64,000 nucleotides of DNA from Cytobacillus oceanisediminis (GTDB lineage Bacteria > Bacillota > Bacilli > Bacillales > Cytobacillaceae), in the NCBI RefSeq assembly GCF_022811925.1, contig NZ_CP065511.1:3093501-3157500 (forward strand), given 5' to 3'. Position numbers and translations under genes: made by a program. Below the pieces are notes generated by a model. That model had not been told where the DNA came from. It ran no database searches and was given only the letters and a program-made list of their open reading frames with translations. Position 1 is the first letter of the stretch, and each line of letters opens with the position of its first letter. Below, one piece after another: positions 1-64,000 of the stretch.

Positions 1-399
1 CACTTTTAATCTCTCAATTCTGATCACCTCATCCTCAGGATCAATCCTTAACTTCTGGGCAATTTCAGAACCTGCTGTTTCATATTTAAAGCTGAGCATT
101 TCATGCGGATGTTCCTGTTCCGAACCGGTGGAAAGCGAAATAATGGAATTAAGGTCCTGCTCTTTTGCAGCTCCGGATACAAAAGTACCCTTGCCTCGCT
201 GTCTGAAGAGATAACCTTTATTCACAAGCTCAATCACAGCTCTTTTAACCGTAATGGTGCTTACATCGAATCGTTCCGATAGCTCCTGCTCAGTCGGCAG
301 CTGGCTACCTACCTCCCATTGGCCCGAAATGATTTTCTCTTCCAGAATCTGCTCTACTTGTCTATATAGGGGTATATGTAAACTTTTATCTATCTGCAT
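1..399 (-). CDS. GntR/HutC-type transcriptional regulator (3' end outside window)
   Basis: DNA-binding regulator with an N-terminal winged helix-turn-helix (about residues 5-72, containing QLPTEQELSERFDVSTITVK) followed by the beginning of a UTRA-type ligand domain. 133 codons are visible and the frame is open to the left edge, so the C-terminal two thirds are missing. The ATG at 399 is chosen because GGGAG lies eight bases upstream. The gene faces away from the mannitol operon and is separated from mtlD by a 1.1 kb repeat-rich gap, so it is probably not the mannitol regulator. The effector, probably a sugar phosphate or similar metabolite, cannot be read from this part. Confidence 0.85.
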   Translation of the reverse strand, partial: MQIDKSLHIPLYRQVEQILEEKIISGQWEVGSQLPTEQELSERFDVSTITVKRAVIELVNKGYLFRQRGKGTFVSGAAKEQDLNSIISLSTGSEQEHPHEMLSFKYETAGSEIAQKLRIDPEDEVIRIERLKV

Positions 400-604
400 T
401 TATGTATCTCCCTTGAAAGAATATAATGTTATAACTTTATATTATTTTATAATTTATCTGTTTTTCGGATAGTTGTCAATATTTTTTGAAAATTTAATAA
501 TTACATTTGAATAGAGTTATTAAGTTAACGGCCTTGTTCCACAAGGATCTGATTAATCACCAGTTTTTGTAAAATAGTCTCCTAGTTTCGAAACTGCTCG
601 CTCT

Positions 605-1170
605 GATTAACTCCCATTTTGATGGCATAACTTGGGATTTCGTCGTTATTCCGTTTGATTAACCCCCATTTTGACCGCCGGCTCCGGGATTTCGTCGTTA
701 TTCCCTCTGATTAACTCCCATTTTGACAGCTGGCTCCGGGATTTCGGCGTTATTCCCTCTGATTAACTCCCATTTTGACAGCTGGCTCCGGATTTCGTCG
801 TTATTCCCTCTGATTAACTCCCATTTTGACCGCTGGCTCCGAGTTTTCGTCGTTATTCCGTTTGATTAACCCCCATTTTGACCGCCGGCTCCGGGATTTC
901 GGCGTTATTCCCTCTGATTAACTCCCATTTTGACAGCTGGCTCCGGGATTTCGTCGTTATTCCCTCTGATTAACTACCATTTTGACAGCTGGCTCCGGAT
1001 TTCGTCGGTATTCCGTTTGATTAACTCCCATTTTGATCGCTGGCTCCGAGTTTTCGTCTTTATTCCGTTTGATTAACTCCCATTTTGACCGCTGGCTCCG
1101 GGATTTCGTCGTTATTCCCTCTGATTAACTCCCATTTTGACAGCTGGCTCCGGATTTCGTTGTTATTCCA
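605..1170. repeat. Tandem array of about 11 units, 51-52 bp period
   Basis: The word GATTAAC recurs at 605, 657, 709, 761, 812, 864, 916, 968, 1019, 1071 and 1123, so the period is 51-52 bp. Each unit reads GATTAACTCCCATTTTGAC, then a variable part around GCTGGCTCCGG, then TTTCGTCGTTATTC. Units differ by scattered substitutions and a one-base deletion, and there are no unique spacers. A degenerate copy lies just left (about 551). The array fills the gap between the start of the GntR gene and the end of mtlD. No credible coding frame crosses it. A related array occurs at 13660-14195. Confidence 0.9.
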
Positions 1171-1187
1171 GGAGATCAATTCGCTTT

Positions 1188-1325
1188 TGCCCCTTATGTA
1201 GACGGAATTTATGGACTTCATGAATTTTAAGCTTCATGAGCCCTCCATGGCGACCTTATCCGCTGCACTCCACAAATTACGGACTTCATAAAGCCCTCTA
1301 TGAAGAATATTTTCCTTCCAGCCCA
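1188..1325. repeat. Pair of short imperfect palindromes (CTTCAT...ATGAAG type)
   Basis: Between the repeat array and the mtlD terminator, GGACTTCAT occurs twice (about 1213 and 1282). Each copy is followed within 12-15 bases by an inverted partner (TTCATGAG or ATGAAG) and by a GCCCTC word. The block can form two short hairpins. It looks like a small intergenic repeat of the genome; nothing coding is convincing from 1171 to 1471. Confidence 0.4.
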
Positions 1326-1471
1326 TCTACTTTGGTCTTCATGCAGCCCCATTCCGCAATAATAACTTCCAAAAATCCGAACCAAGCAAATATCCCATCA
1401 TCAGCATTTTCTATTATTAAAAACCCTTTTAACCATGCCCAACTTGTAAAATACTCCACTGAAAAAACCTC

Positions 1472-1503
1472 AAAAAAATGGCTGCCGAACCATTTCAGCA
1501 GCC
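1472..1503 (-). terminator. Intrinsic terminator of the mannitol operon
   Basis: Inverted repeat GGCTGC/GCAGCC (1480-1485 and 1498-1503) followed on the minus strand by seven T. It lies 11 bases after the mtlD stop codon. Confidence 0.8.
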
Positions 1504-1514
1504 TTAATTCCAAT

Positions 1515-2651
1515 TTATTTTTTCAATGCTTCATACTGTTTCAGTATTTCTTTAGCAAGCTCGCTTGATTCTTCAAGTCCGCATACTTCTTTCAACACAA
1601 ACTGCACTCCGTTTTCTTGAATCATCACCTGGAGCTTCACTGCTTCTTCGTCTTCCTTGTTATCAAACATTAGTGCCGCAGCAATGGCTTTAGCCAGGTT
1701 TGTGTAAGATAAGCCTGCTTTCTGGGCCTGCAGTGCCGGGCGAACCAGTCTGTCTTCAGGGCCAAGCTTCCTTATAGGCGAACGGCCTACTCTTGTGACA
1801 CCGTCATTCAAGTGGGCATTTTGGAAACGGCCGATAATTTTATCGATATATTTCTGATGTTCATCAGGATTTAGGCCGTAACGATTGATTAAATAGGCAC
1901 CTGTTTCACGGAGTGTTGCCTGCACCTGCTTGTAGATTTCTTCATCTGCAAGTGTCTGGTCGATGGTTTCTTTTCCTCCCAGGTATCCGAAATAAGCAAT
2001 GACGGCATGTCCTGTGTTAACCGTGAACAGCTTTCTTTCGATAAAGGGCGCAAGCTCAGGAACGATTTTCATCCCTTCGATATGAGGAATGTCTTCAGTC
2101 GTTTCCACAACCCATTCATGGTACGGTTCAACTAGGACATCCAGTGATCCCTGGTTGTTTTGGATTGGGACAATTCGATCTACAGCCGAGTTTAGGAAAG
2201 ATACACCCGCCAGGTTTACATCGCTGTCAAGATGCTCCATAATATAGCCTTTTAAAAGGTCAGTCGCAGAAATCTGATTTTCACATGCAATGACATAAAG
2301 ATTCTCGTTAATTCCTGCATCTGCTCTTGCAGCCAAGCCTTTTGCAATTAATGGGGCAATCCGCGGAAGAATGTTAGGGCCAATCGCTGTTGTTAAGAAG
2401 TCAGCCTGCTTAATTGCCTCTATCACTTCATTCTCCTGTTTCAGGTTATTCAATCCTGAAACATTTTCAATTGTCATGGATTCCTGTTCGTCTGCAGCCA
2501 GCAGCACTTGATATTGTTTTTCTTCGTTCAGCTGATTAATGATCCCGTCGGCAATATCCACAAAAGTTACATGGTAGCCTGACTGTGAAAATAGGGCCCC
2601 GATAAATCCTCTTCCAATGTTCCCTGCTCCAAAATGCACTGCTTGTTTCAT
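1515..2651 (-). CDS. mtlD: Mannitol-1-phosphate 5-dehydrogenase
   Basis: NAD-dependent oxidation of mannitol 1-phosphate to fructose 6-phosphate in the cytoplasm, the step after PTS uptake of mannitol. The 378-residue product has the family's usual length. It begins with the N-terminal Rossmann motif HFGAGNIGRGFIG and carries the long-chain mannitol dehydrogenase C-terminal domain, with NTGHAVIAYFGYL and the catalytic-lysine region near ERKLFTVNTGHA. The start is supported by AAAGGA eight bases upstream. It is the last gene of a leftward mtlA-mtlR-mtlD operon, 12 bases after mtlR, and is followed by a terminator. Confidence 0.97.
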   Translation of the reverse strand: MKQAVHFGAGNIGRGFIGALFSQSGYHVTFVDIADGIINQLNEEKQYQVLLAADEQESMTIENVSGLNNLKQENEVIEAIKQADFLTTAIGPNILPRIAPLIAKGLAARADAGINENLYVIACENQISATDLLKGYIMEHLDSDVNLAGVSFLNSAVDRIVPIQNNQGSLDVLVEPYHEWVVETTEDIPHIEGMKIVPELAPFIERKLFTVNTGHAVIAYFGYLGGKETIDQTLADEEIYKQVQATLRETGAYLINRYGLNPDEHQKYIDKIIGRFQNAHLNDGVTRVGRSPIRKLGPEDRLVRPALQAQKAGLSYTNLAKAIAAALMFDNKEDEEAVKLQVMIQENGVQFVLKEVCGLEESSELAKEILKQYEALKK

Positions 2652-2663
2652 CGAATCATTCCT

Positions 2664-4754
2664 TTACTGATTTATTTTAAAATGTGACTGAAGGTATTCT
2701 GTAAAAATCGATTCTAGCTTCTTGTAAATCATGTCTTCATTTGCTGAAGAAAAAATTAGAATCGCTTCCTCTGTCTCAATGATATTAGTGCTGATTAAGC
2801 TTAATATTTCCTGCTTTCTTCTGCTTAGCTCGAGCGGCGCCAGCATGAGCAGAAGGTTTTTCATTACCACTTCTCTTCCGTCCATGCCCTTTACCATGCA
2901 TGGTTTGGGCAGGTGGGCAATTTGAAAAATAAGTTCGCGGACGTTTTTACTGCGGGCATGAAAGAGTGCCATATTGGTTTCGGGGATGCCAAGGCCGCCC
3001 TTTTCTTCCCGCTCCCTTAAGGATTGCAGGACATCTTCAGGATTCGTCAGCAGATTATCTCCTTGGGCATTCTCAAGCATTTTCTTAAGAATCTGCTCCT
3101 GGCTTTCTCCACCATCCATCCGGTAAAAACGAAAGTTATGAATAAGAGACTCAATGCTCTCCTGGATATCTCTTACGTCTGCAAGCATTGCGGATAAAGA
3201 AAGGTTTCTCTGTTCAGCCTGTTTGAATCCATACACCGGCTGATATTCTTTTCCTTTTGTCAGGCTTTCAATATTGTTTTGCAAATAGTTTTTTATGGTG
3301 AGAATATTTTCATCGCTTAAAAGCGGATTCACCAATATATACTCAGCATTTATAAAAGGAAGTCTGACTGTAGAAAGGATTAAATCATATTCTTTCAAGT
3401 CGGCACCCTCTGAAATTTCCTTAATGGACTTGATTTCGATCAAATCAATTTCAGCTGCTTCTTTTTTAAGCCTGCTCTTTAGCATCTTGGATGTGCCGAT
3501 GCCTGTTGGGCAAATGAGCAGCGCCTTAATGGAAATATTTTCTTCTTGCATGACCAGTGCTGAGCCAAAATGAAGGACGATGAACGCGATCTCGTCATCG
3601 GAAAATTGATCAATATCAGTAAATTCCTCTTCAAGACTATTTTTTACAGCCATGAACAGAACCGGATATTTGCGCATAATTTCTTCTTTAAGCGGGTTAT
3701 AAGATTCCATATTCTGTTTCATGCGAAATATGGATGGCTCCATGTGGGCCAGCAGTCCCTGAAATAAGGAAAAATCTTTTGTTAAATCCACATGCAGCTG
3801 TTCCGAAACAGATTTAATCACGTTCTTGATCATTTGGGCGAGCACGATGCTGTCATATGGAAAAGCCTCGGCTCCGCTCAATTTGGTCCCTTTAAGCATC
3901 CGTGCCAGGTAAAGGACATCCCCTTCTGAAAAAATGCAGTCAAATTTTCGTTCCAGCTTGCTTGTTACCTGCTGCATCAAACCGTATTCCACTATAACTT
4001 CCTTTTCTGGAAGGGTATCATCCCGATCCACAGGAAACTGTTTTAGTGTCCTCTGCAGTGAAATGCATACATGCAGCACAACCTCCAGATATCCACTATC
4101 AGCAAACCGTGCAGGTGCACCAGAAAAAACAGTCTGTACAATGCTGTTCACTTGGAAAAGATAATCCGGTTCAAAGTAATGGAGAATCCTTTCTTCACCA
4201 AGCTGTCTTTTTTCCAGCAAAAATAGTTTCTCAATTAATTCTTCATGAAAATATTGAAGAAAAAAATGTGCAAGCGCTCTTCGTTTGTTGGCTTCTGATC
4301 CGTGGAGCTCTACTCCGACTCCTCGTTTTCTCGTCAATTGCACCTGGAAAACAGATAGCCATTCAGCAAGTTCATCCAGATAGGCTGACAGTGTTGCCGT
4401 GCTGATGCCGAGATAGCCTGCCAGAACCTGAGTCTTGTATAAGTCTTCTTCAAGAATGGCTATAAGAAGGCGCAGCTTCTTTTCCTGAGGAGGCTGGTCG
4501 ATCGGTTCACTGCTGGTCAAATGCTGGATCAGCCGGAAAATCTGCTCATTTTTCCCTTCAATAGCAAGTCCCTGATTTAAATTGCGGGTTAATTTCAATT
4601 CGAACTCACTGACGATTTTCTCAACTGCCTTTAAATCCCTCTGAATCGTCCTCGCACTCACATTTAACGAAGATGCAATCGACAATGCCGTGTGCTTACC
4701 CGATGTTTTTATAATAGATTCAATAATGGCTTTTTCCCTCGATGTAATGTACAT
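2664..4754 (-). CDS. mtlR: Mannitol operon transcriptional activator MtlR
   Basis: PTS-regulated activator of mannitol genes. Visible in order are an N-terminal HTH (LSIASSLNVSARTIQRDLKA, residues 24-43), two PTS regulation domains (about 80-390, with conserved His such as MEPSIFRM-flanking and IAFIVLHFGSAL), an EIIB-Gat-like domain with the Cys motif LICPTGIGTSKM (about 410-500), and a C-terminal EIIA-like domain with His in NMALFHARS. The length of 696 is typical of MtlR. In the family, phosphorylation of PRD2 by HPr activates the protein, while EIIA/EIIB-dependent phosphorylation of other sites inhibits it. The gene sits between mtlA and mtlD, as in Geobacillus stearothermophilus but without a separate mtlF. 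Confidence 0.95.
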   Translation of the reverse strand: MYITSREKAIIESIIKTSGKHTALSIASSLNVSARTIQRDLKAVEKIVSEFELKLTRNLNQGLAIEGKNEQIFRLIQHLTSSEPIDQPPQEKKLRLLIAILEEDLYKTQVLAGYLGISTATLSAYLDELAEWLSVFQVQLTRKRGVGVELHGSEANKRRALAHFFLQYFHEELIEKLFLLEKRQLGEERILHYFEPDYLFQVNSIVQTVFSGAPARFADSGYLEVVLHVCISLQRTLKQFPVDRDDTLPEKEVIVEYGLMQQVTSKLERKFDCIFSEGDVLYLARMLKGTKLSGAEAFPYDSIVLAQMIKNVIKSVSEQLHVDLTKDFSLFQGLLAHMEPSIFRMKQNMESYNPLKEEIMRKYPVLFMAVKNSLEEEFTDIDQFSDDEIAFIVLHFGSALVMQEENISIKALLICPTGIGTSKMLKSRLKKEAAEIDLIEIKSIKEISEGADLKEYDLILSTVRLPFINAEYILVNPLLSDENILTIKNYLQNNIESLTKGKEYQPVYGFKQAEQRNLSLSAMLADVRDIQESIESLIHNFRFYRMDGGESQEQILKKMLENAQGDNLLTNPEDVLQSLREREEKGGLGIPETNMALFHARSKNVRELIFQIAHLPKPCMVKGMDGREVVMKNLLLMLAPLELSRRKQEILSLISTNIIETEEAILIFSSANEDMIYKKLESIFTEYLQSHFKINQ

Positions 4755-4792
4755 GAGATCAGCTCATTTCTAAGATTAGTGACAAAAACACT

Positions 4793-4826
4793 GAATAGAA
4801 AAGCGCAGAAGGACGCTTTTCTATTC
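4793..4826 (-). terminator. Strong hairpin between mtlA and mtlR
   Basis: Perfect 13-bp stem GAATAGAAAAGCG/CGCTTTTCTATTC with an 8-base loop, 17 bases after the mtlA stop. The downstream T-tract is interrupted (AGTGTTTTTG), so it is more likely a partial terminator or an RNA stabiliser that lets mtlA be made in excess of mtlR and mtlD than a full stop. Confidence 0.7.
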
Positions 4827-4842
4827 GAAAATAGCTTTAGTT

Positions 4843-6756
4843 TTATTTTTTGCCGATAATATCCATAATGGTCTGTACAGATTCAGCCGCAGCCAATTTT
4901 TCGATATTATCCATGTCAGAACATGTTACCGCGATTCCTGATAGGATTTCAAGATGTGTGCCGTCCTTGCCTGCAATTCCGAAGATCAGACGGACCTTTT
5001 GGCCATCGAAATCAACACCATTTGGCACCTGGATAACTGTAAAGCCGGATTTGATCACAGCTTTTTTGGCTTCTTCAGTTCCATGCGGGATCGCTACATC
5101 ATTCCCCATATAAGTAGAAGTGATATTATCACGTTCAATCATTGCTTCAATATAGCTTTCTTCCACATAGCCCGCATCCACTAGCACTCTTCCTGCGAAG
5201 CGGATCGCTTCATCCTTATCAGCAAACTCTTTGTTCAGGAAAATATTCTCCGGACGCAATAAATCGTCATCATGAGCCATTTCTTCGTCCAAGATGTCAG
5301 GAACATTTTCTTCAGCATCTTCAACGATTTCGTGAAGTTCCGAGTTAGCCGGGAACTGAAGTGCGCTGATCAGCTTATCATACTCCGGACTTGAAAGGAA
5401 GTTATCAACCGATACATGGAATGCATTCGGCACTTTTTGGCGTGCCCTTGGTGTCAGTTCTTCCTGTGTAATGACGATTTCAGCATCTGCTGGCAAATTG
5501 GAAATCGCTGTATTCGTAACAGCAATGTCCATGCCTGCTTCCTTCACCTTTTTGCGGAGAAGTGATGCACCCATGGCACTTGAGCCCATTCCTGCATCAC
5601 AGGCAAAATAGATTTTGGAAACATGATCAGGCATTGCAGCATGACCGCCTTCAAATACGTTTGAAACAGAGCTTTTCTTTCCTTTCATTTCCTGCATCTT
5701 TTTCGCAGCTTCTTCAATATCTTCTTCACCCTGCTTGCCTGTTTTCATAATAAATGCAGAGACGATGAATGACACAGCAGCAGCCACAAGCACACCAGCG
5801 AAGTTTGCAATATATGCACTTGCATGATGAGGCGTTACAGCCGTGATGGCGATAATGCTGCCCGGTGATGAAGGAGCGAATAATCCGCCGCCTAAAAGAA
5901 CAAGTGTGAACACACCGCTCATTCCGCCAAGAATAACGGCAATTATCAGCATAGGACGCATTAAAATATATGGGAAGTAAATTTCATGAATCCCGCCGAA
6001 GAAGTGAATGATTCCGGCACCTGGAGCTGATTTCTTGGCATTGCCTTTTCCGAAGAACATGTAAGCAAGCAAAACACCGATACCAGGTCCAGGGTTTGCT
6101 TCAAGCAGGAACAGGATGGATTGTCCTGTTTCTTTTACCTGTTCAACCCCAATTGGCGAAAGAACACCATGGTTGATGGCATTATTAAGGAATAATACTT
6201 TTGCCGGTTCTATTAAGATGCTTGTCAGCGGCAGAAGTCCTGTGCCAATAAGCCAGTCAACTCCAGCTACAAGCCAGCCCGTGAATACATCAACCGCAGG
6301 CCCTACCCCCTCAAAAGCAAGGATGGCGATAATCGCACCAAGAATTCCTGCTGAGAAGTTATTTACGAGCATTTCGAAGCCTGCACGCACTCTGCCTTCG
6401 ATTATCTGGTCGAATTTCTTAATCACATAGCCGCCCAGTGGACCAATAACCATCGCGCCAAGGAACATAGGAATTTCCGCACCTGCGATGACACCCATAG
6501 TCGCGATGGCACCAACAACGGCACCGCGCTGATCATGTACAAGCTTACCTCCCGTATAACCAATTAATAATGGAAGCAAGTATGTCACCATTGGACCTAC
6601 CATTTTGGCAAGGCTTTCATTTGGGAAGAAGCCAGTAGGTATAAATAAAGCTGTAATAAGACCCCATGCTATAAAAGCAGAGATATTCGGCATAACCATT
6701 GAGCTCAGAAAATTACCGAACTTCTGTACAGCTACTTTTAGATTAGATTGAGCCAT
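4843..6756 (-). CDS. mtlA: PTS mannitol transporter subunit EIICBA (fused)
   Basis: Membrane permease that takes up mannitol and phosphorylates it to mannitol 1-phosphate. The N-terminal EIIC part (about residues 1-340) has multiple membrane segments and the motif GGIHEIYFPYILMRP. It is followed by EIIB with the phospho-Cys motif FACDAGMGSS (about 385) and a C-terminal EIIA with the phospho-His motif VAIPHGTEEAKK (about 550). The fused EIIA explains why no mtlF gene is present. I take the ATG at 6756, nine bases after AAAGGA, rather than an in-frame GTG two codons earlier that lies only three bases from it. First gene of the operon. Confidence 0.95.
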   Translation of the reverse strand: MAQSNLKVAVQKFGNFLSSMVMPNISAFIAWGLITALFIPTGFFPNESLAKMVGPMVTYLLPLLIGYTGGKLVHDQRGAVVGAIATMGVIAGAEIPMFLGAMVIGPLGGYVIKKFDQIIEGRVRAGFEMLVNNFSAGILGAIIAILAFEGVGPAVDVFTGWLVAGVDWLIGTGLLPLTSILIEPAKVLFLNNAINHGVLSPIGVEQVKETGQSILFLLEANPGPGIGVLLAYMFFGKGNAKKSAPGAGIIHFFGGIHEIYFPYILMRPMLIIAVILGGMSGVFTLVLLGGGLFAPSSPGSIIAITAVTPHHASAYIANFAGVLVAAAVSFIVSAFIMKTGKQGEEDIEEAAKKMQEMKGKKSSVSNVFEGGHAAMPDHVSKIYFACDAGMGSSAMGASLLRKKVKEAGMDIAVTNTAISNLPADAEIVITQEELTPRARQKVPNAFHVSVDNFLSSPEYDKLISALQFPANSELHEIVEDAEENVPDILDEEMAHDDDLLRPENIFLNKEFADKDEAIRFAGRVLVDAGYVEESYIEAMIERDNITSTYMGNDVAIPHGTEEAKKAVIKSGFTVIQVPNGVDFDGQKVRLIFGIAGKDGTHLEILSGIAVTCSDMDNIEKLAAAESVQTIMDIIGKK

Positions 6757-6840
6757 GTACACTCATCCTTTCAAAATAAAGTACTTTATTATTAATGGTA
6801 AAGGACAAATGGGCTATACTCAACAAAGGAGAAACCTAAC

Positions 6841-6863
6841 TTTGTCGCGCCATGGATGACAAA
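6841..6863. promoter_or_regulatory. Candidate MtlR operator
   Basis: Inverted repeat TTTGTC-N11-GACAAA with a central CCATGG, 85-110 bases upstream of mtlA. Its form (TTGnC...GnCAA) resembles MtlR boxes described in Geobacillus and Bacillus. It is the only such palindrome in this gap. Operator identity is inference. Confidence 0.5.
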
Positions 6864-6914
6864 ACTGCGGTTTCTTATTTAACAGCTGACTGTCCTTGAT
6901 TCCAAACCCTTCAC

Positions 6915-7370
6915 TTATTGGTTAACATCAATAGTCATACTGGCCATAACGGGTTTTCCATTGGACATTAAAGCCCCGTGATTGTTCGAATTGAGTGTTA
7001 CGGTGATATCATTTTCTCCATTTTTCAGCTTGCCAATATGATAATACTCTCCGTATAAACGGCTGATTTTTTTTCCATTTATGTATAAATGGGCATGGCC
7101 CTCGTTATAGCTTGGCTCTGTCTTACCGACTTTTTCCGGGGCAAAAGCAAAATGCAGCAGATCCAGCTTTAAAAGCCATGTATCCGGGCCATCCGGGGAC
7201 ACACTTATGCTGACAGCGGGAACTTCATGATCCTTTGGGATTTCCACATAGCCATGTCCCATATGCTGGTCTGCACCCGTCTGGCTGTGGGGATTCTGAC
7301 TTGTGTAAAAATAAAAGAAACCTAAAAAGATGATGCAAAAACTGATAAAACTTCTTGCTCTTTTCATCAT
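6915..7370 (-). CDS. Membrane-anchored or secreted protein of unknown function
   Basis: 151 residues with an N-terminal hydrophobic segment (residues 6-23, basic before it) acting as signal or anchor. An extracellular domain follows with EGHAHLYINGKKISRLYGEYYHIG and a beta-rich C-terminus. The His-rich HMGHG segment after the membrane helix could bind metal. I do not recognise a named family. The start codon overlaps the stop of the preceding DUF2243 gene (ATGA), so the two are translationally coupled and probably act together. Confidence 0.7.
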   Translation of the reverse strand: MMKRARSFISFCIIFLGFFYFYTSQNPHSQTGADQHMGHGYVEIPKDHEVPAVSISVSPDGPDTWLLKLDLLHFAFAPEKVGKTEPSYNEGHAHLYINGKKISRLYGEYYHIGKLKNGENDITVTLNSNNHGALMSNGKPVMASMTIDVNQ

Positions 7371-7810
7371 GCTTCCTTCTCCATCCGCTTGATCATAAGA
7401 CCAATCATAACAAGCAATAGCCCAATGGCTAAAAAGGCTAAATCATAGAATAATGGATTTTCGGCTAATGGTTTGACACGATGAACCTGGAGGATATGAT
7501 GGTCGACAATTCCTTCGACAAGATTAAATGTGCCTCCCCCAATAAAAATACCGCCAATAAATAGCTTCCAGCTTGTGCCCAATTCATTTTTCCGGGCATC
7601 CTGAAAAATTTTCATCCCACCCCAAAGCAGCTTAGCAGAAAATAGAGCAGTGAATAAGCCATCTGTAAAGATTTCAAGTTGGATATTTGGGCTCAAAATC
7701 ATATGATGCCATTGAAGCAGCTGATGAAATACGATGCCATCAATCGCCCCTACAAGACCTAACCCAAGGATTAAACCGGCTATAAATAGGTTTTTATTTT
7801 CCTTTTTCAT
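7367..7810 (-). CDS. DUF2243 membrane protein
   Basis: 147-residue integral membrane protein with four predicted transmembrane segments. It has the two His-containing motifs typical of DUF2243: GAIDGIVFHQLLQWHHM after helix 1 and NLVEGIVDHHILQVHRV before helix 4. Several His/Asp near the membrane surface suggest metal or haem binding, but the family has no established function. The start is preceded by GGAGGG at good distance. It is coupled to the next gene by a 4-base overlap. Confidence 0.85.
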   Translation of the reverse strand: MKKENKNLFIAGLILGLGLVGAIDGIVFHQLLQWHHMILSPNIQLEIFTDGLFTALFSAKLLWGGMKIFQDARKNELGTSWKLFIGGIFIGGGTFNLVEGIVDHHILQVHRVKPLAENPLFYDLAFLAIGLLLVMIGLMIKRMEKEA

Positions 7811-7932
7811 TAAAGCACCCTCCGAAGAACATTTATACTTCGATTAGTGCCCAAAATGAAGGGAAATTATTCTTATTAATAAATTTAATTGACCAATAAA
7901 TATAGGAAGAGACATTCCGTCTCTTCCCGGCC

Positions 7933-9072
7933 TCATTGATTAGATTTATAGCTGTTGAAGTTAAAAATCTGAACTTTTACCTCGATATCAGTAAGCGAGT
8001 CCTCTTCCAAATAAAAATGGCCAGTTTTTTGTAAATCCGCAAATTTCTCAGGATGCATGCGAAACCATTTCTCGCCGGCATTCAGATAATCAATCTTATT
8101 TTTCACTCCATCCAAATAGAGTGTTCTTAGTTTCGTTTTTATTTCCTCTTCAACCAGACTTGTTAATCGGTTCATGGAAATGTCCTGTACTTTTTCCAGT
8201 AAATCAGTACGAATGGATAAATCAATCGAAAATTTTGGGGTGGGTGAATCTTCATCATACTTGATTTTCAGCCTCGGGCTTTCCAGCTTTACTGCTGCAG
8301 CCAATTTACCCTCTACATCGACTCTTTCGTCTACAGCAATATATTTTTCCATCAGCCAATTGAGAAATAAGGAATCCTCAAAACCTAGTTCCTTCATATA
8401 TTTTCTGTTTTGAAAAACGGAATAGCCATCAAAATATAATACCGGATAATCCTTTTCTGCCTTCCAGCTTGTTTTATCAATTTTAACGGCAGGCAGTTTC
8501 GCTGCATTCATTGGTTCATAATATTCCCGCAGAAAATTCATTAATGCTACCGGCCTAATCTCATTTTGTGCTACCTCGTAAGCATCCTTTTTAAATAAAA
8601 CGGTATAAACGGCTGGATAATTAAATAAGGCATTTATATTAAAAACCTCTTCAATTTCTTCATCTGTTGTGACGACATGAAGCGTAGGGCGAATAGAACG
8701 ATTCTTTCCAATTTCCTCCACCACTTCCTGAAATTTGTGCTGAACAATCCGGTTTGTGATGACCAGAGTTTTTACATGGCCAAAATATAAAGGAGGTTCA
8801 GATACTTTATACAGCTTTCTTACAGCTAAATTTAACGTTTCTCCTTTTGCCGAAGCCACAAAAATAGGGACAGGCTCTGCTGATTTTCCCCCTTCCTGCT
8901 TAGCGACATTTAAAAAGTTTAGACCCTGGAGATATACTGTGTATTCCTCTTTTTCTTCATCATAATCCATTCCGATTGAAACAATATAGGTTAAATCCTG
9001 TATATTTTTAATGCCGGAACAGCCAGAAAGCATTAGACAGCAAACGGAAATGAGAATCACGCTTCTGACCAT
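7933..9072 (-). CDS. Ger(x)C-family spore germination lipoprotein (C subunit), operon 1
   Basis: C subunit of a nutrient germinant receptor, anchored as a lipoprotein in the inner spore membrane. The N-terminus MVRSVILISVCCLMLSGCSG has a lipobox with the modified Cys at position 18. The rest matches the three-domain GerAC architecture in length (379) and motifs (YIVSIGMDYDEEKEEYTVYL; GHVKTLVITNRIVQ). The start ATG shares its A with the stop of the upstream A-subunit gene. Last gene of the operon. The ligand cannot be inferred. Confidence 0.92.
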   Translation of the reverse strand: MVRSVILISVCCLMLSGCSGIKNIQDLTYIVSIGMDYDEEKEEYTVYLQGLNFLNVAKQEGGKSAEPVPIFVASAKGETLNLAVRKLYKVSEPPLYFGHVKTLVITNRIVQHKFQEVVEEIGKNRSIRPTLHVVTTDEEIEEVFNINALFNYPAVYTVLFKKDAYEVAQNEIRPVALMNFLREYYEPMNAAKLPAVKIDKTSWKAEKDYPVLYFDGYSVFQNRKYMKELGFEDSLFLNWLMEKYIAVDERVDVEGKLAAAVKLESPRLKIKYDEDSPTPKFSIDLSIRTDLLEKVQDISMNRLTSLVEEEIKTKLRTLYLDGVKNKIDYLNAGEKWFRMHPEKFADLQKTGHFYLEEDSLTDIEVKVQIFNFNSYKSNQ

Positions 9073-10532
9073 TACTTCTCCCTCCTCGTGGGATCGTCAG
9101 GGCTGGTAGTCGTGGATCGGGATTTATAAAATTGTACAGGCAGCATCAGAAATGCCTTTATGCTTTCTCTCCAGCTGATTGGAGCTACAGCTGAGAGGTA
9201 AGGAACCCCAAAGGATGAGAGCGTCGAAAAGTATAAAACAGTGATAATATAGCATAAGATGACTCCAAACAAGCCTAAAAAAGTACTCATGATGATAACC
9301 ACGAATCTAACAATGGTAATGGCAGAACTAAGGGACTGACTCACAAGGGTGAAAGAGGATATATACGTAATCGCCGCAACAACCAGCATCGTTGGCGAGG
9401 TTAATCCTGCTCTTATAGCAGCATCCCCGACAATTAAACCTCCGAGTACGGCCACTGTCTGCCCAATGGCTCTCGGCAGCCTGATTCCCGCTTCATTAAA
9501 AAGCTCAAACAAAAGGAGTATGATGAACATTTCAATTGGCGCACTCAAAGGCAGGCCAAATCTGGACACTGAAATAGTGGCAACCAGCAGGTAAGGAATC
9601 TGTTCAATATTAAAAGCGGAAAAAGCGATCCATACCCCTGGGAGGAAACCCGATACCGTTATCCCAATCATTCTAATAAATCTTTCCATACTGACAAACG
9701 CATAATTCATGTAATAATCTTCAGGCGATTTAGTCTGCAATAGTAAATTGACTGGGGCATAAGTAACGGTTGGATTTCCATCCACCAATATGGCGAACCG
9801 CCCCTGATTCAGTGCCTGAACGATAAAATCCGGCCGGCCGGTATAATCAAGGCTGGGGAATATCGAATAGGGGCGATCCCTAATTAAGGAGTCGAGTTCA
9901 TGGATACTCGTCAAAATATCGAGCTCAACCTTCCCAAGCCTTTTATGTATCTCTTCCAGCACACGCTTATCAATAATATCATCCATATACATAAGGGCCA
10001 CTTTCGTTTTGCTTCGTTTTCCAAATGTATATTTTTCAACACATAAAGTGCTGGTATTGAGCCTTCTGCGTATTAAAGATATATTGGTCTGCAGATCTTC
10101 TACAAATCCATCCTTTGGGCCTCTAATCGATGTCTCCAGCGCAGATTCTTCAGGCTGCCTTTTTGGAAGGTTTGCTGCTCTAATACTTAATAGGTCCTTA
10201 TCAGCCTGGAACAGAAAATTCCCTTCAAAAAGCATTTGAGACAAGTCATCAATTGACTTATCCGTTACCAGGTCAGCTTGAAATAAAGTCATGAGCTTAT
10301 CTTTTGCCAGGCCTTCCTTCTCAGCTGCAATCATCGGCAGGATATATTGATCCAAATATTGAGTATTAACCAAGGTATCGAAATATAAAATCTCAAACTG
10401 ATCTTTCTCTGTAACGTGGGATTTCTTCACAAAATCACTGTTTTTGCAAAATTGCTGCTCTAGTTCTTCTGCCTTTGCGCAGCCATTCTCTTTAGGTTGA
10501 GGATTGGACTTTAGAATTTTTGTTCTTGCCAT
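9072..10532 (-). CDS. GerA-family spore germination protein (A subunit), operon 1
   Basis: A subunit of a germinant receptor. It has an N-terminal soluble domain (about residues 1-280) and four to six membrane segments with the family motifs PFPxL-like SIFPSLDYTGRPDFIVQAL and GLPLSAPIEMFIILLLFEL. I start at ATG 10532, nine bases behind AAAAGGG; an in-frame ATG three codons earlier has no spacing. The 5' end overlaps the B-subunit gene by about 40 bases, implying tight coupling. Confidence 0.92.
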   Translation of the reverse strand: MARTKILKSNPQPKENGCAKAEELEQQFCKNSDFVKKSHVTEKDQFEILYFDTLVNTQYLDQYILPMIAAEKEGLAKDKLMTLFQADLVTDKSIDDLSQMLFEGNFLFQADKDLLSIRAANLPKRQPEESALETSIRGPKDGFVEDLQTNISLIRRRLNTSTLCVEKYTFGKRSKTKVALMYMDDIIDKRVLEEIHKRLGKVELDILTSIHELDSLIRDRPYSIFPSLDYTGRPDFIVQALNQGRFAILVDGNPTVTYAPVNLLLQTKSPEDYYMNYAFVSMERFIRMIGITVSGFLPGVWIAFSAFNIEQIPYLLVATISVSRFGLPLSAPIEMFIILLLFELFNEAGIRLPRAIGQTVAVLGGLIVGDAAIRAGLTSPTMLVVAAITYISSFTLVSQSLSSAITIVRFVVIIMSTFLGLFGVILCYIITVLYFSTLSSFGVPYLSAVAPISWRESIKAFLMLPVQFYKSRSTTTSPDDPTRREK

Positions 10533-11625
10533 GTTTTTCATCCCTTTTCTTCAGAACTAATACAATCAGGGCAGACAAAAGGATATAAGACAGAAAAAAC
10601 ATCATACTGACTGGAAGATAATACTTATAGATAAATTGATAAAAAGTGTGAGTTTCGATCTTTATGCTCATCAATCCAAACAAAACCACGTATAAAGTAA
10701 GGACCAATTTGGGATTCAATCGATAATGTTTCTTTTTGACTTGAAAAAATGCACCTATTAAATACATAAATAAGCCAATTCTGATCAATGCACCGCTCAG
10801 CCACTGATATAAGGCGAGAAAGTCCATATGAGAGATGTACTCCCCAATGCTTAAGACCCTCCATTGCTCATGGGCAGGGTAAAGAAATTTCGTCGCTTCC
10901 ACAGGACCAAATTCCATGATCGAGGCTGTAAGCGGCCCTAAGGTTAATCCTGTCAGAAGCGTCAAAAGGAAAACTAAATGCTTAAATTTAAAGGGTTTCT
11001 GTGAATATGGCTGCAGTAAGAGTATGATATAAACCTCAAGCAATCCCGAAAGAGTATAGATAATTCCGCTCATGAAAGGTTCTAAACCTCCTGCAAATAA
11101 TGGAAACAACAGGCTGGGGTCCTTCAATCTGGTGTTTGTAATGGAAATAAATACCCCGAAAATCATCACAAACGGCAGCAGTACACCGCTTGATATAGCC
11201 ATATACTTCACACCGGCCATGGTCATAATGAAACAAACAATGATTAAAATGATGTTAATCATTAATACAGAGGCATCTGCCAGGAAAAACGCATTTAACC
11301 AAATCATTAAGTCTCTGAATGTTATATAGGAGCTCGTAATTAAAAAAACAATAACAGGAACCGATAAGAGAACGGAAATTGTCCTTCCGAGACGCTGTCT
11401 CAGCATGGAAAAGAAACCTTCATCTGATGAGTTTTTAAGTATGTAGTAAATAAGCCACATGAAAATCAGTGAGATCGGATAGGCTGCAATCACACTCAGC
11501 CAGCTGTCTCTTCCGGCAGCTGTCAATAAATTCGGAATTAAAATGACATGGTTAAGCAAGCCTGTGGACAGGATGAGCAATAGAAACAGTTGTCTGGGTA
11601 TTAGGACTTTAACTAAATTTTGCAT
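10492..11625 (-). CDS. GerB-family germination permease (B subunit), operon 1
   Basis: B subunit of a germinant receptor, an APC-superfamily membrane protein of about ten transmembrane helices (377 residues) that in the family forms the nutrient binding site. The start ATG follows GGAGAAAGTT. It is the first gene here, so the operon order is B-A-C, unlike the more usual A-B-C order of the second locus at 42.4-46.1 kb. Confidence 0.92.
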   Translation of the reverse strand: MQNLVKVLIPRQLFLLLILSTGLLNHVILIPNLLTAAGRDSWLSVIAAYPISLIFMWLIYYILKNSSDEGFFSMLRQRLGRTISVLLSVPVIVFLITSSYITFRDLMIWLNAFFLADASVLMINIILIIVCFIMTMAGVKYMAISSGVLLPFVMIFGVFISITNTRLKDPSLLFPLFAGGLEPFMSGIIYTLSGLLEVYIILLLQPYSQKPFKFKHLVFLLTLLTGLTLGPLTASIMEFGPVEATKFLYPAHEQWRVLSIGEYISHMDFLALYQWLSGALIRIGLFMYLIGAFFQVKKKHYRLNPKLVLTLYVVLFGLMSIKIETHTFYQFIYKYYLPVSMMFFLSYILLSALIVLVLKKRDEKHGKNKNSKVQSST

Positions 11626-11702
11626 AACTTTCTCCAGCTATTAGTTTTATTAAGTATACTTACCAGACAAGAGCAATTTATGTAATGAGATTCTAATCCC
11701 TA

Positions 11703-11757
11703 TAAAAGAGGGATGAATCGAAAGCGAATGTCACCTGACCGCTTTCGTTTCATCCCT
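11703..11757 (-). terminator. Terminator after the cupin gene
   Basis: Long stem GGGATGA/TCATCCC plus CGAAAGCG/CGCTTTCG (11710-11756) around a 13-base loop. It starts just after the stop of the cupin gene, with a T-rich minus-strand tail. Confidence 0.75.
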
Positions 11758-11763
11758 TTTCGT

Positions 11764-12672
11764 TTAATATCCTTGCTGATGCTCTTCCTCAGCAGCCATG
11801 GCATCTGCTTTCGTTTGATGCACCGTCCCAAATGGATGCTGCGGCGGTGCGTAAATGGAGTATAGCTTGAGAGGCTTGCTGCCTGTATTGATGATGTTAT
11901 GGTATTTTCCAGCAGGGATAATGATGGCAAAATCGTCTGCTACTTTGCGCTGAAAATCTAATCGATCCTTGCTGTCCCCCATTTGTACAATCCCTTCACC
12001 ATCTTCAATTCTTAAGAATTGATCAAGTTCAGGATGAATTTCCAGGCCGATATCCTCACCTGGATTTATGCTCATCAATGTCAGCTGCAAATGCTGTCCT
12101 GTCCAAATAGCCGTCCGGAAAGTGTTATTTTGCTTTGTCGCTTCCTCTATATCAACGACAAATGGCTGAGGGCCATAATCGGTAATCCGGTCATTTAGTG
12201 AAACAAGCCGCGCTGCATTTTCCTGCTCCCCTGTCATAGCCCAAATGAACACATTCTGAACCTGAGGAAGCTGAGAAAGTGCGGACCCTCGCTGATTTTC
12301 CTGGAAACCTTCCATTTCCAATTGATAAGCCCTATGCAAGCCATCACGGTAATGATCAATGGATACATCGCCAATCTGATAATCCGGCTGTGTTCCCGTT
12401 AAATTATAATAAAGATTGCAGAAATGGGTTAAATGGACTTTCTTTCCTTCGATAGCCTGAATGATATTTTGTTTATGCTCTTCATTAGGGGCTTGTTCTG
12501 CGAGCTGCGTGTATAGCTCAAGCACCGAAGCTTCCCTTTTGACTCCTTCAAGAACAGTTTCACAAAGCTGCTGAAAATGATTCTGATTGCTTCTTAACAT
12601 GTCGTCAGTATGAAATACAGGTGCATTTACAAAAGGGTAATATGGATAGGAATACGCATTAGGATGATACAA
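11764..12672 (-). CDS. Cupin-domain protein with ferritin-like N-terminal helices
   Basis: 302-residue soluble protein. The C-terminal half (about 175-285) is a cupin beta-barrel: IGLEIHPELDQFLRIEDGEG carries the His and Glu of cupin motif 1, and IIIPAGKYHNIINTG is motif 2. The N-terminal half is helical and Glu-rich, resembling the DUF2383/ferritin-like segment found in Bacillus coat-associated proteins, and begins with a Tyr/Pro-rich stretch. The start is TTG, ten bases after AAGGGA; a nearby ATG is out of frame. Function unknown; a manganese- or iron-binding enzyme or spore-surface protein are possibilities. Confidence 0.75.
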   Translation of the reverse strand: MYHPNAYSYPYYPFVNAPVFHTDDMLRSNQNHFQQLCETVLEGVKREASVLELYTQLAEQAPNEEHKQNIIQAIEGKKVHLTHFCNLYYNLTGTQPDYQIGDVSIDHYRDGLHRAYQLEMEGFQENQRGSALSQLPQVQNVFIWAMTGEQENAARLVSLNDRITDYGPQPFVVDIEEATKQNNTFRTAIWTGQHLQLTLMSINPGEDIGLEIHPELDQFLRIEDGEGIVQMGDSKDRLDFQRKVADDFAIIIPAGKYHNIINTGSKPLKLYSIYAPPQHPFGTVHQTKADAMAAEEEHQQGY

Positions 12673-12771
12673 TATATGTCATTCCCTTCACAGATTTATC
12701 AACACATCATATGCCTATAAAAAAAGAAGGTACGTCGATTTTTCAAGTTGGGCTTATGGATGAATTAAAAA

Positions 12772-12812
12772 GAACCAGTCTTGGCCTTTTTAAAGGACAG
12801 TTAGACTGGTTC
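12772..12812 (-). terminator. Intrinsic terminator after the FrnE-like gene
   Basis: Stem GAACCAGTCT/AGACTGGTTC with a 21-base loop, then TTTTT on the minus strand. It begins ten bases after the stop of the oxidoreductase gene. Confidence 0.8.
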
Positions 12813-12821
12813 ATTTTCGTA

Positions 12822-13520
12822 TTATTTTTTAGGAATCTCACAGCCGTCATCATCACAGATCATACCGTCATTATTATTTAAAACAGTAATCTCATCCTCA
12901 GCAATAATCTTCTGCAAAGCTTGAACAAACATCTCAGTTGGCTGAGCTCCGCTAAGTGCATATTTTTTATTAATAAGGAAGAATGGAACCCCGGTGATGC
13001 GGTATTGCTGTGCCAATTTCTCATCTGCACGGACTTCATCTGCAAACTCATTGCCGGCAAGCATTTTTTCTGTTTCCTCACGGTTCAGGCCAACTTCTTC
13101 GGCTAATTCTGCTAAATCGGCATGATCTCCTATATGCCTGGAATCTGTAAAATAAGCCCGGAGCAGCCGTTCAGTCATTTCTTTCATTAGCCCTTTTGTT
13201 TTGGCAAACATCGTCAGACGGTGAGCATCAAACGTGTTAGTGAGAACGACGGTATCAATGTTAAATTCCAGCCCGGCGTTTCTCGCCATCTGCACCATGT
13301 TTTGCGTGTTGGCTTTCGCCTGTTCAATCGTCATCCCATATTTTTTGGATAACTTTTCATACATATTATCCTTTATATCCCGTTCAGCCGTCGGATCAAG
13401 CTCGAAACAACGATAAGTCACTTCAATTGGATGATTAATCTGTTTAATGGCATCCTCCAGATGCCTTTTGCCAATATAGCAAAACGGTCAAGCGAAGTCA
13501 GTCCACATTTCAATATGCAT
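12822..13520 (-). CDS. FrnE/DsbA-family disulfide oxidoreductase with TGA at the first catalytic Cys
   Basis: Thioredoxin-fold DsbA-like protein of the FrnE group. Read from the ATG at 13520 (GGAGG eight bases upstream), codons 1-10 encode MHIEMWTDFA, codon 11 is TGA (13490-13488), and the frame continues with PFCYIGKRHLEDAIKQI and then a normal family sequence for a total of 232 positions. Family members have CPFC here, so TGA replaces exactly the first Cys of the CxxC active site. The cis-Pro loop GVPFFLINKK and a C-terminal CX4C pair (CDDDGC), known as a second redox motif in Deinococcus FrnE, are intact. Either a selenocysteine codon or a nonsense mutation (TGC to TGA); a shorter GTG-initiated product from 13421 would lack the active site. 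Confidence 0.8.
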
Positions 13521-13659
13521 ATCCGATTCCTCCAATACTGTATATTCTTCTTTAGTATAGTAGGTGGCATTTTATTTTACACGGAAAAAGCTTAAGGGTC
13601 GATTTGAGATTAACACCTATATCATGATGGGCATTGGTATTATGGTCGTTATTGATTAT

Positions 13660-14195
13660 GATTAACTGCCATTTCTTATGGGGATCTTGTTATTTTCGTC
13701 GTTAATCGGATTGATTAACGACCATTTTCCAACGGAGTCTGCCCTTTTCGTCTTTATTCATTATGATTAACTACCATTTCTTATGGAACTCAGCCTTTTT
13801 CGTCGTTATTCATTACGATTAACTACCATTTCTTATGGAACTCAGCCTTTTTCGTCGTTATTCATCTCGATCAACTACCATTCCTTATGGAGCACAGCCT
13901 TTTTCGTCGTTATTCATCTTGATTAACTACATTTCTTATGGAGCGCAGCCTTTTTCGTCGTTATTCATCACGATTAACTACCATTTCTTATGGAGCGCAG
14001 CCTTTTTCGTCGTTATTCATCACGATTAACTACCATTTCTTACGGAGCCCTGCCTTTTTCGTCGTTATTCATTACGATTAACTACTATTTCTTATGGAGC
14101 GCAGCCTTTTTCGTCGTTATTCTTCTTGATTAACTACTATTTCTTATAGAGAACAGACGTTTTCGTCGTTATTCATTACAATTAACTACCTTATA
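13660..14195. repeat. Second tandem array, about 11 units, 52 bp period
   Basis: GATTAAC (or a one-base variant) occurs at 13660, 13712, 13765, 13817, 13869, 13921, 13972, 14024, 14076, 14128 and 14180. Units read GATTAACTACCATTTCTTAT, then GGAGCGCAGCC, then TTTTTCGTCGTTATTCAT. The GATTAACT-CCATTT and TTTCGTCGTTATTC blocks and the period are the same as in the array at 605-1170, while the middle part differs. There are no spacers and no credible gene. A frame that crosses it only encodes the repeat itself. Confidence 0.9.
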
Positions 14196-14202
14196 TGTTC
14201 GC

Positions 14203-14239
14203 AAAAAAGCTGGAAAAAGGTATACGTCCCTTCCCCAGC
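14203..14239 (-). terminator. Terminator after the DUF3231 gene
   Basis: GCTGG/CCAGC stem extended by partial pairing of GGAAGGG with CCTTTTTCC, followed on the minus strand by six T. It lies ten bases after the stop at 14249. Confidence 0.65.
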
Positions 14240-14248
14240 CTTCCGCGA

Positions 14249-15256
14249 TTATATATTTGCCAGTTCATCATGGTCTGCCGGATGCGGCGGCTCCTCGAAC
14301 CAGCCATTTTTTATGAGAATGTTTGCACCATCTTCAGCAAAATTAGCGATTTCTGCAGACAAGCGAATGAAATTAATCGAAATATCTTTTCGCGCACTTG
14401 AAGCAGCACTTGTTGCATAAATTCCTGCACTAAGGGCAATGAGCGATGTGGTCATAAACATCATTAATTTATCTGAAAAAGGTGGAGAAGTGGAATCTGT
14501 TACTTCCATATCCCAAGTCATGCTTGCAGGCAAATAACTTTCTTCCAGCATCTCAGCAAAGACTTTTGTATGCTTTGCTGCAATGTCCCTTCCCCTTGCC
14601 ATGAATTGGCCAACTTCCTTCGATTGGGCAGCTTGGCTAAACCCAACCATAACCGTTTTTCCCAATGCATTCCTTTTCAAATTGGTATATATATTTGTAA
14701 TTTCAATCACATTCAGAGGCCTTTTATCGCCGAACAGCCCCCCCATGAATTTTTTGCTTTCAACAAAGCTGGTTTCTTTTACTGGAATAACATGAGGTGA
14801 TTTCATATATATGCCTTTATTCAGCAGCATCTTTTTTAGCTTTGTTTCGTACTCATTGATTTCCATCAAGCAAGTGTTAAAATATTCAAGGACATCAGAC
14901 CTGACAGACAGTGTTTTGGACAGCGCATAAAAATTGACAGCAAACATGGCAATATTATAGAGGAAATTCAATGTGAAATTTTCTGAATAAAGCCTTGGAG
15001 CAGCAACCTTTACATCCTCCTCTGCTTTAAATCCATATGGCACGGATAACCCTTCGTTTTCAAAAAAGCCAGTCAGCTTCTGTAAATGTTTTTCAGTCAA
15101 TTGAATACTATCCTGAAGCATAGACTGTAGTTCCTGGTCTTCAACAGTATGTGAAAAGTATGTGAAAATACAATTACACATGCTGCTGTTCAAATAAGCC
15201 GACCATAGTTGCGCTATTTCAGCTGCAGTTAATGCCGTGTTCTGATTATCACTCAT
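14249..15256 (-). CDS. DUF3231 family protein
   Basis: 335-residue protein made of two related four-helix units, as in DUF3231. The first is around TAAEIAQLWSAYLNSSMCNC and the second around VIEITNIYTNLKRNALGKT. A hydrophobic segment lies near residues 265-285. The family is ferritin/CotF-like in predicted fold and restricted to spore-forming Bacilli; function not established. ATG 15256 is chosen (GAGGGA ten bases upstream) over an in-frame GTG three codons earlier. Single gene with its own terminator. Confidence 0.85.
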   Translation of the reverse strand: MSDNQNTALTAAEIAQLWSAYLNSSMCNCIFTYFSHTVEDQELQSMLQDSIQLTEKHLQKLTGFFENEGLSVPYGFKAEEDVKVAAPRLYSENFTLNFLYNIAMFAVNFYALSKTLSVRSDVLEYFNTCLMEINEYETKLKKMLLNKGIYMKSPHVIPVKETSFVESKKFMGGLFGDKRPLNVIEITNIYTNLKRNALGKTVMVGFSQAAQSKEVGQFMARGRDIAAKHTKVFAEMLEESYLPASMTWDMEVTDSTSPPFSDKLMMFMTTSLIALSAGIYATSAASSARKDISINFIRLSAEIANFAEDGANILIKNGWFEEPPHPADHDELANI

Positions 15257-15405
15257 TGACTCCACGTCCCTCTTTTTTATTTTATTATTTCCAAAGAGCT
15301 GAAATAAAAAAGAAATTTTTTATAAAAATAGGGGCTCATGCTGGATCATTTCATGATTAATAACGGACCAAATATGGGACATCCTATCAATGGGAGGTGT
15401 CTCTT

Positions 15406-15939
15406 TTGATCGTATATCACGGTTCCACAAGAAAATTTGACCACTTTTACAAAGAGCAGGCCATTCAGAAAACAATGAAAGAGTTCGATACACTTGGCAT
15501 ATGGTTTTCATCAGACTTTGATTCTGCTAAGGCATTTGCCATTGGAACAGAAACCGTTATAGAAAAATCGGACACTGAATTCTGGGAAGATGGTTTGCCG
15601 AAAGTGGTTGAATATGACAAGCAAGTCCTAGGATTTATTTATAAAGTGTATATAGATGAACCAATATTAAAGGACTACGATTCCTTTGAACATTTCATGA
15701 ATGAACGGGACCCCTATTGTGACTATGCAAGCACAAAAAAAAGACACCTTACCTGGAAAGATAAGGCGATCTTACTAAATAAAGATGAAGCCAACGCCGA
15801 ATTTCGCAAAAGTCTTACGAAACAAGGCTACGATGGTATTGCCGTAAGGAAAATGGCCATTGAAACCGGTGACGAGGATATGTATTGCATCTTTTCGGAT
15901 GATCTTCTGCAGATTGCCGATGTCTTTTCACTGGAATAA
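15406..15939 (+). CDS. ADP-ribosyltransferase-fold protein (ART-PolyVal-like)
   Basis: 177 residues. The N-terminus IVYHGSTRKFDHF gives the His of an ART H-Y-E type site, LGIWFSSDFDSAKAFA the central G-x-[FW]-S-S strand, and the C-terminal QGYDGIAVRK with EDMYCIFSDDLLQI the strand pair carrying the acidic residue. These are features of ART-PolyVal-like domains often found in phage and polyvalent proteins. NAD-dependent modification is therefore possible but unproven. The start is TTG at 15406, eight bases after GGGAGG; the in-frame GTG three codons earlier overlaps that site. Isolated gene on the opposite strand to its neighbours. Confidence 0.6.
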   Translation: MIVYHGSTRKFDHFYKEQAIQKTMKEFDTLGIWFSSDFDSAKAFAIGTETVIEKSDTEFWEDGLPKVVEYDKQVLGFIYKVYIDEPILKDYDSFEHFMNERDPYCDYASTKKRHLTWKDKAILLNKDEANAEFRKSLTKQGYDGIAVRKMAIETGDEDMYCIFSDDLLQIADVFSLE

Positions 15940-15956
15940 GCGGCTGCCAAGATCTC

Positions 15957-17072
15957 TTAAACTGTTTCTTTCAGCCAGGAAACCGCCTGATCAAGTTCCT
16001 CTTTTATCGTATATCTTCCAAGACTGAATCTGACAGCACCCATTCCCACATGTTCAGGAACCTTCATTTCCCTCAAAACAGGAGACAACTCTACTTTGCC
16101 TGAATGGCAGGCTGATCCTGTAGAGGCAGCAAGCTGTGGAATGGAGGATAAAATATCCTGTCCAACCCGATTGATAAAACTGACATTCAGGGTATTCGGC
16201 AGCCGTTTTTCTTCGTGGCCATTAAGGGCAACCTCATCACCAAATGCCTCCTTCAATTGATCCCAAAAATAATTCGTTAAGTCAGCAAGCTTCCGGTCCC
16301 AGACATGTTCCTGAGCCAACTTACAGGCTTTTCCGAGCCCGGCTGCCAGCAGAGTGTTCTCTGTTCCTGCACGCAAACCAAACTCGTGTCCGGCCCCATG
16401 AATGAGCGGCTCAAGCTCTATGCCTTTTCTGATATATAAGGCGCCAATTCCTTTAGGGGCATACAATTTATGGCCCGCTATAGTGAGCATATCCACATTC
16501 AGAAGATCGACATCAACGGGTACCTTGCCCGCGGATTGAGACGCATCGGTATGAAAAGCGATCCTGTGCCTTCTGGCAATTTCCCCTATTTCATCGATCG
16601 GCTGAAGAGTCCCCACTTCATTGTTTGAATGCATGATGGTGATCAGGATTGTATCTTCCCGAATGGCATCTTCAACATCCTCAGGAGATACCATCCCAAA
16701 TGCATCTACATCCACCATGGTGATTTCAGCACCGAGACGCTCCAGAAATTTTAGGGGCTCGACAATGGCAGGATGCTCGATTTTTGACGTAATGATGTGT
16801 TTGCCTTTTTGCTGATGCTTGAAATAATAACCCTTTAACGCCAAATTATTCGCTTCACTTCCGCCGCTTGTAAAAATAACCTCTTCCGGCAAACATGACA
16901 ACAACCCAGCCACCTGTTTCCTTGCAATCATCAACTCCTCTTTTACTGGCTGCCCAGCCCAATGCAGTGCGGAAGGATTTCCGTAAAAGTCCGTCAGCAG
17001 CGGATTCATGGCATCTACAACCTCCGGTGCCAAAGGTGTGCTTGCATTGTAATCGAGATAGACTTTGTTCAT
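15957..17072 (-). CDS. Cysteine desulfurase (NifS/IscS-like)
   Basis: PLP enzyme that removes sulfur from L-cysteine as a persulfide for Fe-S clusters or thio-cofactors. 371 residues. It shows the N-terminal YLDYNASTPLAPEV, the substrate/PLP motif GGSEANNLALKG, the Schiff-base lysine in LTIAGHKLYAPKG and the persulfide-forming Cys in STGSACHSGKVE. The start ATG follows GGGGGAAAAGGGA. It stands alone, with no scaffold, thiI or mnmA gene beside it, so its sulfur acceptor is unknown. Confidence 0.93.
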   Translation of the reverse strand: MNKVYLDYNASTPLAPEVVDAMNPLLTDFYGNPSALHWAGQPVKEELMIARKQVAGLLSCLPEEVIFTSGGSEANNLALKGYYFKHQQKGKHIITSKIEHPAIVEPLKFLERLGAEITMVDVDAFGMVSPEDVEDAIREDTILITIMHSNNEVGTLQPIDEIGEIARRHRIAFHTDASQSAGKVPVDVDLLNVDMLTIAGHKLYAPKGIGALYIRKGIELEPLIHGAGHEFGLRAGTENTLLAAGLGKACKLAQEHVWDRKLADLTNYFWDQLKEAFGDEVALNGHEEKRLPNTLNVSFINRVGQDILSSIPQLAASTGSACHSGKVELSPVLREMKVPEHVGMGAVRFSLGRYTIKEELDQAVSWLKETV

Positions 17073-17266
17073 TCCCTTTTCCCCCTTTGCCTTAAGAATA
17101 TCAAAATTATGAAAATAGAGGAATTAGAGCTGCTTCGGGCTCATAGGAAAAGGGATGCCAGAGCACCCCCAAAAATACATTTAACAATAAATTTACAGGC
17201 CAATTATATTCTATTAATAAAGATCACTTAGAATAAAACTATGCATAATCGAAAGGAGCTGGCTTA

Positions 17267-17326
17267 ATGCTTGAGAAACTGTTCAGATTAGTGGTCCTGA
17301 CGATTTTTTGTACGCTATTTCCTTAA
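17267..17326 (+). CDS. Possible 19-residue membrane peptide
   Basis: ATG at 17267 behind AAAGGAG (ten bases) opens a 19-codon frame, MLEKLFRLVVLTIFCTLFP, a single amphipathic or hydrophobic helix. Good ribosome binding site, but too short to judge; it may be a real micropeptide or chance. Confidence 0.25.
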   Translation: MLEKLFRLVVLTIFCTLFP

Positions 17327-17330
17327 GTTG

Positions 17331-17455
17331 TTATCCCAAAAATTCAGCTTCAAGCACCTCTTCTTTTACCTCTCCATCGAAATATACTCATCTAATAATG
17401 GATTGTCGGGCTCCATAGAAAACCCTCCGCCTCCTAGAGCAATAAATTGTTTCAT
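17331..17455 (-). pseudogene. Remnant of a peptidase E-like (S51) gene
   Basis: From an ATG at 17455 with a purine-rich site upstream, the first 25 codons read MKQFIALGGGGFSMEPDNPL and continue LDEY, the N-terminus of YgaJ-type peptidase E. After about 29 codons there is a stop. In a shifted frame the last codons (17369-17331) read VKEEVLEAEFLG and stop, which looks like a C-terminus. Most of the roughly 230-codon gene has been deleted, leaving its two ends joined out of frame. Confidence 0.65.
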
Positions 17456-17497
17456 CTTTCCCCCACCTCTGAATTCAGCAGTCTGTCAATCCCTTTC

Positions 17498-17854
17498 TCA
17501 CTTTTTCTCCATCACAGCAAAGTAATTTTCTTCTCCATCCGCAAAGTTAAAAACCCGGCCGGAAGGCATGTCTACCATTTCTCCAACGGTAATGTCCTTG
17601 TTTGAAAAGTCGCTATATAGTTGTTCAATATTTTCCGTGAAGAACATCAATGAAGGGGTGCCCAGGTTTAATCCCGGCGACATCTTCTCTACCCACTCCT
17701 TATTGTGCAGAATTATGCTTGTTTCCGCCTCATTTGATGGAGCCACTTCGATCCATCTCATTCCCTGGCCATTATCTTCTTCGGCTATTACCTGAAACCC
17801 GGCTTTTTCAGTCCAAAAATTCACTGCTTCATCCTGATTGTTAACGTATACCAT
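17498..17854 (-). CDS. VOC (glyoxalase-fold) family protein, 5' end interrupted by TGA
   Basis: 118-residue vicinal-oxygen-chelate protein with the beta-alpha-beta-beta-beta units MVYVNNQDEAVNFWTEKAGF and PSLMFFTENIEQLYSDFSNK; function within the superfamily not predictable. The intact frame starts at ATG 17854 without a good ribosome binding site. Eight codons upstream there is ATG 17878 with AGGAG in good position, giving M-I-K-Q-V-TGA-Q-I-M-V-Y-V. Homologues normally have Gly at the TGA position (KVGQIMxYV), so the original start is cut by a nonsense codon and translation may restart at 17854. Confidence 0.75.
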   Translation of the reverse strand: MVYVNNQDEAVNFWTEKAGFQVIAEEDNGQGMRWIEVAPSNEAETSIILHNKEWVEKMSPGLNLGTPSLMFFTENIEQLYSDFSNKDITVGEMVDMPSGRVFNFADGEENYFAVMEKK

Positions 17855-17933
17855 GATTTGTCAAACTTGTTTAATCATGCTCTCACACTCCTATCGTTAT
17901 TTCATATTAAACAATTCGGAAAATTAAATCAAT

Positions 17934-17965
17934 TAAAAAAAGAGCCTTGCCCAGGACAAAGCTCT
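17934..17965 (-). terminator. Terminator after the Gly/Tyr-rich gene
   Basis: Stem AGAGC-CTTG/CAA-GCTCT (17941-17965) followed on the minus strand by seven T. Confidence 0.75.
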
Positions 17966-17971
17966 CTTCCT

Positions 17972-18253
17972 TTAGTAGTAGTAAGGATATGGCGGATACG
18001 GGTATGGCGGGTATGGATAGTATGGATATCCAAAGCCTGGTCCGGGTGCCAGCAATGCTCCGGTCGCAAGCCCCCCTAAAAATCCAAGTCCAAGTCCAAT
18101 ACCAGGTCCTCCAAACCCGAATCCCGGACGCCCAAAACCAAATCCTGGTCTTCCGAATCCAAAGCCAGGCCGGATTCGATGTTCAGTGAAATACATGTCA
18201 TTGTGCGGAACATACTCCTGTGTCATTGGCATGTGCTGATATTGATAATCCAA
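17972..18253 (-). CDS. Gly/Pro/Tyr-rich low-complexity protein
   Basis: 93 residues. A polar N-terminus precedes three near-identical RPGFGFG heptads, a short hydrophobic GLGLGFLGGLATGALL stretch and a C-terminal (YPYPP)n tail. This composition is seen in Bacillus spore coat and surface proteins. No enzymatic motif. The ATG follows a GGAGGAG site. A structural coat or exosporium role is inference from composition only. Confidence 0.7.
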   Translation of the reverse strand: MDYQYQHMPMTQEYVPHNDMYFTEHRIRPGFGFGRPGFGFGRPGFGFGGPGIGLGLGFLGGLATGALLAPGPGFGYPYYPYPPYPYPPYPYYY

Positions 18254-18427
18254 ACGGAACTCCTCCTCTGTATTTATCTACAGTAAAGGATATGCGTCAG
18301 TTGCCTATGGGGTATGGGCCCCTGCCCTTTATCCGAAAACAATCTTCATTTAGTAGATATGTAACCACACCTCTATTAGGGTTCTGCCATATTTATAATT
18401 AAATTGATAATAAAAAGAGGGATACTA

Positions 18428-18721
18428 TTGACAAGAAGAAAACAGATTCCTTGCCTTTTCCCCGGATACAGATGGTGCGGTCCCGGATGCAGCGGACCGG
18501 ATGCCCCTATTAATGGCGTGGATGCCTGCTGCAAGGCACATGATAAATGCTGGGCAAGCGGGAAATCAAAATGCAGCTGTGACCGCGAATTCCTCAGATG
18601 CCTGAAGCCTAAGACAAACAGACATGGTGAAGAAGGAACAATTGCGACGATCATTTATATTTATATGAAAATCCAAACCGATTTTACCTGCAGCCGGTTC
18701 AGGAGAAAAAGACTGTATTAA
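18428..18721 (+). CDS. Phospholipase A2-like (parvovirus VP1-type) protein
   Basis: 97 residues read from TTG 18428 (GAGGG six bases upstream). FPGYRWCGPGCSGP matches the calcium-binding loop and VDACCKAHDKCW the catalytic His-Asp helix of phospholipase A2, with His38-Asp39. The pattern is the one found in parvovirus capsid VP1 and in small Bacillus homologues. Eight cysteines could form disulfides. There is no signal peptide. The tail after residue 70 is basic and unlike the family. Catalytic activity is plausible but not shown. Followed directly by a terminator. Confidence 0.75.
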   Translation: MTRRKQIPCLFPGYRWCGPGCSGPDAPINGVDACCKAHDKCWASGKSKCSCDREFLRCLKPKTNRHGEEGTIATIIYIYMKIQTDFTCSRFRRKRLY

Positions 18722-18745
18722 AAAAGCGGCGCTAGTCGCTTTTTT
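18720..18745 (+). terminator. Terminator after the PLA2-like gene
   Basis: AAAAAAGCG/CGCTTTTTT stem with 8-base loop, overlapping the stop codon. Confidence 0.85.
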
Positions 18746-18834
18746 AATGACAACTCTATTGCTTTATAAAATGGCTTCGATTAAACTCAAGGTGTGTTAT
18801 CTGAATTATATAAAAACTTACCCAAGGAGGAACT

Positions 18835-19206
18835 ATGAAACTAGGAGCATTTTCAGTAAGTTTAAGTGTTAAAGACATTAAAAAGTCTAAAGAATTTTAC
18901 GAAAAACTTGGTTTTGAAGCATTAGGCGGGGATATTGCGCAAAATTGGCTGATCTTAAAGAATGAAAACTGTGTGATAGGTCTATTCCAAGGCATGTTCG
19001 AGAAAAACATCCTTACATTTAACCCTGGCTGGAACCAAAACGCAGAAAATTTAGAGGGATTCACTGACATCCGGGATCTTCAAAAGCAGCTGAAGGAACA
19101 AGGAATACATATCATAAACGAGGCAGATGAGTCAGGCTCCGGCCCTGCAAGTTTCACCCTCGAAGATCCGGATGGCAATGCTATTCTTTTCGATCAGCAT
19201 AGATAG
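18835..19206 (+). CDS. VOC (glyoxalase/bleomycin-resistance fold) family protein
   Basis: 123 residues with two VOC half-repeats: [21 protein letters not shown] at the N-terminus and [20 protein letters not shown] at the C-terminus, including the usual metal-ligand Glu in the last strand. It is an enzyme or ligand-binding protein of unknown substrate. The start is firm (AAGGAGG seven bases before ATG). Monocistronic, with a following bidirectional hairpin. Confidence 0.88.
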
Positions 19207-19230
19207 AATTGTACTTACATAATAAAGCAG

Positions 19231-19258
19231 AACAGCAGTGCCGAGTGACACTGCTGTT
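19231..19258. terminator. Bidirectional terminator hairpin
   Basis: Perfect stem AACAGCAGTG/CACTGCTGTT with an 8-base loop between the convergent VOC gene and the 76-residue gene on the other strand. Confidence 0.75.
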
Positions 19259-19272
19259 TCAGCTCAAAACAA

Positions 19273-19503
19273 TTACAACCGTTCATTTCCCCGTTTGAAG
19301 TTCCCCGTTATCTTTGCCATGATTAATTGCCTGCTCTTTTCATCTTCCGCATCATTCATTTTTTTTAGAAACTTCTCTGCATCTTTTCCTTTTAGAATTT
19401 TCACTTGTTTTCCATTATAATCAAGAAATACTGTGCTATTCTTATTTACCCGAAAACTAAATGGTTCTTCATCCAAGCGGTTCCTTTTATCAATTTGATC
19501 CAT
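19273..19503 (-). CDS. Small conserved hypothetical protein
   Basis: 76 residues, highly charged. The N-terminal strand FSFRVNKNSTVFLDYNGKQVKIL is followed by a Lys-rich helix (KGKDAEKFLKKMNDAEDEKS). The start has AGGAGG seven bases upstream. No named family recognised; the pattern is that of small cytoplasmic proteins of Bacillus species. Confidence 0.7.
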   Translation of the reverse strand: MDQIDKRNRLDEEPFSFRVNKNSTVFLDYNGKQVKILKGKDAEKFLKKMNDAEDEKSRQLIMAKITGNFKRGNERL

Positions 19504-19658
19504 TTTCTGCCTCCTTGCTTAACCAAACTATAATATAGAAAACTCAACAAGAAAACAGAATTTTATAAATTTTGATAAATGAATCAGAGAATATTCTATA
19601 GGCACTTCAGCAAAATAAAATGTATAATAACCCCATTGAAGAAATGGAGATCATGTCT

Positions 19659-20528
19659 ATGAGCATCATTTTAGCTCTGCTTGCCGCAGTATTTGCATCC
19701 TTCACAGCCATCCTCGCAAAAATTGGAATTGAAAAGGTAGATTCCAATCTGGCTACTGCAGTCCGGACGGTAGTGGTAGTCATCATGGCCTATCTTATGG
19801 TTGTGATTACGGGAGAAACGGAAAGCATCTTGACAATTTCTGTAAAATCGTACATATTTCTCATTCTTTCAGGCCTGACAACCGGCTTATCCTGGATCTG
19901 TTTCTTTAAAGCCATTCAGATCGGCGATGTATCAAAAGTAGTTCCCATTGATAAGTCGAGCGTCGTCTTAACCATTCTTTTATCATTTATAATTCTCAGG
20001 GAACCCGCTACTGCTTTAGTCGTATCAGGGGGAGTCATTATCTCCATAGGAACCTTTGTTTTAATCGGCAAAGACAGGAAAAAGAGCCGCAAGAAGAAAG
20101 TATTCAATACAAAATCGTATATTTTTCTCGCAGTCCTGTCTGCGGTATTTGCTGCAGCCACCAATATTTTAGCAAAGATCGGAATTGAAGACGTCGACTC
20201 CAATGTGGCTACTTTCATCCGGACTGTGGTCATCATTATTTTCGCCTGGGGAATAGTGTTTTTTCAGGGGACATTTAAGGATCTTAAAAAAATCTCCAAA
20301 AAGTCCTACCTATTTCTTTTCCTCTCGGGAGCCGCGACCGGATTATCCTGGCTGTGCTATTTCGGTGCTCTTGCCATTGGCAAGGTTAGTGTGGTCAACC
20401 CCATTGATAAGTTCAGTGTGGTGCTGACAATGATTTTAAGTTTTATTATTTTAAAAGAGAAGCCGGCAATGAATACAATTGCAGGCGCCATTTTGATTAC
20501 GATCGGGACGGCTTTGCTGATAATCTAG
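19659..20528 (+). CDS. EamA/DMT-superfamily transporter
   Basis: 289-residue integral membrane protein with ten predicted helices built from two EamA repeats. AKIGIEKVDSNLATAVRTV in the first half is nearly repeated as AKIGIEDVDSNVATFIRTV in the second, and TGLSWICFFKAIQIGDVSKV as TGLSWLCYFGALAIGKVSVV. The drug/metabolite transporter class exports metabolites or takes up small solutes; substrate unknown. Several in-frame ATGs exist; 19659 is best placed (nine bases) after GGAG. Followed by a terminator. Confidence 0.9.
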   Translation: MSIILALLAAVFASFTAILAKIGIEKVDSNLATAVRTVVVVIMAYLMVVITGETESILTISVKSYIFLILSGLTTGLSWICFFKAIQIGDVSKVVPIDKSSVVLTILLSFIILREPATALVVSGGVIISIGTFVLIGKDRKKSRKKKVFNTKSYIFLAVLSAVFAAATNILAKIGIEDVDSNVATFIRTVVIIIFAWGIVFFQGTFKDLKKISKKSYLFLFLSGAATGLSWLCYFGALAIGKVSVVNPIDKFSVVLTMILSFIILKEKPAMNTIAGAILITIGTALLII

Positions 20529-20551
20529 GCGTTAATTAAAGATAAATACAT

Positions 20552-20579
20552 AAAAAAACGGCTTTAAGCCGTTTTTTTA
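20552..20579 (+). terminator. Terminator after the EamA gene
   Basis: AAAACGGCTT/AAGCCGTTTT stem followed by T7, 25 bases after the stop codon. Confidence 0.9.
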
Positions 20580-20639
20580 TGATTTTGCATGGAGATTGGG
20601 CTTTCCGCAGCCGTTTTTCAGAGCTATATAAGCATTATT

Positions 20640-20765
20640 GACGTGCTAGTGAAATTTACGTGCGGATAGACCAAATTTACTTTCGGATAAAATATTTTAT
20701 TTGCACATAGCCCTATTTTACTTGCGGATAAAACTATTTACTTGCGTATAGCCAATTTCATCATA
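20640..20765. repeat. Degenerate short tandem repeat, about 22-24 bp
   Basis: Five to six diverged copies of a unit with core TTTACTTGCGGATA followed alternately by AAA or GCC/ACC (for example TTTACGTGCGGATAG, TTTACTTTCGGATAAAA, TTTACTTGCGGATAAAA, TTTACTTGCGTATAGCC). It fills the gap between the EamA terminator and the stop of the acetyltransferase gene. Confidence 0.65.
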
Positions 20766-20768
20766 CCC

Positions 20769-21620
20769 CTATCCAAAAGCCTGCGAAGCAATAGCATATA
20801 AGGAATGGTTCCTCTGCGGCATAGCTGCTGAATTTTTTATCATAACTGGAGGAGTATTTGCTTTAACAAAACCGGTTCGCTCCAAAAAAGACATAAAATC
20901 CGTTCTTCCCTCTGGAACATCAATTCGCAGCTTCCCTTTATGATGTGAAGCCAATTTTTCTACGATTAAAGCAGCTGTTTCTGAATCTGGAGCAGCAATG
21001 GGTCCGAGTATTAAATTGACTGGCCCCTGTATGGATAATCCATATCCAATGATTTCTCCAGTATTATTTTTAGCAACAATACATTGTTTGGACTGGCTGA
21101 TTCGATTGCGGAGAAAAACGCTTCGCTTATCGCCAAAGGCAGCCCCATCCAAATCAACAAGTTTGGCTAAAGCAGACTGATTGAAGTCTTCTATGAAAAC
21201 TCCATCATGATCCTGTAAATTTTCAGGGTCGAATTTATCACAAAGAAATTTGCTTATAAAACCCACTGTTGTGAAGCCCATTTTTTCATAAAGGGGCTGT
21301 CCTTCCTTAGTTGCAATTAGCATTACCGTCATATCTGCAGTAATACTTCCAGCACATTTCCGGACTGCTTCCATTGCCAGCCCTAATCCCCTGAATTCTT
21401 CATGGACAATAACCATGCCAATCGACGCCAGTTTAGTGTCATAGGGGATTATTGCTGAACTAGAAACAATTCTCCCTGCAGAATCCTTATGACCGAAAAC
21501 TCTCCCAGATTCCAAAAGTGTTCCAACTTCATGTTCATCATAATCCCATCCAACCGATGCCGATAAATCTATTAGACCGGGAATATCATATTGATTTAAT
21601 TCTGCTAATTTTGCTATCAT
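20769..21620 (-). CDS. GNAT-family N-acetyltransferase with second C-terminal domain
   Basis: 283 residues from ATG 21620 (GAGGGAG upstream); a longer frame exists but lacks a site. Residues 1-135 are a GNAT fold with the acetyl-CoA loop motif VIVHEEFRGLGLAMEAVRKC. The C-terminal half has the Acetyltransf_18/YitH-like arrangement (GPVNLILGPIAAPDSETA, LRIDVPEGRTDFMSFLERTG). Substrate unknown. Confidence 0.85.
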   Translation of the reverse strand: MIAKLAELNQYDIPGLIDLSASVGWDYDEHEVGTLLESGRVFGHKDSAGRIVSSSAIIPYDTKLASIGMVIVHEEFRGLGLAMEAVRKCAGSITADMTVMLIATKEGQPLYEKMGFTTVGFISKFLCDKFDPENLQDHDGVFIEDFNQSALAKLVDLDGAAFGDKRSVFLRNRISQSKQCIVAKNNTGEIIGYGLSIQGPVNLILGPIAAPDSETAALIVEKLASHHKGKLRIDVPEGRTDFMSFLERTGFVKANTPPVMIKNSAAMPQRNHSLYAIASQAFG

Positions 21621-21691
21621 TCGCTTCTCCCTCTTAGTCTTTTGTTTTTTCACCCCAATAAGTATTAAATACCCTTTATACAAAATCCTTC

Positions 21692-22186
21692 TTACTTTAC
21701 ACATCCCTTTAATGTGTTTTGTAAAACTGCCGGCCCCAGATTACCGGAACGGGAATTGGACAGTCGCAATTGCACGATTGCATCAGCAGAAAGTTCTGCG
21801 GATATTTCGTCAAACTTTCCGGCCAATGGGGAGCCGCCAAACCAGCTTGGCTGATCTTCTTTAACAGGATACATTTTAAATCTCCAGCTGATCACACCCG
21901 GTATTTGTGCAAACCCTTCATATTGATCATAATCGCCAAATGCTGAAGGCAAGGGCATCCAGTCAGCGTAGATTCCAATAGCTGTCCGTTCTCTGACAGG
22001 ACTCCCCGGCTCCTCTGAATATGGTTTCTTCACTTTAGTTATAAGAGCTGTCCCCTGGATATTCGGGATATCTTTTACAGGCTCCAGCACACTGCTGCAG
22101 GGATAGGAAAGGGACCCTGCATGTGCTGCATTTATTTGAGGTGCAAAAAATGCAAAAAATACCGTTAATATCAAGAATTTATTCAT
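21692..22186 (-). CDS. Secreted protein of unknown function
   Basis: 164 residues with a clear N-terminal signal peptide (MNKFLILTVFFAFFAPQINAAHA, cleavage near residue 23). The mature domain has two Cys (near residues 30 and 162) that could form a disulfide. It contains the Trp-containing strands GIYADWMPLPSAFGDYDQY and GVISWRFKMYPVKE. I do not recognise the family. Good GGAGG ribosome binding site. Confidence 0.7.
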   Translation of the reverse strand: MNKFLILTVFFAFFAPQINAAHAGSLSYPCSSVLEPVKDIPNIQGTALITKVKKPYSEEPGSPVRERTAIGIYADWMPLPSAFGDYDQYEGFAQIPGVISWRFKMYPVKEDQPSWFGGSPLAGKFDEISAELSADAIVQLRLSNSRSGNLGPAVLQNTLKGCVK

Positions 22187-22249
22187 CAGATTTCCTCCAT
22201 TTCAAAGAGTAATTTTCCCCTTCCTTCTTTTTAAAATTCGGAGGAACCT

Positions 22250-22278
22250 TTGACTTTTTTAATAGATGAATTTATAAT
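22250..22278 (+). promoter_or_regulatory. Sigma-A promoter of the leader-rlmA-ABC-F operon
   Basis: TTGACT (22250-22255), 17-base spacer, TATAAT (22273-22278). Near-consensus vegetative promoter, about 30 bases before the leader peptide start. Confidence 0.8.
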
Positions 22279-22317
22279 GACCAATGTATCTAATTATTTT
22301 AGGAGGATTATTAAAAA

Positions 22318-22362
22318 ATGACACACGCGATGAGACTTCGATTCCCAACTTTGAACCAGTAA
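22318..22362 (+). CDS. ErmDL-like leader peptide (macrolide-arrest type)
   Basis: Fourteen-codon frame MTHAMRLRFPTLNQ behind AGGAGG. From memory the leader of ermD is MTHSMRLRFPTLNQ, so the only difference is residue 4. The MRLR (Arg-x-Arg) segment is the known ribosome-arrest core in ErmDL, where a macrolide-bound ribosome stalls. Here it precedes two terminators and an rRNA methyltransferase plus an ABC-F gene, so it most likely controls them by stalling-dependent attenuation. Sequence and position are seen; the mechanism is inference from the family. Confidence 0.9.
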   Translation: MTHAMRLRFPTLNQ

Positions 22363-22379
22363 TTTAATACGTTCAAAGG

Positions 22380-22497
22380 CTCTGTTTGTGTTAACAGAGT
22401 AAACGGGATTAGTCTGTCCTTTTTTAATAATCTTCAGTTCATATTGAAATAGCTCATTTTGGTGTTATTTCTTAAATTGCCAGTAATTTATGGCAAT
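22380..22497 (+). promoter_or_regulatory. Leader RNA hairpins downstream of the leader peptide
   Basis: Two perfect stems: CTCTGTT/AACAGAG (22380-22399) and ATTGCCA/TGGCAAT (22476-22497). They lie between the leader stop and the first terminator and are candidates for the alternative pairing that decides read-through. No specific antiterminator could be fixed by eye. Confidence 0.5.
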
Positions 22498-22510
22498 ATT
22501 GATATGAATG

Positions 22511-22541
22511 GAAAGGCGGATTTTTCTGCCTTTCTTTTTTT
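22511..22541 (+). terminator. First attenuator terminator
   Basis: GAAAGGC/GCCTTTC stem (22511-22534) followed by T7, about 150 bases after the leader peptide. Confidence 0.85.
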
Positions 22542-22646
22542 ATGTCTATACGCCTTCCCATAGACAAGCAAAAGGAAGGTTTATTTGCTGACGGCTCCTG
22601 ATCAGCCCCTAACCGAATTAGGATGGGTCCTCTTCCCTTTACTCTG

Positions 22647-22676
22647 AATCACAGGCAGATGCCTGTGATTTTTTTA
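22647..22676 (+). terminator. Second attenuator terminator
   Basis: Perfect 10-bp stem AATCACAGGC/GCCTGTGATT with a 4-base loop and T-run. It ends only seven bases before the ribosome binding site of the methyltransferase gene, so the operon cannot be expressed without read-through. Confidence 0.85.
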
Positions 22677-22694
22677 TTGAAAGGAAGAAGAAAA

Positions 22695-23567
22695 ATGGAG
22701 ATTCATGCGAAATATAAAAATTTCAGCAATGCACTTAGATGCCCGAACTGTGAAGATTCACTGCAGGTTGTTCAATCGAAAAGCCTGATTTGCCCGAACA
22801 GGCATACCTTTGATATTTCACACCATGGCTATGTGAACACGCTCAGCCATTCACCGAAGAGCCGGTACAATAAAGCCTTATTTGAAGCCAGGAAGAAAAT
22901 CATTATGGAGAGTGAACTTTTTAAACTGCTTCATGAGAAAATATCAGCCGTAATTGACACCTATTCCGCCGATTCTGACACCCCTGCCTTAATTCTTGAT
23001 ACAGGGTGCGGTGAAGGATCACATCTGGAAAAGATTATGGGCAAATCCAGAAACAGAACGATGACCGGTATTGGCCTGGATTTATCCAAAGCCGGTATTG
23101 CTCAGGCTGCAAAAAGTTATAAACATTCGATTTGGCTTATCGGGGATCTGGCAAAATCTCCTCTAGCTGATCATTCTATGAATATGATATTAAATATCTT
23201 TTCTCCTTCTAATTACAAGGAGTTTAAGAAGATTTTGGTTCCAGATGGGCTCATCATTAAGGTGGTTCCGCGAGCTGCCCATTTGAAAGAGCTGCGGGAT
23301 GCCATTCATGGAAGCAAAGAGAATAGTCTTTACAAGAATGATGAAACCATTTCACTTTTTAAAAAGAATTTTACTCTTACTGACATAATTACTGTGTCGG
23401 ATGCAAGAGAGTTGAATAATAGTGAACGGACACATTTAGTGCAGATGTCTCCACTTGCCTGGGATTCAAGTGAGACATCTTTAGATGCATTTATCACCAA
23501 GAGAAGTCAAATCACAATCGACGCAGATATTTTAATCGGATTAAACCAAAAAGAAACGAGGTTATAA
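22695..23567 (+). CDS. RlmA-type 23S rRNA (guanine-N1) methyltransferase
   Basis: SAM-dependent methyltransferase of the RlmA family (RlmA(I) methylates G745, RlmA(II)/TlrB G748 of 23S rRNA in the macrolide exit tunnel). 290 residues. It has an N-terminal zinc site Cys16, Cys19, Cys33, His37 (RCPNCED and ICPNRHTF), the SAM motif LILDTGCGEGSH near residue 99, and NIFSPSNYKEF in the catalytic region. ATG 22695 follows AAAGGAAG; the longer frame would run through the terminator hairpin. First structural gene of the operon. In Gram-positives RlmA(II) confers tylosin-type tolerance, which fits the leader peptide. Confidence 0.88.
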   Translation: MEIHAKYKNFSNALRCPNCEDSLQVVQSKSLICPNRHTFDISHHGYVNTLSHSPKSRYNKALFEARKKIIMESELFKLLHEKISAVIDTYSADSDTPALILDTGCGEGSHLEKIMGKSRNRTMTGIGLDLSKAGIAQAAKSYKHSIWLIGDLAKSPLADHSMNMILNIFSPSNYKEFKKILVPDGLIIKVVPRAAHLKELRDAIHGSKENSLYKNDETISLFKKNFTLTDIITVSDARELNNSERTHLVQMSPLAWDSSETSLDAFITKRSQITIDADILIGLNQKETRL

Positions 23568-23569
23568 TA

Positions 23570-25036
23570 ATGGAAAATGTACTTTTTGAATTAGAAAATA
23601 TTAAAGTATCCTATTTAGATAGATTAGTATTAAATATTCCCCGGCTGGCCGTGCATCAGTTTGACCGGATTGGCATTGTCGGAAAAAACGGGGCTGGTAA
23701 AAGCACCCTGCTGAAGCTGATGGCTGGACAGTTAAAGTCTGAAAAAGGACGGGTTAAAAGATTTGCTGATTTTGCCTATTTCGATCAGCTGTCAGCACCA
23801 GAAGCGAGCGAAATAGATTATAAACTGGCTGGACAGCTATCAATACCTCAAACCGAAATAGAAAATTTAAGCGGCGGGGAAAGAACCAGGAGGAAATTGG
23901 CGCAAATTTTTTCCAGCTATTATGAAGGCTTATTAATTGATGAGCCAACCACTCACCTTGATGAAGAAGGCACACAATTCTTTATTGAAGAGCTGACCTA
24001 TTATTATGGGGCACTTGTGCTGGTCAGCCATGACCGGTATGTGCTTGACAAGCTGGTCACGAAAATTTGGGAAATTGAAGATGGATCGGTGACAGAATAT
24101 ACGGGTAACTATTCTGATTATACGGAACAAAAAGACCTGCAGCGAAAACAGCAGCTCGAGCAGCATGAAAAATATGTGAAAGAGAAGTCCCGCTTATTAA
24201 AAGCCGCTGAGGAAAAAATGAAAAAGGCCGAGAAAATTACACAGGCAAATGGACATATCTCCAAAAAGGAAACAAAGGCCAAAGCCAATAAAATGTTTAT
24301 GACAAAATCCAAAGATACAAGCCAAAAAGCTGTCCAGCGCGCTGCCAAAGCAATCGAACAGCGGGTACAGAAGCTGGAGAATGTGGATGCGCCAAAGGAA
24401 GAAATGACGATTCGTTTTCATCAGCATCCGGCACTGGAAATGCACAATAAATTTCCCATCATGGGCGATCGGGTAACTTTAAAAGGCGGAGAAAGAACAC
24501 TTCTGAAAGAAGCAAGCTTTCAATTCTCCCTTGGCAATACCATTGCCATTACAGGAAAAAACGGATCAGGAAAAACAACTCTGCTCAATCACATCCTGAA
24601 TCTCGGCGAGGGCATAACCATCTCTCCTAAAGCGGTTATAGGCGCCTATGAACAGATGGATTATCAATTCGATAAAAGCAAAACTGTGCTGGAATATTTG
24701 AAAGAAAAAAGCGATTATGATGATAGTAAAATTCGTTCTGTTCTTCACTCCATGAGTTTTACAGGAAATGACCTTAAAAAGGATGTGCGCAGTTTAAGCG
24801 GCGGAGAAGCTATCCGTCTCGTGCTATGCCAGCTGTTCTTGGGCAGATATAATGTACTGATTTTAGATGAGCCGACGAATTTTTTGGACGTTTTTTGCAT
24901 TGAGGCACTGGAGCGGTTTTTAAAAGTATATGAAGGAACCATCCTACTGGTATCCCATGATAAAGTGTTTGTGGATCGGGTGGCTGATTGCGTGTATGCC
25001 ATAGAAGAACATGTGCTGGTTCTAAAGAAGAGCTAA
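23570..25036 (+). CDS. ABC-F ribosome protection protein (Msr/Vga/Lsa-like)
   Basis: 488-residue soluble protein with two ABC ATPase domains and no membrane part. Domain 1 has Walker A GIVGKNGAGKST, signature LSGGERTRRK and Walker B LLIDEPTTHLDE. Domain 2 has Walker A GKNGSGKTT, signature LSGGEAIRLVL and Walker B LILDEPTNFLD. A long charged helical linker (about 185-290) is the antibiotic-resistance element that in ARE-ABC-F proteins reaches the peptidyl-transferase or exit-tunnel site and displaces drugs. The length equals Msr(A). It starts two bases after the methyltransferase stop, so the two are co-transcribed. The drug class cannot be fixed by eye. Confidence 0.9.
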   Translation: MENVLFELENIKVSYLDRLVLNIPRLAVHQFDRIGIVGKNGAGKSTLLKLMAGQLKSEKGRVKRFADFAYFDQLSAPEASEIDYKLAGQLSIPQTEIENLSGGERTRRKLAQIFSSYYEGLLIDEPTTHLDEEGTQFFIEELTYYYGALVLVSHDRYVLDKLVTKIWEIEDGSVTEYTGNYSDYTEQKDLQRKQQLEQHEKYVKEKSRLLKAAEEKMKKAEKITQANGHISKKETKAKANKMFMTKSKDTSQKAVQRAAKAIEQRVQKLENVDAPKEEMTIRFHQHPALEMHNKFPIMGDRVTLKGGERTLLKEASFQFSLGNTIAITGKNGSGKTTLLNHILNLGEGITISPKAVIGAYEQMDYQFDKSKTVLEYLKEKSDYDDSKIRSVLHSMSFTGNDLKKDVRSLSGGEAIRLVLCQLFLGRYNVLILDEPTNFLDVFCIEALERFLKVYEGTILLVSHDKVFVDRVADCVYAIEEHVLVLKKS

Positions 25037-25042
25037 AAGAAA

Positions 25043-25078
25043 AAATGGACCCGACTACTTTTGCAGGAGGGTCCATTT
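25043..25078 (+). terminator. Terminator of the rlmA-ABC-F operon
   Basis: Stem AAATGGACCC/GGGTCCATTT with a 16-base loop, starting seven bases after the ABC-F stop. Confidence 0.8.
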
Positions 25079-25093
25079 CTTTAATTATGCGGC

Positions 25094-25504
25094 TTATTTG
25101 GCGTTTTGGGGTAAAGCAGCAACCGCTTCTATCTCAACTAATTGGCCGCTATAACCCAAAACGGTGACACCGGACAATGTACTTGGAACATCATGAGAAC
25201 CGAATTCTTCTCTAATTACCTGCCACGCGGCCACCAAATCTGACTGGTCAGAGGATGCGACGAGGACTCTTGTATATGCCACATCCTTTAATTCAGCACC
25301 ACATTCCTTTAAGGCTGCTTTCAGGTTATCAACACAAAGTTTGGCCTGTCCTTCATATCTGATTCCCTCAGGCACTCTTCCCTCTTGGTCGAGCGGGCAG
25401 GCTCCTGCCATAAAATAAAGATCCATTCCAGCAGGGACATGGGATGCGTAAGCATAGTCAACTGCAGGCAACATCGACGAATGTATTAACGAAATATTTT
25501 TCAT
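25094..25504 (-). CDS. RidA/YjgF family protein
   Basis: 136-residue member of the RidA superfamily (imine/enamine deaminases and relatives). The fold is recognisable from AVDYAYASHVPAGMDLYFMAG, GQAKLCVDNLKAALKECGAEL, VAYTRVLVASSDQSD and the final GQLVEIEAVAALP. The conserved substrate-binding Arg of true RidA (in the CTARVEVA-type motif) is not obvious here, so this is probably a divergent subgroup. ATG 25504 follows AAAGGA by nine bases. Convergent with the ABC-F gene. Confidence 0.85.
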   Translation of the reverse strand: MKNISLIHSSMLPAVDYAYASHVPAGMDLYFMAGACPLDQEGRVPEGIRYEGQAKLCVDNLKAALKECGAELKDVAYTRVLVASSDQSDLVAAWQVIREEFGSHDVPSTLSGVTVLGYSGQLVEIEAVAALPQNAK

Positions 25505-25847
25505 TTCTAAAATTCCTTTCATACCGTATTACCTATTTTAATTCCACCTATTTGAAAGATTTCCTTTTTAGTTAACCTGTTTTAAGGCTTCTTGACAGGT
25601 GGAAATATGGGATGTATATAGATATTAAAAATGATTTTAGTTTTTTCCGTTCTCCTAATGTTTAAATGTCCAAATAAAGCAGTTGAAGAAACTGGTTTTC
25701 CTCCTTTGCGCTTTTTTTCTTTCAAAAGAGTTCCAGTACAATATATTTTCCTAATGTTAACTGATTCACCTTTAGATTTTACTGAAATCCCTTTGTATCT
25801 AGCAGGGGGCGGCATTGTTGACGCCACCTGCTAATCGTTTCACTATT
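25505..25847. other. Gene-free interval with a stem-loop
   Basis: About 340 bases between RidA and phoD. Open frames exist on both strands but lack ribosome binding sites or family features. The right end (25801-25832) has an imperfect GC-rich hairpin AGCAGG...CCTGCT just after the phoD stop, without a clear T-run. Nothing else seen. Confidence 0.4.
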
Positions 25848-28175
25848 CTACTTCATCATTAGGGAAATCAGTCTCCACCATCCATCTCCAAGCTCACCCG
25901 TAATGGACAAGTCTATTTCTTTTCCGCTGTTGCCTCCATCTAAATCAAAATGGAGCCATTTGAATTGTCCTGGTGCCAGCGTTCCGCCTGTCTCAGCAAG
26001 CAGCTTGTTATCTGAATGAATGATTGTATTTGCTGAGGTATAAATGGCATCTCCTGTTAGGAAATAAATGCGATGAATACCCGCTGGAATCGCAAGTCTT
26101 AAAGTAGCTGGAACATCCCGGCCAACGATCATATCGCGCTGCAGCTCATCCAGCTTATTTCGATCCCTAGCTGAATGGGAAGTTCCGACCCATCCATACC
26201 CCTTTGTACGATCCCAAGTATCTTCTGGAACAAAGCTTCTAAAGGATGGAAAGACAGGCGATGTTGAAGTACCAGCATCAAGTGCGAGCAGAAGCTCGTC
26301 TCCAGCTGGGACAGAAACTGCCTGAACATCTCTTGGCCGGCCAAATACGGTTGTTTTGCCAGCGTCCACTTCTACACGAAGTCTTTCAGCAGCTGGAATA
26401 GCTGCTGGAGGTGTTACCATTACCTCAACCGTTAATGAAGATTGAGCTTCAATAACCGTTGTCACACTCTCACTCTTCCAGCCCTTAGGAACTGGGATAC
26501 TTACATGAACACTCGATGCTTTTTTCGTCCCATTGCTGAGGGAGACGGAAACAGGGCATGGTTTTCCCGCTAACATCGTGTTCGCTTGAATGTCTGTTAT
26601 ATCAACTCCACCTATTCGCATCGCTCCAGCTTTACCATTCTTCACTTCAAAGGAGGCGATGGTGCTTGCGGCAGCCTCTGGATTACTAGGTGAAGAGACA
26701 ACTCGATAATCACTTTGCCATGATTTATGTGTGACATGGAATCGTACATATCCACGATATTCACCATCAAAGAACTTGACATGCGGATTGACCGATAATG
26801 CTGCTTCAACCTGATCCTTCCAGCCACAGCCAGAGCTAATCGACGTCCCGACAAACTCGGTAGCAAGTGTCTTGGATTTTGGATCATTGAAATCCTCTTT
26901 TAAATCATTTACCCAGCTTGAATGCCAATCCCCGCCTAGAACAATTGGATTGGATGGTCGACGCTTTTTAATGAATTCGAAAAGGCGATCCCGATCAGCC
27001 GAATATCCATCCCACTGGTCATGGTTAACACTAATACCCTCACCTGGATCGTAGTCATATTGTGCCATCATTGTTTGCTGTGCCAGCACATTCCATTTTG
27101 CCCGTGAACGGTGAAGATTTCCGAGGAGCCATAATCCTTGTTCAGACCCTACCATTGTCCTTTCAGGATTAGAAGCTTCAGGATCAAGCGGACCGCCTGG
27201 AAACCCTTTTCCTACTTGATTGTCACGGTATTGTCTTGTATCCAGCACGCTGAATTCTGCAAGATCTCCATATGTAAATTTTCGGTAAAGAAGCATATCA
27301 GGGCCATTAGGTTTAGAGCGGCGCCTTAGCGGCATATGCTCATAATAGGCCTGGAATGCAGCCGCACGCACTGCCAGAAAACGTTCACGCTCTCCTACGG
27401 GATAGTTTGGATCAGAAATATCATTAGACCAATCATTATCTACCTCATGGTCATCAAACGTCACAATAAATGGGAAAGCGCTATGCGCTGCCTGCAAATC
27501 TGGTGATGTTTTGTATTGTGCATGAAGGAGACGATAATCTGCCAGTGTTTCGGTATCCCCTTTTTCATAAATATAGTCACCAAGGTGGAACACAACGTCC
27601 AGGTCCTCCTCAGCCATATTTTTGTAGGCGACAAAGCGTCCTCCTGCCCATGCTTGGCAGGAAGCAATTGCGAACGAGAGACTCTTAAGATGTGAGCCTT
27701 CATCAGGAGCAGTTTTTGTTCTGCCCACAGGACTAATTTCATTACCAGCCTTGAAACGGTAATAATACTCTCTCCATGGCCTTAAGCCAAAGACTTCACC
27801 ATGCACTGAATGACCTAGTTCAGGTCCTGTAATTTCTTTTCCTCTTCGAACAATCTTCTTAAACGCTTCGTCTTCTGCCACCTCCCATTCAACAGAAACA
27901 TAGCGATTATCCATCCCTCCATTTCCGTCCTCTGCAAGCGGATTAGGAGCAAGCCTTGTCCATAATACAACACTATCCGAAAGCGGGTCGCCAGAGGCAA
28001 CACCTAGCGTAAATGGATAAGCTGAAAAGTCTGGTGTTTCCTCAGCGTTTACTGACGTAATGACAGGCAGCGAAAAAAAGGCTGCAACTGCGGCTGTTTT
28101 CCCTGTAACTTCTAAAAAATTTCGGCGAGTCATCTTTTTTGCGGTAATATCCTTAAACCATTTTTGGTTATTCAA
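25848..28175 (-). CDS. phoD: Tat-exported alkaline phosphatase/phosphodiesterase PhoD
   Basis: Extracytoplasmic PhoD-family enzyme that hydrolyses phosphate di- and monoesters; in Bacillus subtilis it degrades wall teichoic acid. 775 residues. The twin-arginine signal TRRNFLEVTGKTAAVAAFF (Arg17-Arg18) is followed by PhoD_N and a metal-dependent core with VFHLGDYIYE, FDDHEVDNDW and LGGDWHSSW. After about residue 520 there is an extra beta-rich C-terminal region (~250 residues) not present in the 556-residue B. subtilis enzyme. The start is TTG after GGGAGAGAG. It lies directly downstream of tatA, its likely export partner. Confidence 0.92.
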   Translation of the reverse strand: MNNQKWFKDITAKKMTRRNFLEVTGKTAAVAAFFSLPVITSVNAEETPDFSAYPFTLGVASGDPLSDSVVLWTRLAPNPLAEDGNGGMDNRYVSVEWEVAEDEAFKKIVRRGKEITGPELGHSVHGEVFGLRPWREYYYRFKAGNEISPVGRTKTAPDEGSHLKSLSFAIASCQAWAGGRFVAYKNMAEEDLDVVFHLGDYIYEKGDTETLADYRLLHAQYKTSPDLQAAHSAFPFIVTFDDHEVDNDWSNDISDPNYPVGERERFLAVRAAAFQAYYEHMPLRRRSKPNGPDMLLYRKFTYGDLAEFSVLDTRQYRDNQVGKGFPGGPLDPEASNPERTMVGSEQGLWLLGNLHRSRAKWNVLAQQTMMAQYDYDPGEGISVNHDQWDGYSADRDRLFEFIKKRRPSNPIVLGGDWHSSWVNDLKEDFNDPKSKTLATEFVGTSISSGCGWKDQVEAALSVNPHVKFFDGEYRGYVRFHVTHKSWQSDYRVVSSPSNPEAAASTIASFEVKNGKAGAMRIGGVDITDIQANTMLAGKPCPVSVSLSNGTKKASSVHVSIPVPKGWKSESVTTVIEAQSSLTVEVMVTPPAAIPAAERLRVEVDAGKTTVFGRPRDVQAVSVPAGDELLLALDAGTSTSPVFPSFRSFVPEDTWDRTKGYGWVGTSHSARDRNKLDELQRDMIVGRDVPATLRLAIPAGIHRIYFLTGDAIYTSANTIIHSDNKLLAETGGTLAPGQFKWLHFDLDGGNSGKEIDLSITGELGDGWWRLISLMMK

Positions 28176-28324
28176 TGTTCTCTCTCCCTTTTACTAGATT
28201 TAGATAACTTCAAACGATCTGGCAGGAAAATATTCCGATCTGACTATGCAGCTTCTAAGTTACCCTTTTCTATCTATTTTGATAGTCGAAAGCAGCTACA
28301 CTTATTAAGAGCAGCTAGTACCGT

Positions 28325-28504
28325 TTATTTAGCGTCCTTATCTGATTCTTTGTCCGAGATAAGGTCTTTTGTTGCATTTTTAAATTCTTTCAAAGTATTC
28401 CCAGCTGCTTTTCCTAACTCTGGAAGCTTTGAAGGACCAAAGATAATGAGTGCAATAATAATGATTAAAATTAATCCTGGAACTCCGATATTTCCAAACG
28501 GCAT
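28325..28504 (-). CDS. tatA: Twin-arginine translocase subunit TatA
   Basis: 59 residues: one N-terminal membrane helix ([20 protein letters not shown]) with the conserved FGPxKLPELG hinge, then an amphipathic helix and a charged tail ([11 protein letters not shown]). Start behind AGGAGGAG. It forms the translocation pore for folded Tat substrates. It is placed immediately before phoD and so is probably dedicated to it, as tatAd is in B. subtilis. No tatC is present in the window. Confidence 0.95.
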
Positions 28505-28581
28505 AATGTTCTCCTCCTAAATTTTTTAGTAGTAATAGGGTATCTAGCAAAGCTTTTATCTACTCAATTAGCGCTTCCTCC

Positions 28582-28893
28582 CTTTCAAAATAAAAGCTTC
28601 TATTTTGAATCCACTTTCGTGGAGGTCAATTGATAAAGACAAGCGGAGCAGTATAGGCCATTTCCTCATCCTAAATTGACTAAAGAGAACAAAAAACCCA
28701 AGTATAGCCAGTCCTAAAAAAGCATACGCATGCTTAATAAGACTAGTAACTATACCTGGGTTTTCTCCATTAACTCCACCCTTGGCAGTTATATAATATG
28801 TATTCTTTATAAGTGATTCATCATCTACATTGTCATAGTAAAACTTTTTTATTAAATCAGTATTGTTATTAAGTAAATTTATTGTTAAAAAAT
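28582..28893 (-). promoter_or_regulatory. Leader block copy A, upstream of tatA-phoD
   Basis: This block is similar over its whole length to copy B at 31629-32007 (same orientation). It contains a conserved TTTACTTAATA / AGTTTTACTATGA stretch, GGGTGGAGTTAATGGAGAAA, a long hairpin with T-run (28691-28761) and TCCACGAAAGTGGA (GNRA-type hairpin). An open frame of up to 112 codons crosses copy A with one hydrophobic segment, but the frame is broken in copy B, so an RNA role or a decayed small gene are both possible. Ends about 80 bases before tatA. Confidence 0.55.
28691..28764 (-). terminator. Long terminator-like hairpin in leader copy A
   Basis: Read on the minus strand: ACCCAGGTATAG, CTAGTCTTA and AAGCAT pair with ATGCTT, TAGGACTGG and CTATACTTGGGT, then T6. 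Compared with copy B the inner stem changes from AAGCAT/ATGCTT to AAACAT/ATGTTT, a compensatory pair. Confidence 0.7.
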
Positions 28894-28900
28894 TTTCACA

Positions 28901-28945
28901 TTTCAACTAGATTTAGAGTTTAAATACCATAATTCAGAATAGAAG
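28901..28945 (-). pseudogene. Duplicated remnant of the glpP 3' end
   Basis: Minus-strand reading gives ELWYLNSKSS-stop, matching the glpP C-terminus ELWNTDYKSI-stop at 32050-32083 in sequence and in position relative to the leader block. It marks the border of a duplication of (glpP tail + leader). Confidence 0.6.
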
Positions 28946-29104
28946 CATGCAGCTTTAAGCAGTTGGGAGTAAATAATTTTATTTTCACTGAACAACTCGG
29001 TGTAATTGGATTTTTTTGCATTTAGTCCCATGTTTCGCTTTTGGTTGCCGTACCCCCATTAAATATCAAGATAATAGGTCTCCCCTTAGCTTTATAATTT
29101 AAAC

Positions 29105-29152
29105 AAAAAACCCCGAATAACAGAGTATTTTAAAATATCCGCTCTTCGAGGT
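29105..29152 (-). terminator. Terminator of the secreted phosphoesterase gene
   Basis: Minus strand: CCTCGAA ... TTCGGGG stem with inner ATATTTTAAAATA pairing and a T6 tail, about 60 bases after the stop at 29214. Confidence 0.55.
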
Positions 29153-29213
29153 GTAAAGACTATTCTCAAACTTAATCATAGCTATGATAGCTGGATTCTA
29201 CTAATTCCATGCA

Positions 29214-31457
29214 TTACTTTTCATTCTTTTTTTCAATTTTTACCATCACATCATCGAAGTAGCTATTCGTATTTTCCCAAGTATATAAAGCTACCGTACC
29301 TTTTGAATGGGAATCATCGATAATACGCTCTCCAAATATATCGATTCCGTCCTGGTACGCCTGGATCTGATTCCCAACCACCTTGATTTCTAGTTCAAAA
29401 TTGGCGCCTTGGATATATCCTGGTTTAGTCACATGGGCCAGTGTTCTTTCCACTCCGTCGACGACTTTGAAGATCTTGTAGAATTGACGCTCCTTGTCCA
29501 ATTCTAATTTATAGTAATTATCTGGATCCTGATAGCGGAACATCAGACCAATTCCGTCATTATCGGTAGAGCGTAATGTAGTGGAAAACGAGTAATTCTT
29601 CCAATTGAAGGCACTGCGCTTGTCGTAATAAGCAAAGGTCCCCTTACGACTGTCAACAGCAGGAACATCCGGAGCATAGATGTTGGAAGATTGTACAACT
29701 TCTCCTCTCACAACCGACCATTTAGATGGTGCTTCAATCGTTCCCTCATCCACGACTGTCCAGTCTTTCATAGGACCGTCATCATCACGTTTCTTACCCC
29801 CACTAAAATCATCCTTCAAGAGATCCCTAGATTGTTTAACATCTTTAACCAGCACATCATCAAAGTAGTTACTCTGATTCCCCCATGAATATAGAGCTAC
29901 CGTACCTTTTGAATGGGAATCATCGATAATAGGTCCTCCAAATATATCGATTCCATCTCGGTATGCCTGGATCTGATTCCCAACCACCTTGATTTCTAGT
30001 TCAAATTTGGTGTCTGGGATATACCCTGGTTCAGCCACATGTGCCAGTGTCGTTTCCACTCCATCAACGACTTTGAAGAGCTTGGAGAATTTACGCTGGT
30101 TGTCCAATTCTAGTTTATAGTAGTTATCTGGATCCTGATAGCGGAACATCAGACCAATTCCGTCATTATCGGAGGCGCGTAATGTAGCGGAAAAGGTGTA
30201 ATCCTCCCAATTGAAGGCACTGCTCTTGTCGTAATAAGCAAAGGTCCCCTTACGATTGTCAACAGCAGGAACATTCGGACCATAGATGTTGGAAGATTGT
30301 ACGACTTCCCCATTCACAACCAACCATTTGGATGGTGCGTCAATCGTTCCCTCATCCACGATCGTCCAGTCTTTCATATGTCCGTCATCATCACGTTTCT
30401 TATCCTGGCTAAAATCATCATCGAAGAGATACCTAGTTTTTTTAACATCTGAATCAGGTGTACCAAGCTCAGCGTTTGTATATTGGAACTCATTTTGCCA
30501 GTCTGTTTTGTATTCATCTAGATAAGGGGAGTAACTGGTTGCTTTTATCGTCCCTGCTTCTGGATCGATTTCCAAAAGGCGTATAAAACCATTTCCTCCA
30601 TTTGCTTGCATCTGGTAGTTAGATAGCATTTGGTAGACTTTATTTCCATAGTCTCCTACCGATACACGACGACCTTGACCATCGTTCAACACATGTCCAT
30701 TAAGTACCATTGAGATATTTGGATGTAGCTTGACAAATTTCTGCCACATTTCTTCCCCGTCATTAACTCCACCTGCCTCTGAAGCTACACCATAATTATG
30801 GGCATTCCAGGCATGTCCTGTATTATGACGTGTCTCATCAGAAAACATATAGCTATGCGTTACTACTATGACACGGTGATTGGGATGAGAAGAAACAACC
30901 TCGTTCGCCCAATCCAATACAGGATCTCTTGGTCCAAATTCCAGCGAAAGTACTAACCAGTCCGTTCCTCCAGCGTTAAAGGTATGATAATTGTTATCAT
31001 ACTTATCAGGTTCCTCCGGATAAACACCCCCAAAAGTCTCAGTTCCGGAAAAATCACTTACCGGAAAATAGGTATTAAATAGAGTGGTATCTCGTGTATT
31101 TGCCGAACCTCCCGTACCCATATCATGGTTTCCAGGTAAAACCGTATAAGGAACAACCCCATCTAAAGTTCGCATCGCATCATAAGCAACCTCCCACTGG
31201 GGTGTATTGTTATTGTTAGTGATGTCTCCCTCGTGAACAACAAACTTGATATTCTTTTCCTCCGAGTTGTCGGCAATCCACTGCGTTTGGGCGCGAAAGA
31301 TTTCCGGATGGTTGCTTGCTAAGTTTTGGGTATCAGGCAGGACAGCAATTTTAAAAGCAGATGAGCTAGCCTCTGCTTGGTTGGATCCTTGGAAAGAAGG
31401 AGTTACTATTAAACTGAAAATCATCATCAAAACAAAAACGAATTTAGTTGCTTTCAT
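29214..31457 (-). CDS. Secreted calcineurin-like metallophosphoesterase with duplicated C-terminal domain
   Basis: 747 residues with an N-terminal signal peptide (hydrophobic 5-22, cleavage near QAEA-S). The catalytic domain (about 35-310) has the dimetal phosphoesterase motifs LPDTQN, HEGDITNNN, PGNHDMG, VTHSYMF and NGHVLNDG. Two consecutive roughly 200-residue LamG/DUF1080-type beta domains follow (about 345-540 and 545-742) that are nearly identical over long stretches (for example NDGIGLMFRYQDPDNYYKLE in both), a recent tandem duplication probably for binding polysaccharide or cell wall. Strong AAGGAAGG site before ATG. Lies between two copies of a leader block. Confidence 0.85.
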   Translation of the reverse strand: MKATKFVFVLMMIFSLIVTPSFQGSNQAEASSSAFKIAVLPDTQNLASNHPEIFRAQTQWIADNSEEKNIKFVVHEGDITNNNNTPQWEVAYDAMRTLDGVVPYTVLPGNHDMGTGGSANTRDTTLFNTYFPVSDFSGTETFGGVYPEEPDKYDNNYHTFNAGGTDWLVLSLEFGPRDPVLDWANEVVSSHPNHRVIVVTHSYMFSDETRHNTGHAWNAHNYGVASEAGGVNDGEEMWQKFVKLHPNISMVLNGHVLNDGQGRRVSVGDYGNKVYQMLSNYQMQANGGNGFIRLLEIDPEAGTIKATSYSPYLDEYKTDWQNEFQYTNAELGTPDSDVKKTRYLFDDDFSQDKKRDDDGHMKDWTIVDEGTIDAPSKWLVVNGEVVQSSNIYGPNVPAVDNRKGTFAYYDKSSAFNWEDYTFSATLRASDNDGIGLMFRYQDPDNYYKLELDNQRKFSKLFKVVDGVETTLAHVAEPGYIPDTKFELEIKVVGNQIQAYRDGIDIFGGPIIDDSHSKGTVALYSWGNQSNYFDDVLVKDVKQSRDLLKDDFSGGKKRDDDGPMKDWTVVDEGTIEAPSKWSVVRGEVVQSSNIYAPDVPAVDSRKGTFAYYDKRSAFNWKNYSFSTTLRSTDNDGIGLMFRYQDPDNYYKLELDKERQFYKIFKVVDGVERTLAHVTKPGYIQGANFELEIKVVGNQIQAYQDGIDIFGERIIDDSHSKGTVALYTWENTNSYFDDVMVKIEKKNEK

Positions 31458-31628
31458 CTTTTACATCCTTCCTTTTTAATTTTTAGGATAAGAGTCTCGA
31501 GGTCCTCTTACCTAGTCAATGCCAATGGCGAAACATTCGTCATTTAACGAGGCTACGAACAGCAAGTGATAAACCTGATGCTACTCGCATAACTAGATTT
31601 TTCTAAATACTCTAATAACTAATCCCCC

Positions 31629-32007
31629 ATTTCAAAACAAAGGTTTTTATATTGAATCCACTTTCGTGGAGATCAATTGACAGAGACAGAGTAGTAAGAT
31701 TTACAAGTAAGCTCATAAAGATCTTCAATCTCTACTTTTGATTGGTATATTCAATTTGTTACCTCATCATCCTAAATTGACAAAAGAAACCAACAAAAAA
31801 AACCAAGTATAGCCAGACTTAAAAAACATGTTCATGTTTAATAAGACTAGTAACTATACCTGGGTTTTCTCCATTAACTCCACCCTCGGTAGTTAATAAT
31901 ATTCGATTTTTAATTTTCTACTATGTTAGTGATTCATAATCTACACTTTCATAGTAAAACTTTTTATTTAGACAGTATTGGTATTAAGTAAATTTATTAT
32001 TAAATTT
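31629..32007 (-). promoter_or_regulatory. Leader block copy B, between glpP and the phosphoesterase gene
   Basis: Same element as at 28582-28893, with an extra insertion of about 50 bases near 31690-31760. It lies directly behind glpP and ends about 170 bases before the phosphoesterase start. It keeps GAGGGTGGAGTTAATGGAGA, the long hairpin and TCCACGAAAGTGGA. Coding frames are interrupted here. Confidence 0.55.
31795..31866 (-). terminator. Long terminator-like hairpin in leader copy B
   Basis: Same architecture as copy A: CCCAGGTATAG pairs with CTATACTTGG, inner AAACAT with ATGTTT, followed by T8 on the minus strand. One mismatch arises in the middle stem. Confidence 0.7.
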
Positions 32008-32049
32008 TATTCCAATAATCAGTTGATTAATCCTGCTAATTTCCATATT

Positions 32050-32625
32050 TCAAATAGATTTATAGTCTGTATTCCATAATTCAGGTTCACCGATAGCTAC
32101 ACCGTGTGCTCCAGCCTCTATCGCCTCTCTTATTTCATTCGGATGTTTAATTAATCCAGCTGTGATAATTGGACAATCTATTTTTTCGTAAAACTCCCGT
32201 ATGACTCTTGGCATTAATCCCGGCATAATCTCAATTGCATCAGGCTGTATATTAGATACGTTTCGAATTCCATTTTCATATGCCTGTGTATCTAGCATAA
32301 ATAAATGCTGGATCGCTAATAACCCTTCTTTTTTAGCGGCCTGAATCAATTGATTTTTTGTCGAAACAATACCATCTGGCTTTACTTTTTGAGACAAGTA
32401 CTTTATTCCTTCTCGATCATTCGCTATTCCTTTGATGAGATCAACATGCAGAAAAATCGACTTATGATACTTCCTGCTTTCTTCAACGCAATGCTCAATT
32501 GAGAAAATATCACCTGTCATCAAAAAGATCGTCTCAACAGGTGAAAGAACAGCCTTCTCAATTAATGAGACATCGCGTACAGCAGCTATGATAGGATTAT
32601 TTTTCACTAAAACCTTCTTCTCCAT
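32050..32625 (-). CDS. glpP: Glycerol-3-phosphate-responsive antiterminator GlpP
   Basis: 191-residue TIM-barrel-like RNA-binding regulator. With glycerol 3-phosphate bound, the B. subtilis homologue binds the leader of glpD and related transcripts and prevents termination. Family hallmarks are NPIIAAVRDVSLIEKA, SIFLHVDLIKGIANDREG, DGIVSTKNQLIQAAKKEGL, DAIEIMPGLMPRV and GLIKHPNEIREAIEAGAHG. ATG 32625 is nine bases after GGAGG. Notably no glpF, glpK, glpD or glpT lies nearby; the adjacent genes are phosphoesterases with terminator-bearing leaders. Confidence 0.93.
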   Translation of the reverse strand: MEKKVLVKNNPIIAAVRDVSLIEKAVLSPVETIFLMTGDIFSIEHCVEESRKYHKSIFLHVDLIKGIANDREGIKYLSQKVKPDGIVSTKNQLIQAAKKEGLLAIQHLFMLDTQAYENGIRNVSNIQPDAIEIMPGLMPRVIREFYEKIDCPIITAGLIKHPNEIREAIEAGAHGVAIGEPELWNTDYKSI

Positions 32626-32762
32626 CAATTCCACCTCCAATAAATTGGTTATAGCACTTTGTCATTAAGAGATAGGTACCTTTTTGTAAAGGATTATTAA
32701 GTTTCTGAGTAGACAGAAGGCAGAAGGACGGTAACTGATAGTTTACAAATAGATTGGTAAGT

Positions 32763-32798
32763 GTAAAAAAAATGACAGTGTAATTTGTACCTGTCATT
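32763..32798 (-). terminator. Terminator after the SDR/epimerase gene
   Basis: AATGACAG/CTGTCATT stem with a 12-base loop and T8 on the minus strand. Confidence 0.8.
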
Positions 32799-32880
32799 TT
32801 TCATTAGCAATATTATTAGTAAGGTAAGTACAACCTAATATGGACGTTGGGATAATACACCATCACAAAGTATCATTTTT

Positions 32881-33900
32881 CTATTTTTGAAACCAGGCAT
32901 CCAGCAGCTCTTGCTCTTTTTCACGCGATATTCCTGCTTTTCGTCCGGAATCCTGTCTCCCTTTCTCCCATTGATATACATCCTGAATTGTATCTTCAAG
33001 CGGTCTGAAGGAAAGTCCGTTTTCGATGGCCATTTTTACGCTGATGCACATGTGCCACGGTTTATCTTCTCCATCTAAAGGGAATTGTTCAGGAATCCAT
33101 AACGGCATTTCAGTCCATGGCTGTAATTGATGATCCAATACAAATTGTTCATCGGTCCAGACAAATTTGGCATTGCTGTTTGTAACTGATTTACATGTAT
33201 TCAAAAGCTCTTCCATCGTCAATTCATAATCGGGGCCTGTAATATTATACGTTCCAGTTTTGATATTTTCCGCCATATTAAAGCCCCATGCTGCTATATC
33301 TTTCACGTCGATCAATTGAATTGGACGATCCGGACGTCCCGGCACCACTATATTTCCGCCTTCCGAGACACGCTGAACCCAGTATGGGAGCCGATCTGTA
33401 TAGTCAAACGACCCAACCAGCTGACCTGCCCTGATATGCAGCACTCGCCCCGGCCAATGCTTTTCTGCTTCAGCTTCGCATAACACCTTCAACGCGCCGT
33501 AATACTCATAAGGAGAAATTCTGCCTTCCTCAACATTTTTCAATCGATCCTGCGGCATGGACTGTAAATGATAGTCTTCCGTGAGATTGAGCGGAATCCA
33601 GTCTTTATATACAGAGATGCTAGAAATGTACGTATAATGTTCGATGCTATCTCCAAGCACTGCTGCGATTTTGTTAATTTGGTGCGGTGCGAATCCGCAT
33701 GTATCCATTACAGCATCCCATTTTCTGTTTTTGAGCTGCGACACATCACCATCTCTATCACCTACGAGCTGTTCCACTTCGGAAAACGCTTCTTTATTAT
33801 TCCCGCGATTGAATAATGTGATATCGTGACCTCTATTCAAGCCTTCTTCTGCCAGCGCTTTTCCTAAAAAACGAGTACCTCCCAATATTAAAACCTTCAT
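32881..33900 (-). CDS. NAD-dependent epimerase/reductase family (extended SDR) protein
   Basis: 339-residue Rossmann-fold enzyme with the N-terminal NAD(P) motif ILGGTRFLGKALAEEGLNRG. The active site has YISSISVY and the YxxxK-like YEYYGALK, typical of extended short-chain reductases acting on nucleotide sugars or similar. The C-terminal GPDYELTMEELLNTCK resembles the NmrA/CSP41-like group. Substrate unknown. ATG behind GGGGG; monocistronic with its own terminator. Confidence 0.85.
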   Translation of the reverse strand: MKVLILGGTRFLGKALAEEGLNRGHDITLFNRGNNKEAFSEVEQLVGDRDGDVSQLKNRKWDAVMDTCGFAPHQINKIAAVLGDSIEHYTYISSISVYKDWIPLNLTEDYHLQSMPQDRLKNVEEGRISPYEYYGALKVLCEAEAEKHWPGRVLHIRAGQLVGSFDYTDRLPYWVQRVSEGGNIVVPGRPDRPIQLIDVKDIAAWGFNMAENIKTGTYNITGPDYELTMEELLNTCKSVTNSNAKFVWTDEQFVLDHQLQPWTEMPLWIPEQFPLDGEDKPWHMCISVKMAIENGLSFRPLEDTIQDVYQWEKGRQDSGRKAGISREKEQELLDAWFQK

Positions 33901-34056
33901 ACTTTTCCCCCGTTCACTTTAATAGCTGCAATAAATACATTCATTTTATATAACGTTTTTCCTTCTTAATAAGATACGGAGAGTATTAAGAAATTTGGGA
34001 ATTTTGGTAAAACATTTTATCTGTAAGCTATTTATCCCTGCATAGTTTTTACAATT

Positions 34057-34080
34057 GGGAAACCATAAACATGGTTTCCC
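34057..34080 (-). terminator. Hairpin after the beta-lactamase gene
   Basis: Perfect stem GGGAAACCAT/ATGGTTTCCC with AAAC loop, ten bases after the stop. The T-run is weak. Confidence 0.65.
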
Positions 34081-34089
34081 TCAATAGGA

Positions 34090-34896
34090 TCAGTTAAAAT
34101 TACTCATTATGATCACTTTCTCCTTCAGTACTTCTACAGCAATATTCCTGGCCTCCGTACCTGTTCCATCGATATTCACCGCAAACACCCATGTGCCCTT
34201 CCCTGTTTCAATAAAACCAACGTACCAGCCCAGTCCCATGTCGGACAGCCTTGTCCCCGTTTTCCCATGCAGTATGAAATGATCCTGTTCATCCTGAATC
34301 ATCATTCTCTTGACAGTTTTTTGATTTTTCTCTGTAAAAGGCAGCTTCTCCTCCACAAGCTTTTCTATAAAATCAGCTTGCTCTGCTGCGGAAATTTTCA
34401 GGCTGCTGTCCAGCCAAAAGGCATCAATTCCTCCTGAAATGTCCTGGTTTCCGTACTGGATATTTGAAACGTATTCCTGCATGTTCTTTTCACCAATCGT
34501 TCTCGCCAGGTCCTGATAAAACCATATAGCTGATTCCCTCATGGCAGAAGCAAGTGAATGATCCCGGTTCCAGCTTTCGAATTCCCGTTCAACTCCATCC
34601 CACCGTTTCACTACGTATTCATCTCTTACAGCGGCAGTTTCCAGCCCGATTAGGGCATTGGCGACCTTAAAGGTTGATTCAGGCGTCAGTCTCTCTTTGC
34701 TCCTCTCCTTGTTGTAGACATAAACCTTGTCATTCTTAAGATTCTTGAGAACCATAGTGCCCTCTTTTCCTGCAAAAGCTTCTTCAATGTGCAGATTTTT
34801 TGTGTTTTCTTGTCCGCCTAATGCCTCAGCACCTGTACCCGTCAGCAGCAATAACACGGAAAAGGCCGCAATATCAGCTCTTCTCATCCACTTCAT
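34090..34896 (-). CDS. Class D beta-lactamase (BPU-1/YbxI-like)
   Basis: Serine beta-lactamase, secreted. Signal sequence MKWMRRADIAAFSVLLLLTG. Active-site motifs in order are PESTFKVANAL (S-x-x-K), YGN in IQYGNQDISGG, and the K-T-G box HGKTGTR; WNRDHSLASAM gives the S-x-V/A-like region with a conserved Trp. The length of 268 suits the Bacillus class D group, which includes real penicillinases and proteins with weak activity. ATG 34896 follows AAGGAGG. Divergent from a MocR-type regulator, which may control it. Confidence 0.9.
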   Translation of the reverse strand: MKWMRRADIAAFSVLLLLTGTGAEALGGQENTKNLHIEEAFAGKEGTMVLKNLKNDKVYVYNKERSKERLTPESTFKVANALIGLETAAVRDEYVVKRWDGVEREFESWNRDHSLASAMRESAIWFYQDLARTIGEKNMQEYVSNIQYGNQDISGGIDAFWLDSSLKISAAEQADFIEKLVEEKLPFTEKNQKTVKRMMIQDEQDHFILHGKTGTRLSDMGLGWYVGFIETGKGTWVFAVNIDGTGTEARNIAVEVLKEKVIIMSNFN

Positions 34897-35042
34897 CTTT
34901 TCTTCCTCCTTCATAAAATAGGATTTCCGTCATGATGTCAGCTCTTATATTTGTCCCTTATACTATAAACAGCATAATGGATACAGAAAAGAATAGTTTT
35001 GGCCATCTGTACCCATACAAATCCCCCGGGAGGTGTGAATTC

Positions 35043-36389
35043 ATGGGCACTAAATATGATGAAATCATAGAAGAAATCCAATCCAGATTGGATGATGAAC
35101 GCTTGAAAGCCGGAGAAAAGCTCCCTTCCATCCGCAGATTTGCCAAAGAATTCAACTGCGGCATCAACACTGTGATGAAAGCTTACAGTGAATTGGAAAA
35201 GGCACATCTCATCTACTCTGTGCCAAAAAGCGGCTATTTTGCGGTAGGCTCTGATATGCCAAAAAAACACAAATCTATGATCATTGATTTTGTCTCGGCA
35301 GGACCGGACAAAAGCAAGATGCCATACCGTGATTATCAGCATTGTATGAACCAGGCAATTGAGCTTTATAAAGAGGAAATGTTTCAGTATTCCCATCCCC
35401 TCGGTTTGCCGAGTCTTCGGCATCAGCTTTCAGCACACCTTCAGGATATGCAGGTTTTCACCCCTCCTGAAAGAATTGCGGTTGTATCCGGCTCCCAGCA
35501 GGCTCTGGATCTCTTGGTCTCACTCCCCTTTCCCAATAATAAAATAGAGATCTACACAGAACAGCCAACCCACTTCAGTTTCATAGATTCCATCACTTCC
35601 CGCGGCTTGAAGCCTATTGGCATAGAGGTGAATCAGGAAGGAATTGACCTCAATTACTTAGAAAAGATATTCAGAGAGAGAAACATCAAGTTTTTCTACA
35701 CTGTTTCCAGATTTCAAAACCCTACAGGCTGCAGCTACTCCAACCAGGAAAAAAAGGAAATGGTCGAGCTCGCTCAGAAATATGATGTCTACATAGTGGA
35801 GGATGACTATATGGGAGATTTTGATACAAGAAAAAAGGCAGATCCCATGTTTGCCTATGATCCATCCGGGAGAGTCATTTACACAAAAAGCTTTTCGAAA
35901 GTTTTGCTGCCAGGGCTGCGATTAGGATTGGCAGTTCTTCCAGAAGCCTTAATGAAACGTTTTACACAAGCCAAATTTGCAGCGGACGTCCATACACCCG
36001 TCCTCACACAAGGGGCACTTGAGATTTACTTAAGCAGCGGTATGTTTAAAGCACATATTGAAAAACTCCGGCGTCAATACAAAAAGAAAGGGTCCATTCT
36101 CAAAAAGGCATACCTGGAGCAATTGCCTCCCGATACTTCATTTACTGGCGGGGATTCGGGATTCTATTCGACAGTTGTCCTCCCGGGCAGAATGAAAGCG
36201 AAGAATCTTGTGAAGCATCTCCAAAAGAAAAATGTATTAGTTCAGGATGCTGCACCAATGTATCTTCCAGAATATCTAAAGGAAAATAGAATTCGATTGA
36301 GTGTCTCCCAGGTGGAGGATAGAAAAATTACAGTTGGAGTGAAGAAGATCGGGGATGGAATTCGTGCGTTAGCCAATTCTTATAACTAA
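35043..36389 (+). CDS. MocR-type regulator (GntR HTH fused to class I aminotransferase)
   Basis: 448 residues. The N-terminal GntR winged helix (about 5-72, KLPSIRRFAKEFNCGINTVM) is fused to a PLP-binding aminotransferase-like domain with FQNPTGCSYSNQEK, VEDDYMGDF and the PLP lysine in YTKSFSKVLLPGLRLG. Family members such as PdxR and GabR sense PLP or an amino compound. ATG 35043 is nine bases after GGGAGG; a longer upstream frame lacks a site. Divergent from the class D beta-lactamase gene, so the 146-base gap between them may hold its operator. Confidence 0.9.
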   Translation: MGTKYDEIIEEIQSRLDDERLKAGEKLPSIRRFAKEFNCGINTVMKAYSELEKAHLIYSVPKSGYFAVGSDMPKKHKSMIIDFVSAGPDKSKMPYRDYQHCMNQAIELYKEEMFQYSHPLGLPSLRHQLSAHLQDMQVFTPPERIAVVSGSQQALDLLVSLPFPNNKIEIYTEQPTHFSFIDSITSRGLKPIGIEVNQEGIDLNYLEKIFRERNIKFFYTVSRFQNPTGCSYSNQEKKEMVELAQKYDVYIVEDDYMGDFDTRKKADPMFAYDPSGRVIYTKSFSKVLLPGLRLGLAVLPEALMKRFTQAKFAADVHTPVLTQGALEIYLSSGMFKAHIEKLRRQYKKKGSILKKAYLEQLPPDTSFTGGDSGFYSTVVLPGRMKAKNLVKHLQKKNVLVQDAAPMYLPEYLKENRIRLSVSQVEDRKITVGVKKIGDGIRALANSYN

Positions 36390-36500
36390 AAATTAAGCTT
36401 AAATATGGACTAGCCGCAACCGCCCAAAATGACATGACCCCCGATTAACAATCATATCTATAATGATGGGTTCCAATATCCATAAAAGGAGATGGTTCGA

Positions 36501-36992
36501 TTGAATCCTTATTATTATCCATATTATCGGGCAACTAGCTGGGGAGATATTTTAACACTGTTGCAGCAAAGTTTATATGCTGAGGAAATGGTTTGTTCCA
36601 TGAGTTCTGAACTTTTTCATATTCCCGAGACCAAAGATTTAAAAGGAAATGCAGAGATGCACAACCACCTGGTTCCGGCTTCGTATCACCGCGTGACCGC
36701 TGTTGGATGTGCACATAGACTAGTAAATGGAGAAAAGCGGCAATCGATTATCGACACAATGGCGGCTTGCATCATGAATGCGGAAAATCAGGATAAAAAG
36801 GTGCGGGAAGGACTAAAAACGATGGAGGAAAATGCAGGTCCAGAGTATAAGGCGTTTATAAGTTTGATCATCAGATGGCAGGGCCAGGCAGAAAATTACC
36901 TATCGCAAGCAAAAGATGCTTTGCTTACTATGGGTGTTTCTTTTCCTTCAGCTGGAAGCGGACCGGAGAATGGAGAATATAATCTTTATTAA
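36501..36992 (+). CDS. Hypothetical helical protein
   Basis: 163 residues from TTG 36501 (AAAGGAG nine bases upstream). It begins with MNPYYYPYYR, a Tyr-rich opening also seen in the cupin protein at 12.7 kb, then becomes helical and His/Met-containing (AEMHNHLVPASYHRVTAVGCAH), resembling a ferritin-like or coat-associated protein. No recognised family. Followed by a strong terminator. Confidence 0.65.
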   Translation: MNPYYYPYYRATSWGDILTLLQQSLYAEEMVCSMSSELFHIPETKDLKGNAEMHNHLVPASYHRVTAVGCAHRLVNGEKRQSIIDTMAACIMNAENQDKKVREGLKTMEENAGPEYKAFISLIIRWQGQAENYLSQAKDALLTMGVSFPSAGSGPENGEYNLY

Positions 36993-37059
36993 GGAATAGG
37001 AAGCCAGCCAGTGCAGTGTTCAGAGCCGCAAGACAATTATGAGGTAAATTTGAGAAGGT

Positions 37060-37090
37060 ATAGAAAGCTCAGGAGAACTGAGCTTTCTAT
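37060..37090. terminator. Bidirectional terminator hairpin
   Basis: Perfect 12-bp stem ATAGAAAGCTCA/TGAGCTTTCTAT between convergent genes. Confidence 0.8.
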
Positions 37091-37106
37091 TAAAGCAGCA
37101 ATGTTT

Positions 37107-38192
37107 CTATTGCTTTAAAACAACTTCACTCCCTATACTCCCAGCAGCCTTCCTCTTCCCCCTAAACCAGGCAAACACAATCGCCGCAATCAGTGTAAAT
37201 CCCAGGTACCCCATCAAAGGATAAACCGTCCCTACTAGCGTTATGAAGCCTGCAAAACTGGCTCCAAATGCTGCCGCACCAAAAAATACAGCAAAAAGAT
37301 TGAATTTAGGATTATCCCTTTTCACGATCCTGGCCGTGAAGGCATACAGCATACCAACAGCTGTGTTGTAGATCATGCCAAGCAATACAACGAACATCAA
37401 TAATCCAAAAGCCGGTGAAATTTCATTGGCAAGAGCAAGGATTGGCATGTCCGATCCACCCACCACATCCATCTTGAAAAGCATGGCAGCGTTGATTATT
37501 AAGATAAGAATTCCTAATCCAGCACCGCCAAGGATGCCGCCCATCCCTGCCTGCTTTTCATCTTTTGTTGTTCCGCCCATAACAGCCAGCATCGCAGCAC
37601 CAGCCGCAATATTGTATGAAACATATAATAGTCCGCCCATAAACCAATTGGAAGCGGCAGGCGTTTGGCTTTCCGCCAGTTTCTGTACTTCAGAGAAATC
37701 AATCCCCATCGTGCTTATAGCATAACCGCCTATGATGATTACCATTACTAATAGAAACGGTGTTACCAGGCTGATAATTGAAATCACTTTTTGGATATTC
37801 AGGCAAACGGTCAGGACCGTCAATACGGCCATGATGATATTCCCCGCCATGCTCGGGATTCCGAACTGCTCTTCAAAAATGGATCCCGATCCCGCAAGCA
37901 TGACAGCTGCCACCCCAAAAAGAAAGAAGGTAATGATGAAATCAACAGCCATCCCCAGATACCTTCCGCAAATATGATAAATCACGTCTTTGTGAGAATC
38001 TGTCTGCAGACGGCTTCCAAGCTGAGTTAAATTCATGCCAAGAAAAGCAAAGAAAAAGGTCGCCAGTATGGCTCCGGCAATCCCCATCCAGCCAAAGCCC
38101 GTGAAAAACTGCAAAATCTCCTGGCCTGAAGCAAATCCCGCTCCGACTATGACCCCAATAAAAGCACCAGCAATTTGAATACTCTTTTTCAT
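37107..38192 (-). CDS. YkvI-like membrane transporter
   Basis: 361-residue integral membrane protein with about ten helices of the YkvI family (APC/LeuT-like). The unwound first helix GAFIGVIVGAGFASGQEILQ is the hallmark, and GGTTKDEKQAGMGG lies in a mid-protein loop. It is the last gene of the N-succinyl amino acid operon, so import or export of an amino acid (perhaps D- or branched-chain) is a reasonable inference. Confidence 0.85.
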   Translation of the reverse strand: MKKSIQIAGAFIGVIVGAGFASGQEILQFFTGFGWMGIAGAILATFFFAFLGMNLTQLGSRLQTDSHKDVIYHICGRYLGMAVDFIITFFLFGVAAVMLAGSGSIFEEQFGIPSMAGNIIMAVLTVLTVCLNIQKVISIISLVTPFLLVMVIIIGGYAISTMGIDFSEVQKLAESQTPAASNWFMGGLLYVSYNIAAGAAMLAVMGGTTKDEKQAGMGGILGGAGLGILILIINAAMLFKMDVVGGSDMPILALANEISPAFGLLMFVVLLGMIYNTAVGMLYAFTARIVKRDNPKFNLFAVFFGAAAFGASFAGFITLVGTVYPLMGYLGFTLIAAIVFAWFRGKRKAAGSIGSEVVLKQ

Positions 38193-38265
38193 TCTGATCC
38201 CCCTTTTATATATTTGAATTTTTCGACAATTTTACTTAAAAGAGAAAGAGAGAGTTCTCTCTCCC

Positions 38266-39372
38266 TTAAGAAAAGCTTTTTTCAAAAACAGTAAACTGTT
38301 TAATGGTCTCATAATTTGGTTCATACCCAAGGCCAGGATTTTCAGGAACCTTAATCATTCCCTCTTCAACAGTTACTTCAGGGTCAATCAGATCCTTCTC
38401 CCAATAGCGGGATGATGCAGCTGTGTCTCCAGGCATAATGAAGTTTGATAGTGTGGTTAAGGCAATATTGTGCGCCCTTCCAATTCCGGATTCCAGCATG
38501 CCTCCGCACCATACCGGAATGCCCCTGTCCCGGCAGAGATCATGAATTCTCCTGGATTCTGTCAGCCCCCCGACCCGGCCGATTTTGATATTAATAATTT
38601 TGCAGCTTCCCAGCTCAATTGCCTTACGCGCATCTTCATAGGAATGAATGCTTTCATCGAGGCATACCGGAGTTTTAAGTTCTCTCTGAAGAACTGCATG
38701 ATCGATAATATCATCAGATGCAAGCGGCTGTTCGATCATCATTAGATTGAATTCATCCAGCTGTTTTAATAGTTCGATATCTTCAAGGGTGTATGCTGAG
38801 TTTGCATCAGCCATAAGCGCTATATCCGGGAAATGCTTTCTCACTTTCCTCATGACCTCAACATCCCAGCCTGGCTTGATTTTCACTTTGATGCGCTTAT
38901 AGCCTTCCTTTACATATTCATCAATAAGGTGAAGCAAATCATCAACACGATCCTGAATGCCGATGCTGATGCCAACCTCAATCTCATTCGCTGTTCCGCC
39001 AAGAGCCTTTGCAAGCGGAATTCCCTTTTGCTTGGCATATAACTCCCAAACCGCCCCTTCGAATGCTGATTTCGCCATATTGTTTTTCCGTATGTAGGAG
39101 AGAGTTTCCGAAACTTCAGCAGGATGTTCCATTTCTTTGTTTAATAGATTCGGAATGATGAAATCTTCAAGCATATGCCAGTTCGTTTTCAGCGTTTCTT
39201 CGTTATACCATGGTGAATGAAAGGCAACAGATTCTCCCCAGCCGCTCACACCATTCTCATCCTTAGCTTCCAGCAAGAGAAATTCTTTATCCTGAAACGT
39301 GCCGAAGCTTGTTGTAAATGGAGCTTTCATTCTCATTTTCATATGCCGCAATACGACTTCTGTCACTTTCAT
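38266..39372 (-). CDS. N-succinylamino acid racemase / o-succinylbenzoate synthase family enzyme
   Basis: Enolase-superfamily enzyme. [12 protein letters not shown] at the N-terminus matches Geobacillus NSAR. The catalytic residues are visible: IKVKIKPG (K-x-K), MADANSAY (Asp), IEQPL (Glu), LDESIHS (Asp), [10 protein letters not shown] (Lys). Members racemise N-succinyl amino acids, often with OSB synthase as a side activity. The operon with a succinyltransferase and a desuccinylase, and the absence of men genes, favours the racemase role. Two starts are possible; 39372 is best spaced from AAGGCGGG. 368 residues. Confidence 0.9.
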
Positions 39373-39393
39373 ATCCATTCCCGCCTTTTCCTG

Positions 39394-40212
39394 TTAGTTG
39401 AGTTTAAGCTGATTCCTCTGAACGAATACATAGTAATGCACCGGGCCCTCTGGCCCTTTTTGAAATCCTGCCATAGCGTACCCTTTAGAAAATAACTTCT
39501 GAAAAATCCTTCTTGTTTTAAAGCGCCAATCTATCGCAAGCTCGAAATTCTTATTCTTAATAGTCTGGAAGTTTGCCGGAATCGGAACAAGCACTGGAGC
39601 TTCAGCAGCATCCCATTCAGTATTTAATAAAACAGGAAAGTCGTCCTCTGATACTCCCCAATCAAACGGATTATGTGCTGACGCTATTTCAATGTTCAAT
39701 GGCTCCTCCACATGTGAACTGGTAATCCACCATTCTGCCTTTAAACGGTCTGTCGGCAGACCATGATTCAGGCTATCATCCATATCTCCATAGCAATTCT
39801 CCACATATGTGGAACAAACTGCATTCAGCTTGGAAAGATTCAAGTAAGCATTCCGGCTTTCAAGCGGATCAAAAGTCCAGGTAATCAGGTCGTATCCCAT
39901 TTCGGAAGCCAGTTCTTTTTGCTTCTGCTTCAATAAGGCCCCCATTCCCTTATCCTGGTGGTCAGGATGAATGCCCAGCATATGGGAGCATAAATAGCCT
40001 TTTCCCTTGTGGAAACCGGGAAAACCGTAGCTGAATCCCACAAGATCATCTTCTATAAATACCCCGAGGAGCAGCCCTCCGTTCTGGGCAGCTGTGATGG
40101 TTTGATGAACCGGAAGGGGAGCCATATTCCAGACCTTCTGCTCAAGCTTCTGAATAAGATTCATATCGGATGCTGTCTTTAATACCCGTAAATCCATTGT
40201 CACAGCAGCCAT
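39394..40212 (-). CDS. GNAT-family succinyl-CoA:amino acid N-succinyltransferase (predicted)
   Basis: 272 residues. The GNAT fold in the first 150 residues has the acyl-CoA loop LGIHPDHQDKGMGALLKQKQ and ITWTFDPLESRNAYLNLSKL. Proteins of this type next to NSAR in Geobacillus kaustophilus use succinyl-CoA to succinylate D-amino acids; the same role is inferred here from context. Overlaps the upstream hydrolase gene. The third of three consecutive start codons (40212) has the best distance from AAGGAGG. Confidence 0.85.
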   Translation of the reverse strand: MAAVTMDLRVLKTASDMNLIQKLEQKVWNMAPLPVHQTITAAQNGGLLLGVFIEDDLVGFSYGFPGFHKGKGYLCSHMLGIHPDHQDKGMGALLKQKQKELASEMGYDLITWTFDPLESRNAYLNLSKLNAVCSTYVENCYGDMDDSLNHGLPTDRLKAEWWITSSHVEEPLNIEIASAHNPFDWGVSEDDFPVLLNTEWDAAEAPVLVPIPANFQTIKNKNFELAIDWRFKTRRIFQKLFSKGYAMAGFQKGPEGPVHYYVFVQRNQLKLN

Positions 40213-40214
40213 CA

Positions 40215-41345
40215 TCACTCCTCCTCCTTTTCCAAAGTGGCCATTACGGCTTTGGCCAGTATTTCCATTCCCGAGTAAATCACTTCCCTGTTGAACGTCA
40301 TGTCCGGATGATGAAGCCCCGGCTTTAAATCACAGCCCAATCCGAGCATCGTGGCCTTAATATTCGGCTTCTTGAGAGTATAAAAATGGAAGTCCTCCCC
40401 GCCCGAAGTCACGATTGGCTCCCTTAATTGGCCAGCTCCCAGGACATCAATTATAGCCTTCTCCAGAAAATCCTGAGCTTCTTCATCTACTTCAGCTGCT
40501 GCCACATTTGCTTTCGTCTCAAGGTTAATCTTGACTCCATACAGCTTGGATAAATAATCGGTGATGGTTTCAATTTTTTCAGCCAGGGCATTAATCACTT
40601 CATTTGTTTGTGCCCTCAGATCCAGGCTAAAGGAAGCTTTTCCCGGAATGATATTGCCTGAGTCACTGCCGGCGTGGAATTTGGTCATCTTGGCCGTATG
40701 CGGAACCATCGGATCCAAATGAATATTTTTAATTTCATGGATGAAAGAAGCACCGATCTCGATGGCATTCTGCCCAAGGTGCGGGCGGGCGCCATGGGCA
40801 TCTTCCCCGATAATTTCCCCGGTCAGAAATCTTGCTGCACCATGGTAAATGGCTGCAGACGCTTCTCCATCCCTTATTTCCTGGATTGGCCTAAGGTGTA
40901 CACCGTACAAGTAATCCACATCATCCAGCACACCATGCTCAATCATTTTCAGGGCACCAGTGCCCTTTTCTTCAGCCGGCTGGAAGATGAATTTCAGTTT
41001 GCCTTTTTTAGGGAAGCCTGCCTTTTGAAGCAGCAGCATGGCCCCAACCCCCATTGTCATGTGGGCATCATGTCCGCAGGAATGATTAGCCTGGAACTTG
41101 CCGTCCACCTCCTGCCAAAGTGCGTCCATATCCGCTCTCAGCGCGACGCATGGACTCCCTTCCCCCACTTCAACAGCCAAACCAGTGCAATTCCCAAACA
41201 GCTGAACCTGGAACCCCCGGCATTCCAGGAATTTTTGCAAGTACTCAGTGGTCTTATATTCCCTCCAGCTCACTTCCGGGTTTTCGTGCAAATGATCAAA
41301 AACCATATCCAATGCAGGTTTAATCTCTTCAATAATTTCCTTCAA
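40215..41345 (-). CDS. M20 family hydrolase, predicted N-succinyl-L-amino acid desuccinylase
   Basis: 376-residue zinc peptidase of the M20D (amidohydrolase/ArgE-like) group: NHSCGHDAHMTMG and QPAEEKGTGA carry metal ligands and the catalytic Glu, GVHLRP and HHPDMTF further ligands. In the context of NSAR it should release the free L-amino acid from the N-succinyl form. The start is TTG and overlaps the regulator stop (TTGA), after GGGAGGGAAG. Translationally coupled on both sides. Confidence 0.9.
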   Translation of the reverse strand: MKEIIEEIKPALDMVFDHLHENPEVSWREYKTTEYLQKFLECRGFQVQLFGNCTGLAVEVGEGSPCVALRADMDALWQEVDGKFQANHSCGHDAHMTMGVGAMLLLQKAGFPKKGKLKFIFQPAEEKGTGALKMIEHGVLDDVDYLYGVHLRPIQEIRDGEASAAIYHGAARFLTGEIIGEDAHGARPHLGQNAIEIGASFIHEIKNIHLDPMVPHTAKMTKFHAGSDSGNIIPGKASFSLDLRAQTNEVINALAEKIETITDYLSKLYGVKINLETKANVAAAEVDEEAQDFLEKAIIDVLGAGQLREPIVTSGGEDFHFYTLKKPNIKATMLGLGCDLKPGLHHPDMTFNREVIYSGMEILAKAVMATLEKEEE

Positions 41346-42205
41346 TCCATCTTCCCTCCCGGCTGAATAAAAAAATGTTCACTATCAAGCTTTTCATATT
41401 GCTCTTTCCTTGTTTGAAACCGGTCACAATCTTTAATCGATACACCTGCAATCACCGCATTCAGAAAGGAAAAGAGTGCCGGCGCCGCATCAATGGTCGA
41501 TTTTTCCGATGAATGGATTTGAAAAAGCAAGTCGGCATGCTCTTTAATCGGCGCGATTGCTGAATCCGTAATGCCAATTACAAATGCTCCCTGCTTTTTC
41601 GCCAATTCCGCCATTTTAATCGTATCTTTCATGTAGCGGTCGAATGAAATGGCAATGAACGTTGCTTCTTTATCCATTTCAGTGATTGTCAGCAGCAGAT
41701 CATCCGTATCCGGCCGGATCAGCTTCGCATTTCCCCTTACAACACCAAGGGTAAAAGAAAGCCAGCTTGCTGCCGCAAAGGAAGACCGCAAACCTGTAAC
41801 ATATACTCTTTTCGTTTCGATCAAACGTTCCACTAAAACATCGAAATCATCCTGACTTATATTTTGAATCGTTTCCCTGATATGGAGACAATCCTTTTCC
41901 ATCACACTTGCCAGGAATTCCGGCTTTTCTGCCAGTTCCACCTTGCTGGTAAAATACTGACCAAGTGTGCTATTCGCCTTCAATAATTGTTCCCTTACCA
42001 TCCTCTGCAGCTCCGAATAGCCGGATAGCTGAATCGAATAACAGAATCGGATGACTGTTGTTTCACTGACCCCGATTATCTTGCCGATCTCACCCGCTGA
42101 CTTTACTGCAAAATCCTTAGGGTGATCCAGTAAATACTTAGCGACCTTCTGCTGCCCTTTGGAGAGGTTATTAAATTCTTTTTCAATTGTTTCTTTTAAT
42201 ATCAT
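41342..42205 (-). CDS. RpiR/MurR-family transcriptional regulator
   Basis: 287 residues. The N-terminal HTH_6 domain (GQQKVAKYLLDHPKDFAVKS, then IGVSETTVIRFCYSIQLSGY) is followed by a SIS domain (YVTGLRSSFAAASWLSFTLG; FIAISFDRYMKDTIKMAELA), which usually binds a phosphosugar or similar effector. First gene of the leftward operon for the N-succinyl amino acid pathway and likely its regulator. Confidence 0.9.
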   Translation of the reverse strand: MILKETIEKEFNNLSKGQQKVAKYLLDHPKDFAVKSAGEIGKIIGVSETTVIRFCYSIQLSGYSELQRMVREQLLKANSTLGQYFTSKVELAEKPEFLASVMEKDCLHIRETIQNISQDDFDVLVERLIETKRVYVTGLRSSFAAASWLSFTLGVVRGNAKLIRPDTDDLLLTITEMDKEATFIAISFDRYMKDTIKMAELAKKQGAFVIGITDSAIAPIKEHADLLFQIHSSEKSTIDAAPALFSFLNAVIAGVSIKDCDRFQTRKEQYEKLDSEHFFIQPGGKMD

Positions 42206-42333
42206 TTGGACTCACCTTAAATAAATGAAGTATATACTGTGTTTTTTATTTTTTTGAAGTCTGAACTTCGTTTTTACTAAACTATCACATATTTATCCTG
42301 AAAACAATAATAATTCTGAAAATTTATAATTAA

Positions 42334-42362
42334 AAATTGACACCCTTATCGGATGCCAATTT
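42334..42362 (-). terminator. Terminator of germinant operon 2
   Basis: Imperfect stem AAATTG-CA-CC/GG-TG-CAATTT with T5 on the minus strand, 19 bases after the C-subunit stop. Confidence 0.65.
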
Positions 42363-42380
42363 CTCTAATAATTAACATGA

Positions 42381-43460
42381 TCATTCTATAATTCCCGATT
42401 GAACAGCATTCACTTCTGCTTCGATCTTAATTTCCATTTCACTATACTGCGCTTTCCATTCCTTCCGATTAAAATCGGAGCGCTGCCTGGCCTTTTCCCC
42501 GATGCGAAGGGGATCTGCATCCAATTCCTGAAACCTCTTGACCATTTTCTCTGCTCTGTCAGTGATTTCCTTTTCCACTGCTTTTTCAATTCTCTCAATC
42601 GTTTTCTTATCTGTTAGATCTAAATTAACCCCTTCCATGGCTCTGCCATTTACTTTCACCTTAAAAGTTGCTGTATATTTTCCATTCGTCTTTTCCACCA
42701 CTATTTTAGGTTTTGATGACAGGTTTTCGAGACTTACATCTTCTCCGCCGCTAAGTTCTACTTCAAATTGTCCCCGCCGGAATTTTTCATAAAGTATTTT
42801 AAAGATATAGGCGTCACCAAAGCTGATTGTATCAACTAGCTTATCGTCTTTAAAAATCCCCAGTCCGCTGACCTTCAAATGCTTACCCTGTTTTTCAATT
42901 AAAGGTAAAAAAGGATCGGCATCTTTGCTGTAATAGTGAACAAGAAAACGGTGTAAATTGATCTTTGGAATGGTCTGCTCAAGATTCTGTTCAACTACAT
43001 CAATTAAATACTGTGATACAGAATCGCTTTGCGAGTAATTAGAATCAATGATGTCTTTCGCCTTCTCTTTCGATACAACAAGCAGCAATTTCCGGCCAAT
43101 ACTGGGGTTTCTCTGCAGACTGTCTATTTGATTTTCAATACCATGCTCAGCGAGTTCCTGATTGAAAATGACTAGTCCCACCCTGCCAATGACTATGGGC
43201 CTTGCTGCTTCCGCCTGAATCTTTTGCCTGATCCGTTTACTTGTCTTCCCTGTTGCGGTAAAGACCTCGTTTACCGGCAGTGACTGTTCACCTGGAGGTA
43301 TATTGGAAGAGCCTGCTGTTCCTTCAAATTCCTCACCATTGACATAATCATACCCAATGGTCTGCACTAATTGGAGATCCTCCAATACTTTTGGACTTGG
43401 AGTACATCCTGCCAGGAGGATTGGAATCAAGGAACAACATAAATAGTTTTTAACATTCAT
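42381..43460 (-). CDS. Ger(x)C-family spore germination lipoprotein (C subunit), operon 2
   Basis: 359 residues from ATG 43460, which overlaps the B-subunit stop by four bases (ATGA). Lipobox in LIPILLAGCTPSP with the lipidated Cys near residue 17. Conserved blocks include LVQTIGYDYVNG, GRVGLVIFNQELAEHG and the C-terminal FNRKEWKAQYSEMEIKIEAE. Outer subunit of a second germinant receptor in this window. Confidence 0.92.
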   Translation of the reverse strand: MNVKNYLCCSLIPILLAGCTPSPKVLEDLQLVQTIGYDYVNGEEFEGTAGSSNIPPGEQSLPVNEVFTATGKTSKRIRQKIQAEAARPIVIGRVGLVIFNQELAEHGIENQIDSLQRNPSIGRKLLLVVSKEKAKDIIDSNYSQSDSVSQYLIDVVEQNLEQTIPKINLHRFLVHYYSKDADPFLPLIEKQGKHLKVSGLGIFKDDKLVDTISFGDAYIFKILYEKFRRGQFEVELSGGEDVSLENLSSKPKIVVEKTNGKYTATFKVKVNGRAMEGVNLDLTDKKTIERIEKAVEKEITDRAEKMVKRFQELDADPLRIGEKARQRSDFNRKEWKAQYSEMEIKIEAEVNAVQSGIIE

Positions 43461-44545
43461 CCTTTTTTCACCTTCATGATGATATATTGTAAGACCAGCA
43501 AGCATGGTAAGTAAAAGTAGATGGTATATAACCCGATTTGGGAGACAGCTTTCTGCAGCAAATCAATTTGCTGTCTATTTGTTAAAATAACGCTGATGAA
43601 AAACAGCAATAGGCTAAAAATCCTCAAGGCACTTCTTTGAGAGACGGGAAACAGACGGTTCATTCCCCGGCTGGCACACCAGAGGCCGATGCAAATATTC
43701 GGAAGAATAGTAAAGAACCATACGGAAATTCCTATGTATTCGAACCTTTCCACAATGATTAAGTCCACGATTTTCCATAGTGTGAGTGTAGCCCAAATGG
43801 TGCCTTTTAACTGTTCCTGGTTGTAGTAGACAAACGTAACAAAAGCAGTCAGCAGGTAAATAAATATGCTGAATAGCACGCCGAAATAGGCCCACTTTTC
43901 AGATTTCGGCCCATCTTTTATAAAAGGATAAAACATAAATATGGTCTCAAACCCGAGAAAATTAAGGGTCATTTCTTTTGAAGCTTTAAATAATTCTGCA
44001 GGAGAAGCATTCAGGATTGGCAGGAGATTTCCATAATCGGCATACTGTAAAGGATAAAATTTCACCAATAATAATGGCAATCCGTATAAAATCCCTAAAT
44101 AGCTTACTCCTGTTACAACCCGGAAACCTCCTGTGACATAGGAATAGGCTAAAAAAATGATAATAAGTACGAATATCCATTCAGAGACTTCTGGAAATAC
44201 CCATACCTGGAGCACTTCCACATATGATCTAAGTACAACCAATGCAAAGGAAAAGAAATATAAAGAAAATAGAAAGCTGAAAAAACCGCCAATCCATTTC
44301 CCCATAATTTCAGCATGTATGGCTACGATGTCATTGTTCCCCTTATTCAAGATGCGATAGGAAACCCACACCAATCCGATAATGGAGGCGCCGGATGTTA
44401 AGATTGCGATCCAGGAACTATAGCCTGCAGACTGGACAATAATTCTTTCGAATCCCAGAATGCCTACGCCTATTTGCATCGCATGTATTAAATAAAATAC
44501 AAAATAGGGAGATACCTTTTTATCCTCTTTAGGCAATGGAAACAT
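43457..44545 (-). CDS. GerB-family germination permease (B subunit), operon 2
   Basis: 362-residue, about ten-helix membrane protein of the spore germination permease family; FVFYLIHAMQIGVGILGFER is the typical first-helix sequence. Start behind GGAGG. Middle gene of the A-B-C operon. Confidence 0.92.
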   Translation of the reverse strand: MFPLPKEDKKVSPYFVFYLIHAMQIGVGILGFERIIVQSAGYSSWIAILTSGASIIGLVWVSYRILNKGNNDIVAIHAEIMGKWIGGFFSFLFSLYFFSFALVVLRSYVEVLQVWVFPEVSEWIFVLIIIFLAYSYVTGGFRVVTGVSYLGILYGLPLLLVKFYPLQYADYGNLLPILNASPAELFKASKEMTLNFLGFETIFMFYPFIKDGPKSEKWAYFGVLFSIFIYLLTAFVTFVYYNQEQLKGTIWATLTLWKIVDLIIVERFEYIGISVWFFTILPNICIGLWCASRGMNRLFPVSQRSALRIFSLLLFFISVILTNRQQIDLLQKAVSQIGLYTIYFYLPCLLVLQYIIMKVKKG

Positions 44546-44581
44546 CAGCTAGCCTCCTTTATCGGAACATATTAACCCCAA

Positions 44582-46108
44582 TTAATCTTCTATGTCTCTT
44601 TTCGATTTCTCGTGCTTTTTGGGCTGAAAACGAGTTCGTACAGGTGATCTGACCTGCAATGGCCGCTTCGTTTGCATGAAAAACGGAAGTCGGAAGAGAG
44701 AATCCCTTAAATCATCCAGCCGCAATGGATAGACGGGTGCCAGATAAGGGCGTCCCAGAGAAGTCATTTTTAGCAAATGGCTCAAAATGTATGAGAAACA
44801 AAAGGTAACTCCCAGAAGTCCCCATAACTGAGCAGTGATTAAAAAAGGAAAGCGGATTAAGCGGATCGTGTTGCCCATTTGATAGACAGGCGTTGTAAAA
44901 GATGCCAGGGCCGCAAGCGCCACGATGATCAGCAGCACATTACTGGTCAGCCCAGCCTGTACAGCCGCAGTCCCGATTACAATACCGCCTACGATACCAA
45001 TCGTCTGTCCGATTTTGGTCGGCAGCCTTGCTCCAGCCTCACGCAATAGCTCAATGGTCAATTCCAGAATAATCGCTTCCAGTATCGGCGGGAACGGGAT
45101 GCCGCTCCTAGAAGCAATAAGCGGATTAAGCAGGTTCTCCGGAATCATTTCGTAATGGTAGGTAAGCACGGCGACATAAAGAGATGTCGACAAAACGGAA
45201 AAGAATACGGCAAACAAGCGGACAAGCCGAAAAATGGAGGCAATATGCCATGATAGAAAGTAATCTTCAAACGCAGAAAAAAACTCTACCAGAGTTGTAG
45301 GACCCGTTAGAGCATGCGGTGAGCCATCAACAATGATTGTTATCTTCCCTTCAGAGAGCACACTTGCCACCCTATCAGGCCTTTCCGTGTCAATTAAATG
45401 GGGAAAGGGAGAGCTATGATTATCGGATATGATCTGGTTAATAAAAGAGCTGTCCACGATTTGATCAAATTCAATCTCATTCAACCTCTGAAGAATTGTA
45501 TTCACGTTTTCTTTGTCCGTAACTCCTTTAATATAAAGAACAGCCACCCTTGTTTTTGTCAGGCTTCCTATCTTTACTTCTTCCACAATAAGATCTGGAA
45601 TAGGCAGCCTCTTCCTGACCAGATTGATGTTAGCATCAATCGATTCGACAAAGGCTTCTTTTGGCCCCACAACACTGTACTCGACTTCCGGCATACTGAC
45701 GGGCCTCTTCTCAAGCGATACAGCAGAAATGACCAGAGCCTCTTGCAGTGAACCTTTTACTTCTACAACAACACAGCCTGTCAGCAATTTGTCCCTTATT
45801 TCATGAACATTATCTATAATTTCAGTATTATCAATGGGAATAGCCTGCTGCAGATCAAAAAGAGTCTGGCTCTCATTCTCTTTGATATAAGGCAAGACAT
45901 ATTGATGCAAGATATTAATATCTACAATTGTCTGGTAATAATGAATATAAAATGGGCTGGATTCTGAATATCTGTAGGAAACAAAATCTGTAGATTCTTT
46001 ACAGCGATGAAGGAGTTCATCTATCCGCAGTTCATGCTCACTATTTTCATTCTTCTTTTGTTTATTGTCCCTATTAAACCTTTTTAATTTAGATTTAAAA
46101 AAACCCAC
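44582..46108 (-). CDS. GerA-family spore germination protein (A subunit), operon 2
   Basis: 508 residues from GTG 46108. The soluble N-terminal part (to about 290) is followed by membrane helices with FPHLIDTERPDRVASVLSEG and SRSGIPFPPILEAIILELTI, the family hallmarks. GGAGGAG lies seven bases upstream of GTG. Both the ribosome binding site and the start are part of a terminator-like inverted repeat (see 46097-46163). An in-frame TTG five codons earlier lies within the ribosome binding site and is unlikely. Confidence 0.9.
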   Translation of the reverse strand: MGFFKSKLKRFNRDNKQKKNENSEHELRIDELLHRCKESTDFVSYRYSESSPFYIHYYQTIVDINILHQYVLPYIKENESQTLFDLQQAIPIDNTEIIDNVHEIRDKLLTGCVVVEVKGSLQEALVISAVSLEKRPVSMPEVEYSVVGPKEAFVESIDANINLVRKRLPIPDLIVEEVKIGSLTKTRVAVLYIKGVTDKENVNTILQRLNEIEFDQIVDSSFINQIISDNHSSPFPHLIDTERPDRVASVLSEGKITIIVDGSPHALTGPTTLVEFFSAFEDYFLSWHIASIFRLVRLFAVFFSVLSTSLYVAVLTYHYEMIPENLLNPLIASRSGIPFPPILEAIILELTIELLREAGARLPTKIGQTIGIVGGIVIGTAAVQAGLTSNVLLIIVALAALASFTTPVYQMGNTIRLIRFPFLITAQLWGLLGVTFCFSYILSHLLKMTSLGRPYLAPVYPLRLDDLRDSLFRLPFFMQTKRPLQVRSPVRTRFQPKKHEKSKRDIED

Positions 46109-46163
46109 CGGGCACTCCTCCAAAACTTAACAAATCGTAGTTTTAGTATGTGCCGGCGGGTTT
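46097..46163 (-). terminator. Terminator-like hairpin spanning the gerA start
   Basis: On the minus strand AAACCCGCCGGCAC (46163-46150) can pair with GTGCCCGGTGGGTTT (46115-46101) over 14 bp with one bulge, followed by T7. The loop holds the GGAGGAG and the 3' arm holds the GTG start of the germinant A subunit. It could terminate iadA transcripts, attenuate the ger operon, or hide its start. Confidence 0.65.
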
Positions 46164-46258
46164 AAATTATTCTATTGCAATATGTTAGATCAATATCTAC
46201 TTTTGATGTTGCGAAAAACAATCATACCATTCAATATACTTAAATCATTTTCAGGCCA

Positions 46259-47434
46259 TTATTCAAAGGTTCCTTTCACAACAGCATTACCGTCTTCAAC
46301 CATTTTTCTGCCAAGGGAAAAAACGGTTTCAATTGCAAGTGTTGCTTTATTCAAAAGCACAAGGTCTGCATCTTTCCCTTCATCTATCCTTCCTTTTTGG
46401 TGAAGCTTGAGGATAGAAGCTGGATTTTCTGTAATTACAGAAAGTGCATTTTCCATGGAGACCCCTTCTTGAAGGATCGCATCCCGCACTTCGGAAAAGA
46501 GTGTGGAAACTTTGCCGATTTGCAGGCCAATTAGTTCTCCCTGCTCATTGAAATCAGGCAGGCTGGCCTGTCCGTCTGAAGTAAACGTAATTTGTCCAGC
46601 AGGTACCCCTTCGTCCAGCATGACCCGGAGAGCCTTGCTGCACTTTACTTCCCCCTCTTCGAAAAACTTCGGAATCGAGCTTGTCGTGAAGTCGACATAG
46701 CCTCCTTTTTTGGCATAACGTATGCCAGCTTCAAACAAATGCGGATTTCGGTTTATATGTGTCGGGTAGAATTGTTTGATTGGTATATCCGTGTTCTCCG
46801 CAATGTCTTCCAAGAGCTTTAAATGATCATAACTATCACCCACATGGACATTTACGATTCCCGCTTTACCTGAAAGCATGCCGCCCACTCGTGCAGCTGA
46901 AGCAATTTTGGCCATTTCTTCAACTGTCGGCTGGGAAGAACGGTGGTCTGCGATCGCAATTTCACCAACACCGATAATCTTGTCAATCAGAATGAGATCA
47001 TCTTCAATTTTTCCAGTCAGCGTTTTTACTGGCACCTGATATGAACCCGTCTGGACAAAACAGGTAATTCCTTCTTCCTCAAGTGCCCGGGCTTTTGCTA
47101 TAAGACTAGCCATGGTCCGTGTTGTTCCGTCTGTACCAATGACACCCACCAGGGTAGTGATGCCAGACAGTGTAGCATCTGTCAGCTGGATTTCCGGTGT
47201 CCGGGTTTTATAGCTCCCTTCACCGCCGCCGCCGATGATATGAACGTGTGAATCGATAAATCCCGGAACGGCTATTTTCCCTTCGGCATCAATGACTTCA
47301 ATATCCGCAAATGAAAGATGAGGTATTTCAATAGAATCGCGGATATATCCTATTTTATTATGAACGAGTAATAAATCCTTTTTCCCAAGATAATGCGGAG
47401 AATAAATTTCTGCGTTTTTTATAAGAGTTAACAA
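46259..47434 (-). CDS. iadA: Isoaspartyl dipeptidase
   Basis: 391-residue amidohydrolase-fold zinc enzyme that cleaves beta-aspartyl dipeptides from damaged protein. GFIDSHVHIIGGGGEGSYKTRTPE is diagnostic in its core (DSHVH metal ligands, then the Gly-rich EGS loop). GEIAIADHRSSQPT, NVHVGDS and THINRNPHLF supply further ligands, and FTSDGQASLPDF the catalytic Asp region. The start is TTG after AAAGGGG. Second gene behind a sigma-54 promoter, after a YfcC transporter that may import the substrate. Confidence 0.93.
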   Translation of the reverse strand: MLTLIKNAEIYSPHYLGKKDLLLVHNKIGYIRDSIEIPHLSFADIEVIDAEGKIAVPGFIDSHVHIIGGGGEGSYKTRTPEIQLTDATLSGITTLVGVIGTDGTTRTMASLIAKARALEEEGITCFVQTGSYQVPVKTLTGKIEDDLILIDKIIGVGEIAIADHRSSQPTVEEMAKIASAARVGGMLSGKAGIVNVHVGDSYDHLKLLEDIAENTDIPIKQFYPTHINRNPHLFEAGIRYAKKGGYVDFTTSSIPKFFEEGEVKCSKALRVMLDEGVPAGQITFTSDGQASLPDFNEQGELIGLQIGKVSTLFSEVRDAILQEGVSMENALSVITENPASILKLHQKGRIDEGKDADLVLLNKATLAIETVFSLGRKMVEDGNAVVKGTFE

Positions 47435-47470
47435 GGATAAACCCCTTTCTGTCTAACTTATGATGTCTGG

Positions 47471-48973
47471 TTAAAAACCGATTAATACTGCGCCAATCAC
47501 GAATAATGAAGAAACCCCCATGAGGAGCAGCAAAAATTTGATGATGAATTTTGCCCATGTTCCCCAGTCCAGCCTTGCTGCTCCAAGAGCCCCCAGAAGA
47601 GCTGCAGAGGTAGGTACAAAAATATTTGTCAAACCATCTCCAAGCTGGAAAGCAAGCACCGCAACCTGCCTGGAAACACCTGCAATATCAGCCAGCGGTG
47701 CCATCAGCGGCATCGTAAGGGCTGCCTGGCCTGATCCGGAAACAACAAAGAAATTGAAGACGGATTGGAAAAGATACATAAACCACGCTGACAGGGCTGC
47801 AGGGAAGTCTCCTATAACCTGGCCTGCTCCAAAGAGCATTGTATTCAGTACAGATGGAGCATCCGGGCTGTCACCTCCTAATATGATAACAATTCCTTTT
47901 GCCATGCCTACAACCAATGCTGCCGGCAAAAGATCTTTCGCCCCTTCAATGAATCCTTCAGCAATATCATCTGCCTTCATATTATTAAGCTTAAAGAAGA
48001 CGGCAATGAGGCCCGCTGCCAATCCGATCGTAAAAAATTGCGAGGCAATTTCCGGAATATAGTATGCATGTTCCACAACACCCCATACAATCCAGGCGAT
48101 TCCAGCTGCTATGGTTAACAGAACAAGGCCGTGTCCAAGAGTAAATCGGACCTTAAGCTCTCCCGTTTTCATATCTTTCCTGAAATAGCTGTCTGATTCA
48201 TAGCTTACTGATTTTAATGGGTCCTTTTTAATTCCAGCTGCATATCTCCATGTATAGATAATGCCTATCAATGTGAAAACAGCCCACATGCCTATTCGAA
48301 ATGGTGCTCCAGACATAACGGGAACTCCCGATACACCCTGTGCAATGGCCACACTGAAAGGGTTCATCCAGGAGGTAGCAAACCCAATTTGTGTTGCCAC
48401 ATAGGTGATCATCACACCTGTTATCGCATCATAGCCAAGTGCAACCATAAGAGGAACAAGGATCATCGCAAACGCAATTGCCTCCTCTCCCATGCCAAAA
48501 ACGGCGCCTCCAAGCGAAAACAGAAAGAACATAATCGGAATGATCAGGATTTCTCTGCCTTTTGTCTTGTCAATCACGCTTAAAATGCCTTCTTCAATAG
48601 CACGGGTTTTCATTATAATTCCGAATGCTCCGCCAATGATCAATATGAATGCTACTACGCCAACTGCGGATCCCCATTTATCTCCTGATACGAGTCCTTC
48701 AAAAACATAATTTAAAAACCCGGCTTCTCCCCCAGATTCAAAAAGGCTTGTACCCTGGCGGACAGGATTCCCTTCTTCATCTTTCACTATTTCAAAGCTG
48801 TCGGGAATCAATACTGTCTTTGTTGATTCCTCACCGTTTTGCGTATAAGTTACTTCTTCCGTCTGAAATTGGCCAACGGGAACCAAATACGTAATCATGG
48901 CTGCCAGAAGGACCACAAAGAAAACGATGACAAACGTGTGCGGCACTTTCCAGACTCTGTTCTTTTCTTTCAT
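47471..48973 (-). CDS. YfcC-family membrane transporter
   Basis: 500-residue integral membrane protein of the YfcC/DcuC-like group with about 12 helices. Signature segments are GGAFGIIMKTRAIEEGI, GMGEEAIAFAMILVPLMVAL and VVSGSGQAALTMPLMAPLAD, the paired re-entrant loops of this superfamily. These carriers move amino acids, C4-dicarboxylates or short peptides. Co-transcription with iadA suggests aspartyl peptides or related amino acids as substrate (inference). First gene after the sigma-54 promoter. Confidence 0.88.
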   Translation of the reverse strand: MKEKNRVWKVPHTFVIVFFVVLLAAMITYLVPVGQFQTEEVTYTQNGEESTKTVLIPDSFEIVKDEEGNPVRQGTSLFESGGEAGFLNYVFEGLVSGDKWGSAVGVVAFILIIGGAFGIIMKTRAIEEGILSVIDKTKGREILIIPIMFFLFSLGGAVFGMGEEAIAFAMILVPLMVALGYDAITGVMITYVATQIGFATSWMNPFSVAIAQGVSGVPVMSGAPFRIGMWAVFTLIGIIYTWRYAAGIKKDPLKSVSYESDSYFRKDMKTGELKVRFTLGHGLVLLTIAAGIAWIVWGVVEHAYYIPEIASQFFTIGLAAGLIAVFFKLNNMKADDIAEGFIEGAKDLLPAALVVGMAKGIVIILGGDSPDAPSVLNTMLFGAGQVIGDFPAALSAWFMYLFQSVFNFFVVSGSGQAALTMPLMAPLADIAGVSRQVAVLAFQLGDGLTNIFVPTSAALLGALGAARLDWGTWAKFIIKFLLLLMGVSSLFVIGAVLIGF

Positions 48974-49011
48974 TCTATTTCCCCCTTCATCTCTAGATGT
49001 AAATACTTAAT

Positions 49012-49028
49012 GCAATTTGTGTGCCAAG
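49012..49028 (-). promoter_or_regulatory. Sigma-54 (-24/-12) promoter
   Basis: Minus strand TTGGCACACAAATTGCA, a match at every defined position of the sigma-54 consensus (TTGGCAC-N5-TTGCA). It ends about 40 bases before the YfcC start codon and is divergent from the gene for a sigma-54 activator. Confidence 0.85.
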
Positions 49029-49059
49029 TTGAAAATTCTGAATAAATGGATAAAGTGAT

Positions 49060-49128
49060 AGAAACTGGTTTATTAATGGGGCATTTAATTGGTATAATAA
49101 TAACCATTAATCAACCATTAAAGGAGAT
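49060..49128. promoter_or_regulatory. Candidate activator binding repeats
   Basis: TTAATGG (49085) and two CCATTAA words (49103-49109 and 49115-49121) form inverted and direct repeats 55-110 bases upstream of the sigma-54 promoter, the usual distance of enhancer sites. Speculative. Confidence 0.35.
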
Positions 49129-49132
49129 TACC

Positions 49133-51145
49133 ATGAAAAATGAATTAGTGCTGCTTGCCGGAACAAGGGAGACATGCAAAGCTCTCACAGAACAGCTAAA
49201 AGGAATGCTCGGACAGTATATCCGAATAAAAAGCTTTGCTTCGGAAGAATATCTGCCTCCATTAATAGAGCATGCCTTAATTGTGTATTCTTCTTACCTG
49301 ATTCATGATGAAGTAAAGCATGTTATTGCTCCTTCCTGTGAAGTCATCACAGCTCACAGAACCGTAAATTATCAATACATCGATTACCTTTTTGAAATAC
49401 CAAATGATACAAATGTCCTTTTTGTAAATGACTTTCCCCAGAGCACCATAGACTCTATTGAAACCCTGAACAGGCTCGGAATCAGCCATCTCCGATATAT
49501 TCCCTATTCACCAGGCGGAGAAATTCCAGATTCAATTGAGATTGCCGTTACTCCAGGAGAAATGGATCTAATTCCTTCTTCTATCCCGAAGAAACTTAAT
49601 CTCGGTGTACGGCTTATTGATATCCACACGATTATGGCTATTATAGATTATTTTGAACTGCCGGAAGCCCTCAGAATAAATATCACCGATAAGTACACCG
49701 GAAAAATAATTGAACTGAGCAAGAAACTATCATCATTGAAACAGGAAGCCGATAAACTCAATCAATATTTAAAAAGGGTTGTGGATGGAGTAAATGATGG
49801 GATTTTGGCATTTAACAGATCCGGTTCGATTTCAGTCTTCAACAAAGAGCTTGAGAAAATGATAGGAATATCACCTGAATATGCGTTTAAGAAGAAAATC
49901 GGCCAGGTATTCAAAAACAGCGAACTGCTGGAATTTTTATTAAATGATGAATCCGGCGATCAGAAAGCTTTTACGGTAAGACAAACAAACTTGCTGGTGC
50001 ACCGCTTTCCAATGAAGAATGATAATACGATTGTTGCCACATTCAAAAATATGGATGAAACGATCGAAATGGAAAGAAGGGTAAAACTGGAGCTTCAAAA
50101 AAAGGGTTTTGTATCCAAATATACCTTCCAGAGCATTTTGGGTGATAGCCCTATCCTTATGGAAACCATTCGGATTGCCAGGAAACTTGCATTTTCCGAC
50201 CTTCCTATCTTGATTCAGGGGGAAAGCGGCACGGGAAAAGAACTGTTCGCCGGAGCCATCCATTCGGAATCCAGCAGGAGAAATGCACCTTTTTTGGGGA
50301 TTAATTGCAACGCTCTTCCTGAAGAATTGCTTGAAAGTGAATTATTCGGATATGAGGATGGGGCTTTCACCGGGGCAAGAAAAGGCGGAAAAAAAGGACT
50401 GTTTGAACAGGCTGACCAAGGGACATTATTTTTGGATGAAATTGGGGATATCAGCATGAAACTGCAGGCCAGACTATTGCGCGTTCTCGAAGAATGGGAG
50501 ATCCGCAGAATAGGAGGAAACAAGATTGTTCCTATTAATGTCAGAATTATTGCGGCGACGAACCGGAACTTAAAGAGTATGATCGAAGAAGGAAGATTTC
50601 GCGAAGATCTATATCATCGTTTAAAGGTTCTGTCCTTGTCCCTTCCTTCTTTAAGGCAGAGACGAAAAGATATTCCAATTTTAATAAAATCCTTCATAAG
50701 ACAGAGCCACAAACCTGCTGCTGACATAACAGAGGAAGCTTTAGAGCTATTGTCCCAAATCGAATGGAAGGGAAATATAAGAGAATTGAAGAATGTGGTG
50801 CAGTACATGCTTGCCGTTTCGGATAATAATGTTCTGAAAGTGTCAGATCTGCCTACAGACCTAGTTCCGGCAAAAGTGCCATTAATGCCAAAGACTCTAT
50901 CAAACTTAAAAGCTGAACACAAGATCCTGCTTAAATTTATTGCTGAGTTAAATGAGAAAGGAATACCAGCAAGCCGAAAAAAATTGTCAGCTCTTACCCG
51001 GAATACAACCTTCCCCCTCACGGAACAGCAGGCAAGACTCAGACTCAAGGAATTAGAACAGCTGGGATATGTCATCATCCGTCAGGGCAGATCGGGGACC
51101 TATGTGACAGAGAAGGGTTTGGAGTTTGCTCTGTCCTATAATTAA
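49133..51145 (+). CDS. Sigma-54-dependent transcriptional activator with PrpR_N-like sensor
   Basis: 670 residues from ATG 49133 (AAAGGAG upstream). The N-terminal PrpR_N-like sensory domain (1-190) is followed by a PAS domain (about 215-330; LKRVVDGVNDGILAFNRSGS) and a AAA+ sigma-54 interaction domain with Walker A GESGTGKELFA, the sigma-54 loop GAFTGA and Walker B TLFLDEIGD. The C-terminus is a winged-helix-like segment instead of the usual Fis HTH (QQARLRLKELEQLGYVIIRQ). It very likely activates the divergent sigma-54 promoter of yfcC-iadA. Confidence 0.9.
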   Translation: MKNELVLLAGTRETCKALTEQLKGMLGQYIRIKSFASEEYLPPLIEHALIVYSSYLIHDEVKHVIAPSCEVITAHRTVNYQYIDYLFEIPNDTNVLFVNDFPQSTIDSIETLNRLGISHLRYIPYSPGGEIPDSIEIAVTPGEMDLIPSSIPKKLNLGVRLIDIHTIMAIIDYFELPEALRINITDKYTGKIIELSKKLSSLKQEADKLNQYLKRVVDGVNDGILAFNRSGSISVFNKELEKMIGISPEYAFKKKIGQVFKNSELLEFLLNDESGDQKAFTVRQTNLLVHRFPMKNDNTIVATFKNMDETIEMERRVKLELQKKGFVSKYTFQSILGDSPILMETIRIARKLAFSDLPILIQGESGTGKELFAGAIHSESSRRNAPFLGINCNALPEELLESELFGYEDGAFTGARKGGKKGLFEQADQGTLFLDEIGDISMKLQARLLRVLEEWEIRRIGGNKIVPINVRIIAATNRNLKSMIEEGRFREDLYHRLKVLSLSLPSLRQRRKDIPILIKSFIRQSHKPAADITEEALELLSQIEWKGNIRELKNVVQYMLAVSDNNVLKVSDLPTDLVPAKVPLMPKTLSNLKAEHKILLKFIAELNEKGIPASRKKLSALTRNTTFPLTEQQARLRLKELEQLGYVIIRQGRSGTYVTEKGLEFALSYN

Positions 51146-51150
51146 AATGG

Positions 51151-51187
51151 AAAATTCAGCACGCTTTCAGATACCGTGCTGAATTTT
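51151..51187 (+). terminator. Terminator after the sigma-54 activator
   Basis: Perfect 13-bp stem AAAATTCAGCACG/CGTGCTGAATTTT with an 11-base loop, six bases after the stop. Confidence 0.85.
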
Positions 51188-51219
51188 CAGGTTTTATCAG
51201 CGGCTGATCATTATGTTAT

Positions 51220-51372
51220 CTAATAATGGCAATATTCTTTTTTACCAGTTATATAAAATACAAAGTTAATCATAGCCGCACCCAGTAAGCACATACACAT
51301 TAACATGGATGAATATGGATAATAGTCTGGTATCAGTTTCATAAGGCGGCCACCCAAAGAAACAGGCTGCAT
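51220..51372 (-). CDS. Possible small membrane protein
   Basis: Up to 50 codons (ATG 51372, or 40 from ATG 51342). A polar start, KLIPDYYPYSS, precedes one hydrophobic helix SMLMCMCLLGAAMINFVFYI and a short charged tail GKKEYCHY. The topology looks like a real one-helix protein, but the ribosome binding sites are weak. It lies just downstream of rpmG in the zinc-starvation cluster. Confidence 0.35.
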   Translation of the reverse strand: MQPVSLGGRLMKLIPDYYPYSSMLMCMCLLGAAMINFVFYITGKKEYCHY

Positions 51373-51450
51373 ACATTTTTCACCATTTTTAAATGGAAAG
51401 GTACCTCCCCCCGCCCTATTCCTTCATACGATATATGTCAAAATAGCATC

Positions 51451-51600
51451 TTACTTCGTTTCACGGTGCAAAGTATGCTTCTTTAAACGAGGTGAATACT
51501 TCATTAATTCGATCCGGTCAGGATTGTTCCGCTTATTTTTGGTGGTAATGTAATTCCTGTCCCCTGTCTCTGTACAAGCAAGTGTAATCTTTACTCTCAT
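51451..51600 (-). CDS. rpmG: Ribosomal protein L33 (zinc-free type)
   Basis: 49 residues: [40 protein letters not shown]. It lacks the two CxxC pairs of the zinc-binding form, so it can replace zinc L33 during zinc starvation, freeing zinc. It starts after AGGAGGAT. Placed downstream of a FAD protein whose gene has a Zur box. Confidence 0.95.
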
Positions 51601-51627
51601 TCTAAAATCCTCCTAATCGGTTGTATC

Positions 51628-52794
51628 TTAAATACTTTTGACAATTCTTTCTGCCGCCTGGCGCGCCCCTGAAATATTTCGGGCAATCGGCCCAATTTCC
51701 AGTTCTGCCAGTGGCCCTGTTACATATAGATGCGGGCACCATTCAAGGGATTGACTGACAATCGGGTATCCGCACTTTGCACATGGAAGGCCAAACGTTT
51801 CAATGGCTTTCTCGAGCCAACTTCCGCCAGGTCTGGATGGCCTGAACCCGGTTGCAAAAACAATCGACTGCACTTTGACTTCCTGAGTGTCCACGGAAAG
51901 AATCAGTTCCTTGCTTTCTCCTTCCTTCACGGAAGTAACCTCTCCGTCTGCCAGCTTTATCGTTTGATTATTTTCAAGCTTCCTAAGCTTATGAAATAAT
52001 TCTGAGGGCAGCGATCCCCGATTTCTTGCCTTTTTAATTACTTCTCTGCGTTCGGAATAATCCGTGATTCGCTGATAGTTTTTTTGATATTTGGGGCCAA
52101 GCCATCCCGGATCACTGTCAAAATCACAAACCCTAAAGGGATGCCTTTTTATTAAAGTGACTTGACCCGGATAAAGTGTTGATAGCTTGATGACAGTATG
52201 GGCGGCTGTAATGCCTCCTCCAATGACCGCAACTGGCGTCCGCAATTCAGAAAAATCTGCAGCTTCATCAAAAACGTGAAACAGCTGATTTTGGGTGCTT
52301 TTAATAGAATCTGCCCATTCCGGTACATGCAGCTGATCGTTTATGCTTATCGCCAGTACGACTTTTTTGGATTTTAGACGTTCTCCTCCAGCTGTGTTTA
52401 CAATCCAAAAATTGTCCTCCCTATCGAGACCGTTTACATATCCCTGATGCCAGCTGGCCCCTAACCCAAGATCATGGAACAGTGATTGACTGTGCTCATT
52501 TAACATTTCCAGGGATGGTCTTTTATAGACCCCATAGAACTCACTTTTCTTCCATTGGTGATTTGCTGCATAACTTCTTAAGCTGAACGGATCGACATCT
52601 AGGTGATGTACAAATGGTGACCGTAAAAATTTCATGCCAATCCGTTCCGTACTTTTAGTCCACTTAAATAATGGCATTTCATGTGGATCAATAATGCGCA
52701 GCTTATCTGTTTCAACCTTATTATTCTTTACTAAGAAGGCCGCAATGGTACTGCCCTGAATGCCGCCTCCTACAACGATCCAATCAAAGACCAT
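51628..52794 (-). CDS. FAD/NAD(P)-binding oxidoreductase (SidA/IucD-like fold), zinc-regulated
   Basis: 388 residues. The N-terminal FAD motif VVGGGIQGSTIAAFL is followed by a second dinucleotide motif AVIGGGITAAHTVIKL (NAD(P)) near residue 195 and the ATGFRP motif late in the protein. This is the arrangement of flavin N-hydroxylating monooxygenases and relatives. Cys-x-x-Cys (PCAKCGYP) near residue 350 may bind metal. Genes of this family recur in Zur-regulated ribosomal clusters of Bacilli, but the substrate is unknown. A Zur box lies 24 bases upstream. Confidence 0.8.
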   Translation of the reverse strand: MVFDWIVVGGGIQGSTIAAFLVKNNKVETDKLRIIDPHEMPLFKWTKSTERIGMKFLRSPFVHHLDVDPFSLRSYAANHQWKKSEFYGVYKRPSLEMLNEHSQSLFHDLGLGASWHQGYVNGLDREDNFWIVNTAGGERLKSKKVVLAISINDQLHVPEWADSIKSTQNQLFHVFDEAADFSELRTPVAVIGGGITAAHTVIKLSTLYPGQVTLIKRHPFRVCDFDSDPGWLGPKYQKNYQRITDYSERREVIKKARNRGSLPSELFHKLRKLENNQTIKLADGEVTSVKEGESKELILSVDTQEVKVQSIVFATGFRPSRPGGSWLEKAIETFGLPCAKCGYPIVSQSLEWCPHLYVTGPLAELEIGPIARNISGARQAAERIVKSI

Positions 52795-52817
52795 ATGACC
52801 CTCCTGATGCAGGTTTT

Positions 52818-52838
52818 AATACGAAATCATTACGATTT
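52818..52838. promoter_or_regulatory. Zur box (imperfect)
   Basis: 21-bp site ending in ATTACGATTT. It matches 17 of 20 defined positions of the Bacillus Zur consensus AAATCGTAAT-N-ATTACGATTT. Located just upstream of the FAD gene. Confidence 0.75.
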
Positions 52839-52853
52839 AAAGAACAAATTTTT

Positions 52854-53219
52854 TTACGATTTATTTTCATTTAAGGAGAAATAAAAATATTTAACTTTAT
52901 TCCTTTTCTTTCTTGCCCGGACACTATCTGTTATTTCGATCCATGTTACATGGTTCAATTTATTCTCAAGCTGCCTGTTAATCATGTCTTCAATTTCATG
53001 CATGGTCATCATCAGCTGTCCAAATGAAAGGTTAAAATGTTCTGCAGCCTGCCTATGAGGTGAATGCTTCACAAGAAGAGCCATAAATTCTTCAGAAGTC
53101 GAAGCCTTTTGAGCCAGCTCTTCTTCCAGACCAACGACAAATTCATAAATCTCCTTTTGCTTAGGAGGGAGTGACTTTACAATCTCTCTTGAGATCATTT
53201 CCATAAGATGTGAATTCAT
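52854..53219 (-). CDS. Small protein of unknown function in the Zur cluster
   Basis: 121 residues, mostly helical and charged: SLPPKQKEIYEFVVGLEEEL, HSPHRQAAEHFNLSFGQLMM (with the look of an HTH), then a basic VRARKKRNKVKYFYFSLNEN tail. A nucleic-acid or ribosome-binding role is possible. ATG 53219 follows GAGGTG. Third gene of the operon after S14 and L31; the zinc-starvation role comes from context only. Confidence 0.65.
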   Translation of the reverse strand: MNSHLMEMISREIVKSLPPKQKEIYEFVVGLEEELAQKASTSEEFMALLVKHSPHRQAAEHFNLSFGQLMMTMHEIEDMINRQLENKLNHVTWIEITDSVRARKKRNKVKYFYFSLNENKS

Positions 53220-53252
53220 ATCTTTCACCTCACCTTGCCAAGTGGAGAAACC

Positions 53253-53504
53253 TTACTTGCTCTTCATGTTATATCTCTTCATAAATCGTTCAGCACGTCC
53301 GCCGCGATCCGTGAACTTCTGAACACCAGTATAAAACGGATGTGTGTCTGAGCTTACTTCAACTTTAATTAATGGGTATGTGTTTCCATCTTCCCACTCG
53401 ACTGTTTCATTTGTTGTTTTTGTTGATCCTGTCAAAAATTTAAAGCCGCTGTTCATATCCATGAATACTACTTTATGATATTCCGGATGAATATTTTCCT
53501 TCAC
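53253..53504 (-). CDS. rpmE2: Ribosomal protein L31 type B (zinc-free)
   Basis: 83 residues starting [20 protein letters not shown]. It has the conserved [23 protein letters not shown] block and no CxxC, the type B form that replaces zinc L31 under zinc limitation. GTG 53504 is chosen because it gives the family N-terminus and sits eight bases after GGAGGT; an ATG two codons earlier is too close. Confidence 0.95.
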
Positions 53505-53527
53505 TTTCATTACCTCCACATTTTATT

Positions 53528-53797
53528 TTACCAGCTGGATTTTTTAACTCCTGGAACTTGCCCTTTATGTGCATATTCCCGGAAAGCGATTCGGGACATT
53601 TTAAATTTGCGAAGATATCCCCTGGGTCTGCCCGTCACTTGGCAGCGGTTTTTCAGCCGTGTCGGTGATGAGTCTCTTGGCAGCTTCCGCAGAGCATCAT
53701 AATCACCCTTCTCTTTCAGTTCCTTTCTTAATTCTGCATACTTTAATACAAGCTCCTGCCGTTTTAATTCCTTAGCTACTTTTGATTTTTTCGCCAA
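53528..53797 (-). CDS. rpsN: Ribosomal protein S14, zinc-independent paralogue
   Basis: 89 residues from TTG 53797 ([20 protein letters not shown]), nine bases after AAAGGAG. It has the long form of S14 without the CxxC-x12-CxxC zinc site of the short form, ending [11 protein letters not shown]. It replaces zinc S14 during zinc starvation. First gene of the operon, directly behind a perfect Zur box. Confidence 0.96.
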
Positions 53798-53819
53798 TGA
53801 ATTCACTCCTTTCTAATGA

Positions 53820-53840
53820 AAATCGTAATTATTACGATTT
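53820..53840. promoter_or_regulatory. Zur box (perfect palindrome)
   Basis: AAATCGTAATTATTACGATTT (21 bp: arms 53820-53829 and 53831-53840), an exact match to the Bacillus Zur operator, 22 bases upstream of the S14 start. It should repress the S14-L31 operon when zinc is sufficient. Confidence 0.93.
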
Positions 53841-53925
53841 GAATAATGCTATTTAATCACAAAAATTTTGATATTGCAACACCTGTGACTTGAGAACTTC
53901 CTTTATGCTGATATTAGGTATTTAA

Positions 53926-53960
53926 TAAGAAACGCAATCCATATAGGATTGCGTTTCTTA
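53926..53960 (-). terminator. Terminator of the ABC exporter operon
   Basis: Perfect 15-bp stem TAAGAAACGCAATCC/GGATTGCGTTTCTTA with a 5-base loop. Confidence 0.85.
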
Positions 53961-53980
53961 ATTTCTATCTTTACACATCA

Positions 53981-55579
53981 TTATTCAATATCCCGCTTAT
54001 TAAATCCTATAAACCCGACCAGCGTCAGCACCGCGGCAGCGACACATAATAACAGCAGCGGGATAATTGAAAATTCCTCAATCGGTGCCTGCGGAACATG
54101 GCCAAAAGGAGAAATGCTGCCGATCCAGTCAGAGAATTGGAATAATCCCCCTAAATACAGCACAATAAAAGAATATAAAACATAAAGCCAAATAAAACCC
54201 GTGAATTTTGGCAGAAATCCAATCAGAAATACTGACAGCCCAATCATGACCAGCATGGCAGGATAATAGGACAGTGCTGCCCCAAAGATCATTCCAAAGG
54301 ATAACCCGCCTTCAACCGCAGCAGTTCCAGCTGACCATAGTCCGAGCGCTGCAAGTGAAATCATGACAAAGCCATTAATTAGAGAAATGATAAAATAGCT
54401 GCCTAACAGTTTGGTCCGTGAAACGGATCTGCTTAACAGATGAACAATTCGTTCCTTCTTCTCCTCTCCGCGGAGTTTATTCATGGCCATCACTGGAGGA
54501 ATCGTTGCCATCAGTGAAATAACAATCATCAGCATGGGGATGAATTGTTCTACCAATGTTACTCCATCTGTTGGCTTAAGGAGCTGTTTCATTGCTTCAT
54601 TTTGCGAGAAAAATGATTCCAGATCCCCTAATACGGAACCATAAGAAGCACCCAGCACAAACATGCCAATTGCCCATGATATGATACCGGTCCGCTGCAA
54701 TCTTAACGCAAGGCCGATTGGACTCTGCAAAAAACGGGATGCATATTTTTTTCCGGGCCTGGATGGCAAAAATCCGCGATCCAGGTCTCGAATTGCGTTC
54801 AAATAATTCGCAACGGCGAAAAGAACCATGGCAGCAGCAATCATTAATACAATAGGCCACCAATTATTAGAATCATAGACTTCCGCTTTGGTTACCCATG
54901 CGAGCGGCGAAAGCCAGGATAGGGATTCATTGCTTATGTCAGTGATAGCCCTGAATAAATAAGAAATGAGAAGGATGGCAATCGAATAACCGATTGTTCC
55001 CCGTGAGCTATCTGAAACTTGAGCAAATACGGCTGTTACACCTGCGAAAAATAGACCCGTCGCCCCTAATGCAGCACCATACAGTAATGACCCTTCCAGA
55101 TCCATGCTTTCTATTCCAAGGGCATAAAGGCCAAATCCGTTAATCAGAGCTAATCCGATACATGCTGCTGATATGACAAGCAGGGATGCATTTAAATAGG
55201 ATAGACGCCCTACAGGCAGCGAACGGAGCAATTCCAGCCGTCCATCCTCTTCATCAGCCCTGGTGTGTCGAGTGACAAGCAGGATGCTCATTAAACCGGT
55301 CACAGCAGCGGTCATTAATAGCATCTGATGGGCTGTCATGACACCGATCGTATAGTTGCTTAAATCCGCGGGACCAGTCATGGCAGTCATCGCCGGGTTT
55401 GCCATCGTTTGTGCCATAGCATCTCTTTCCTGCTGAGAACTGTATAATCCCTTAAAGGCTGTTGGAACGATTATCGTGAAAAAGGTAAGTGCAACCAGCC
55501 AGATTGGGATCCGCAACCGGTCCAGCCGGAATATAAATTTTGACAGGAAAGCGGTTTTTGCCAAATGATTGCCTGCCAT
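53981..55579 (-). CDS. ABC exporter permease (polyketide-antibiotic exporter type)
   Basis: 532-residue membrane protein with about 12 helices in two related halves, like the TnrB/tetronasin-type ABC-2 permeases. Characteristic early loop TRADEEDGRLELLRSLPVGR and its counterpart RGEEKKERIVHLLSRSVSRT in the second half. The start shares one base with the ATPase stop, after GGAGG. Partner of the ATPase in a TetR-controlled exporter; the substrate may be a toxic lipophilic compound (inference). Confidence 0.9.
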   Translation of the reverse strand: MAGNHLAKTAFLSKFIFRLDRLRIPIWLVALTFFTIIVPTAFKGLYSSQQERDAMAQTMANPAMTAMTGPADLSNYTIGVMTAHQMLLMTAAVTGLMSILLVTRHTRADEEDGRLELLRSLPVGRLSYLNASLLVISAACIGLALINGFGLYALGIESMDLEGSLLYGAALGATGLFFAGVTAVFAQVSDSSRGTIGYSIAILLISYLFRAITDISNESLSWLSPLAWVTKAEVYDSNNWWPIVLMIAAAMVLFAVANYLNAIRDLDRGFLPSRPGKKYASRFLQSPIGLALRLQRTGIISWAIGMFVLGASYGSVLGDLESFFSQNEAMKQLLKPTDGVTLVEQFIPMLMIVISLMATIPPVMAMNKLRGEEKKERIVHLLSRSVSRTKLLGSYFIISLINGFVMISLAALGLWSAGTAAVEGGLSFGMIFGAALSYYPAMLVMIGLSVFLIGFLPKFTGFIWLYVLYSFIVLYLGGLFQFSDWIGSISPFGHVPQAPIEEFSIIPLLLLCVAAAVLTLVGFIGFNKRDIE

Positions 55580-56481
55580 CAGCGGACACCTCCAGTATCC
55601 TTTGCTCCTTCATAATGACGCATAAATAAATCCTCTAATGTTGGCGGAGCACTTTCAATCCTGGTGATGCCAAATTGGCTAATATGCCTGATAACCTCAT
55701 CTATTTGAATCGTATCAACCTGAAACTTCATTCCATGCTCGCTTTCTTCAATGCCGTGGATGCCTTTCAGCTCATTTAGACCCGTAATCGGCTGCCTTGT
55801 GTCAACGAGCATTTGTGTCCGGGTTAAATGGCGAAGCTCGCTTAAGGACCCAGACTCAATAATCCGGCCTTGGCGGATAATACTAATGCGATCACAAAGT
55901 TTTTCTACCTCAGATAATATATGACTGGAAAGAAGGACACTTTTCCCCTGCATCTTAACATCCATTACACATTCCTGAAAAACCTTTTCCATCAAAGGAT
56001 CCAGTCCTGATGTCGGCTCATCCAGAATGAAGAGGTCAGCATCAGAGGATAAGGCCGCAACCAGTGCAACCTTTTGCCTATTTCCTTTAGAGTAGGTTCT
56101 GCACTTCTTGGATGGATCCAAATCAAATTTCTCTATTAACTCCTCACGTTTTGCCTTATTGGCAGTTCCATTTAATTTTATAAATAAATCAATGACCTCT
56201 CCCCCTGTTAAGTTCGGCCATAAATTCACGTCACCAGGCACATATGCCACCCTTTTATGAATGTCGACAGCATCCTGCCAGGCGTCCTTGTTAAAAAGCT
56301 TTACTTCTCCGCCTGTCGCCTTTAATATCCCTAATAACACCCGAATGGTGGTCGACTTTCCTGCCCCATTCGGGCCGATGAAACCCAGTACCTCACCTGC
56401 ATTTAACTCGAGATTTACCCCATTCAGTGCCGTAAACTTGCCGAATTTTTTAGTTAAATTGGTTACTTTTAAAAGGCTCAT
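55579..56481 (-). CDS. ABC exporter ATP-binding protein
   Basis: 300 residues with Walker A GFIGPNGAGKSTT, signature motif YSKGNRQKVALVAAL, Walker B LFILDEPTSGLDP and the H-loop LLSSHILSEV. The C-terminal extension after residue 220 is typical of drug-export ATPases. ATG 56481 is seven bases after GGGGAGG; another ATG two codons earlier lies too close to it. Overlaps or abuts the TetR gene upstream. Confidence 0.93.
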   Translation of the reverse strand: MSLLKVTNLTKKFGKFTALNGVNLELNAGEVLGFIGPNGAGKSTTIRVLLGILKATGGEVKLFNKDAWQDAVDIHKRVAYVPGDVNLWPNLTGGEVIDLFIKLNGTANKAKREELIEKFDLDPSKKCRTYSKGNRQKVALVAALSSDADLFILDEPTSGLDPLMEKVFQECVMDVKMQGKSVLLSSHILSEVEKLCDRISIIRQGRIIESGSLSELRHLTRTQMLVDTRQPITGLNELKGIHGIEESEHGMKFQVDTIQIDEVIRHISQFGITRIESAPPTLEDLFMRHYEGAKDTGGVR

Positions 56482-56483
56482 GC

Positions 56484-57086
56484 TCATTCCTCCCCATTTT
56501 TATAAAAACAGCGCTTTAAAATTTCCTTATAACTGTCCCATTCGTTAAACAGCTCGATACCGATATCCTCAAAAGACTTGATTTTCGCGATTTGCAGTTC
56601 TGCGAAACCAGTCATGGTCCAATTCAGGATATTCATCGCTTTTTGAGGTTCTATATCCTCCCGAAGCTTTGACCAGTCGATATTTTCGTAGATTCTTTTC
56701 ATGCCATCTTTTTGAATGTTTGCCAGCAGTTGATTTATATCAGATTTTACATCCGGAGCATCTTCTTCAAGCAGCGATTTCAAGAAGTCAAATACAAGGG
56801 GATATTTCTTTTGAATGTTTAATTTAATGAACCCCACCTGGCTGATCCTTTCAAAAATGTCCCTTTCATTCATGTCTATTTCTACATAGATTTGTTCAAT
56901 GATGTTTACTGCATTCTGAATCAAAAAGAAATACAAATCCTTTTTATTGCTGAAATAGTTGAACAATGAGCCTTTACTTATTTGTGCATCCTTTACCATT
57001 TCATTTGTAGAAGCCTTCTCATAACCGCTCTTTACAAATTCTTTCATTGCTGCATTGATAATTCGTTCCTGTTTTTCGAGTTTCAA
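56484..57086 (-). CDS. TetR-family repressor of the ABC exporter
   Basis: 200 residues: N-terminal HTH (INAAMKEFVKSGYEKASTNE, then AQISKGSLFNYFSNKKDLYF) and a helical ligand domain. The frame opens at TTG 57086 with a weak ribosome binding site, so the exact start is uncertain. First gene of a TetR-ATPase-permease operon; two identical-type palindromes upstream are likely its operators (autoregulation). Confidence 0.9.
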   Translation of the reverse strand: MKLEKQERIINAAMKEFVKSGYEKASTNEMVKDAQISKGSLFNYFSNKKDLYFFLIQNAVNIIEQIYVEIDMNERDIFERISQVGFIKLNIQKKYPLVFDFLKSLLEEDAPDVKSDINQLLANIQKDGMKRIYENIDWSKLREDIEPQKAMNILNWTMTGFAELQIAKIKSFEDIGIELFNEWDSYKEILKRCFYKNGEE

Positions 57087-57131
57087 ACTGTAAAAAGTAG
57101 TATTAATTATATTGCACTCCTTTCACAATAA

Positions 57132-57146
57132 TGACCAATGTGGTCA
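57132..57146. promoter_or_regulatory. TetR operator 1
   Basis: TGACCAATGTGGTCA, a TGACC-N5-GGTCA palindrome about 50 bases upstream of the TetR start. Confidence 0.75.
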
Positions 57147-57164
57147 TTTTAAAAATAACAAAAT

Positions 57165-57179
57165 TGACCGCACTGGTCA
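57165..57179. promoter_or_regulatory. TetR operator 2
   Basis: TGACCGCACTGGTCA, the same TGACC-N5-GGTCA form, with its centre 33 bp (about three helical turns) from operator 1. Confidence 0.75.
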
Positions 57180-57280
57180 ATATATTTTCATCAATCATTT
57201 TGACAAAAATTATCAATTTTTTATTCTTAGTTTTATTTAAAATTACAGGGGGGATACATGCTAATAAGGAGGTGATCAAA

Positions 57281-57385
57281 TTGACTTTGCTTTTCTATAA
57301 AGCAATGGAGGCTTTCAAGAAGGATGCTGAAAATCAGAAAAAAGAGAAACAGCAAAAAGAAATGTTGAATGTGCAAAAGAAATAA
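57281..57385 (+). CDS. Small charged protein (34 residues)
   Basis: TTG at 57281 lies behind AAGGAGGTGATC, a full match to the 16S anti-Shine-Dalgarno. The product begins MTLLFYKAMEAFKKDAENQK and continues with a Lys/Gln/Glu-rich amphipathic helix. Unknown function. The unusually strong ribosome binding site argues that it is translated. Confidence 0.5.
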   Translation: MTLLFYKAMEAFKKDAENQKKEKQQKEMLNVQKK

Positions 57386-57541
57386 TTACATGAATCAGCT
57401 GCTCTTTCATCCTTTTGGATGATTTTTTTTTGAATGACAAATCTCCTCCAGAACGGCGATAAACTTGACTATCCGAAAAAGTTCCTGATATCCTTAGTCC
57501 GTTGTAAAGTTCCTGTATTTTTATACTCCTGGAGGTTTATT

Positions 57542-58660
57542 TTGAAAAACATCCCTATTAAAAATTTCTATTTATATATCATATTGGCGCTGTGTATTGC
57601 TGCCTCTGTTCTATTTATACAGAACAATGACTCCTTCTATGAACGCACTATAGCTGAAGTAAAGGAAGTCAAACTTGTTCACTCTGAAAAAGTAACAGAT
57701 ATTTACGATAATGAAGACCGCTTATATGAACAGCGGATTATAGCAGAAATTACGAATGGAAAAGCAAAAGGACAGCATATTCTCTTAACAAATCAGTATT
57801 CGAAAGCCAAAGCTTATGACTATGAAATTCAAAGCGGCCAAAAATTATTTGTGTCCATAAAGGAGAATAAAGCAGGTGCTGCAGAATTAAGCGGAGATAT
57901 CCTTGATCTGAAGCGCGACCATTACATACTACTGACAGGATGGATCTTTATCCTGATACTGCTCTTTGTCGGAAAAAAGCAAGGTCTCTTTTCCATCATC
58001 AGCCTGGCAGTTAATGCCGTGCTGCTTTCCTATGCATTGGATGTTTATCTGAAGAATCCCGAAATAAGCCTGCTGCTGATATGCAGTGCGGCAGTCATCT
58101 TATTTACCGTTACCTCCCTTCTGCTCGTAAACGGCTTTAACGAAAAAACATATGCTGCCATTATCGCAACGCTTGCGGCAACATTCTTGTCATTATTGGT
58201 CACTTATCTGGTCATATGGTTAACTGGCGGGAAGGGGCTAAGATACGAAGAGCTCCAATTTATTACCAGGCCCTATCAGATGGTTTTCTTAGCCGGTTTA
58301 TTTATCGGCTCGTTAGGAGCGGTTATGGATGTAGCCATTACCATGTCATCTTCACTGTTTAGCTTATATGAAAAAAATAACAGCATTCCAGTGCAGGCTC
58401 TTAAACAGTCTGGAATGGAAGTGGGAAAAGACATTATGGGCACCATGACGAATATCTTGTTTTTCGCCTATATCAGCGGTTCCATTCCGATGCTTATTTT
58501 GTATATAAAAAATGACTCCCCGCTCGGATTCAGCCTATCCATGAACCTTTCACTGGAATTAGCCCGGGCACTTGCCGGAGGAATCGGGATTGTGATCACC
58601 ATTCCGATTGGGTTGTATACTGCCATATACTTCATTAATAGAAAGAGGGCACGAAAATGA
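57542..58660 (+). CDS. YibE/F family membrane protein (first of pair)
   Basis: 372 residues from TTG 57542 (GGAGG seven bases upstream). It has an N-terminal membrane helix, an extracytoplasmic beta domain (about 35-125) and then seven to eight helices with the YibE/F motif GAVMDVAITMSSSL and MEVGKDIMGTMTNILFFAYI. The function of the family is not established. The stop overlaps the start of the second YibE/F gene. Confidence 0.88.
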   Translation: MKNIPIKNFYLYIILALCIAASVLFIQNNDSFYERTIAEVKEVKLVHSEKVTDIYDNEDRLYEQRIIAEITNGKAKGQHILLTNQYSKAKAYDYEIQSGQKLFVSIKENKAGAAELSGDILDLKRDHYILLTGWIFILILLFVGKKQGLFSIISLAVNAVLLSYALDVYLKNPEISLLLICSAAVILFTVTSLLLVNGFNEKTYAAIIATLAATFLSLLVTYLVIWLTGGKGLRYEELQFITRPYQMVFLAGLFIGSLGAVMDVAITMSSSLFSLYEKNNSIPVQALKQSGMEVGKDIMGTMTNILFFAYISGSIPMLILYIKNDSPLGFSLSMNLSLELARALAGGIGIVITIPIGLYTAIYFINRKRARK

Positions 58661-59433
58661 ATGCAATACTAGTGCTGGCAGCCATATTATTTATTCTGAT
58701 GACCCTAATAGGCGGAAAAAAGGGGGCCCGATCATTTTTTGCGATCTTCCTCAACTTCGGAGTGATTATTTTCGTCCTTTTCTTTATGAACGATCCAAAC
58801 ATCAATCCGATTATCGTTACTTTATTCGCCTGTGCATTCATTGGCTGTATCAATCTATTTTTTATAAATGAAGTGAACATTAAGACGATAACCGCATTTC
58901 TTGCTTCAATTATTACCACGGTCGTTCTTATTGTGTTCATTGTCATCATTGCAGAAAAGGCAATGATTCAGGGGTTTGGAGAAGAGGAAATTGAAGAGTT
59001 GAGCATATTTTCCCTTTATATTGGGGTTGATTTTGTTAAAGTGGCTGCGTCTGTCATCATCATGAGTACAATAGGCGCCATAACGGACGCTGCCATGGCC
59101 ATCTCTTCCCCAATGAGGGAAATCCATTATCATCACCCGGACATTAGCAGAAAAGACTTGTTCCAAGCTGGCATCAGCATCGGTAATGATATTCTCGGAA
59201 CAAGCACCAACACATTATTTTTCGCCTTCTTTGGCGGATATTTAGCACTGCTTATATGGTTTAAAGACCTATCTTATTCACCAGGTGAAATTATCAATTC
59301 TAAGATTTTCAGCGGCGAGATGATTACGATCTTCTGTGCAGGAATTGGGGTAACGATGGTGATCCCCGTCACTTCGTGGATTACCGCACTGTACTTAGTG
59401 AAAAGAAGAAGCTCTGCTGATTCCGCTGAATAG
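58657..59433 (+). CDS. YibE/F family membrane protein (second of pair)
   Basis: 258 residues, seven to eight helices. It carries the same motif pair as its partner (GAITDAAMAISSPMREI; GISIGNDILGTSTNTLFFAF) but lacks the N-terminal extracytoplasmic domain. Its ATG overlaps the upstream stop by four bases, so the two are made together and probably form one complex. Confidence 0.88.
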   Translation: MNAILVLAAILFILMTLIGGKKGARSFFAIFLNFGVIIFVLFFMNDPNINPIIVTLFACAFIGCINLFFINEVNIKTITAFLASIITTVVLIVFIVIIAEKAMIQGFGEEEIEELSIFSLYIGVDFVKVAASVIIMSTIGAITDAAMAISSPMREIHYHHPDISRKDLFQAGISIGNDILGTSTNTLFFAFFGGYLALLIWFKDLSYSPGEIINSKIFSGEMITIFCAGIGVTMVIPVTSWITALYLVKRRSSADSAE

Positions 59434-59573
59434 CTTATGATAATAAAAAGCTTCTGCACAATTGATTGATTCCCAAAATAATTTTGCAAGGCTGATTTAC
59501 CTATTTTTTACAGTTTGTAGTATTTGATGACAAAGGTCGTCAATACTAGTTAACAGTAAAATGAGGTGAAACT

Positions 59574-60065
59574 ATGCACTGCATGCTTGTAATAGTAGTT
59601 ATCATTTTTTCTTATATTAAAGCTGACTGGAAGAATTGGGAAAATTATTATCCTACCATGCTTTATATATCTGTGGCGTCTTTCATTTATGAATTTATTT
59701 CACACAGCCATTTTCACTTATGGGAACTTGAAAAGGGCCTTTTGAATCTGATGGGCGTCCATCTATTGCATAACATCGTTATTAATCCTTTGATTGGCTT
59801 TGTGTTTTTATCTAATTATCCCAGCAATCTTAAGGATAGAATTTTTTATTTTGCAAAATGGATGGTTTTGTTTTGGGCGGCTGAATGGCTGGCATCCCGC
59901 TTTCATTTCATAACCTACCATAATGGATGGAATATCTGGTGGTCTTTTCAATTTGTGGCCATTATGTTTCCTATGATCCGTTTACATTACACCCATAAAC
60001 TGCGGGCATTAACTCTTTCGGTACCGATAGCTGCCCTTTATTTGTTCTTGTTTGATTATCTATAG
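59574..60065 (+). CDS. CBO0543-family membrane protein
   Basis: 163 residues, five helices. Aromatic- and His-rich motifs FISHSHFHLWELEKG and WLASRFHFITYHNGWNIWWS are typical of the CBO0543 family of Firmicutes. Function unknown. Start behind GAGGTG. Not clearly in an operon. Confidence 0.8.
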   Translation: MHCMLVIVVIIFSYIKADWKNWENYYPTMLYISVASFIYEFISHSHFHLWELEKGLLNLMGVHLLHNIVINPLIGFVFLSNYPSNLKDRIFYFAKWMVLFWAAEWLASRFHFITYHNGWNIWWSFQFVAIMFPMIRLHYTHKLRALTLSVPIAALYLFLFDYL

Positions 60066-60103
60066 TTACGAGCGGATTGATGCCAGCCAAATAAACTCGA
60101 TCC

Positions 60104-60925
60104 TTATTGACCGGAAGCCTCTCCTGCAGAAGTCTTCCCCTTAACCTGCTTTAGCGTCGCCACTATAAGGAAGCTGACAATCACTAACAAGAGCCATGAA
60201 CTCACCTTTCCCAGATGAACGAGACTCCATGCATCGGCCTGATTGGGGTATTCCCAAGCCCCAAAGAATGTTGCGATATTTTCCGCTATCCATATGAAGA
60301 ATCCGATAAGCACAAAAGAAAGTGCAAGCGGCATTCGGTACTGGATTCCGCCTACCTCGTAACTGACCCAGGATCTCCAAAAAACGATCAGAACCATTCC
60401 AGACAGCCACCAGCGGATATCGATCCAATAATGGTGGGTGAAAAAATTCAAATAAATCGCAGCGGCAAGAGGCACTACTGCCAGGAAAGGCGGCCATTTA
60501 ATCAGGTCAACACTCAGCCTCCTCCACGCCTGGCACAGGTAACTTGCTACACTGGCATACATGAAACCGCTGTACAAAGGAACCCCAAAAACTTTGGAAT
60601 AACCCTCCTCCGGATAAGCCCATGAGCCCATATGTACCTTAAATAGTTCAAGTGCAAGGCCGATAATGTGGAACAAAGTGATAACCTTCAGTTCATCCTT
60701 CGTTTCTAGCCCCGATTTCACCATCGCCCACTGCATCAGAAGACAGATGATCAGCAGCCAGTCATACCGCGGCAGAATGGGCAGCGGCAGGAATTTGGTT
60801 AAAGCTAAAGAAGCAAAAATGACAACAGGAAACAAACAGGATAAAGCCTGCTCCCAGCCGAAACGAAAGAGCTGCTTTAGAGATCTCATCGGCTGAGCTT
60901 CCAATTTTCGAATAGTCAAATGCAT
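60104..60925 (-). CDS. DUF817 membrane protein
   Basis: 273 residues from ATG 60925 (GGGAGGG upstream), about eight helices. DUF817 features include LELFKVHMGSWAYPEEGYSK, GVPLYSGFMYASVASYLCQA and FFGAWEYPNQADAWSLVHLG. The family is predicted membrane-bound, with conserved Trp/Tyr/His; function unknown. Monocistronic. Confidence 0.88.
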   Translation of the reverse strand: MHLTIRKLEAQPMRSLKQLFRFGWEQALSCLFPVVIFASLALTKFLPLPILPRYDWLLIICLLMQWAMVKSGLETKDELKVITLFHIIGLALELFKVHMGSWAYPEEGYSKVFGVPLYSGFMYASVASYLCQAWRRLSVDLIKWPPFLAVVPLAAAIYLNFFTHHYWIDIRWWLSGMVLIVFWRSWVSYEVGGIQYRMPLALSFVLIGFFIWIAENIATFFGAWEYPNQADAWSLVHLGKVSSWLLLVIVSFLIVATLKQVKGKTSAGEASGQ

Positions 60926-60942
60926 TTTAATCCCTCCCATTT

Positions 60943-61005
60943 TAGGACAGGTTCTTCGTCCGTCTGGGACATGGAACCTGTCCCCTAGTCCCATCCCCTA
61001 ATCCC
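60943..61005. repeat. GGGACAGGTTCC-type palindromic repeat
   Basis: GGACAGGTTC (60950 region) and GAACCTGTCCCC (60974 region) are inverted copies, with GGGACATGGAACC between them. Further GGGA/TCCC words follow to 61005. It can fold as nested hairpins between the DUF817 gene and the stop of the HTH gene. Short G/C-rich repeats of this wording are common in intergenic regions of many Bacillaceae. Confidence 0.5.
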
Positions 61006-61007
61006 AC

Positions 61008-61217
61008 TTATTCTTCACTGCGGTATTCCAGGATATCTCCAGGCTGGCAGTCCAATGCTTTGCAAATGGCCTCCAAAGTTGAAAACCGGATCGCTTTTGC
61101 TTTTCCATTTTTTAATATAGAGAGGTTTGCCATTGTGATTCCTACCCTCTCTGAAAGTTCTGTTACACTCATTTTCCTTTTTGCCAGCATCACATCAACA
61201 TTGATTATAATTGCCAT
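61008..61217 (-). CDS. YozG-like Cro/C1-type HTH regulator
   Basis: 69-residue helix-turn-helix protein (MLAKRKMSVTELSERVGITM, then ANLSILKNGKAKAIRFSTLE) of the small family found next to DUF2975 genes. Start behind GAGGTGAG. It overlaps the gap after the DUF2975 gene by ten bases only, so the two form an operon and the HTH probably regulates it. Confidence 0.9.
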   Translation of the reverse strand: MAIIINVDVMLAKRKMSVTELSERVGITMANLSILKNGKAKAIRFSTLEAICKALDCQPGDILEYRSEE

Positions 61218-61226
61218 GTTCTCACC

Positions 61227-61709
61227 TCAGACCGTTAAATCATTTTCTGATTTTATATCAATTGCCTCTTGCAAAAGCTTTTGGAGAACAGCTCCAAAGA
61301 CTGCGATAACCATTGAAGCAAAAGGAACCAGCAAGCCAACGAAGATGACACCCGGGGCATCGTCAATTTCTGCAAAAAGATAGAAGACCGGCAGGACCAG
61401 CACATGCAAACAGGCGATAGTGATGGCGCAATATTTTATTTTCTTTAAAGCTATAACAGATAAATCAGAGAAAGCTTTATTTTTGTCAATATAGCGCAAA
61501 AGTTTGAAAGCCTGGTATAGCGCAAAGTAAAAAGGGACCGTCGAAGCATAAAACACGATATAAACCAGATATTTAATGAAAGCAAACTTCGGCAGCAATT
61601 CACCTGCGACTTTTCCCAGCTCAGGCACCAAAAAAATGCACAAAACTAAAATCGGGACCCCCAAAAGAATAACGGCTATTTTTAAAAACAAAGTTGTTAC
61701 CTTTTCCAT
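61227..61709 (-). CDS. DUF2975 membrane protein
   Basis: 160 residues, four helices, with FALYQAFKLLRYIDKNKAFSD, the conserved block of DUF2975, between helices 2 and 3. Function unknown; usually paired with a YozG-like HTH as here. ATG 61709 follows GAGGTG. Confidence 0.88.
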   Translation of the reverse strand: MEKVTTLFLKIAVILLGVPILVLCIFLVPELGKVAGELLPKFAFIKYLVYIVFYASTVPFYFALYQAFKLLRYIDKNKAFSDLSVIALKKIKYCAITIACLHVLVLPVFYLFAEIDDAPGVIFVGLLVPFASMVIAVFGAVLQKLLQEAIDIKSENDLTV

Positions 61710-61750
61710 AAAAAGCACCTCACTTCTTATTTTCATTTTGATTTTAATCT

Positions 61751-61777
61751 ATTATTTATCGTTTTTCAATAAATAAT
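61751..61777. promoter_or_regulatory. AT-rich palindrome upstream of DUF2975-HTH
   Basis: ATTATTTAT-N9-ATAAATAAT about 40 bases upstream of the operon start. Possible operator for the HTH protein. Confidence 0.4.
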
Positions 61778-61921
61778 TAATGTTTTTTATTATTTTTTTA
61801 TTGAAGAAAAGGTAAATAACGTTCCAAATAACTAAAGGAATATTCTTTTACAGAGAAAAATTAATCAAATCAGGAGGGCTATTGCTTTTCTTCTTACTTC
61901 TCAGAATCGCCTGCACACCAT

Positions 61922-61953
61922 CAAAAAAACCCGGCCCACTCAGGCCAGGCTTT
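61922..61953 (-). terminator. Terminator after the M20 peptidase gene
   Basis: AAACCCGGCC/GGCCAGGCTTT stem (one mismatch), with T7 on the minus strand. Confidence 0.75.
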
Positions 61954-61965
61954 AACGTTCCTATT

Positions 61966-63114
61966 CTACACTTTGCTTAACCTCTCGATCGTTCTTGCCA
62001 GTAAAGCCGTTCGCTTCGGAAACGTTTTTAAATCGATATACTCATCTGTCTCACTGTGGGAAAATTCTCCGAGCGGCCCCATGCCGTCCACCGTTGGGAC
62101 TCCTTCAGTGGATGTATATGCTGCATCCGAACCTCCGCCGGTGCTGACTTCCCTAATAGACATTCCAAGTTCTTCCCCTGCAGCCTTTATTTCCTCAATC
62201 AATTTGTCCGTTCCTGCGACTTTTTCCATTGGCGGTCTTCCAATTTTACCTGATAAGCTGGTTTCTGTTCCCTGCACTTCCTCCTCCTCTGCAATTTCTG
62301 TGATTTTTGCAGTAATCTCCTTTGCCTGTTCCATGTTCTTTACCCGAACATCCACTTGCGCTTCTGCATCCGGGGCGACGGTATTGGAAGAGATGCCGCC
62401 GTCAATTAAGCCCACATTGACCGATAAGCCTCTCTCGTAATCATTTAAATCATGAAGTTTAACTACTTTATGTGCCAGTTCATCGATGGCGCTTCGTCCT
62501 CTTTCGGGTTCAACTCCGGCATGGGCACTTTTTCCTTTAACATCAAAGATAAATCTTCCAATTCCCTTTCTTTCTGTGACTATGCCGTCATCGGGCCTTC
62601 CGGATTCAACGACAAGTGAGAATTTTTTTCCTATCGACGCCTCTTTAATAATGGCTTTTGATTTTCGTGATCCGATTTCTTCATCACTATTAAAAATCAG
62701 GTGTACATTTTTATATGCGTCCGAGCCTCTTTCCTTAAGAAGTTTCAATGCGTACAAAACAGATACATGGCTTGCCTTTTCATCACTCACTCCCGGTCCA
62801 TAGGCTTTATCCCCAATCATTTTAAATGGGCGTTTTTCTGCTTCTCCCTCAGGAAATACAGTATCCATGTGGGCAATAATGATGATTTTGGGGTCACTAT
62901 CCTTTTCAGCTTTTATCTCCAGATGGTCTCCATACTGTGATTCACGGTGAACAAGAACATCCATATCCAAATCCTCAAATTCCTTTCTCAAAACAGCGCC
63001 AACCTTGTCCACTCCTTCTTTATGATAAGAGCCGCTGTCTATATTCACCAATTCCTCAAGCAAGTTCATCATTTCCGGCATTTTGTCTTCCAAATACGCT
63101 TCATATTGATTCAA
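61966..63114 (-). CDS. M20 family metallopeptidase (carboxypeptidase G2-like)
   Basis: 382 residues from TTG 63114 (AAAGGAG upstream). Zinc ligands and the catalytic Glu appear in IIIAHMDTVFPEG, NSDEEIGSRKS and ESGRPDDG. The dimerisation domain contains GKSAHAGVEPERGRSAI, and the last ligand lies in GEFSHSETDEYI. It resembles glutamate carboxypeptidases that trim C-terminal Glu from peptides or folate-like compounds; the substrate is not certain. Next to gamma-glutamyltransferase, which suggests glutamyl compound use. Confidence 0.9.
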   Translation of the reverse strand: MNQYEAYLEDKMPEMMNLLEELVNIDSGSYHKEGVDKVGAVLRKEFEDLDMDVLVHRESQYGDHLEIKAEKDSDPKIIIIAHMDTVFPEGEAEKRPFKMIGDKAYGPGVSDEKASHVSVLYALKLLKERGSDAYKNVHLIFNSDEEIGSRKSKAIIKEASIGKKFSLVVESGRPDDGIVTERKGIGRFIFDVKGKSAHAGVEPERGRSAIDELAHKVVKLHDLNDYERGLSVNVGLIDGGISSNTVAPDAEAQVDVRVKNMEQAKEITAKITEIAEEEEVQGTETSLSGKIGRPPMEKVAGTDKLIEEIKAAGEELGMSIREVSTGGGSDAAYTSTEGVPTVDGMGPLGEFSHSETDEYIDLKTFPKRTALLARTIERLSKV

Positions 63115-63145
63115 TGAATTCACTCCTTTTCAAATAATCACAGGG

Positions 63146-64000
63146 TTAAGCTTCGTTAATTCCAATGGCTGATCCTGGCCTGCTTGAATCAGCAGCACCA
63201 TGCAGCTTACCAGTTTTGTGATCCATAAGGATCGCCTGGACATTCCCAATGGGTCTGTCCGTATCATCAAACTGAAATCCCATTTTGCGGAGCTTGCCAA
63301 TTTCACTTTGGCCAATACCTTGTTCAGACCAGACATCTGGTCCTACACTGTTATAAATCCTGGGTTCTTCAATTGCATCTTTTATATCCATTTCAAAGTC
63401 GAGAATATGGCTGATAACTTGTGAAACTGAAGCAACAATAGTAGGTCCGCCAGGAGAGCCCAGCGTTAAAACAGGCACCCCATCTTTGAATACTATTGTA
63501 GGCACCTTCGCGCTGACCGGCTGTTTATTTGGTGCCAGGCTATTAATATGATCTGGTTCCGGTGTAAAATCCGTCAAATCATTGTTCAGCAAAAATCCGT
63601 ACCCTGGTACCATGATGCCTGAGCCCATAATATGCTCATTCGAAGACGTGCAGGCTGCAATGTTCCCCCATCTGTCAGCAACAGTAAAATGCGTAGTATC
63701 TTTTCCTGTTTGATGCACTTTTACTTCGCCCTTGGGACGATCGCTGCCCTGGAACTTCCAGGGGTTGCCGCAGTCAATTTCCGGATTTCTCGATTTCCAG
63801 TCAATCTTTCCCCGCCGTTCTTCTAAATACTCTTTTTGAAGCAGGCCTTCAACCGGAATTTCAGAGAAATTAGGATCTCCCATATAAGCCAGCTTATCAG
63901 TGAATGCTAATCTCATTGCCTCTGAGAATAAATAATACTTTTCCCAGGAAGATGCTTCATACTTGTTAAGTTCAAACCCTTCCAGTATTCCTAAAAGCTC
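63146..64000 (-). CDS. ggt: Gamma-glutamyltransferase, C-terminal part (5' end outside window)
   Basis: 284 residues visible, the frame being open at the right edge. The autocatalytic cleavage site and nucleophile Thr lie in KDTTHFTVADRWGNIAA. They are followed by the small-subunit motifs SNEHIMGSGIMVPGYGFLLN, LTLGSPGGPTIV and DAIEEPRIYNS. The enzyme cleaves gamma-glutamyl bonds of glutathione or poly-gamma-glutamate and is normally secreted; the signal peptide would be outside the window. Confidence 0.93.
   Translation of the reverse strand, partial: ELLGILEGFELNKYEASSWEKYYLFSEAMRLAFTDKLAYMGDPNFSEIPVEGLLQKEYLEERRGKIDWKSRNPEIDCGNPWKFQGSDRPKGEVKVHQTGKDTTHFTVADRWGNIAACTSSNEHIMGSGIMVPGYGFLLNNDLTDFTPEPDHINSLAPNKQPVSAKVPTIVFKDGVPVLTLGSPGGPTIVASVSQVISHILDFEMDIKDAIEEPRIYNSVGPDVWSEQGIGQSEIGKLRKMGFQFDDTDRPIGNVQAILMDHKTGKLHGAADSSRPGSAIGINEA

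Follow-up and report, generated by a model that had tools for sequence, protein, structure and literature searches.

The segment from 22299 to 22691 of the 64,000-nucleotide stretch of Cytobacillus oceanisediminis DNA analyzed here (the window) is very probably an ErmD/ErmK-type attenuator that responds to macrolides and controls an rlmA-msr operon mainly through transcription attenuation. A -35/-10 pair, an AGGAGG sequence with a 14-codon leader frame, two intrinsic terminators, and rlmA-like and ABC-F genes two bases apart are read directly in the window, as a sequence-only reading had already listed them:

22250-22278, + strand: promoter-like -35/-10 pair, TTGACT-17 nt-TATAAT, 11 of 12 matches
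22299-22437, + strand: structured leader element (model R1), comprising the leader ORF and stems P1-P4; 169.6 bits, with covariation among divergent matches
22301-22306, + strand: leader Shine-Dalgarno (SD) sequence AGGAGG, mostly within stem P1
22318-22362, + strand: 14-codon leader MTHAMRLRFPTLNQ (ATG 22318, TAA 22360-22362), identical in sequence to the peptide that PMC4335068 (Table 3) lists for ErmK
22411-22436, + strand: segment 2, AGUCUGUCCUUUUUUAAUAAUCUUCA, the 3' strand of P1/P2 and predicted antiterminator strand
22437-22508, + strand: additional hairpin region, from the structured element to terminator 1
22510-22542, + strand: intrinsic terminator 1 (T1), stem 22510-22535 plus U-tract
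22628-22639, + strand: pyrimidine-rich strand (CUCUUCCCUUUA region), by folding the predicted partner of the rlmA ribosome binding site (RBS), enclosing terminator 2
22646-22676, + strand: intrinsic terminator 2 (T2), stem 22646-22671 plus U-tract
22680-22687, + strand: rlmA RBS AAAGGAAG, predicted by folding to be paired at 7 of its 8 positions
22695-23567 including stop, + strand: rlmA-like 23S rRNA guanine-N1 methyltransferase, 290 aa (Zn_ribbon_RlmA above the Pfam cut-off; E. coli RlmA structure 1p91)
23570-25036, + strand: Msr-family ABC-F ribosomal protection protein, 488 aa (NF000168), two bases past rlmA

The rlmA-msr operon and its leader peptide

The first protein combines the two domains of the RlmA family, the RlmA zinc ribbon (PF21302, 38.1 bits; cut-off 27) and a SAM methyltransferase domain (PF13649, 30.7 bits; cut-off 27). 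It scores 146 bits against a cut-off of 303 with the RlmA(I) G745-specific equivalog PRK11088, and 89-98 bits with the Erm32/MyrA/ChrB models, far under their cut-offs; given its Gram-positive origin, it probably methylates G748 (PMC6851288). The second protein is an Msr ABC-F factor (NCBIfam ABCF_Msr_all, NF000168, 758.6 bits; cut-off 680). The operon is thus not of the erm type, as the genes downstream of the leader are RlmA-like and Msr and no A2058 methyltransferase gene is among them.

The leader peptide fits MTHxMRLRFPTLNQ behind a strong SD sequence and is the Ala4 form. Table 3 of PMC4335068 lists the Ala4 peptide for ErmK, one sentence of its running text gives ErmK a Ser4, and the leader of ErmD has Ser at residue 4. 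The sequence-only reading, which had likened the peptide to ErmDL, therefore named the right leader family but not the exact form, which is that of ErmK. According to PMC8298421, ErmDL stalls at codon 7 with ERY and with TEL, Ala4 is tolerated for ERY, and other S4 substitutions except Gly lower ERY stalling; by analogy with this near-identical peptide, the window leader is predicted to stall with Leu codon 7 in the P site and Arg codon 8 in the A site. The window leader runs on with FPTLNQ after RLR and so is not a tlrB-type leader, which is short and ends in RYR/RXR. Synonymous positions are fixed across the family, with ACT and AAC found in 76/76 leaders and TTG in 75/76.

Taken whole, the leader RNA has a much better fold than shuffled versions of it (z -8.09, equaled by 0 of 100). 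None of the Rfam families reached its gathering score in the window; permissive scanning of the leader yielded seven matches, all below gathering score and taken as chance, the best being SQ1002 (E 3.3e-05, 32 bits against a gathering score of 128). Counts of promoter-like sites (8 versus 8.0 expected) and terminator-like sites (4 versus 3.2 expected) in 3.5 kb on both strands are not above chance. The parts themselves recur in relatives: pattern searches recovered segment 2 and both terminators, T1 and T2, in 66 of 76 loci, at least one segment being missing in the other 10, which together with the fold bears out the sequence-only list as a set of real elements. A box resembling the -10 sequence, with one mismatch at most, lies upstream of the leader in 71/76 loci, a count made without a chance control.

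A structured RNA element before several resistance genes

The leader parts are conserved; they include a covarying RNA element, which is coupled to rlmA-msr and to other resistance genes. The element model R1 matches 76 of 398 Bacilli genomes. The 139-nt element around the leader is 86% identical across 64 loci, a value that leans high because the alignment lacked six of 70 references (L013, L093, L029, L075, L080, L089), of which L029, L075, L080 and L089 are among the more divergent. Covariation is almost absent in the 64 close leaders (2/40 pairs) because the element barely varies there; among the divergent matches (n=43), two-sided changes occur in 32/40 pairs, and 90.9% of cells pair versus at most 50.5% when the alignment is slid. 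The evidence that these leaders form one RNA family is new in the present analysis.

A pattern scan of species genomes returned 74 stretches, comprising 73 leaders and one chance match (L017, left out of all leader counts); L041 and L055, which duplicate L094 and L103, were removed. In 72/72 leaders with downstream sequence, a gene for macrolide resistance or what remains of one begins within 700 nt downstream (L007, at a contig end, is out of this count), and the cargo falls into five unrelated families, Msr, RlmA, Erm, Mef and Mph; counts over close relatives are non-independent. Among 41 divergent copies of the element, the cargo also includes HflX (8/41), LmrB-like and SDR genes. Comparing coordinate lists by eye, we found the element immediately upstream of 19/21 RlmA relatives that share 49% identity or more and just upstream of 0/27 relatives below 49%. 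In the source genome, a short MRLR pattern gave nothing informative, with 122 forward and 110 reverse matches versus 62 and 77 in a reversed control. Partner genes have decayed in some lineages. Possible rlmA remnants in L014 and L020 had weak profile scores only, were not found by tblastn, and are not claimed.

Residue 4 varies with the cargo. In the 21 RlmA-operon loci it is Ala in 11, Phe in 10 and Ser in none; Ala is also found in 14/26 Msr-first loci, and Ser in most Erm and all Mef leaders. Exceptions are the RlmA operon L224, with Tyr, and L094, which retains an rlmA remnant only, with Ser. On a tree of RlmA (exact copies collapsed; partial rows L031, whose full copy L101 was kept, L041, L094 and L141 dropped), the Phe4 label requires six changes, gains or losses, at least four of them forced by supported branches.

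Predicted switching of the leader RNA

By analogy with ErmD/ErmK systems, we infer that the window locus is induced by drug. In its absence, the leader would be translated to its end, P1 would pair the leader SD/start region with segment 2, P2-P4 would form, and terminators 1 and 2 would halt transcription; where transcription nevertheless ran on, the rlmA RBS would be bound to the strand just 5' of terminator 2, keeping translation low. A ribosome with a macrolide in its exit tunnel would stall at Arg6-Leu7-Arg8, masking the 5' strands of P2/P3 and opening P1, and the freed segment 2 would pair with the 5' arm of T1, whose released 3' arm may in turn bind T2 at its 5' arm and loop. Read-through by RNA polymerase would yield the RlmA methyltransferase, probably acting on G748, and the Msr ribosome-protection factor. 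A T-run in segment 2 may be a pause site.

From the fold models we infer both the segment 2-T1 switch and control at the RBS. Averaged over the 66 loci with all segments (the remaining 10 of 76 left out), the segment 2-T1 pairing reaches -12.4 kcal/mol versus -8.1 when shuffled, and the T1-T2 pairing -10.8 versus -5.2. When a ribosome is modeled over the leader at a stage before synthesis of the T1 3' arm, the T1 5' arm is predicted to pair with segment 2 (at least 5 bp) in 65/73 loci. With complete T1 and the ribosome footprint removed, the terminator still wins at equilibrium in 71/73 loci, so the proposed segment 2-T1 switch must be kinetic. T1 ends at least 140 nt past the leader stop in 35/73 loci and nearer in 38/73. 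In the divergent copies, T1 is absent in 7/41, and T2 was found by pattern in 13 of the remaining 34. In these 34, a locus-specific segment 2-T1 pairing is not supported, since own partners surpass shuffled ones in 28 and hardly improve on swapped ones (-8.5 own versus -8.2 swapped; own better in 21/34), and the T1-T2 pairing is unsupported, beating swapped partners in 4/13 and shuffled ones in 6/13. The antiterminator sought by folding, as the sequence-only reading had proposed, appears as a segment 2-T1 alternative in most loci but not as the equilibrium structure, and the models weakly suggest a T1-T2 cascade as a second step.

Relation to known systems and alternative explanations

The ermK/ermD attenuator of B. 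licheniformis (Kwak 1991, via PMC4335068 and PMC5418344) is described as having two adjacent terminators and acting by transcription attenuation. The window has the same leader peptide, two tandem intrinsic terminators separating leader and gene and, as proposed here, the same mode of action; it differs in carrying rlmA-msr in place of erm. The leader region of the window aligns at 89.3% identity, in two pieces that make up 8% of the query, with part of a B. licheniformis plasmid that precedes a predicted ErmD gene; this plasmid locus (L003) is without the extra hairpin region that the window has before terminator 1. Together, the ErmK peptide, the ermK-like terminator pair and the element upstream of 19/21 RlmA relatives uphold the earlier assignment of the rlmA-ABC-F leader to the ErmD type.

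Other systems share parts of this arrangement. B. subtilis yxjB (tlrB), as presented in PMC6851288, is an RlmA(II) gene with a +X+ leader peptide, a terminator and an SD-sequestering hairpin; its leader, MIIQFIRYR, has the motif C-terminal, it is induced by tylosin and not by erythromycin, and it is described there without the ABC-F partner found in the window. The mef(E)/mel leader MTASMRLR (PMC4335068) and MefAL/MsrDL (PMC10314930) are alike in the MRLR arrest peptide, transcription attenuation and an Msr-type ABC-F factor, but the mef(E)/mel cargo is Mef plus Msr, and Chancey et al. found homology to the erm(K) region in the peptide only. RLR leader peptides also occur in rli80-hflXr (PMC6310831) and in uORFC-6-1 upstream of hflX (PMC8632094), the latter, like the window element, a structured RNA with covariation, mostly in Bacillales. 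The R1 model likewise matches HflX loci, although these two papers, in their descriptions of the elements, place them before hflX only and do not link them to the ermK leader RNA or to rlmA-msr.

It is distinctly improbable that the leader acts chiefly through translation control or mRNA protection, with the stalled ribosome stabilizing the transcript and freeing ribosome binding sites while the terminators are minor. Seven of the eight bases of the rlmA RBS are predicted to pair with 22628-22639 (pairing probability at least 0.89 for those), and in the 62 loci with both T2 and RBS found, a pairing akin to that of the window is better than shuffled in 57 (-9.1 versus -6.6 kcal/mol), so translation is possibly controlled too, a point absent from the sequence-only reading; moreover, the SD of the leader itself lies under P1, for mef(E) the leader is reported to affect mRNA stability (PMC4335068), and tlrB joins a terminator with SD sequestration (PMC6851288). 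However, the RBS pairing is in part to be expected of any purine-rich RBS facing a pyrimidine-rich strand, and terminators with conserved arms stand between leader and gene in most of the 76 loci. That the leader is a relic of horizontal transfer that regulates no more, the operon using another promoter, is hardly credible: the decay of partner genes in some lineages would fit, but the element hardly varies between genera or between cargoes, even at synonymous positions, which are fixed, and no + strand promoter-like site is listed from 22278 to 24698.

A further explanation concerns the inducer and is compatible with the attenuator, namely that the sensor has been retuned to the substrate class of RlmA and responds mainly to 16-membered or cladinose-free macrolides rather than erythromycin. 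The lack of Ser4 in RlmA operons, the repeated changes of Phe4 on the RlmA tree, the weakened ERY stalling of S4 substitutions beyond Ala/Gly (PMC8298421) and the reported tylosin specificity of G748 methylation (PMC6851288) speak for it. We nevertheless consider it unlikely, as the window leader carries the ERY-tolerant Ala4, which is common before msr too, and the Tyr4 operon and the Ser4 remnant do not conform.

Significance

The sequence-only reading had singled out an Erm arrest peptide driving a different resistance pair. The rlmA-msr class is indeed new, as is the variation of leader residue 4 with cargo; a literature search, with most subscription journals outside its scope, found no paper on RlmA and ABC-F together under a leader. 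The claim to be special is softened because related leaders are published before mef, msr (including msr(A)) and erm genes, hflX/hflXr (RLR motif) and B. subtilis RlmA(II) (RYR leader) (PMC4335068, PMC6310831, PMC6851288).

We tentatively propose, as quite possible, that these leaders are one RNA family and not look-alikes, a common macrolide sensor of Bacilli that recombination has placed before genes of eight or more unrelated families (Erm, Msr, RlmA, Mef-like MFS, Mph, HflX, LmrB-like MFS and SDR), its peptide adjusted to suit the cargo (with an aromatic residue 4 arising repeatedly in RlmA operons) and its scaffold sometimes carrying non-+X+ peptides that may sense other drugs. If so, the element could serve as bait for new resistance genes, with the SDR oxidoreductase as first candidate. 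It is now testable whether residue 4 is adapted to the class of drug that the downstream enzyme counters and whether SDR-family genes behind the element are new resistance genes; an rRNA methylase and an ABC-F factor on one sensor are predicted to give combined, measurable protection. The scattered cases of ermK, mef, msr, hflX and rlmA-msr would be joined under one structured leader RNA, which suggests that resistance operons in Bacilli arise by effector swapping behind a fixed sensor.

Organization of the rlmA-msr locus

All of the parts described in the sequence-only reading are present in the window: a promoter, an AGGAGG, a 14-codon frame and two terminators, then rlmA and, two bases on, an ABC-F gene.

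22250-22278, + strand, promoter TTGACT-17-TATAAT, read from the sequence
22301-22306, + strand, leader Shine-Dalgarno (SD) AGGAGG, read from the sequence
22318-22362, + strand, 14-codon leader ORF encoding MTHAMRLRFPTLNQ, read from the sequence
22510-22535, + strand, stem of intrinsic terminator 1 (T1), with U-tract
22646-22671, + strand, stem of intrinsic terminator 2 (T2), with U-tract
22695-23567, + strand, RlmA-like gene
23570-25036, + strand, Msr-family ABC-F gene, two bases after the RlmA-like gene

Across 3.5 kb, promoter-like sites (8 versus 8.0 in shuffles) and terminator-like sites (4 versus 3.2) show no excess; the fold of the leader RNA, however, is 8 standard deviations better than that of its shuffles, and the leader parts recur in relatives. 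An inverted repeat (AAATGGACCC ... GGGTCCATTT, 25038-25085) 3' of the ABC-F gene, absent from the terminator-scan list, is perhaps the operon terminator.

The contig spans 5.34 Mb of a 5.58-Mb genome, in which the RlmA of the window is the single RlmA match; its closest named matches are Cytobacillus proteins. The methyltransferase has the RlmA zinc ribbon and matches the E. coli RlmA structure 1p91, but it falls below the curated models for both G745 and G748, and G748 is therefore only a putative target, suggested by the Gram-positive RlmA(II) that methylates this nucleotide (PMC6851288). The ABC-F protein scores 758.6 bits against the NCBIfam Msr model, above its cut-off of 680; its top relative among solved structures, 5zlu_EE, bears the deposited name of a macrolide efflux protein.

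The leader peptide, likened to ErmDL in the sequence-only reading, equals the erm(K) leader in Table 3 of PMC4335068, whose running text in one sentence gives the erm(K) leader with Ser4; erm(K) also carries two adjacent terminators, as in the window. Both erythromycin and telithromycin arrest translation of the ErmD leader when Leu7 is in the P site, telithromycin stalling requires RLR, and for erythromycin stalling Ser4 is replaceable only by Ala or Gly (PMC8298421). We consider it very probable that the locus is a macrolide attenuator of the ErmD/ErmK type over rlmA-msr.

A conserved leader RNA

The leader lies in a 139-nt element whose alignment, built from 64 of 70 references, shows 86% identity (the six omitted references include four of the more divergent ones; a wider view took in 76 regions), and conservation extends well past the codons set by the search pattern. 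Synonymous positions do not vary either, with ACT and AAC present in 76/76 leaders and TTG in 75/76. The consensus fold has four stems; in P1, a 3' strand around UCCUUUUUUAAUAAUC is the partner of the SD and start region of the leader itself. Covariation within the 64 close leaders alone is almost absent (2/40 pairs). Matches to R1, the model of this element, occur in 76/398 genomes of the class, 90/193 of the family and 7/299 of a whole-phylum sample, these samples overlapping and each counting the window's genome. That genome harbors a second, divergent element (G000:C1:813417-813548; locus L164, stretch 813250-816600) before a Mef-like MFS pump, with the leader MTASMRLRNPLFNR and a TTG start.

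Forty stretches picked for divergence from the class and family matches yielded 41 element matches, located before genes for Mef-like MFS (10), Erm (8), HflX (8), Mph (7), SDR oxidoreductase (3), Msr (2), LmrB-like MFS (2) and RlmA (1) proteins, four of which were given curated family names. Their alignment, which adds two window matches (one of these being the window element hit weakly in antisense), contains two-sided changes in 32/40 pairs; 90.9% of cells pair versus 79.3% when shuffled and at most 50.5% with the partner slid, values that lean towards R1 because the alignment was fitted to it. The +X+ motif is kept in 35/41 divergent leaders (34 by script, plus L190); the six without it belong to three SDR, two HflX and one LmrB-like loci. 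The SDR loci (L173, L174 and L189), whose leader frames include MIDILTLNR (L173) and MIDILALNR (L174), are candidates for a different sensor joined to a new resistance gene. At the two LmrB-like efflux loci (L183, L192) one peptide is non-+X+ and one contains RIR. Locus L166 (G452:C83:440300-445000) has tandem elements, of which the first precedes Mph and the second Msr.

Cargo of the leader and residue 4

The exact pattern MRLRFPTLN was found in 74 stretches among 84,980 species genomes. One (L017) was rejected as a chance hit without an SD, and another (L007) ends at a contig edge and is not counted; downstream of all remaining leaders (72/72), a gene or remnant belonging to one of five macrolide-resistance families starts within 700 nt, short unassigned intervening frames being permitted. 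Together with the window and three plasmid loci, these make 76 informative leaders, and their cargo, in which later partners are invisible at loci fetched with just 1.5 kb, is Msr first with no other family seen (24), RlmA-Msr (19), Erm (17), Mef-Msr (7), Mef (2), RlmA with the next gene past the fetched edge (2), and single cases of Msr-Mef, Erm-Msr, Msr-Mph, Mph, and a mef remnant followed by Msr. At L003 (B. licheniformis plasmid) and L092 (B. glycinifermentans), the Erm frame is broken into a pair that overlap.

When plasmids were searched with the operon, five Priestia records matched its complete arrangement at ~70% identity. Other plasmids matched parts of the operon, among them the leader region, and bear mef(F)-msr(G), only msr, a macrolide phosphotransferase gene or erm(D); six matching records were opened. 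Two plasmid records labelled Stenotrophomonas rhizophila (H11, H12) match the leader region and carry an msr gene otherwise seen in Bacillota, and are possibly mislabelled.

Residue 4 of the leader follows cargo. In the 76 leaders it is Ala (11) or Phe (10) in RlmA operons, Ser (16) or Tyr (2) before Erm, Ser before Mef (9), Mph (1) and the mef remnant, and Ala (14), Ser (8) or four others once each where Msr is first; further RlmA operons have Ala, Phe and one Tyr, and the rlmA-remnant locus L094 has Ser. Phe4 is not one change inherited intact, as a tree of 33 RlmA rows requires Phe to be gained or lost 6 times, with 4 or more of these events imposed by branches of good support. Given the substitutions reported as tolerated at Ser4 (PMC8298421), Phe4 leaders are expected to give a poor response to erythromycin and could be tuned to different macrolides; the window leader, with Ala4, should behave like ErmK.

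Proposed transcriptional and translational control

In the proposed switch, a stalled ribosome would cover the leader to ~16 nt past the P site, freeing segment 2, the 3' strand of P1/P2 (22411-22436), to pair with the 5' arm of T1 before the T1 3' arm exists; the latter might then pair with the T2 5' arm. Folding with the ribosome footprint predicts the first pairing (at least 5 bp) in 65/73 loci (14 displayed). Over the 66/76 loci with all segments found, close relatives whose counts are not independent, segment 2-T1 pairing averages -12.4 kcal/mol versus -8.1 for shuffled arms (better in 65/66), and T1-T2 pairing -10.8 versus -5.2 (better in 64/66). At divergent loci, native partners pair better than swapped ones in just 21/34 cases for segment 2-T1 and just 4/13 for T1-T2. 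At equilibrium the complete T1 wins in 71/73 of the loci folded with the footprint. The first step is therefore a plausible kinetic model, in agreement with the attenuator models of PMC5418344 and PMC6310831, and the second is speculative.

Translation may form a further layer of control. The rlmA RBS (22680-22687) is predicted to pair with 22628-22639 in a stem that encloses T2, reminiscent of B. subtilis tlrB, which has both a terminator and a sequestered SD (PMC6851288). Over the 62 loci with T2 and RBS found, window included, the corresponding pairing averages -9.1 kcal/mol versus -6.6 for shuffled strands, the natural strands being ahead in 57; in part this is what any purine-rich RBS and pyrimidine-rich strand would give. 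The pairing slightly lowered our confidence in a terminator-based attenuator, which is still strongly favored, and moved control mainly through translation or mRNA protection from very improbable to unlikely. Between the terminators, a AAAAGGAAGG stretch (22566-22582) that recurs in several relatives resembles the rlmA RBS and could compete for the sequestering strand.

Relation to known leaders and partner turnover

Published cases comprise ermK attenuation and the MRLR leaders of mef and msr (PMC4335068), an RLR leader for hflXr (PMC6310831), a structured RLR motif before hflX (PMC8632094) and an RlmA(II) gene with an RYR leader, inducible by tylosin (PMC6851288). In the excerpts of the literature searched, mostly outside subscription journals, neither the rlmA-msr class nor the union of the ermK, mef, msr, hflX and RlmA(II) cases as one RNA family was found, and both appear new relative to that literature.

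RlmA matches (49) occur in 47 of 193 family genomes. By visual comparison of coordinate lists, the element lies directly upstream on the same strand in 19/21 matches at least 49% identical over most of the protein (exceptions, G569 and G507) and in 0/27 less similar ones. The remaining match, in G447 (L141), is what is left of an rlmA gene behind the element: two end pieces (residues 1-33 and 241-290), followed by an msr that stays 94% identical throughout the retrieved sequence. L094 likewise retains a short rlmA piece before msr, and at L056/L098 the gene between leader and msr is a mef that has lost an internal part; msr again runs on through the retrieved sequence at L094 and L098. Among 43 Msr proteins placed on a tree, the partner label requires 12 changes (minimum possible, 5). 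Thus, replacement or decay of the first gene can leave the sensor and msr in place.
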